Source: a virus
Strand: one strand, 5' to 3'
DNA length: 23,562 nucleotides
Virus record (IMG/VR): IMGVR_UViG_3300030331_001954
Coordinates: 1-23,562 of that record
How positions within the stretch are numbered: the first letter of the stretch is position 1; each line of letters starts with the position of its first letter. This document shows, piece after piece, positions 1 through 23,562 of this stretch. Both the position numbers and the translations under genes were made by a program. The notes beneath the pieces are model-generated. The model searched no databases. It had not been told where the DNA came from and saw only the letters and a program-made list of their open reading frames with translations.

Positions 1-268
1 CTAAATCTTCTTTGACTTTCGCTTGTAAATCAGAAGCAAGAGAAGCTAAAACACCATCTTCCATAACCTCTGCAAGATTAGCATTATGGTCATACTGCTC
101 TGCCATAACTTCCATTTGTTCGCCAGTGTCGAGCTCTATACCCTCTGGTAATGTTTCACCAACATCATCTAATTCAACTTGTAAACTATCGGCTTCTGGT
201 TCAACTGTTCCACCAGCTCCCACACTTTTATCCACCATTGGTGCTATTTGCATTGGTTCTCTTGCCAT
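1..268 (-). CDS. Probable portal protein, N-terminal part (runs off the window)
   Basis: Eighty-nine codons are visible, starting MAREPMQIAP and ending at the window edge with LASDLQAKVKEDL. The N-terminus is acidic and probably disordered. The last visible stretch resembles the start of portal proteins in marine tailed phages, where a helix of this kind precedes an SR-x-W segment; that is a recollection of the family, not a database match. The start codon overlaps the TAA of the upstream 1318-residue gene as TAATG, with AAAGG about ten bases upstream, so translation is probably coupled. Its position downstream of terL in the packaging operon fits a portal, but the diagnostic region lies outside the window. 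Confidence 0.55.
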   Translation of the reverse strand, partial: MAREPMQIAPMVDKSVGAGGTVEPEADSLQVELDDVGETLPEGIELDTGEQMEVMAEQYDHNANLAEVMEDGVLASLASDLQAKVKEDL

Positions 269-3200
269 TAACTTACCTTTCTAAATTTACTTAGTATACC
301 ACCTTTTGCCATTCTTGGTATCTTTAAATCTGCTTTCTTACTCGCCTCATCTACTGTTAAGTCTACTATTCTATGGAGGTCTTCGTCAAACGCATTTGCT
401 CTTGTTTGTTTTTTTCCTATTCGTGCTATACCTTGTTGTTGTCGTTGCCCGAGAAGAGGAGTCCCCAGAGCGGTAGTAACTGGTTTCTTTTTAGCAATAA
501 CCTCTACTTGTGTTGTATATCCTTTTCCATATTTCTTCAAAGCTTTTGTCAAAGGTCTGCCAATCGAAAAGTCATAAGCTGTTTTGTTTTCTGCATCACC
601 ATACTGTATTCTTTTTACGCCTGATCCAAGATATTGTCTCTGAGACATGTCATCGTAAGCGTCCATAGATGGGAAATGCACTCTTTCAAAACCCATGTCT
701 TTTGCTTTTTTTATAACATTATGCACCATAAGTTCTGTCATTTGTCCGTATTCTAATACTGGAGGGCCTGCAAGAAATTTCTCTAAGTTATTGTTGTCTC
801 CAAATTTTTGATGCTTGATAATTTCATCTAAAGATTTTTTTAAGTTTTCTGGTAGTTTATCCCTTAAGTTATCTAATATTTTATCTAAGTCTCTTTTTTT
901 ATTAAACTCTTCTAGTTGAACAAAAGAATCTTGTTGAAGAGCTTGTGCCTCTAGTATTTGATTCTCTAAATATTTTTTATCTTTATTAAACTGAGTCAGT
1001 CCTTTTTTAGCAATCGCAGATTCTAGAAAAGTTAAATCTGTTTGAAAATTCTTTTCTATAAAATCAATATAAGATTGACTTATGTGAGCATCTTTATACG
1101 ATTCTTTTCCTAAGACTTTATCAAAATTGTCTTTGCTAAAAGCACCTTTTGACTTTCGTCCCAATAAATTAGTAAGAACAGAAGGTCTTTTAAACCCCTC
1201 TCGAACAAGTTGTGTGTAAGTTCCACCACCAATCATAGGTATCTTTTTTTCCGTTTTTCTAAACTCATCATAAACTTCACTTGCTGCTTTTTTAAATGCT
1301 TTGCCAATCGCACCCTTATGTACGAGAGGAAAGTCCTTTCCAGTGCCTTCGAAGTCTGTCGTTTGAACTCCAAAATCATTTCTTAAATCATCTTTTATTT
1401 TGTTTACCTCTGCATAGTAACTAGCGCTGTCTTGTGGAATACCTTGTTCTGCATTTAATTTTTGTTGTTTGTTTAAGGCTTCGTATCTGTCTCTTAACTC
1501 CTCTATATTGTTGGACTCTAAAAGTTTTGTTATTTCTGGATCATTCATCACTTTGTTAAAAATCAAAGAGTTCGCATAGCCTGCTTCTATTTTTCTCTCT
1601 CTGTCATTAACTAAATGAGTTATTGTGGCGTTAACATTATCTTTATCTAGAAAATAATCTGGATCTACTTTTCTTTTTATATCTATATAATCTTTATAAG
1701 TAGGTCTTTTTTGAGCGTATAATTTATAAGTTCCTTCATCAATCAAATCATTATCGAATAATTCTCCTATGTCTTCATAATGTTCTCTCATCATACCAAT
1801 ATCACTCATATAAACAACTCTCGGTGGATTAGGTCCCTTTACATGAGGAAAGGTACTTAAATCAAAATCATAATTTAAATCATTGTCTTTAAGAGCAAAA
1901 ACATCTTGAAGTATATCTGTGTTACCTTCTGTGCCATATCTTGTTTTAGCAACTTGTTTTAAAACTTTTAATGATTCTGGGTTTTCTGGATTAGCAAGAT
2001 TTATCGGACTTCTAGGTCTTGTTTGACCACCTTCATCTAAAATTACGGCTATATCAAAAGAGTCAAAACCTCTACCATCTGCTAAATGATCACCATAATT
2101 ATCGTGATTTCTAAAAAACAAAGAAGCCAAAATATTTGGCATGTTTTCCTCTCGATCAATTCCAGCTAGAGTCCCATCTGGCAGAGCAGGAGATGGGATT
2201 TCTGAAGCTACTTCTAGATCCTCAATAATTTTTGCTTTTGCTTTTCTAAAATCAGATAAAAGAATACGATCACGATTAAGAGACTCATCTGTTTTAAACA
2301 AAGCTCTTTTTAAACCACCCACGCCATCATTTAGTTTACCAAATTCTTTTTCTAGAGTTTCCATTTTTATGGTTTTTTTATCGTAGTCTTTTTGTAATAT
2401 AGCTTTTTCTTCTGCAAATTTAATAAAACCAGTCCCTAGTTTTCTGTCCTCTTCTACAATCTTTAAGGCATCCATTCTTGTTCTATTTGTTAGAACTTTC
2501 GGAGTTCCGACAGCATTACTTTCTTCGATCTTCTTTTTTAGTCTATTGTACTTTGAAGTTTCTACATCATTTAAGTTTGTGATGTTTGCCTCTAATCTTT
2601 TAAATTCAGCCATTAATTTAGCATCTTCAGCGTTTACTCTTTTTTCTTTTTTGCCTGCTTGGTTTGACTGTATTTCATTGATAGAAAGTGTTTTATACTC
2701 TTTGCCTGTTGCTGGATCTATTGTAATCATCGCAGTTCCTCTTACATGACCATAATAGTTTGGTATGGCATATCCATGATTATTACCCAGTCCTAATTTT
2801 CTTAAAGATGTTGTCTCACCCATCGCTTTGAAATAGTCATCAATTTCATTTATTTTTCTATCAATTTCATTTGTACTTGCCTTATCAACTGACTTTCCCA
2901 TAAAAGTTTCAAAGCCTTTGTCCCCAGAAAATAAAAAAGTAACATTGTCTGTGCGAACTAGACTTTGATTATTTGAATTTAATGTGCCTGCTGTTTGAGG
3001 ATTTTGTACGGATCCTAAATCTTGAACTTTTAACATCTGTATTCCGTCATGTGTCCAAGGGTTGTGAGCACTGTAATCATCTAATTTTTTTCGTAAAATT
3101 TTTATTGAGTCAACTATTTGTGCTCTTCTAGGATCATTTTCTGATAAATTTAATCCAGTGTTTCCTAAACTTTTTATCTGTCCTTCAAGAGAGGCTTCCT

Positions 3201-4224
3201 CATTCTTTGAATACACAGACATTTTAATATTTGGTTTAAACAAACTAGCTGCATTGATAAGTTCTTCTTTAGTAATAACTTTGTCTGGATTGTTTTCTAG
3301 ATAACGAATCAAACCAGTTTCTACTGCTTCTTTGCCTAATCTACTTTGTAAGCCACTACCACCACTATCTTTTAAACCCATACCACCAAATTTTTTAGAA
3401 AATTCTGGCTTAAGATCATTTGTAAAATACCCTAATAGTTCTCTGCCCGTTGGCTTTTGTTTAAAGTCAATACCTCTTACTAAAGTTGGACCTGGTTCTT
3501 TTACAACTTTACCAGTCGCATCTTTTACTATTTGTCCGTTGACTCTTTTAGGAATCATCCTTGGTTCTAGGATACTTAGCCTAGAAGAAGTCTTACCTAT
3601 CTTTTCTAACTCGTTTAATAAATTAGAAAAAATAGTTCTATCTAGATTTAAACCAGCCTCTACATCTACATCAAAACCCTCTTCAAAAAACTTTTCATCA
3701 TCTTGTCTTATCTTCTTAGCTTGTCCACCCTCACCAGATTGTGTCATAAAGAGACGTTCACCCACAGTTTCTGGAACTTCTTCAACAACATCTACCTTTG
3801 CACCATCACCTACTGTTGCTAGAGCATAGCCTGCATTGTTGTTTGAAGGTGGGAACATATTTCTACCTCTTGCAGCTAATCTCGCTGCTGCAATACCTTT
3901 TGCTAATAAAGCTCCAGGTGCCACGGCTCTCCCAAAACTTTCCAAGTTCATACCAAACTCTGGAAACTCCTCACCCATGAATCTTTTTGCAAGTGCTTCA
4001 GAACCTATAGTATCAATTAAACTTTGTATTCCCTCTGGTGTTTCACCATACCTAAGATCATAGTACAAGCCAAGTAGGTCTGCGGGCAAACCCAAAAGGT
4101 CTGCCGTTTCACCGACCAGTAACCCTTTTCCGATACGTTTTAAATCATTAACAGTTTCATCAAGTGTTTGTGGTGTAGCACCAGGCCCAGTCAAATTAAA
4201 TCTGTAATTTGGTCTTTGTGCCAT
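268..4224 (-). CDS. 1318-residue multidomain phage protein, polyvalent-protein-like
   Basis: This is the largest gene in the window. An apolar helix rich in LLGLPADLLGLY lies near residues 35-60, followed by a low-complexity linker. Around residues 505-520 is SINEIQSN, preceded by a GHVRG segment. This resembles the EIQSD core of 'large polyvalent protein' domains found in phages and conjugative elements. Residues about 525-680 and 1080-1150 are charged helical, probably coiled coil. Residues about 1160-1195 (ELMVHNVIKKAKDMGFERV) resemble the second half of the same domain. The C-terminus is basic and carries MAKGGILSKF. The gene lies between terL and the probable portal with TAATG junctions at both ends. 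A virion or ejected protein is an inference; no enzymatic activity is shown. Confidence 0.8.
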   Translation of the reverse strand: MAQRPNYRFNLTGPGATPQTLDETVNDLKRIGKGLLVGETADLLGLPADLLGLYYDLRYGETPEGIQSLIDTIGSEALAKRFMGEEFPEFGMNLESFGRAVAPGALLAKGIAAARLAARGRNMFPPSNNNAGYALATVGDGAKVDVVEEVPETVGERLFMTQSGEGGQAKKIRQDDEKFFEEGFDVDVEAGLNLDRTIFSNLLNELEKIGKTSSRLSILEPRMIPKRVNGQIVKDATGKVVKEPGPTLVRGIDFKQKPTGRELLGYFTNDLKPEFSKKFGGMGLKDSGGSGLQSRLGKEAVETGLIRYLENNPDKVITKEELINAASLFKPNIKMSVYSKNEEASLEGQIKSLGNTGLNLSENDPRRAQIVDSIKILRKKLDDYSAHNPWTHDGIQMLKVQDLGSVQNPQTAGTLNSNNQSLVRTDNVTFLFSGDKGFETFMGKSVDKASTNEIDRKINEIDDYFKAMGETTSLRKLGLGNNHGYAIPNYYGHVRGTAMITIDPATGKEYKTLSINEIQSNQAGKKEKRVNAEDAKLMAEFKRLEANITNLNDVETSKYNRLKKKIEESNAVGTPKVLTNRTRMDALKIVEEDRKLGTGFIKFAEEKAILQKDYDKKTIKMETLEKEFGKLNDGVGGLKRALFKTDESLNRDRILLSDFRKAKAKIIEDLEVASEIPSPALPDGTLAGIDREENMPNILASLFFRNHDNYGDHLADGRGFDSFDIAVILDEGGQTRPRSPINLANPENPESLKVLKQVAKTRYGTEGNTDILQDVFALKDNDLNYDFDLSTFPHVKGPNPPRVVYMSDIGMMREHYEDIGELFDNDLIDEGTYKLYAQKRPTYKDYIDIKRKVDPDYFLDKDNVNATITHLVNDRERKIEAGYANSLIFNKVMNDPEITKLLESNNIEELRDRYEALNKQQKLNAEQGIPQDSASYYAEVNKIKDDLRNDFGVQTTDFEGTGKDFPLVHKGAIGKAFKKAASEVYDEFRKTEKKIPMIGGGTYTQLVREGFKRPSVLTNLLGRKSKGAFSKDNFDKVLGKESYKDAHISQSYIDFIEKNFQTDLTFLESAIAKKGLTQFNKDKKYLENQILEAQALQQDSFVQLEEFNKKRDLDKILDNLRDKLPENLKKSLDEIIKHQKFGDNNNLEKFLAGPPVLEYGQMTELMVHNVIKKAKDMGFERVHFPSMDAYDDMSQRQYLGSGVKRIQYGDAENKTAYDFSIGRPLTKALKKYGKGYTTQVEVIAKKKPVTTALGTPLLGQRQQQGIARIGKKQTRANAFDEDLHRIVDLTVDEASKKADLKIPRMAKGGILSKFRKVS

Positions 4225-4460
4225 TAAGTGATCCTAGTTGTTCTTTTCTTCTCTGGTAGCATAATATCTGAGAAACGGTTTGTCACGGTAAATCCACCAG
4301 CCTTTTTCTTAAATAAATCTAGTTGTTTTACTTTTGGTTTTATCTTTTTCTTTGGTGAATACTCTGTAGGCTTTCGCTTATAGTAATATTTTCCAGGCGT
4401 TGGCTGTCCACGCTTCTCTAATTCTCTGTACGTTCTTCTTCTATCTGCTTCGTCTGACAT
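4224..4460 (-). CDS. Small basic protein of the packaging operon, 78 residues
   Basis: I do not recognise a family. The protein is strongly basic, with a YYKRKPTEYSPKKKIKPKVK segment at about residues 26-45 and a Lys/Arg-rich tail. It has no membrane segment and no cysteines. The start overlaps the preceding TAA as TAATG, and its own TAA overlaps the start of the 1318-residue gene in the same way, so it is almost certainly translated as part of this operon. Its charge would suit nucleic acid or virion binding, but that is only a guess. Confidence 0.75.
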   Translation of the reverse strand: MSDEADRRRTYRELEKRGQPTPGKYYYKRKPTEYSPKKKIKPKVKQLDLFKKKAGGFTVTNRFSDIMLPEKKRTTRIT

Positions 4461-4921
4461 TAAAACACTCCTTTAAAAGTTCCACCACGATTTTTCATAA
4501 CACCACCCATGTTCATACCCATATTTCTAATCTTGCGTATGCCCTTCAATCCTTTTTTTAATATCTCTCTTTTCTGTGGTTTTGAAAGACTCTTATCTCT
4601 ATTTATACGATCAATGGTGTACATGAGTCTAGCACCTAGTTGGGACTGCTTATTCATAGTGCCTCCGTTGCTTTTTTTAAGTTTATCTTTTTCTATTAAC
4701 AACTGTTGTTGTATTTTTGTAATAGCCTCATCCATCGCTCTACCAGTAGGTAATGTAATCTTTCTAGGTGGCTTTGTTTTGTTTTTAGCTCCTTTTGGTC
4801 TACCTTTTGGATTGCCTCTAGGTCTACCTTTAGGTTTTTTCTTCGGAACTTCTTTAGCAAAAGGATGTGGAACATCCAAACCCATTGTTCTTTTGTATGG
4901 GGATTCACCTTTTTTTGGCAT
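4460..4921 (-). CDS. Basic protein with AT-hook-like repeats and MKNRGGTFKG C-terminal tag
   Basis: The 153-residue protein begins MPKKGESPYK. Residues about 30-50 hold two successive GRP cores (KGRPRGNPKGRPKGAKNKTK), which resemble AT-hooks that bind the minor groove of AT-rich DNA. A charged helical region (about 62-130) follows. The C-terminus, KIRNM then MKNRGGTFKGVF, is shared almost exactly with the gene just upstream, which also begins MPKK. TAATG overlaps flank the gene on both sides. DNA binding during packaging or in the virion is plausible from the AT-hook-like segment; the role of the tag is unknown. Confidence 0.75.
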   Translation of the reverse strand: MPKKGESPYKRTMGLDVPHPFAKEVPKKKPKGRPRGNPKGRPKGAKNKTKPPRKITLPTGRAMDEAITKIQQQLLIEKDKLKKSNGGTMNKQSQLGARLMYTIDRINRDKSLSKPQKREILKKGLKGIRKIRNMGMNMGGVMKNRGGTFKGVF

Positions 4922-5271
4922 TAATACGTTCCCTTAAATGTTCCCCCACGATTTTTCATCATAGGATTTTTTCTCATGTTTCGTATTTTTTTACCCATTC
5001 CTTTACCACGTTTACTTTTTGGAATGTTTGTTAACCCTACCTCTATTTTTCTTAACGCTTTTCTTAAGTCTTTAAATTCTGGCTCGTCTATCATTTTATT
5101 ACTTCCGCCATTGCTCATTTTCTTTGGCTTTTTGACTTTAGGCTTCATCTTTTTTCTTTTTTCGAATTTTGGTCTATCTTTTTCTGTCAATCCCATCATT
5201 TTACCGAGTTGTGAATTTAACATACTGTCAAAATCCATTATGTCTGATCCTTTTTTAAGTTTCTTTGGCAT
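4921..5271 (-). CDS. Basic 116-residue protein with MKNRGGTFKG C-terminal tag
   Basis: A longer frame opens at 5304, but the start at 5271 is preferred because its ATG overlaps the terL stop as TAATG, matching every other junction in this operon. It also gives the same MPKK N-terminus as the next gene. The protein is highly basic in its middle (KKMKPKVKKPKKMSNGG) and ends KIRNM then MMKNRGGTFKGTY, nearly identical to the tail of the downstream 153-residue protein. The two may be diverged duplicates or may share a C-terminal peptide. No family is recognised. Position next to terL suggests a packaging or virion role. Confidence 0.75.
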   Translation of the reverse strand: MPKKLKKGSDIMDFDSMLNSQLGKMMGLTEKDRPKFEKRKKMKPKVKKPKKMSNGGSNKMIDEPEFKDLRKALRKIEVGLTNIPKSKRGKGMGKKIRNMRKNPMMKNRGGTFKGTY

Positions 5272-6749
5272 TAGTAATACTCCCTTTTTGATCGAGGAAA
5301 CCAATCCTCTCCTTCGTCTTCTCCGTCCAGTGCGATAAATCCACCTTGTCTAAATCTCATAACAGCCATTGTCATACTATCACAATAGTCATCATGGTCG
5401 CCATTTGGAAAAGATGCAACTTCTTCTATTACATCCTCTGCAAATTTCTCTCCACTAGGATACCACACTTTTCCAGATTCGAAAATAGGAGAAACAATGT
5501 GCATCCTTGTCGTTTTGTCTAAGTTACCCCCTTTGCGTCTGCCTGGACTAAAAGTCAAAACTGGTAAGTTCATCATTCTCAGTTCGTCTGCCAAGGGTTG
5601 ACCACTCGCTTTTGCTTCGATAAGCATCATATCTGGTTCCCAATATTCATTTTCTTCTATTGCAATCTCCTTTAATTCTGGAAAACTCCAACGCCCTTTC
5701 TTCGCATCAAGCATAATTAGATGTTGTTGTCCGTTGGCTTTTGGCTCAAATACACCCCAAGTTGTAATCGCAGAATAGTCTGCCGTCTCTTTTTTAGAGT
5801 ATGCCGTATCATACGACTGCAATATATAATCTAACTTCGGCACTTCTGATTCTTCCCACGGAGTCCACCACTCCCTTTTGATCATTGCCGTTTCTTCAGA
5901 TGTAGGATTCTGTTGCCACTGGGCGTTCCATTTCATAGGTGACAATGACGCTTTGACTTTTAACAACTCGTCCTTGTTCCAAAACTCAGGCCACAAGATC
6001 TTATCATTCGGTAGAATCGCTGGGAACTCTACAATATCCCATTGGTCAGACATGGTATCCTTCGCCATAGCCTGGACTAATCTGCCCGTGAGGTCTTTCT
6101 TTGACCATCTTGTTTGCACAATGATGATGGTTCCCCCAGGTTGTAATCTCTGTCTCGGACCCGATGTGTACCACTCGTAGGTATTATCATAAGCAACCGA
6201 GGACAGTGCATCTTGTTCCGAGTGTGGATCATCAATAATCAACAAGTCTGCACCACGACCAGTCATCGCCGCACCAACGCCTGCTGCGAAATATTCACCG
6301 CCAGCACTTGTCTCCCAACGACCCGCTGCTTGACTGTCTTGTTTCAAATCGGTTTCTGGAAAAACTTCCGTGTACACTGGATCGGCAATCAAGTCTCTGA
6401 CCTTACGACCAAACCTCACGGCAAGTTCTGTATTCATCGTGGCTTGGATGATCTTGAGTTTTGGGTTACGGCCCAAGAACCACGAGGGCATGAGATAGGA
6501 TGCCATCTCTGACTTCGAGTGTCTTGGCGGCATGTTTACAATCAGTCTCTTAAGTTTGCCTTGTGCGATTAACTCCAATTTTTCTGCAATGATTTTATGA
6601 TGTCGTCCAACAATAAACCCTTCGTATACATGTTGAGCATAATCCAAAAAATTTTCTTGTGCTTTTTCACGAGTGTCCAGTTTGTTTTTCTGTTGCTCTA
6701 GCAGAAATACTTCTTGTAACACCTCTTTGGGTAACGCATCTAGTGACAT
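5271..6749 (-). CDS. terL: Terminase large subunit
   Basis: This is the ATPase/nuclease that drives DNA into the prohead. The 492-residue product has an N-terminal ATPase domain with a Walker A variant NMPPRHSKS at about residues 72-80, a Walker B LLIIDDP at about 168-174, and a coupling motif IIIVQTRWSKKD. The C-terminal RNase H-like nuclease shows SYDTAYSKKETADYS near 310, LIEAKASGQ and HDDYCDS near 450, which supply its acidic metal-binding residues. The frame is open upstream to 6944, but the extra 65 codons run through a polypurine tract and one arm of an inverted repeat, so MSLDALPKEV at 6749 is taken as the start. The Shine-Dalgarno there is weak. The stop overlaps the next gene as TAATG. 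Confidence 0.96.
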   Translation of the reverse strand: MSLDALPKEVLQEVFLLEQQKNKLDTREKAQENFLDYAQHVYEGFIVGRHHKIIAEKLELIAQGKLKRLIVNMPPRHSKSEMASYLMPSWFLGRNPKLKIIQATMNTELAVRFGRKVRDLIADPVYTEVFPETDLKQDSQAAGRWETSAGGEYFAAGVGAAMTGRGADLLIIDDPHSEQDALSSVAYDNTYEWYTSGPRQRLQPGGTIIIVQTRWSKKDLTGRLVQAMAKDTMSDQWDIVEFPAILPNDKILWPEFWNKDELLKVKASLSPMKWNAQWQQNPTSEETAMIKREWWTPWEESEVPKLDYILQSYDTAYSKKETADYSAITTWGVFEPKANGQQHLIMLDAKKGRWSFPELKEIAIEENEYWEPDMMLIEAKASGQPLADELRMMNLPVLTFSPGRRKGGNLDKTTRMHIVSPIFESGKVWYPSGEKFAEDVIEEVASFPNGDHDDYCDSMTMAVMRFRQGGFIALDGEDEGEDWFPRSKREYY

Positions 6750-6886
6750 GTCCCAACGATAATATATCCAAATGAATTTATCAACCCTGCATATGTATGA
6801 CTGTATGTATGTTTGTACCCACCATTCTACCCCTCCCCCCTCTCTTGTTTTTGTTTGTTGTGTAGTTTTGTAGTAAGTAACCCCTA
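6750..6886 (-). other. Leader between the divergent region and terL
   Basis: This stretch holds no convincing gene. Read on the minus strand it contains a purine run around 6826-6845 with GGGGGGAGGGG, then TGTATG/CATACA-type short repeats around 6790-6815, then an AT-rich GGATATATTAT element about 15-25 bases before the terL ATG. That element could be a -10 box, but no well-spaced -35 is visible. The purine tract could affect transcription or replication; that is speculation. Confidence 0.4.
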
Positions 6887-7049
6887 AAAAAGAATCTAGA
6901 TTCGCAGAATCTATCTCCCAAGTGGTCGATAGATTACGCTTCACAATCTAGAATAAAATAAAAATTTTAGTTATTTTTATTGTTATTTTATTCTAGCTTG
7001 TGAATCTAAATTTTCTTGATGAAAATTTCTGCGAATCTAGATTCTTTTT
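6887..7049. repeat. Nested inverted repeat in the divergent control region
   Basis: The outer arms, 6887-6909 and 7027-7049, are a perfect 23-base inverted repeat. Each arm contains the 12-base palindrome GAATCTAGATTC (6892-6903 and 7033-7044). Inside lies a second inverted repeat, 6940-6961 and 6983-7004, 22 bases with one mismatch, again containing CTAG. The centre is nearly pure A/T. The element sits between the leftward packaging operon and the rightward early genes. It could be a replication origin, a cruciform, a transcription barrier or a set of operators; the sequence does not decide. Confidence 0.85.
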
Positions 7050-7089
7050 CCAAGAGTGATTTTTTGGGTTGCAAGGGCAGACAGAAAAC

Positions 7090-7108
7090 ATTTCACGTTT
7101 CGTGAAAT
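7090..7108. promoter_or_regulatory. Palindromic operator-like site, copy 1
   Basis: ATTTCACG-TTT-CGTGAAAT is a perfect 8-base inverted repeat around a 3-base centre. It sits about 14 bases upstream of the -35 region of the 7122-7150 promoter. The core TTCACGTTTCGTGAA recurs at 7993-8007 upstream of a second promoter, which argues for a binding site of one regulator. Confidence 0.65.
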
Positions 7109-7121
7109 AAAATCACTTTAT

Positions 7122-7150
7122 GCTTGATTATGGGATTATTTTGATATAAT
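7122..7150 (+). promoter_or_regulatory. Promoter for the 108-residue early gene
   Basis: A perfect TATAAT lies at 7145-7150 with a GCTTGA/CTTGAT -35 region 16-17 bases upstream. The spacer carries TTATGGGA, found at the matching place in the promoters at 8017 and 9162. The predicted transcript starts about 20 bases before the gene. Confidence 0.65.
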
Positions 7151-7175
7151 CTTATAGATGAAAGGAGGTGATAAT

Positions 7176-7502
7176 ATGAGTGATATTGGCGAAACTATCG
7201 AATCTTTCATTACGGACAAGATCGAAGAAGTCATAGACGAGAAAGTCAACGAGTCTATTGAGAACTCTTACACAGTCTCAGATCTTCGTAATGATGTCGA
7301 TGATATCAGATCTCAAGTTGAGAACTTGGATGAAACTGCAATCGCACAAGTGGTCGTGGATACAATAGTTTCCAAGATTATCGGTGATGATTCTGCCGTT
7401 TACAAGAAGTCAGTAGTCAAGGGTTTGCAAGAGCAGATCGTTGAACTCAAGACAAAGGTTTACAACCTTGAGAATCCAACACCAAAAGCATCCAACGAAT
7501 AG
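7176..7502 (+). CDS. Acidic helical early protein, 108 residues, unknown function
   Basis: An ATG at 7158 also opens this frame, but it lies before the near-perfect Shine-Dalgarno AAAGGAGGTGAT, so the ATG at 7176 (MSDIGETIESF) is the likely start. The protein is acidic and predicted largely helical. A charged heptad-like segment at about residues 30-55 and another near the C-terminus (GLQEQIVELKTKVYNLEN) look like coiled coil. No catalytic motif or known family is recognised. It is the first rightward gene, with its own operator, promoter and terminator, which suggests an early expressed unit. Confidence 0.75.
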   Translation: MSDIGETIESFITDKIEEVIDEKVNESIENSYTVSDLRNDVDDIRSQVENLDETAIAQVVVDTIVSKIIGDDSAVYKKSVVKGLQEQIVELKTKVYNLENPTPKASNE

Positions 7503-7510
7503 TTGGGAGA

Positions 7511-7539
7511 TGGGGACAGAAATGTCCCCATTATTTTTT
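7511..7539 (+). terminator. Rho-independent terminator
   Basis: A perfect 8-base stem TGGGGACA/TGTCCCCA closes a GAAA tetraloop, followed by TTATTTTTT. It lies ten bases after the stop of the 108-residue gene. Confidence 0.9.
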
Positions 7540-7553
7540 AGAAAGGAAATAAA

Positions 7554-7835
7554 ATGTCTAAGAGAAAACAAACATTCGATTATAACTTTCAATATGTAAT
7601 CGATATAGAAGCAAGAGATGGATACGCAAAGAAATTTAAAACTGGAGATCTTAGTAAAGCCAAAAAGTTTTTTAAGAAAACATTTGGAACTATTTATGAG
7701 CGAGGTTCTTCGTATTATGTCAATGAGTTTGGGGATGTCATGGGTAATATTTATGTCGAGCCATATGATAGAAAGCTATCCTTAAAGGCAGAGAAGGAGA
7801 TAACTGGTCGTGATCCCTTTGCAGATTATACATAG
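7554..7835 (+). CDS. Small basic phage protein, 93 residues, unknown function
   Basis: MSKRKQTFDY is preceded by AGAAAGGA at a normal distance. The protein is rich in Lys and aromatic residues, has no cysteines and no membrane segment, and shows alternating strand and helix character (YAKKFKTGDLSKAKKFFKKTFG). I do not recognise the family. It follows the terminator at 7511-7539 without an obvious new promoter, so it may depend on readthrough of that terminator. A UUCG-loop terminator follows it. Confidence 0.7.
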   Translation: MSKRKQTFDYNFQYVIDIEARDGYAKKFKTGDLSKAKKFFKKTFGTIYERGSSYYVNEFGDVMGNIYVEPYDRKLSLKAEKEITGRDPFADYT

Positions 7836-7859
7836 TTTCCACGACCACGGAAAGAGAAA

Positions 7860-7887
7860 GGGGGAGCTTCGGCTCTCTCTTTTTTTT
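7860..7887 (+). terminator. UUCG-loop terminator after the 93-residue gene
   Basis: GGGGGAGC-TTCG-GCTCTCTC forms an 8-base stem with two G-U pairs, capped by a stable TTCG loop and followed by eight T. The terminator at 8543 uses the same GAGC-TTCG-GCTC core. Confidence 0.85.
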
Positions 7888-7982
7888 CTTCTGGCGAAGG
7901 CTTGCAGACAAAAATCGCAAAGGATCGCAGAGCGACCACTTCACTTCGTTTCGTTTCCTTTGCGATGTCAAGAATTTTTTTT
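7876..7982. repeat. Long direct repeat, copy A, with conserved-loop hairpin
   Basis: The first 49 bases match 8582-8630 with three differences and no gap. The unit contains a perfect 11-base hairpin, ATCGCAAAGGA (7914-7924) with TCCTTTGCGAT (7956-7966). Its 31-base loop begins TCGC-AGA-GCGA, a mini-hairpin, then CCACTTC. Eight T follow at 7975-7982. Read on the minus strand the stem is followed by TTTTT, so it could terminate leftward transcription. The loop is 10 bases longer than in copies B and C. Confidence 0.85.
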
Positions 7983-7992
7983 CGAGCTGCAG

Positions 7993-8007
7993 TTCACGTT
8001 TCGTGAA
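7993..8007. promoter_or_regulatory. Palindromic operator-like site, copy 2
   Basis: TTCACG-TTT-CGTGAA is identical to the core of the site at 7090-7108 and lies nine bases upstream of the -35 box at 8017. Two identical palindromes next to two similar promoters point to a shared regulator. Confidence 0.65.
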
Positions 8008-8016
8008 ATGTTTTGG

Positions 8017-8045
8017 TTGCATTATGGGACTGCATGGGATATAAT
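8017..8045 (+). promoter_or_regulatory. Promoter for the MGLDMYL-family gene
   Basis: TTGCAT at 8017-8022 and a perfect TATAAT at 8040-8045 are 17 bases apart. The spacer starts with TATGGGA (TTATGGGA with the preceding T), as in the promoters at 7122 and 9162. Transcription would begin about 30 bases before the start codon. Confidence 0.7.
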
Positions 8046-8081
8046 GGAAGAGCATAATTTTAAAATGAAAGGAGAAAAATT

Positions 8082-8522
8082 ATGGGATTAGATATGTATT
8101 TAAGAGGTGAGCAATATAACTCACCTTATCACGAGGAGATACCTCAACCGATGTTAGATGGCAAATATGCTATCTCAGATTATAAAGTTGATCTTGGTTA
8201 TTGGCGTAAACACGCCGATCTTCACGGCTATATTGTTGATAAGTTCGCAGAGGGAAAAGATAACTGTCAAGAGATCGCTTTAACACAGAAGAACTTGGAA
8301 GATATTATTGATGCCATTCGCAACGATAATTTAAAACTTGATCACTCTGGTTTTTTCTTTGGTAACTCAACCGAGTTCGGTTATTACAACGAGCCAGAAA
8401 AGAACTATGCGATCAGTTGCTTTGAAAAAGCTATCGAGTTTTTAAAGGAAGGTTTCGAGATGAAGGAAAAGCATGATTTATATATCGAGCCAAGAGGTGT
8501 CTATTATCGTGCTTCATGGTAG
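8082..8522 (+). CDS. MGLDMYL-family conserved phage protein, unknown function
   Basis: The 146-residue protein starts MGLDMYLRG after AAAGGAGAAAAATT. It has the features of a widespread phage family: the MGLDMYL start, LGYWRKHADLHGYIVDKF at about residues 46-63, a conserved DNC followed by a helical segment, and GFFFGNSTEFGYY at about 88-100, with a short Trp-containing end. Some members carry misleading enzyme names in databases; no activity is established. The gene forms its own transcription unit, between the operator/promoter at 7993-8045 and the terminator at 8543-8568. Confidence 0.85.
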   Translation: MGLDMYLRGEQYNSPYHEEIPQPMLDGKYAISDYKVDLGYWRKHADLHGYIVDKFAEGKDNCQEIALTQKNLEDIIDAIRNDNLKLDHSGFFFGNSTEFGYYNEPEKNYAISCFEKAIEFLKEGFEMKEKHDLYIEPRGVYYRASW

Positions 8523-8542
8523 AAAGGAGGAGAACCAAAATC

Positions 8543-8568
8543 AAGAGAGCTTCGGCTCTCTTTTTTTT
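8543..8568 (+). terminator. UUCG-loop terminator after the MGLDMYL-family gene
   Basis: A perfect 8-base stem AAGAGAGC/GCTCTCTT closes a TTCG loop and runs directly into a T tract. Confidence 0.92.
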
Positions 8569-8581
8569 GTTGCAGCACCCT

Positions 8582-8679
8582 TCTCTTTTTTTTCTTCTGT
8601 CGAAGGTTCGCAGACAAAAATCGCAAAGGATCGCAAGGCGACCACTCCGTTTCCTTTGCGATGTCAAGAAATTTTTTTT
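8582..8679. repeat. Long direct repeat, copy B, with conserved-loop hairpin
   Basis: This is the second copy of the unit at 7876-7982. The same 11-base stem, 8620-8630 with 8652-8662, encloses a 21-base loop beginning TCGC-AAG-GCGA, so the mini-hairpin is kept although its tip changed from AGA to AAG. Both copies follow a TTCG terminator and end in eight T. Read on the minus strand the stem precedes TTTTT, so B could be a back-up terminator for the leftward gene at 8737-9153. Confidence 0.85.
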
Positions 8680-8705
8680 AAAGACGCAGATCCTTCGGAA
8701 GCAAA

Positions 8706-8750
8706 AGTTGCAGAAATTCGCAGAGCGATCACTTCGTTATTTCTGCAACT
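8706..8750 (-). terminator. Conserved-loop hairpin C, probable terminator of the nuclease gene
   Basis: A perfect 12-base stem, 8706-8717 with 8739-8750, encloses the 21-base loop 8718-8738. On the minus strand the stem is followed by TTTT, and the TAA of the nuclease gene (8739-8737) lies at the end of the first arm. The loop matches those of copies A and B (TCGCAGAGCGA then YCACTTCG) although the stem sequence is unrelated to theirs. Confidence 0.65.
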
Positions 8751-9153
8751 GTTCCACTCTTTGATTTGCAAGAGCCAGGACTATATCTAAAGTTCCAGAA
8801 GCAATAAATCCTTCGGTCGAGGGGGACAGAGAAGGGTTGCAAGGTTGGGACGCAAGAAACTTGCAGAGCGAACCACCTTCAAACAAATATAGAAGCGAGG
8901 TTGAAGGGTGTCGAACCAAGAAAAAAGAAACATAATTATTAGCTTGTATCCTCAAATGCGTTGATATTTGGGACAACTCAACCTTAAATTTGTTTCCTTT
9001 TGTTGGCGATTTTAACTCAATAAATAATGGTAGTTTTTTATTAATTATTATTACATCAGTAAAACCAGAATTAAATTTGTTTTCTATTTTTTGAATAAAA
9101 GTATTTGGTGGTAACTGCTTTTTTATATTCAAAAAAAATTGCTTTTCTTTCAT
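8737..9153 (-). CDS. PD-(D/E)XK / VRR-NUC-like nuclease, 138 residues
   Basis: The N-terminal hundred residues have the layout of a small restriction-like nuclease: Glu24, then SGFTDVIII with Asp33, then PLFIELK with Glu46 and Lys48, then a helix with LSQISTHLR (Gln62, His66). This resembles VRR-NUC domain proteins of marine phages that are likely Holliday-junction or flap nucleases. Residues after about 100 look unrelated to the domain and are encoded partly by the repeat-rich DNA at 8737-8880, so the tail may be a recent extension. It is the only minus-strand gene in this early region, and its 3' end overlaps hairpin C. Confidence 0.7.
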   Translation of the reverse strand: MKEKQFFLNIKKQLPPNTFIQKIENKFNSGFTDVIIINKKLPLFIELKSPTKGNKFKVELSQISTHLRIQANNYVSFFLVRHPSTSLLYLFEGGSLCKFLASQPCNPSLSPSTEGFIASGTLDIVLALANQRVEQLQK

Positions 9154-9161
9154 TTTATCGC

Positions 9162-9190
9162 TTGACCTTTATGGGATTTTATGAGATAAA
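9162..9190 (+). promoter_or_regulatory. Promoter for the small-gene operon
   Basis: CTTGACC gives a strong -35 box (TTGACC at 9162-9167), with GATAAA at 9185-9190 after a 17-base spacer. The spacer contains TTTATGGGATT, the same block as in the promoters at 7122 and 8017. No TTCACG palindrome is seen upstream of this one. It lies just upstream of the divergent nuclease gene's start region. Confidence 0.6.
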
Positions 9191-9230
9191 TAATTAAGGC
9201 ATAATTTAATTTTAACAGAAAGGTTATAAA

Positions 9231-9356
9231 ATGGAAGACGTAAACTCAAATTTAAAAAATCAAGAATGGTTTTTAAGTGGTTTGTATGTTTTACAAATCA
9301 TTGTTGAAGAGCAAGAAGAAACAAAAGAATATATAAGGGGGAAAAAATGGCAATAG
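9231..9356 (+). CDS. Very small acidic protein, 41 residues
   Basis: MEDVNSNLKNQEW is preceded by AGAAAGG at a good distance and follows the promoter at 9162-9190. The product is a single acidic amphipathic helix followed by a basic end. Its stop overlaps the next gene by ten bases, and the next gene's Shine-Dalgarno (AAGGGGG) lies inside it. This fits translational coupling. No family is recognised; a leader-peptide role is possible. Confidence 0.55.
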   Translation: MEDVNSNLKNQEWFLSGLYVLQIIVEEQEETKEYIRGKKWQ

Positions 9357-9634
9357 ATATTATTGTAACTGCTAAAGAGTGGAGAGACAAAACTTATGGA
9401 AATAGTTATTTTTCTGCACAGATTGAAAGCACCAAAGATAGCAAGGTTTATAATTTGCCTATGCAATACGGATATGGCGATCAATTCAAACACGAAGCTA
9501 TAAAATTTTTAAGAGAAAATAATTTAATCTTTCAAGGTAGGGTTTGGGCATTTTCAGATTTACCAATTAAATTTATTAAAATACCGAACTGCAAAAAGAG
9601 AGAGGTTATAGAATTTGGAGGAGAGTATCAATGA
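9347..9634 (+). CDS. Small conserved phage protein with YGYGDQF motif, 95 residues
   Basis: The protein reads as a short beta-rich domain, with NSYFSAQIES at about residues 18-27 and LPMQYGYGDQFKHEAIKFL at about 37-55. The pattern Y-F-S-x-n-I followed by a YGYGDQ segment and a helix resembles small hypothetical proteins common in marine phages; that is a recollection, not a search. No catalytic residues are evident. It starts after AAGGGGGAAAAA, inside the end of the 41-residue gene, and its stop overlaps the next ATG by four bases. Confidence 0.75.
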   Translation: MAIDIIVTAKEWRDKTYGNSYFSAQIESTKDSKVYNLPMQYGYGDQFKHEAIKFLRENNLIFQGRVWAFSDLPIKFIKIPNCKKREVIEFGGEYQ

Positions 9635-10098
9635 AAGCATATCTAATTGATCCGATTAATAAAATAGTTTCCGTTGTTGATTACAACGGAGACTATCAAA
9701 CCATTAATAAACTTATAAATTCGCAAAGGGGATTTGATGCAGTTTATGGTTTTAGAAATGAAGACACATTGTATGTTGATGACGAAGGCTTATTAAGAAA
9801 AGAAAATTATGGCTTTGAATTTACATACGATAACGGACACGTTGCACCTTTAATGGGCAAGGCTTTAGTTTTAGGTACAGATGCAGAGGGCGAAAGTGTT
9901 GCAGTTAAAAGCACGTTGGAAGAAGTTGAAAGTAAAATTAGATGGATTGGCAAAGTTCAAATCTATCATGGACAAACTGGTTTTGAGATTGTCCCAATAG
10001 AAGCAGATGTAGAGGAAGCAAAGAACTCTATAATAAGAGAAGAAGTTAATAAAAAAATATCTAAAATATTTAACAAAGGAGGAAAAAATGACAGTTGA
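9631..10098 (+). CDS. DUF3846-like phage protein, 155 residues
   Basis: It starts MKAYLIDPINKIVSVVDYNG, has TLYVDDEGLL at about residues 46-55 and LMGKALVLGTDAEGE near 74-88. This order (an N-terminal LIDP strand, VDDEGLL, then G-KALVLG) resembles phage proteins grouped as DUF3846, whose function is unknown. Residues after 120 are a charged helical tail. The start overlaps the previous stop by four bases after GGAGGAG, and the stop overlaps the next gene by eleven bases. Confidence 0.75.
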   Translation: MKAYLIDPINKIVSVVDYNGDYQTINKLINSQRGFDAVYGFRNEDTLYVDDEGLLRKENYGFEFTYDNGHVAPLMGKALVLGTDAEGESVAVKSTLEEVESKIRWIGKVQIYHGQTGFEIVPIEADVEEAKNSIIREEVNKKISKIFNKGGKNDS

Positions 10099-10291
10099 AA
10101 TTTTAGAAAAGAAAGTAATTTCGAATTATGAAAAGAAAAATGTTTCATCTTTGTATAGCGAAATTACATACATTCAAGGTCAAATTAAAGCAAATCTTGA
10201 GATGCAAATACATTTAAAAGAGGAGGAAATGAAATTGGAAGATATGAAAACCGATCTTGAAAAAGAAATCGTAGGTCTGCAAAATGACTAG
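10088..10291 (+). CDS. Small coiled-coil protein, 67 residues
   Basis: After AAAGGAGGAAAAA the protein MTVEILEKKVIS is almost entirely charged helix. Leu, Ile and Met at heptad-like spacing from about residue 20 (YSEITYIQGQIKANLEMQIH) to the end suggest a coiled coil. No family is recognised. It overlaps both neighbours, by eleven bases upstream and eight downstream, within the same operon. Confidence 0.65.
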   Translation: MTVEILEKKVISNYEKKNVSSLYSEITYIQGQIKANLEMQIHLKEEEMKLEDMKTDLEKEIVGLQND

Positions 10292-10493
10292 ACTTACAAA
10301 GTTAGTCTATAGAGTTGAGGAGGATTTAGATATCCTTCTCAATGACGAGGGCATGACAAACGATCAAGCATTTAAAGAAATAGGTAATAGACTTTATGAA
10401 GTTGATGGACTTACTTGGAAGGGTGGCTTTGTTGTTAAGATTGCAGAACAGTTAATATTAGAAAACATAGAGGAAGAAAATATATGTCAATGA
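10284..10493 (+). CDS. Small acidic hypothetical protein, 69 residues
   Basis: MTRLTKLVYRVEEDLD starts eight bases before the previous stop. The protein is acidic and mostly helical, with a central DGLTWKGGFVVKIAEQLI segment. No cysteines, membrane segment or known motif is visible. The ten-base overlap with the next frame and the shared orientation support it as one of a string of coupled small operon genes; its function is unknown. Confidence 0.6.
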   Translation: MTRLTKLVYRVEEDLDILLNDEGMTNDQAFKEIGNRLYEVDGLTWKGGFVVKIAEQLILENIEEENICQ

Positions 10494-10681
10494 CAATTAA
10501 AGAATGGAAAAAGGCAGAAGTTAAAGGCTTTGATGTTTTTCTTGAAACTGGAGTTTGTATCAGAGGTTTTAATAAATGGGATAAAAAAGCTAGGAACGAA
10601 GCAATCAAAAAATTTATTGAGATTTTACAGAATGATCAAGTTGATTTTGATTACCATGAGAATAGAACAGATGATATGTAA
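10484..10681 (+). CDS. Small hypothetical protein, 65 residues
   Basis: It begins MSMTIKEWKK; an in-frame ATG two codons later (10490) is an alternative start. The chain contains FDVFLETGVCIRGFNKWDKKARNEAIKKF, a short strand followed by a charged helix, and ends in an acidic tail. A hairpin (10691-10713) follows it and separates it from the next gene. No family is recognised. Confidence 0.6.
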   Translation: MSMTIKEWKKAEVKGFDVFLETGVCIRGFNKWDKKARNEAIKKFIEILQNDQVDFDYHENRTDDM

Positions 10682-10690
10682 TACTCAAAG

Positions 10691-10713
10691 TTAGGCATGA
10701 TCTTCGTGCCTAA
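10691..10713 (+). terminator. Intergenic hairpin, possible weak terminator or processing site
   Basis: TTAGGCATGA pairs with TTCGTGCCTAA over ten positions, with one T-G pair and a three-base loop. No real T tract follows, so partial termination or mRNA processing is more likely than full termination. Confidence 0.45.
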
Positions 10714-10750
10714 TCTTGAATATTGCAACAACAGAATGAAAGGAGATGTT

Positions 10751-11263
10751 ATGCAAATATCAAAACTAGAACTAAAAAATATTTCTTATTATAAACAAGG
10801 AAGTGAAGAAACTCCTTGTTATAATGCGACAGTATATGTCAACGGCAAAAAAGCAGTTGAAGTATCTAATGAAGGTCGTGGTGGGAGTGATAGACAATTT
10901 GCTTATCCACAATTCATGGAAGAGTGGGATAGCCACATGGGAAATTTGTTACAAACTCTTGATCAATACTGTATCAAAACATTTGGTACTAAAAAGTATG
11001 AATGGGGAGAAGTAGAGATTGATCTCGAGCATTGGTGTCAAGACAGACTTTATGATCATCTTGAGCAAAAGAAACTTAAGACCGACATGAGAACAAAATT
11101 TATTTGTGTCGATAAAGTTAAGAACGAACTTTATGCTTACAAAAAAAGAGGTGTCTCAGATGTACAGTTTCAGAACCATATGAAAAAAAATCACTCACAA
11201 GATGTTTGCTTAAACTTTTTAGAATTTGATTTAGCATGGAAACTTTATGATGGAGTTGTGTAA
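10751..11263 (+). CDS. Conserved phage protein of unknown function, 170 residues
   Basis: The frame opens at 10697 but the AAAGGAGATGTT immediately before 10751 selects MQISKLELKNI. The N-terminal half is beta-rich with CYNATVYVNGKKAVEVSNEGRGGSDRQ at about residues 24-50, a pattern (strand, NG turn, SNEG.GG.D) that I recall from uncharacterised phage proteins. The C-terminal half is helical with several Lys-rich segments. No catalytic signature is clear. Its TAA overlaps the ATG of the next small gene as TAATG. Confidence 0.75.
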   Translation: MQISKLELKNISYYKQGSEETPCYNATVYVNGKKAVEVSNEGRGGSDRQFAYPQFMEEWDSHMGNLLQTLDQYCIKTFGTKKYEWGEVEIDLEHWCQDRLYDHLEQKKLKTDMRTKFICVDKVKNELYAYKKRGVSDVQFQNHMKKNHSQDVCLNFLEFDLAWKLYDGVV

Positions 11264-11427
11264 TGAGCCAACCAAGACCAACTAGTGTAGAACTAGCAAA
11301 AGCAGTAGAAGATTTTCTTCTCCATGAACTTGATGTGGTTACGGAGAGTGATTGGTTTGATGAAGTTATAGATAAGAAAGTAACTGAAGTAATAAATAGA
11401 AAACTATTAGAATTAGGAAAGGATTAA
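11263..11427 (+). CDS. Small acidic helical protein, 54 residues
   Basis: MSQPRPTSVELAKAVEDFLL begins at a TAATG overlap with the preceding stop. The protein is acidic and predicted helical throughout, ending NRKLLELGKD. It is too short for homology by eye, but the coupled start and lack of any other frame here support it. Confidence 0.6.
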   Translation: MSQPRPTSVELAKAVEDFLLHELDVVTESDWFDEVIDKKVTEVINRKLLELGKD

Positions 11428-11429
11428 TT

Positions 11430-11609
11430 ATGGAGGATTATAAAAAGAAAGTCTTTAGTAAAGAAGATTTAGATGACTTTAAGTTTGGTATTAAGAAAGG
11501 ATTAATTCACGGAAAGATAAATGTTCGTGATATCCCACCTCTTCATTTTAAAGGTTATGAGTTTGGGGTTCATTTAAAAGAAATAATTGAAGGAGAAAAA
11601 AATGGGTAG
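11430..11609 (+). CDS. Small GLIHGK-family protein, copy 1, 59 residues
   Basis: MEDYKKKVFSKEDL is followed by FKFGIKKGLIHGK at residues 17-29 and GYEFGVHL at 42-49. The 33-residue stretch 17-49 aligns without gaps to the 70-residue product at 12102-12314, with 14 identities, so the two are probably paralogues. The function is unknown. The gene starts two bases after the previous stop and overlaps the next by eight bases; the Shine-Dalgarno of the next gene lies in its last codons. Confidence 0.65.
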   Translation: MEDYKKKVFSKEDLDDFKFGIKKGLIHGKINVRDIPPLHFKGYEFGVHLKEIIEGEKNG

Positions 11610-12009
11610 ATATTACAACGGAGATATTGAAGGTAAGTTTTGGTTTGCAGTTCAATCAAGTGATGATGCAGATTTCTTTGGTCAACAAGGAGAAGCAAGG
11701 TTTTTAAATTATTACTTTGATGCAGAGGACTTGCCGAAGATAGAAGAAGGTATCAAGAAATGCAAAAGTTATTTAGGTCGTCTTTTGAAAATATTAGATA
11801 AATTCTTTGAAGAAAATAACGGATACAATGACAAGATGTTAGTTGATTATCTAAACGACATTTATTCTTTTGAAGGTTTACCATCAAAGAAGTTTACCGA
11901 ACAAGGGGTAAAGCATTATTTAGAATGGTATGCAAGACTTGGATTAGGTAATCAAATCTTGGAATGTGTTAAAGAAAAAGGCGAGTGCCAATTCGAAGCA
12001 GAGTTATAA
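11602..12009 (+). CDS. Conserved phage protein with MGRYYNGDIEGKFWF start, 135 residues
   Basis: An upstream ATG at 11587 precedes the Shine-Dalgarno AAGGAGAAAAAA, so the start at 11602 is chosen. The N-terminus MGRYYNGDIEGKFWFAVQSS, the following DDADFF and a later NYYFDAEDL form a pattern I recall from hypothetical proteins of marine and other phages. The remainder is helical (about residues 45-110). It has no known activity. It overlaps the end of the 59-residue gene by eight bases and is followed directly by the tRNA. Confidence 0.8.
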   Translation: MGRYYNGDIEGKFWFAVQSSDDADFFGQQGEARFLNYYFDAEDLPKIEEGIKKCKSYLGRLLKILDKFFEENNGYNDKMLVDYLNDIYSFEGLPSKKFTEQGVKHYLEWYARLGLGNQILECVKEKGECQFEAEL

Positions 12010-12011
12010 TC

Positions 12012-12085
12012 GAGGGTATGTCCGAGAGGTTAGGAGATGGTCTGCAAAACCATTTACGAGGGTTCAAATCCCTCTACCCTCTCCA
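12012..12085 (+). tRNA. tRNA-Cys (anticodon GCA), CCA encoded
   Basis: A full cloverleaf is present. The acceptor is GAGGGTA/TACCCTC. The anticodon arm is ATGGT-CTGCAAA-ACCAT with GCA at 12044-12046. The T arm is GAGGG-TTCAAAT-CCCTC. The discriminator T and encoded CCA follow at 12082-12085. U73 together with a GCA anticodon is typical of bacterial tRNA-Cys. The D stem is short, about three pairs. It sits between two protein genes in the same operon and has no promoter of its own. Confidence 0.96.
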
Positions 12086-12101
12086 ATAATAGGAGTAAAA
12101 A

Positions 12102-12314
12102 ATGAAAGTTAATTTAATAGAATTGGCATTAGAAGAGCAGATTAAAGAATATAAAATTATAGAAAAATTTAAAGATGGTGTAGTAGATGGATTGATACAT
12201 GGCAAGAGAGATGATACTCAATCCCATCACTATTACAATTTAGGCTATGACTTTGGAATAGCTTTGTATAATGATCAAATAGATGAAGAGGTAAAAGATG
12301 CTCAAACATCTTGA
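12102..12314 (+). CDS. Small GLIHGK-family protein, copy 2, 70 residues
   Basis: After AGGAGTAAAAA the product MKVNLIELALEEQ contains FKDGVVDGLIHGK and GYDFGIAL, aligning gap-free over 33 residues with the 59-residue protein encoded at 11430. The conserved Gly, His, Lys and aromatic positions suggest a small fold rather than chance. It overlaps the methyltransferase start by 17 bases. The function is unknown. Confidence 0.65.
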   Translation: MKVNLIELALEEQIKEYKIIEKFKDGVVDGLIHGKRDDTQSHHYYNLGYDFGIALYNDQIDEEVKDAQTS

Positions 12315-13401
12315 TTTATGTAGTGGTATTGGTGGCTTTGCCGTAGGTTTTTCTATGGCAAAGTTATCAGAGCCTATCGCTTTTTGCGACACAGACAAGT
12401 TTTGTCAGAAAGTTCTTGCCAAAAACTTTCCAGGTATTCCAATCTATGATGATGTAAAGGAGATCGCAGATGACCCAACAAGATTTATTTCAGAACGACC
12501 AGATATCCTCACAGGTGGATATCCATGTCAAGCCTTCAGTACAAGTGGCAAAAGGCTCGGCACGGAAGACCCTAGATACATCTTTCCGTACTTGCATAAA
12601 ATTATTGAACAAGTCAGACCCACTTATTGTGTTTTCGAAAATGTTTATGGACACATCTCATTGGGACTTGACGAGGTACTCTTTGCAATGGAAAGCCTCA
12701 ACTACCATACGAGGACATTTGTACTTCCGTCTAGTGCAATCGGAGCAAGACACAAACGAGAAAGATTATGGATCATCTGTAGAAACTTGGGCGACCCCCA
12801 CGACTATGGATTCCCTACCACCGAGAAGTGCAGAGGCAACGAAAAAGATGCAAGAGGGACACAGAAAAGGTCGCAAGAGACCGAGCAATCTGAGGGAGCA
12901 AGTCGATCCGAAGACAATGGAGATGTATCCGACACCGACAACAAAAGGTTTCGGTCATGCCTCGGAGGGTCAGACAATGATGTTCAGAAGGAAAGTGGAG
13001 AACGGAGAACTGACGGAAGCAGAAGCTCAAGCCATGATGAACGGAGTGACTTTGAGACCACCGAGAATGGAAGAGTGGAATTATCCAACACCAACATCAA
13101 GTCTAAAGAAGCACAGTTACAACGGCAACAAGGACTTTTGGGAGAACCGAGTGGACAAAGGAAGACAGATGGACTTGGGAATGAAGATGTACCAAACGGA
13201 AGGAGACGGAAGGTTGAACTGCGATTGGACAGAGTGGTTGATGGGGTATCCTATTGGATGGACGAACCTAGAGGAGTCCCAAGAATAATTGTTGATCAAA
13301 AAGATAGAGCAAATAGATTGAAAGCATTGGGTAATGCTATCGTACCACAGAATGCAAAGTTAATTGGATTAGCAATAAAAAAAGAACTAGGCTTGACTTG
13401 A
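12298..13401 (+). CDS. dcm: DNA (cytosine-5) methyltransferase
   Basis: This enzyme transfers a methyl group from S-adenosylmethionine to cytosine C5 in DNA. Motif I is DLCSGIGGFAVGF (residues 6-18), motif IV GGYPCQAFS has catalytic Cys77, motif VI has ENV at 114-116, motif VIII is ARHKRERLW (150-158), and motif X is LKALGNAIVPQ (341-351). Residues about 163-300, where the target recognition region should lie, are unusually rich in Arg, Glu, Asp, Ser, Gly and Asn. The same DNA encodes a second family-like sequence in the +1 frame. The phage may use it to protect its DNA from host restriction. The ATG lies inside the end of the upstream gene, after GAGG. Confidence 0.93.
   Translation: MLKHLDLCSGIGGFAVGFSMAKLSEPIAFCDTDKFCQKVLAKNFPGIPIYDDVKEIADDPTRFISERPDILTGGYPCQAFSTSGKRLGTEDPRYIFPYLHKIIEQVRPTYCVFENVYGHISLGLDEVLFAMESLNYHTRTFVLPSSAIGARHKRERLWIICRNLGDPHDYGFPTTEKCRGNEKDARGTQKRSQETEQSEGASRSEDNGDVSDTDNKRFRSCLGGSDNDVQKESGERRTDGSRSSSHDERSDFETTENGRVELSNTNIKSKEAQLQRQQGLLGEPSGQRKTDGLGNEDVPNGRRRKVELRLDRVVDGVSYWMDEPRGVPRIIVDQKDRANRLKALGNAIVPQNAKLIGLAIKKELGLT
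12470..13288 (+). other. Overlapping +1 frame inside the methyltransferase (PTPT/EWLMG frame)
   Basis: A 272-codon open frame lies entirely inside the methyltransferase gene. Its first hundred codons overlap motifs IV-VIII and look like a shadow. From 12788 on it reads WATPTT, then YPTPTTKG, YPTPTSSL and DWTEWLMGYPIGWT near its end. These are hallmarks I associate with the C-terminal part of many phage cytosine methyltransferases. No convincing internal Shine-Dalgarno is seen, so expression would need a +1 shift near RERLWII or internal initiation. It may instead be an old frame relic. Confidence 0.4.
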
Positions 13402-13422
13402 GTATGTGTTTTAAATTATCCT
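13393..13422 (+). promoter_or_regulatory. Possible promoter at the end of the methyltransferase gene
   Basis: GCTTGACTT gives TTGACT at 13393-13398, with TATCCT at 13417-13422 after 18 bases. Transcription would run antisense through terS and then into the small genes from 14001. The -10 is only a partial match. Confidence 0.35.
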
Positions 13423-13451
13423 TAGATTGCACGGAGCAATATCGGGAATTG

Positions 13452-13949
13452 CTATTTGCCCAGGTTGGAGAGAGCTTTTACTTTCCCCTTTCTCTCTTCA
13501 ACCACCTTGAAGTCTCCATCAATGAACGCAGAGGGGTAGTTTTTACGAAGTTCATTAAGCCTAGCAACAATTTCATCACGAGAAAGTTTATCTAAATTAT
13601 GTATAACATTAGTTTCTCTCTTATCAATAGCAAGACCACCAAGTGCAGATCTTATCTTTTCTGCATTAACGGCTGCCGAAAACTGTCCAGATTCTTCTGC
13701 ACCTTTCGACAGATCTGCAAACCTTTTGAGTTGACCCATGAGAGTTACACCATACTTTCTTTCTCTAGCTTCACGAAGATCTTTAATATATTCATTTACA
13801 AGAGGAAAATCTCTGCCGTTCAACAGAAGACTAGCAGTTTTTCTAGCTTGACCTTCGGAGTAGCCAGACTTTCTAGCACACTCAGAGTTAGAGTATGTTC
13901 CTTCAACTATATATTTGCAAAAAGTTTTCTGACGATTAGTAAGTGCCAT
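13452..13949 (-). CDS. terS: Terminase small subunit
   Basis: The small subunit recognises phage DNA and regulates the large terminase. The 165-residue product opens MALTNRQKTFCKYIVEGTYS, then ECARKSGYSEGQARKTASLLL. This is the helix-turn-helix of the Terminase_2-type family, with the usual LTxRQxxF start and a GYS-containing recognition helix. The middle (QFSAAVNAEKIRSALGGL, about residues 88-105) matches the conserved SAA.NAE block. It is isolated on the minus strand between plus-strand genes, about 6.7 kb from terL, rather than next to it. No Shine-Dalgarno is visible before the ATG. Confidence 0.9.
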   Translation of the reverse strand: MALTNRQKTFCKYIVEGTYSNSECARKSGYSEGQARKTASLLLNGRDFPLVNEYIKDLREARERKYGVTLMGQLKRFADLSKGAEESGQFSAAVNAEKIRSALGGLAIDKRETNVIHNLDKLSRDEIVARLNELRKNYPSAFIDGDFKVVEERKGKVKALSNLGK

Positions 13950-13955
13950 GACCCC

Positions 13956-13984
13956 ATAGTAGAGTTTCTGGGATATTTTTGCAA
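13956..13984 (-). promoter_or_regulatory. Promoter for terS, possibly giving a leaderless mRNA
   Basis: On the minus strand TTGCAA (13984-13979) and TACTAT (13961-13956) are 17 bases apart. The expected start point, about seven bases after the -10, falls at or next to the terS ATG at 13949. Confidence 0.45.
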
Positions 13985-14000
13985 TAATAAAGGAGAAAAA

Positions 14001-14174
14001 ATGACGCGGTTGGCTTTAAAGTGTGGAAAGTGTAACCAAAGTGTAGAAAAGACATCTAGTGCTACCAAGGGTTACAGAGCATTTTCTACAGTTCTACACT
14101 TTCTACACCTATTTTTAAAAAATTTTATCAAACAAAAAAATATGGGAGAAACACTATGTATAAAGCAATATTAA
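14001..14174 (+). CDS. Small CGKC-containing protein, 57 residues
   Basis: The start is chosen for its near-ideal AAAGGAGAAAAA Shine-Dalgarno. The product MTRLALKCGKCNQSVEK has one CxxC pair near its N-terminus and a hydrophobic FSTVLHFLHLFL stretch in the middle. Most of its length is encoded by the repeat array at 14019-14110, so its composition may reflect DNA sites rather than protein selection. It ends 19 bases inside the next gene. It could be a genuine small protein or a translated leader. Confidence 0.45.
   Translation: MTRLALKCGKCNQSVEKTSSATKGYRAFSTVLHFLHLFLKNFIKQKNMGETLCIKQY
14019..14110. repeat. Iteron-like cluster of AAGTGTAGA sites
   Basis: Three forward copies start at 14019, 14028 and 14039 (AAGTGTGGA, AAGTGTAAC, AAGTGTAGA). 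Three inverted copies start at 14085, 14093 and 14102 (TCTACAGTT, TCTACACTT, TCTACACCT). Spacing within each group is 8-11 bases. In addition TGTAACC (14031-14037) is complementary to GGTTACA (14070-14076). The arrangement fits binding of a multimeric protein, as at an origin or operator. Confidence 0.6.
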
Positions 14175-14377
14175 CAGTATGCCTCTTGAACCATGCACCA
14201 CATATCGAGACAGATTGTTTTAATGTTTATGATTTACAAGCACCAAAAGGTTATAATAAAATCAATGATTGTTATGACAGAGCGAGTGAGATGTTAGTTT
14301 TAGTGAGAGATAGAATGACCTATCCTCATGCAATTAGAGTACAATGTTTAATAGAAGGAGATAAGTATGGATCGTGA
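14156..14377 (+). CDS. Small four-cysteine protein, copy 1, 73 residues
   Basis: MYKAILTVCLLNHAP starts after GGGAGAAACACT. Cys9, Cys21, Cys39 and Cys64 fall at positions that match the four cysteines of the product at 14697-14891, which begins MFKAMALIC. The short apolar N-terminus resembles a weak signal sequence. Small proteins of this kind (a KA..xVC start, then a mid-chain C and a late C) occur in marine phages as hypotheticals. Disulphide bonding or export is an inference. Confidence 0.65.
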   Translation: MYKAILTVCLLNHAPHIETDCFNVYDLQAPKGYNKINDCYDRASEMLVLVRDRMTYPHAIRVQCLIEGDKYGS

Positions 14378-14522
14378 TCAAACAATACTAACAGAAGATG
14401 GTTCATCAGAAGAACCAAGAAAAGTTTTTATGTGCGAGAGATGTAAGGTCGCACTTAAACGAATAGAACTGAAAGGATTATATCAATGTCCAATGTGTTT
14501 TACAGTAACGGAACAAGAATGA
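14367..14522 (+). CDS. Zinc-ribbon protein, 51 residues
   Basis: After AGAAGGAGATAAGT the product MDRDQTILTEDG has an acidic N-terminus and a zinc ribbon: CERC at residues 23-26 and CPMC at 41-44, separated by fourteen residues with a GLYQ turn. Two CxxC knuckles of this spacing bind a structural zinc and usually contact nucleic acid or protein. The start overlaps the previous gene by eleven bases. The next frame, also a zinc ribbon, begins inside it. Confidence 0.75.
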   Translation: MDRDQTILTEDGSSEEPRKVFMCERCKVALKRIELKGLYQCPMCFTVTEQE

Positions 14523-14704
14523 GATTTGAAGACAAATTAAAATGTTCCAAGTGCCAGGTTGCAATGCGAAAGATCGGAGTAAAATTCGAGAACTTTGAAG
14601 TAGTCGAGGTTCACAAGTGCATGGCATGTGGCAAAAGAAGAACAAGAGAGGCGAAGGACTTAGCCATTAGATCAAGTCCAATATTGGAGGAAAAAGATGT
14701 TTAA
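14486..14704 (+). CDS. Second zinc-ribbon protein, 72 residues
   Basis: CSKC at residues 20-23 and CMACGKRR at 45-51 form a zinc ribbon. Two starts are possible. 14486 (MSNVFYSN) has AAAGGA eight bases upstream but overlaps the preceding gene by 37 bases. 14519 (MRFEDKLK) makes an ATGA overlap with the preceding stop but has a poor Shine-Dalgarno. I keep the longer form. The basic segment after the second knuckle would suit nucleic acid binding. The eight-base overlap with the next gene continues the coupled run. Confidence 0.7.
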   Translation: MSNVFYSNGTRMRFEDKLKCSKCQVAMRKIGVKFENFEVVEVHKCMACGKRRTREAKDLAIRSSPILEEKDV

Positions 14705-14891
14705 AGCAATGGCGCTAATATGTAGTGTGTGGATAGCAGATGGTAGAGCAAAGCAAGAATGTTTTACCCATATGTTTGATTGGGAGTTTCAGACAAGGAA
14801 GGAATGTCAGTTAAGACTTCTTCGTTATCGAGCCAAGGAACAACCTGCATACCACAATGTAATCTTAGATGAGTGCGTAGAAAATAAATAA
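14697..14891 (+). CDS. Small four-cysteine protein, copy 2, 64 residues
   Basis: MFKAMALICSVWIADG starts after TTGGAGGAAAAAG. Its cysteines at 9, 22, 37 and 60 correspond in order and approximate spacing to those of the 73-residue protein encoded at 14156, and both start M(Y/F)KA. The N-terminus is short and apolar, a possible signal peptide. The protein has no zinc-ribbon CxxC. It is likely a diverged paralogue, separated from its partner by two zinc-ribbon genes. The function is unknown. Confidence 0.65.
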   Translation: MFKAMALICSVWIADGRAKQECFTHMFDWEFQTRKECQLRLLRYRAKEQPAYHNVILDECVENK

Positions 14892-14911
14892 ATTTTTTAT
14901 ATATTCCTTGC

Positions 14912-14940
14912 TTGACTTATTCTATCCCAAGTATTATATA
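14912..14940 (+). promoter_or_regulatory. Promoter upstream of the ribbon-helix-helix gene
   Basis: CTTGACT (TTGACT at 14912-14917) is followed after 17 bases by TATATA at 14935-14940, in an 84-base AT-rich gap between genes. The CTTGAC form is typical of alphaproteobacterial housekeeping promoters. The Shine-Dalgarno AAAGGAGATGTT of the next gene follows. Confidence 0.65.
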
Positions 14941-14975
14941 TAATATAAGATAAAATTTAATTTAAAGGAGATGTT

Positions 14976-15431
14976 ATGGGAGGAGTAAAAAGACTTTGGG
15001 AAGAGGACTTAGAACAGACAGTTGAAGATGCTGTTCACGGCGTGATAACTAAAAGAGAAGCCAAAGATAAATTATTCAGTTTATTAGGTGATCTTCACGA
15101 CTCTGGCGAACTAGAGTGGATAGAAGAAGAGATGGGCGCTATAGATGAGCCACAGAAATTTAAAGTTATCAATGTTCACGAGAATGTTTATAACGATCTG
15201 AAGTCAATGGCAAAAGAAGAAAAGAGAACGATTGCAGCGACAGTTGCTTTATCTACAAGCAAAGCAAGATACAAGTTCAGAAGAGATATAGAAGAAAGAG
15301 ACAGACAAGTACCACACAACGATCATGCTGTTAGAGTTCCAGAGTATACAGAGGAACAGAAAGAACAAGCTAGAAAACAACATGAAATTGATAAAAAGAA
15401 ATTAGAGGAAAGTTCTGACTTCCCATTTTAA
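14976..15431 (+). CDS. Ribbon-helix-helix-like protein with acidic PF tail, 151 residues
   Basis: Residues 63-100 (KVINVHENVYNDLKSMAK then EEKRTIAATV) have the strand-helix-helix pattern of MetJ/Arc-type DNA-binding proteins. They align gap-free with the 52-residue protein at 18097 (11 identities in 28). The N-terminal 60 residues are acidic and helical; the last 40 are charged and end in EESSDFPF. That end resembles the SSB C-terminal tip and the DEVPF ends of the SSB-like protein and primase downstream. A regulator that also docks on replication proteins is possible. It has its own promoter at 14912-14940. Confidence 0.65.
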   Translation: MGGVKRLWEEDLEQTVEDAVHGVITKREAKDKLFSLLGDLHDSGELEWIEEEMGAIDEPQKFKVINVHENVYNDLKSMAKEEKRTIAATVALSTSKARYKFRRDIEERDRQVPHNDHAVRVPEYTEEQKEQARKQHEIDKKKLEESSDFPF

Positions 15432-15444
15432 TAAGGAGGATTAA

Positions 15445-15834
15445 ATGGAAGATGAAAATAGAAAATATAATCAAGAGAAATTAATATCTCACGAAGTAAG
15501 ATGCTATAACTGTCAGAAGTTATCGAAGAAGCATATCTTCACGACAAGACTTATGGGGCCGAGTGAAAATTTGCCCTATGGTCTTGAGGTTATGAAGTAT
15601 GAAGATATTCGGATTGGTGCAGTAACCAAGAGAAAATATACAGTATGGGATAAGAAATATGTGATGAATAAAGGTTTCTTTTGTAGTTCCAAGTGTGGAG
15701 TTATATATGCAAATAAGCATATAGAAAATTTACAGAGAAGAGGTAAAGTTATTTCACCTAATCCAAATGGTGGTGGTAGTCGTGTCGTTGACATGAACCA
15801 TAAGTTAAATCAACTCAAAGATAAGAAGTGGTAA
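15445..15834 (+). CDS. Cysteine-pair zinc-finger-like protein, 129 residues
   Basis: AAGGAGGATTAA precedes MEDENRKYNQ. CYNC near residues 20-23 and CSSKC near 80-84 are the likely zinc ligands of one finger, with a beta-rich insert between them. The C-terminal part (NPNGGGSRVVDMNHKL) is polar and basic. No catalytic motif is seen. It lies directly after the ribbon-helix-helix gene with a 13-base gap, in the middle-gene operon before the SNF2 helicase. The function is unknown. Confidence 0.7.
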   Translation: MEDENRKYNQEKLISHEVRCYNCQKLSKKHIFTTRLMGPSENLPYGLEVMKYEDIRIGAVTKRKYTVWDKKYVMNKGFFCSSKCGVIYANKHIENLQRRGKVISPNPNGGGSRVVDMNHKLNQLKDKKW

Positions 15835-15836
15835 GC

Positions 15837-16055
15837 ATGGCTCAATCTCATATGAAATTATCTCAAAAAGAGATTAAGTTATGTATCAAGAGCACCAGGT
15901 TGTTTTTAGAAAAATTTGATGCCGAAAATAATTTAGACTATTACCCTTATAATTCTGAGGTAGCGACAGAAAGAAGGCACATGGTTGACTTCATAGGTAA
16001 GTTGCAAAATGAGTTGAGGGTAAGAGAGATGCGACCACATAAAGTTACGACATGA
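15837..16055 (+). CDS. Small helical protein, 72 residues
   Basis: The frame can open at a GTG at 15828, but the ATG at 15837 (MAQSHMKLSQKEI) is preferred. The product is one or two charged helices with a central YYPYNSEV turn. Its stop overlaps the helicase start by four bases (ATGA), so translation of the helicase is probably coupled to it. No family is recognised. Confidence 0.6.
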   Translation: MAQSHMKLSQKEIKLCIKSTRLFLEKFDAENNLDYYPYNSEVATERRHMVDFIGKLQNELRVREMRPHKVTT

Positions 16056-17506
16056 GTGTAGACTTTCTTTATAAAACCAAACCTTACAAGCACCAAGAAG
16101 ATGCTCTTCATAAAAGTTATGACAAAGAAAACTTTGCATACTTTATGGAGATGGGGTGTGGTAAGTCAAAGGTATTGATTGATAACATTGCTTGGCTTTA
16201 TTGGAATAGTAAAATAGATACTGCGATTGTTGTAGCACCAAAAGGTGTGTATACGAATTGGAAGAACAATGAAATACCTGCACACTTAGTAGATTGCATA
16301 ACTCCAAAGGTATATACATGGAAGTCAACTCTTAACAAACGAGAACAAGCAGACTTAAAAAGCTCCGTGGGCGGTGAAGCGAGAAGACATTTACGAATAC
16401 TACTCGTCAATGTTGAGGCTTTTGCTTCAAAGAAAGTGTTTCAGTTTTTAGAGATGTTTACCCACAGAAGTAATTTTTTACTTGCCGTTGATGAATCAAC
16501 CACGATCAAGAACATCAAGGCGAAGAGAACCAAGGCGCTAATAAAATTTGCTGAAGGTGCGAGGTATAAAAGAATACTGACGGGTGCTCCGATAACCAAG
16601 TCGCCTCTTGATTTGTACTCACAATGTCTATTTATGAGTAAAAAAATTTTGGGGTTTGAATCTTATTGGTCGTTCCAAGGACGATATGCCGTGATTAAAA
16701 ATGTGAAGATGGGATCACATCAGTTCAATCAGATCATAGGATATAAGAATCTGGACGAACTAAAAAAGAAAATAGAGCCACACTCGTTCCGAGTTACGAA
16801 AGATGAAGCATTGGATTTGCCTCCGAAGATATACACAACCAGGCAAGTTGATCTGACAATGGAACAAGAGAGGCACTATCAAAGTATTAAGAAAACATCA
16901 GTAGCACTTCTTGAAAGTGGAGAGATGGTTACAACTCCAGAGGTAATGACACGACTTTTGAGGTTACAACAGTTGTTATGTGGCTATCTGATTACAGATG
17001 ATGGAGAGACAAAAGAGATAGAAAACAATAGGTTAGACGTATTACTTGAAGTTGTAGAAGAGATGGAAGGCAAAGTTATTATATGGTCAAGGTTCAGACA
17101 TGACATCTTAAAAATTCAAAGCAAGTTAGCACAAATCTATGGTGCGAGTTCCGTGGTCACTTATTTTGGCGACACGACTATGGCAGATAGAGACAATGCT
17201 ATTGCGAGGTTTCAAGATTCGGCTGATCCCACGAGGTTCTTTGTCAGTAATCCACAGACAGGTGGTATGGGTTTGACACTCCATGCCGCGAAGAATGTGA
17301 TTTATTATTCAAATGATTTTAATTTGGAGTCTCGTGTTCAATCAGAAGATAGGGCACATAGGGTAGGGCAACAGAATAAAGTGTTATATGTTGACCTGGT
17401 ATCTCCGAATACTGTTGATGTTCACATTGTAAAAACATTAGTGAACAAAAACAAATTAGCAAACATAACACTAGGAGAAAGGGTATTAGAATGGTTAAAG
17501 GTGTAA
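16052..17506 (+). CDS. SNF2-family (SF2) DNA helicase/translocase
   Basis: The 484-residue protein carries two RecA-like lobes. Lobe one has YKHQEDAL (Q-like), Walker A EMGCGKSK at residues 33-40, AIVVAPKGV, the motif II form AVDEST near 145, and LTGAPITKSPLDL (motif III). Lobe two has KVIIWSRFRHDI, GGMGLTLHAAKNVIYYS (motif V) and RVQSEDRAHRVGQQ near 427-440 (motif VI with arginine fingers). Such proteins translocate on or unwind DNA; in phages they accompany replication or recombination. The start overlaps the previous gene as ATGA, and the end overlaps a nuclease gene by 16 bases, a helicase-nuclease pair. Confidence 0.93.
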   Translation: MSVDFLYKTKPYKHQEDALHKSYDKENFAYFMEMGCGKSKVLIDNIAWLYWNSKIDTAIVVAPKGVYTNWKNNEIPAHLVDCITPKVYTWKSTLNKREQADLKSSVGGEARRHLRILLVNVEAFASKKVFQFLEMFTHRSNFLLAVDESTTIKNIKAKRTKALIKFAEGARYKRILTGAPITKSPLDLYSQCLFMSKKILGFESYWSFQGRYAVIKNVKMGSHQFNQIIGYKNLDELKKKIEPHSFRVTKDEALDLPPKIYTTRQVDLTMEQERHYQSIKKTSVALLESGEMVTTPEVMTRLLRLQQLLCGYLITDDGETKEIENNRLDVLLEVVEEMEGKVIIWSRFRHDILKIQSKLAQIYGASSVVTYFGDTTMADRDNAIARFQDSADPTRFFVSNPQTGGMGLTLHAAKNVIYYSNDFNLESRVQSEDRAHRVGQQNKVLYVDLVSPNTVDVHIVKTLVNKNKLANITLGERVLEWLKV

Positions 17507-17937
17507 GAGCCGAGAAGATAGTAGGTAATGCAGGTGAGAATCTAACTGTATTTAAATTATCTATGCTTGGGTATGCCGCTTCAACTGTGAAACAAGATGG
17601 AGTTGATATAGCAGTTGTTGGAGGTAAAGATTTGATGGTAGCACAACGAGTGGAAGTTAAAACAGTTTTACAAGATGAAGGGGACGGAAGATTCTCTTTT
17701 CTTATTTGCAAGGGCAAAGACAGAAGATGTTACACTAGGAAAGATTGCGATATTATAGCACTCGCAACTTTATCTGAAGAAAAAGTTCTGTTCTTTCCCG
17801 TAGAATCTTTCACGACAACAAGGTCAATTACATTAACAAAGAATGATTTTAACAAACCATCATCAAAAAATAATTGGGCAGAAGTTCTTGACTATAGTCA
17901 AAAAATGATGGGCGAACTATTATATAAGAAAAAATAA
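17491..17937 (+). CDS. PD-(D/E)XK resolvase-like endonuclease, 148 residues
   Basis: GNAGENLTVFKLSMLGY (Glu16) is followed by DGVDIAVV (Asp39) and RVEVKTVL (Glu55, Lys57). This is the Glu-Asp-ExK arrangement of Holliday-junction-resolvase-like and related nucleases that use metal ions. A following RFSFLICKG..CYTRKDCDIIALATL section is typical of the same superfamily core. It is about the right size for a single domain. The start overlaps the helicase by 16 bases. Together with the nuclease at 8737 it makes two PD-(D/E)XK enzymes in the window. Confidence 0.75.
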   Translation: MVKGVRAEKIVGNAGENLTVFKLSMLGYAASTVKQDGVDIAVVGGKDLMVAQRVEVKTVLQDEGDGRFSFLICKGKDRRCYTRKDCDIIALATLSEEKVLFFPVESFTTTRSITLTKNDFNKPSSKNNWAEVLDYSQKMMGELLYKKK

Positions 17938-17947
17938 GATTTTATGT

Positions 17948-17977
17948 TTGACATTACAAATAATTTTATGGTAAAAA
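17948..17977 (+). promoter_or_regulatory. Possible promoter before the structured leader
   Basis: TTGACA at 17948-17953 is a consensus -35 box. The best -10 is TAAAAA (17972-17977) after 18 bases, a weak match. It sits just after the nuclease gene. Confidence 0.4.
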
Positions 17978-17981
17978 AAAT

Positions 17982-18078
17982 ACAAGACATAAGATTCAAA
18001 TGTCTTGTTAAGATGAATCGAGTTGGGGTGGTTCCTTTCTTAAATTTTGCCTTAATAAATTTAACCATTCCGCCCCAA
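17982..18078 (+). promoter_or_regulatory. Structured 5' leader with two stems
   Basis: A perfect 9-base stem, ACAAGACAT/ATGTCTTGT, spans 17982-17990 and 18000-18008 with a 9-base loop. A second stem pairs TTGGGGTGG (18023-18031) with CCGCCCCAA (18070-18078), nine pairs including one G-T, around a 38-base AT-rich loop. No T tract follows either stem. The region precedes the 52-residue ribbon-helix-helix gene and could be a control leader or operator; no known riboswitch is recognised. Confidence 0.5.
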
Positions 18079-18096
18079 TAAGATAAGGAGAGTTAC

Positions 18097-18255
18097 ATGG
18101 ATACAGATAAATGGAAATCAATAGCAGTGCCAATCGAAACTTGGAAGAAGTTAAACGAGATGGCAAAACAAAATTTTAGAACTGTTGGTGCTACGATTAC
18201 ATATTTAACTGAGAAAGAATACGAGTCTAAAAAACTCGTTGACGAGAAGGTATAA
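18097..18255 (+). CDS. Small ribbon-helix-helix-like protein, 52 residues
   Basis: AAGGAGAGTTAC precedes MDTDKWKSIAVPIETW. The pattern KSIAVP (strand), ETWKKLNEMAK (helix A), then RTVGATITYL (helix B) fits an Arc/MetJ/CopG-like DNA-binding monomer. It aligns gap-free with residues 63-90 of the 151-residue protein. The size suits a dimeric repressor. Its structured leader (17982-18078) could be its own operator region. It may control the replication genes that follow. Confidence 0.65.
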   Translation: MDTDKWKSIAVPIETWKKLNEMAKQNFRTVGATITYLTEKEYESKKLVDEKV

Positions 18256-18320
18256 TACTTTAAACTATATCTTCTATTAACCGCTGAAGAGCATAAACTT
18301 TAACGTAGAAGGAGAGAAAG

Positions 18321-18890
18321 ATGAGTGATGTGTATTCACTATTCGAGCAAGAGGCAGCTGACCCTCAAGCATTTAATAAAGTCAGAGAAGGCGACACTAA
18401 AGACTTGTCGTCACTAATCCGTAGATCCGTAGACTTGGATCAACAGATTAAAGATACCGAAGCACAACTTAAAGACTTAAAAGACAAGAAGAGAGCAGTA
18501 GACGAGGAAGACATTCCTTCGATAATGCAGACTATGGGTGTTGAAAGTCTACAAGTTGATGGCAATAAAGTTACAGTTGATAAGTTTGTTTCTGCGAGGA
18601 TACCCGAAACAAAGAAGCAAGAGGCTTTTCAATATCTAAGAGATATTGGAGAAGGCGATCTTATCAAGAACGAAGTTGTTGTTAGCTTCAGTATGGGTCA
18701 AGATAATCAAGCTGGTGTTGTGGTTGCAGATTTAGAGAGCAAAGGCTTTGCACCACAAAAGAAACAGCATGTGCATCCAATGACTTTAAAAACCTGGGTA
18801 AAGAATAGAATTGAAAGTGGTAAAGAAATAGACTTTGATCTATTTGGTGTATACCAGGGCAACCGTGCTAAGATAAAAGGAGGTCAGTAA
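18321..18890 (+). CDS. Conserved phage replication-region protein, 189 residues
   Basis: After GAAGGAGAGAAAG the product MSDVYSLFEQEA has a coiled coil at residues 33-65 (LIRRSVDLDQQIKDTEAQLK). It is followed by IPSIMQTMGVESLQVDGNKV, then RIPETKKQEAFQYLRDIGEGDLIK and HPMTLKTWVKNRIESGKEI. The order coiled coil, 'MxxxGxxSLxxDGxKV', 'LRxxGxGDLIK' and 'HPxTLKxWV' recurs in phage proteins encoded beside SSB-like genes. Its molecular role is not known to me. Its TAA overlaps the next ATG as TAATG, tying it to the SSB-like gene. Confidence 0.75.
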   Translation: MSDVYSLFEQEAADPQAFNKVREGDTKDLSSLIRRSVDLDQQIKDTEAQLKDLKDKKRAVDEEDIPSIMQTMGVESLQVDGNKVTVDKFVSARIPETKKQEAFQYLRDIGEGDLIKNEVVVSFSMGQDNQAGVVVADLESKGFAPQKKQHVHPMTLKTWVKNRIESGKEIDFDLFGVYQGNRAKIKGGQ

Positions 18891-19672
18891 TGAACCAGAT
18901 TGCACAGAAAAAGACCACACAAGTGGTGGTATCAGAGTTAGATAAAATGCTAGAAGCAGACTCTGGTGCTGGTCTTGAAAACATCACAACGGAAGATATG
19001 CAGATACCTTTTATTAGGATTATTCAAGCATTATCTCCACAGTTACAGAAGGACGATCCTCTGTATATTAAAGGTGCTGAGCAAGGAGATATCTTTAATA
19101 CTGTTACACAAGAAGTGTTTAAAGCAGACGAAGGTATTCTTGTTGTTCCTTGTTTCTTCGAGAAGAAATTCTTGGAGTTTATGTTAAGATCATCTGGTGG
19201 TGGGTTTGTAAAAGAACTCGCGGCAGATGATAAAGACATAGCCATGACAACTCGTGAAGGTAGCATAGAGACGTTACCTAATGGTAACGAATTGGTTAGA
19301 GCACACCAGCATTTAGTCATTGCACAATCTGCTGATGGAACTTTTGCACCGAGTGTTCTTGATATGAAAAAGACACAGTTGAAAGTGTCTCGTAGATGGA
19401 ATACATTAAAGAATAGCATAAGATTACCTTCTGGTAATGCTATGCCGATTTACGGAACGGCCTGGAGTATAACTACAATCTTGGAAAAGAATGACCAAGG
19501 TTCATGGTATAACTACAAGTTGGATCGTGTAAATGAACTTACACCAGAGATAGAGAAGATGATGCTAGAAGCTCGTACTATGTATCAAAGTGTAAGCAAG
19601 GGGGAAGTTAAAATGGCTGCCGCGTCTGCTGATGAGATGTCATCAAGGGAAGAAGACGAAGTACCGTTTTAA
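18890..19672 (+). CDS. ssb: Probable single-stranded-DNA-binding protein, 260 residues
   Basis: The core (residues about 35-210) is beta-rich, with IPFIRIIQALSPQLQK, a GDIFNTVTQEVF segment and VVPCFFEKKFLEF, as in a family of phage proteins annotated as single-stranded-DNA-binding. The tail is disordered and ends SSREEDEVPF, an acidic tip ending in PF like bacterial SSB (DDDIPF), the docking site for replication partners. The primase just downstream ends in the same five residues. Start and upstream stop form TAATG. A strong terminator follows. The assignment rests on the tail, the context and family recollection rather than a clear OB-fold motif. Confidence 0.7.
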   Translation: MNQIAQKKTTQVVVSELDKMLEADSGAGLENITTEDMQIPFIRIIQALSPQLQKDDPLYIKGAEQGDIFNTVTQEVFKADEGILVVPCFFEKKFLEFMLRSSGGGFVKELAADDKDIAMTTREGSIETLPNGNELVRAHQHLVIAQSADGTFAPSVLDMKKTQLKVSRRWNTLKNSIRLPSGNAMPIYGTAWSITTILEKNDQGSWYNYKLDRVNELTPEIEKMMLEARTMYQSVSKGEVKMAAASADEMSSREEDEVPF

Positions 19673-19681
19673 ATATCGTGG

Positions 19682-19724
19682 GCCGTACAAGCGTAATCCT
19701 CCACTTGTACGGCTCTTTTTTTTT
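19682..19724 (+). terminator. Strong rho-independent terminator after the SSB-like gene
   Basis: A perfect 10-base stem GCCGTACAAG/CTTGTACGGC (19682-19691, 19704-19713) encloses a 12-base loop and is followed by TC and nine T. It separates the abundant SSB-like product from the primase. Confidence 0.93.
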
Positions 19725-19734
19725 GGAGTGAAGA

Positions 19735-21273
19735 GTGAATTTGACAGAAGAATTATTACTTACGTTTGAAGGTTTTAGTGGTGCACATGGTCAGACGGAA
19801 GTTTCCAATCAAAGAATGAACGGCAAACAGAAAGCCAAATCATTTATCGTAAGACAACCACTAACATTAGAATTATTACAAGGACATATTGATGGCAAGA
19901 AAGGTGTTGGTGCAATACCTATCAACGAACAAAACAAATGTAAGTTCGGTGCTCTTGATATAGATGAATATCCACTGAACCATATTGAATTGGTCGATAA
20001 GCTAGAAGAATTAAAAGTTCCGTGTATCGTGTGCCGTAGTAAAAGTGGGGGTGCACATATATTCTTTTTCTTTACAAAGTGGATGGAAGCGGCAGATTTT
20101 AGAGACAAAGCTGCCGAGATAGCTGCAGCTCTTGGACATGGACGTTGTGAGATATTTCCAAAACAAGAGCAAGTATTGGTAGAGCGAGGAGATGTGGGCA
20201 ACTTCATCAATCTACCATACTTTGATGCAGAAAGAACTTTGAGGTTTGCCATTATTAAAGTTGGCAAGACTTATGTTGAAGCTAGTTTAAAAGAATTTAT
20301 TCAACACATAGCAACAATAAAATGTGATCCAAATAAATTTATGCAGATATCCGTGGGTGGTAAACCAAACTTATTTCCAGGTTTTGTGCCATGTCTTCGT
20401 GCTATGTTATCTGTTGGAGTGCACGAAGGTGGCAGAAACAAAGTTGCTTTTCAGTTAGGTGTTTTTTTACAAAAGTCTCAACCTAATAATTGGAAGTCGC
20501 AGTTGGAGGAGTTGAATGTAAAACATTTTACACCACCGTTACCTGCTGCCGAGATCGTTACGATACAATCACAGTTAGAAAAAAAAGAATATCAGTATTT
20601 ATGTAAGGACGAGCCTATGTCCTCACATTGCAATCAAGGTGTGTGTCGAGGACTTAAACATGGTATCGGAACAACATCCATGCCAGCGATCAGTGGCTTG
20701 TCTGTTATATTATCAGAGCCTCGTTTATGGTTCTTGGATATAGATGGTAGACGATTAGAACTCACGACAGAAGAACTACAAGCTCCAAGATTATTTCAAA
20801 GAGCATGTATGGAGCAGTTAAACTTTATGCCTCCAAAAATGAAAGATGGAGATTGGGAAGTACAAGTCAATGGTCTACTTGAGAACTGTAATGAGATAGC
20901 TGTGCCACAAGAATTAACGTACAAGGGACAGTTTCTATCTTATCTAGAACTCTTTTGTACGGGCAGAGTACAAGCACAAAGTTTCGAGGAAGTTGTTCTT
21001 GGTAAACCATTTACAGATGCAGAAGAAGCAAGAACTTATTTTAAGATAGATTCTTTGATGGAGTTTTTACGGAATAGAAAGTTCGATAATTATACTAGAG
21101 CACAAGTTCAAGAGCGACTCAAAGAGATAAACAACGGAGATAGTTCCGTAGTTAAAAAGTTTCAAACATCACAAGGTAAATGGAAGTCCGTTAGAGTTTG
21201 GTGGATACCAGAGTTTGGAGCAGAAGTAGAAATAAAACCAATAACAATAGAAACAGATGAGGTTCCGTTTTGA
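19735..21273 (+). CDS. Archaeo-eukaryotic-type primase, 512 residues
   Basis: This protein would make primers for DNA synthesis. The AEP core shows FGALDIDEY with Asp75 and Asp77, SKSGGAHIFFF with His108, and CEIFPKQ with acidic Glu139. Cys290, Cys299 and Cys304 sit in CKDEPMSSHC-NQGVC, likely ligands of a metal or Fe-S site, just before a HGIG segment. The fold resembles primases that databases group with 'TOTE conflict system' primases. The C-terminal 200 residues are less clear and end in TDEVPF. The start is a GTG after GGAGTGAA; no suitable ATG is present before the conserved core. It follows the terminator at 19682. Confidence 0.85.
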   Translation: MNLTEELLLTFEGFSGAHGQTEVSNQRMNGKQKAKSFIVRQPLTLELLQGHIDGKKGVGAIPINEQNKCKFGALDIDEYPLNHIELVDKLEELKVPCIVCRSKSGGAHIFFFFTKWMEAADFRDKAAEIAAALGHGRCEIFPKQEQVLVERGDVGNFINLPYFDAERTLRFAIIKVGKTYVEASLKEFIQHIATIKCDPNKFMQISVGGKPNLFPGFVPCLRAMLSVGVHEGGRNKVAFQLGVFLQKSQPNNWKSQLEELNVKHFTPPLPAAEIVTIQSQLEKKEYQYLCKDEPMSSHCNQGVCRGLKHGIGTTSMPAISGLSVILSEPRLWFLDIDGRRLELTTEELQAPRLFQRACMEQLNFMPPKMKDGDWEVQVNGLLENCNEIAVPQELTYKGQFLSYLELFCTGRVQAQSFEEVVLGKPFTDAEEARTYFKIDSLMEFLRNRKFDNYTRAQVQERLKEINNGDSSVVKKFQTSQGKWKSVRVWWIPEFGAEVEIKPITIETDEVPF

Positions 21274-22790
21274 CAGAGACAACAATATTCGGTCCACCTG
21301 GAACAGGTAAGACCACGAGACTAATAAAAATAGTAGAGGGTCATTTACTACAAAAGAAAGATCCTAAAAAGGTAGGCTTTATGTCTTTCAGTAGGAAAGC
21401 AGCCGAGGAGGCAAGAACGAGAGCAGTTACATCTTTAGAAATAGATTATAAAGACATGTTATTTTTTAGAACATTACATTCTCTCGCCTTTAGTTGGCTT
21501 GGCTTAAGTACGGCAGAAGTAATGTCTGGTCGTGACTACAATGAGTTGGGAGCATTGGTTGGCTTAGATTTTAGAACAACACAAACAATTAACATGGAAG
21601 AGGGACCTTTATTTTCTATTGGTGCTGGTGGAGATAAATACATGTCTTTAATTCAATTTGCTCGTGTCAAACAAGTCGATTTGCAAGAGGAGTTTCACAA
21701 AGGAATCTGGAGTAACGACATGAGTTGGCAACAGTTGACGGTGTTAGACAAAGCTTTTAAAGACTTCAAAGAGAGAAGAGGTAAAATAGATTTTATCGAT
21801 ATGATAGAACGATTTATTAAGGAGGGCACATCACCGAAGTTTGAACTATTAATTATAGACGAAGCACAAGACTTAGCACCAATACAATGGAAGATGGTTA
21901 AGGATGTTCTTGTTCCTAATTCAGAGGAAGTCTACTATGCTGGAGATGATGACCAAGCGATATATTCTTGGATGGGTGTAGATGTAAAACATTTTTTAAA
22001 TGCAAGTAAAGAAAAATTACTACTTGAAGATTCTCACAGAGTTCCAAATCACATTCACGCATGGGCACAAAATATCACAGAGAAAATAGCAATAAGAGAA
22101 AAGAAAGAATGGAAACCAACGCATGAAAAAGGAATGGTTACATGGCACAATGATATTCTTGATGTGGATATGCGAGAGGGAGAGTGGTTGATACTTACGA
22201 GAACAAATTACATAGCAAATCAAGTTTGTAACAAACTTAGAGAGGAAGGCTATATATTTTGGAGAGAGGGAGATGGTTGGTCTGTATCTTTAAATGTATT
22301 ATTAGCGATAGAGGTGTGGATATCTTTACAAAGAGGTAAAGCAGTAGAACCAAAATTGTTAAAAGTCTTTGCTAAGTTTATAGATCCTTCTTTAATAAAG
22401 AAAGCTGGTAGAAAAGCTATGGGCAATCTCGTTGAAGATTTAGAATATAACTTAGATCATTTGAAAACTTTATGTGGGTTTGAGGCTAATCATTTTATGG
22501 GTTGGCAAAAGGTTTTGAAATTATCGGAACAAGTTGTTGCATACATAGTCTCTGCTAGAAGGCGAGGAGAGAAAATTTTGTCGGAAGATCCTAGAATCCG
22601 TGTATCGACAATACACAGAGCAAAGGGAGGAGAAGCGGATAATGTAGCAATACTTATGGATTCGACAAAAGCATGTGTCGAGAGTGAAGATCAAGATGCC
22701 GAGAGAAGAGTGTGGTATGTTGGTATGACAAGAGCAAAGAAAGAATTACATATAATAGAAAAATCAGGAAGGTATGGGTTTGATTTATGA
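21270..22790 (+). CDS. UvrD/Rep-like (SF1A) DNA helicase, 506 residues
   Basis: This is a 3'-5' type helicase for strand separation. Motifs are FGPPGTGKTT (Walker A, residues 7-16), FMSFSRKAAEEA (Ia), FRTLHSLAF, LLIIDEAQDLAP near 194 (II), YYAGDDDQAIYSW near 222 (III), STIHRAKGGEADNV near 445 (V) and YVGMTRAKKELHI near the end (VI). It is compact for the family. The start must be TTG, since the next Met comes after Walker A; this TTG overlaps the primase stop as TTGA, with GAGG upstream. It is coupled to the primase and followed by an ATGA overlap. Confidence 0.93.
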   Translation: MTETTIFGPPGTGKTTRLIKIVEGHLLQKKDPKKVGFMSFSRKAAEEARTRAVTSLEIDYKDMLFFRTLHSLAFSWLGLSTAEVMSGRDYNELGALVGLDFRTTQTINMEEGPLFSIGAGGDKYMSLIQFARVKQVDLQEEFHKGIWSNDMSWQQLTVLDKAFKDFKERRGKIDFIDMIERFIKEGTSPKFELLIIDEAQDLAPIQWKMVKDVLVPNSEEVYYAGDDDQAIYSWMGVDVKHFLNASKEKLLLEDSHRVPNHIHAWAQNITEKIAIREKKEWKPTHEKGMVTWHNDILDVDMREGEWLILTRTNYIANQVCNKLREEGYIFWREGDGWSVSLNVLLAIEVWISLQRGKAVEPKLLKVFAKFIDPSLIKKAGRKAMGNLVEDLEYNLDHLKTLCGFEANHFMGWQKVLKLSEQVVAYIVSARRRGEKILSEDPRIRVSTIHRAKGGEADNVAILMDSTKACVESEDQDAERRVWYVGMTRAKKELHIIEKSGRYGFDL

Positions 22791-23053
22791 GAAGAGATAA
22801 AGCATTAAAAAAAGCAGAAGGTTTAGTTAGCACCGAAAGAGCAGAAGTATATGGAGATGCTAGACTTAATCATCAAAGAATTGCTACAATGTGGAGTGTA
22901 ATCTTTGGGGTCAAAGTTACAGTGCCTATGGTATATTTAGCTATGGTCGCTGTTAAGATGTCTAGACTTATAAACACACCAGACCATGAAGATTCATGGG
23001 TGGATATTTGTGGATATGGTGCGTTAGGAGCAGAGGAAAAAAATGACAGGTAA
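22787..23053 (+). CDS. DUF6378-like small phage protein, 88 residues
   Basis: Residues 14-40 (STERAEVYGDARLNHQRIATMW) and 66-82 (DHEDSWVDICGYGALGAE) match the pattern of a small all-helical phage family: a start with R.xxYGD, N..RIA..W, a middle KxxRL, then HxDSWVDIAGYxALG. I associate this with DUF6378, which may be related to nucleotide pyrophosphohydrolases. The function is not known. It overlaps the helicase by four bases and the next gene by eleven, between helicase and polymerase. Confidence 0.8.
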   Translation: MRRDKALKKAEGLVSTERAEVYGDARLNHQRIATMWSVIFGVKVTVPMVYLAMVAVKMSRLINTPDHEDSWVDICGYGALGAEEKNDR

Positions 23054-23219
23054 AAGAGCAGGTCCAACACCTTGGCAAGGTGTTCTTGATAGATGGAAAA
23101 TTAGAGAAGGTAATAAGCCTTGGGGTAGGCTTTCTGATAGTGCTAGGAAAAGATATTTTAAAATATTTCCAGGTTTAGAAAAAAGATATTTAGAGTGGGT
23201 AAAAAAAAATGACAAGTGA
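23043..23219 (+). CDS. Small basic protein before DNA polymerase, 58 residues
   Basis: MTGKRAGPTPWQGVLD follows GGAGCAGAGGAAAAA. The chain is basic and aromatic, with PWGRLSDSARKRYFKIFPGLEKR at about residues 26-48. No family is recognised. It overlaps the previous gene and the polymerase gene by eleven bases each, which supports it as a real coupled gene in a tight replication operon. Confidence 0.65.
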   Translation: MTGKRAGPTPWQGVLDRWKIREGNKPWGRLSDSARKRYFKIFPGLEKRYLEWVKKNDK

Positions 23220-23562
23220 TCAATACCATCTACTTGAACAAGATATAAAAGATGTAGCATGGGGTAATGTGGATTCTGATTGGACTCCACCAGAAACAAT
23301 ACCAGATCTATCGCAGTATGACACGATAGCCATAGACTTGGAAACAAGAGATGAGAATCTTTTAAAGTTAGGACCTGGTTGGTGTAGAAAAGATGGACAC
23401 ATTATAGGTATCGCAGTTGCAGCTGGAGATAGTGCTTGGTATTTCCCAGTAGCACATACAGTTGGTAACATGCCAAAAAGAGTTGTATATCAATGGCTTA
23501 CAGAGTTATGTAAAGATACAACTAAAACTTTCGTGTTCCACAATGCGTTGTACGATCTTGGT
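23209..23562 (+). CDS. polA: DNA polymerase, family A, N-terminal exonuclease part (cut by the window)
   Basis: The first 118 codons encode the start of a 3'-5' exonuclease domain. IAIDLETRD (Asp43, Glu45) is the Exo I metal site, and FHNALYD at the very end of the visible part is Exo II. The GPGW segment near residues 55-58 and VAAGDSAWYFPVAH near 70-85 are typical of phage family A polymerases. The polymerase domain lies beyond the window, so the family call rests on the exonuclease and the gene neighbourhood. The start lies eleven bases inside the preceding gene. Confidence 0.88.
   Translation, partial: MTSDQYHLLEQDIKDVAWGNVDSDWTPPETIPDLSQYDTIAIDLETRDENLLKLGPGWCRKDGHIIGIAVAAGDSAWYFPVAHTVGNMPKRVVYQWLTELCKDTTKTFVFHNALYDLG

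Follow-up and report, generated by a model that had tools for sequence, protein, structure and literature searches.

Two overlapping reading frames in a marine phage cytosine methyltransferase gene and the two-subunit enzyme they may encode

In a piece of marine phage DNA, one and the same stretch can be read in two overlapping frames as two proteins. The first frame is recognisable as a C5-cytosine DNA methyltransferase, and the locus raises the question of whether the second frame is also a gene and what its product would contribute. The window, which is the whole stretch analysed, comprises 23,562 nucleotides (23.6 kb) of an IMG/VR virus record and carries terminase, primase and helicase genes, which mark it as a tailed phage. 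Upstream of the methyltransferase lies a tRNA-Cys (GCA) gene (window 12012-12085), followed by a 70-aa ORF (window 12102-12314) that overlaps the start of the methyltransferase gene by 17 nt. Elsewhere in the window, a minus-strand ORF of 1318 aa (268-4224) was found to be without a PHROG match.

The methyltransferase frame and the reading frame inside it

The first frame, here called alpha, spans 12298-13401 on the plus strand and encodes 367 aa. It was assigned to the C5-cytosine DNA methyltransferases by its profile matches to PF00145 (E=2.2e-36) and phrog_363 (E=2.1e-60) and by the catalytic motifs I, IV (PCQ, 12523), VI (ENV, 12637), VIII (RHKRER, 12748-12765) and X, all of which contain residues that are invariant in an alignment of 46 sequences (alignment A5). 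Motif X (RLKALGNAIVPQ and the following helix, 13315-13377) includes the invariant R337, G345 and N346. The N-domain has the fold of M.HhaI, and M.HhaI and M.HaeIII were the closest solved structures in a Foldseek search. AlphaFold2 modelled residues 1-175 mostly with high confidence and the helices of motif X confidently, and between them predicted a disordered linker (residues 176-335, 12823-13302; pLDDT about 36-62) without helix or long strand. The preliminary description had regarded this frame as a complete methyltransferase with motifs I to X, but motif IX was not found in the alpha frame of the window; a block resembling it lies in the other frame.

This other frame, beta, lies at +1 relative to alpha and forms an ORF of 272 aa (12470-13288, plus strand). 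It had earlier been placed at 12788-13288, of which the end was correct, whereas the start has to be moved to the ATG at 12470, so that alpha motifs IV-VIII (12523-12765) are also overlapped. A protein match had been asked for this frame and was obtained with phrog_1008 (E=1.8e-21, over residues 11-267), a family labelled DNA methyltransferase. Beta is thus a member by profile, but the family entry is silent on members sitting out of frame within another methyltransferase gene. No credible match was obtained in Pfam, NCBIfam, PADLOC or PDB, the profile search of the PDB revealing no solved relative, and the predicted structure of beta alone was poor (pLDDT 58), too poor for a structure search.

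An out-of-frame gene in a phage methylase is not without precedent. In the ShiLan case, an HNH endonuclease gene lies out of frame in phage methylase genes and is mobile with a patchy distribution (PMC11855218). Beta resembles it in being a second gene out of frame within a phage DNA methylase, but differs in that profile searches gave no HNH match and that it is a constant part of its loci. An HNH insertion of this kind was therefore rejected as an explanation.

Coding constraint and the start of beta

Parts of the N-terminal half of beta lie opposite the catalytic motifs of alpha, so that its conservation is partly shared, and the ORF might be a by-product of the codon usage or composition of alpha and no gene. 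Freely interrupted +1 frames in homologues would agree with such an origin. The frame was open, however, in all 152 related loci, each of which contains both frames with beta always at alpha+1. All but one of these sequences are IMG/VR loci or the window, and 80 of the loci were listed through alpha alone, i.e. not chosen for beta.

Codon-position variability, computed on 25 non-redundant sequences, differs along the gene. In DNA that codes for alpha only, the third alpha position is the most variable, both upstream of beta (0.176/0.091/0.389 for alpha positions 1/2/3) and past it (0.232/0.137/0.462). In the first part of the overlap (12470-12778), all three positions are constrained (0.174/0.090/0.222). 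In 12779-13285, it is alpha position 1 that varies most (0.346/0.106/0.083), and this base falls on the third position of beta codons. This wobble switch was seen in 123 codons against 17 (p=1.6e-19, a descriptive value, as the compared sequences share ancestry), and after the stop of beta the fast-evolving position returns to alpha position 3. The switch into beta and back after its stop argues that beta is a protein under strong selection, and a change at both of its borders would be hard to explain otherwise.

Further comparisons agree. In synonymous shuffles that keep the alpha protein and its codon usage, 7.4 stops were expected in the beta frame of the window and none is present; given beta, 11.0 were expected in the alpha frame, again with none seen. 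The longest open stretch in the +1 frame was measured in 29 classical C5 methyltransferases, with a median of 60 codons and a maximum of 144, so that these single-chain enzymes are without a comparably long +1 ORF, as against a median of 305 and a minimum of 183 codons in 146 members with the beta layout, which were picked for having the +1 ORF. Beta is also more conserved than alpha among homologues, e.g. 80% vs 65% in locus L040. An origin of the ORF as a by-product is therefore extremely improbable, and the earlier proposal of overprinting and a second protein is supported. The low-confidence stretch of alpha, residues 176-335, coincides approximately with the beta-dominated DNA and, judged from its variable base at alpha position 1, appears to evolve mainly under the constraint of beta.

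Beta has a start signal of its own. A Shine-Dalgarno (SD) sequence, AAGGAG (12457-12462, plus strand), lies 7 nt before the ATG at 12470 and overlaps an in-frame TAA (12455-12457), which shuts the beta frame upstream of its start. In 26 marine sequences including the window, the SD sequence and its spacing are identical and the start is ATG or GTG; most of them have a stop within a few codons upstream. The SD core was found ahead of 66% of assigned beta starts vs 10% of internal ATG/GTG codons in 146 diverse pairs, and in beta, SD and start are kept although synonymous changes there are open to alpha. Nearly all of alpha is overlapped in L155 and L165, a phage of Acinetobacter and one of Salmonella, where beta starts 4 nt past the start of alpha. 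Taken together, the SD sequence, the upstream stop and the starts in these two phages favour internal initiation and disfavour frameshifting.

A programmed +1 shift had been put forward earlier as a way to two C-termini. Ribosomes would start in alpha and shift past motif VIII into the frame with the PTP repeats, thereby making an alternative C-terminus. The strongest constraint on beta does start just past alpha motif VIII, and a shift at this point would put the halves together in the same order as in a single chain. However, the first half of beta is also constrained, yet would serve nothing, the start and its SD, both conserved and closely preceded by a stop, would be left without a role in this scheme, and motif X would require a second shift back. 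The downstream frame of a +1 frameshift gene has no start of its own, whereas beta has SD and ATG/GTG. Frameshifting is thus considered very unlikely, and beta is read as an independently initiated gene.

Motif partition and the proposed enzyme

The block in beta that resembles motif IX (LNCDWTEWLMGYPIGWT, 13214-13264, plus strand) has the nearly invariant columns L249, G259 and P261. The end of beta, LNxxWxEWLMGYPxGW, aligns in register with motif IX of the classical enzymes (LTPREAARLQGFP). The match between the beta block and classical motif IX in hhalign was short and weak (P=0.0012 in a single comparison, with a probability of only 19%), so that the argument for motif IX in beta is carried by position and context. 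A strict motif-IX pattern was found in 227/406 beta ORFs vs 2/406 alpha ORFs.

Loci with other arrangements add to this context. In L248, L249 and L298, alpha stops directly past motif VIII and the beta ORF continues through motif X, an arrangement that points to beta as the C-terminal half of the enzyme; this layout is possibly an intermediate or a sister of the nested one. In Gordonia phage Gudmit (L164, 1284-2669), the alpha frame contains PTP repeats, a IX-like block and motif X, while a match to the first part of phrog_1008 persists in the other frame; this represents a frame swap midway in the recognition region. A further variant was observed in Brenneria alni (L246), where alpha stops early and the beta ORF enters motif X of alpha without a motif IX. 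This looks like an indel that swapped the frames, possibly in a decayed gene.

Beta might also be a separate protein that overprints alpha by chance and has a role outside the methyltransferase, such as regulation or anti-restriction, since no database gives it a tested function and no relative has been solved. Against this stand the motif-IX-like block, which is absent from alpha, the in-frame fusion of beta with motif X in L248, L249 and L298, and the joint occurrence of the two genes. Alpha and beta were found together in 406/408 loci; in 400 of these beta lies at +1 and overlaps alpha for the most part or completely, in 6 the overlap is partial with the same +1 relation, and 2 loci had no detectable alpha; most of these loci were fetched by beta, and the figures describe layout, not prevalence. 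An unrelated protein is therefore unlikely.

The reading preferred here, which is held with good though not full confidence, is a two-subunit C5-cytosine DNA methyltransferase made from two overlapping genes, with alpha as catalytic subunit and beta as the subunit for target recognition and motif IX. Alpha would provide SAM binding and catalysis with motifs I-VIII, followed by the long disordered linker and motif X. Translation of beta would begin independently, at an SD and start codon that lie within the alpha gene in the +1 frame. Beta would supply the target-recognition region (TRD) and motif IX and take the position that these have in single-chain enzymes, M.HhaI for example. We infer that both chains are produced and join into one enzyme; the complex would methylate the phage DNA and most plausibly protect it against host restriction.

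Two-part enzymes of this type have been described. M.EcoHK31I is a two-polypeptide C5 methyltransferase with the target YGGCCR, whose small subunit is encoded within the gene of the large one but in a different frame; both subunits are needed in vitro. Its motifs I-VIII and X lie in the large subunit and motif IX in the small one, and its predicted TRD was placed in the large subunit (PMC3404938). The window likewise has motifs I-VIII and X in alpha and, by the weak profile match and context, motif IX in beta, and the small chain lies in another frame within the large gene, at alpha+1 in 152/152 loci. It differs with regard to the TRD, for which selection and predicted disorder point to beta. 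By its motif layout, set against the published description, the window fits the M.EcoHK31I kind.

A different split is known from M.AquI, a two-subunit C5 methyltransferase with the target CYCGRG that is divided between motifs VIII and IX. L248, L249 and L298 are similar in being split past motif VIII, with the proposed TRD region, IX and X in beta, whereas the window has motif X in alpha and beta nested inside it, and thus was not assigned to the M.AquI type. In single-chain C5 methyltransferases such as M.HhaI and M.HaeIII, TRD and motif IX belong to one chain; alpha shares their fold in its N-domain.

The long conserved overlap on the same strand, which sets the catalytic core against the proposed recognition half of one enzyme, is an unusually clean case for the study of dual coding. 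If the proposed enzyme is real, alpha cloned by itself would lack half of it. Any mutation that disrupts alpha within the overlap would affect both genes. For orphan methyltransferases of this type, the assigned specificities may have to be rechecked.

Mirrored repeats, occurrence and annotation

The most conspicuous feature of beta are PTP repeats (12788-13099, plus strand), namely WATPTT at 12788, YPTPTT at 12926 and YPTPTS at 13082. As had been described, each of these strings occurs and corresponds base by base to a string of the alpha frame, which reads GDPHD opposite ATPTT (about 12790), SDTDN opposite YPTPTT and LSNTN opposite YPTPTS; at about 13235, the same bases read RVVDGVSYWMDEP in alpha and EWLMGYPIGWTNL in beta. 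It had been suggested that one group of methyltransferases shows as (A/S)D-TD repeats what another shows as PTPT repeats, the DNA being the same and the frame different. The presence of both frames across loci supports this, and mirror patterns were found at 138 sites in 146 loci. A W-P-T-P-T in beta becomes xTG-GCC-nAC-nCC-nAC in alpha, i.e. (L/V/M)-A-(D/N/H/Y)-(A/T/S/P)-(D/N/H/Y), and this prediction matches the observed VADTDN, LAHANG, VADADG and similar. The RVADGVPNR-type block of alpha sits opposite WLMGYPIGW of beta. From these patterns, both the ADTD-type and the RVADGVPNR-type blocks of alpha are largely by-products of beta, with ADTD as the code-forced mirror of the PTP repeats. If beta carries the whole target-recognition half, such blocks in annotated alphas would be mirrors of the PTP repeats and motif IX of beta and not functional alpha motifs. 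A null simulation of the mirror patterns gave high z-scores, in which shared ancestry was left in, and was not relied on.

Whether alpha is selected for the D of ADTD was considered, but this found no support. Ahead of AC, the base n corresponds to the third position of proline codons in beta, and the G that gives D is not enriched there (43% before T vs 49% elsewhere). In T codons that precede P, C is avoided as third base (7% vs 26%), which spares proline in alpha, and codon context may contribute. This avoidance suggests that the linker of alpha is not wholly free, and in this stretch alpha may offer more than a passive linker.

Beta in the +1 frame was found in phage or plasmid records of Paenibacillus, Lacticaseibacillus, Acinetobacter, Salmonella, Pseudomonas, Burkholderia, Klebsiella, Xanthomonas, Erwinia and Bacteroides and in a cyanophage. 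Among the genomes in which it was found, Pseudomonadota predominate; some belong to Desulfovibrio, and one record is titled Acidobacteria. In 249 genomes drawn from the phylum to which a Pseudomonas genome belongs, that genome being one of them, phrog_1008 was detected at E<=1e-8 in 11, and all loci taken from these 11 have it in the +1 frame inside alpha. PF00145 was found in 131 of the same 249 genomes, so that most C5 methyltransferases are of other types. A literature search among open-licence papers returned no description of a widespread family of such layout. The M.EcoHK31I layout may be no oddity but stand for a class of phage and prophage methyltransferases that is large, old and for the most part without annotation, in which an independently initiated beta forms the whole target-recognition half; this broader proposal is favoured with some reserve.

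The layout is common to hundreds of phage and prophage loci, often with only one of the two proteins annotated. In Paenibacillus phages, both frames match the same DNA, 208 nt apart, and both are annotated. In the three E. coli prophages examined (L459, L460 and L461), beta is unannotated, and in one of them (L460, NZ_CP041110.1, 552-1763) alpha is open throughout but annotated as two 'incomplete' pseudogene pieces. The reverse was observed in Pseudomonas phage PMG1 (L156, 1371-2204), where beta is the annotated gene and the alpha frame is unannotated.
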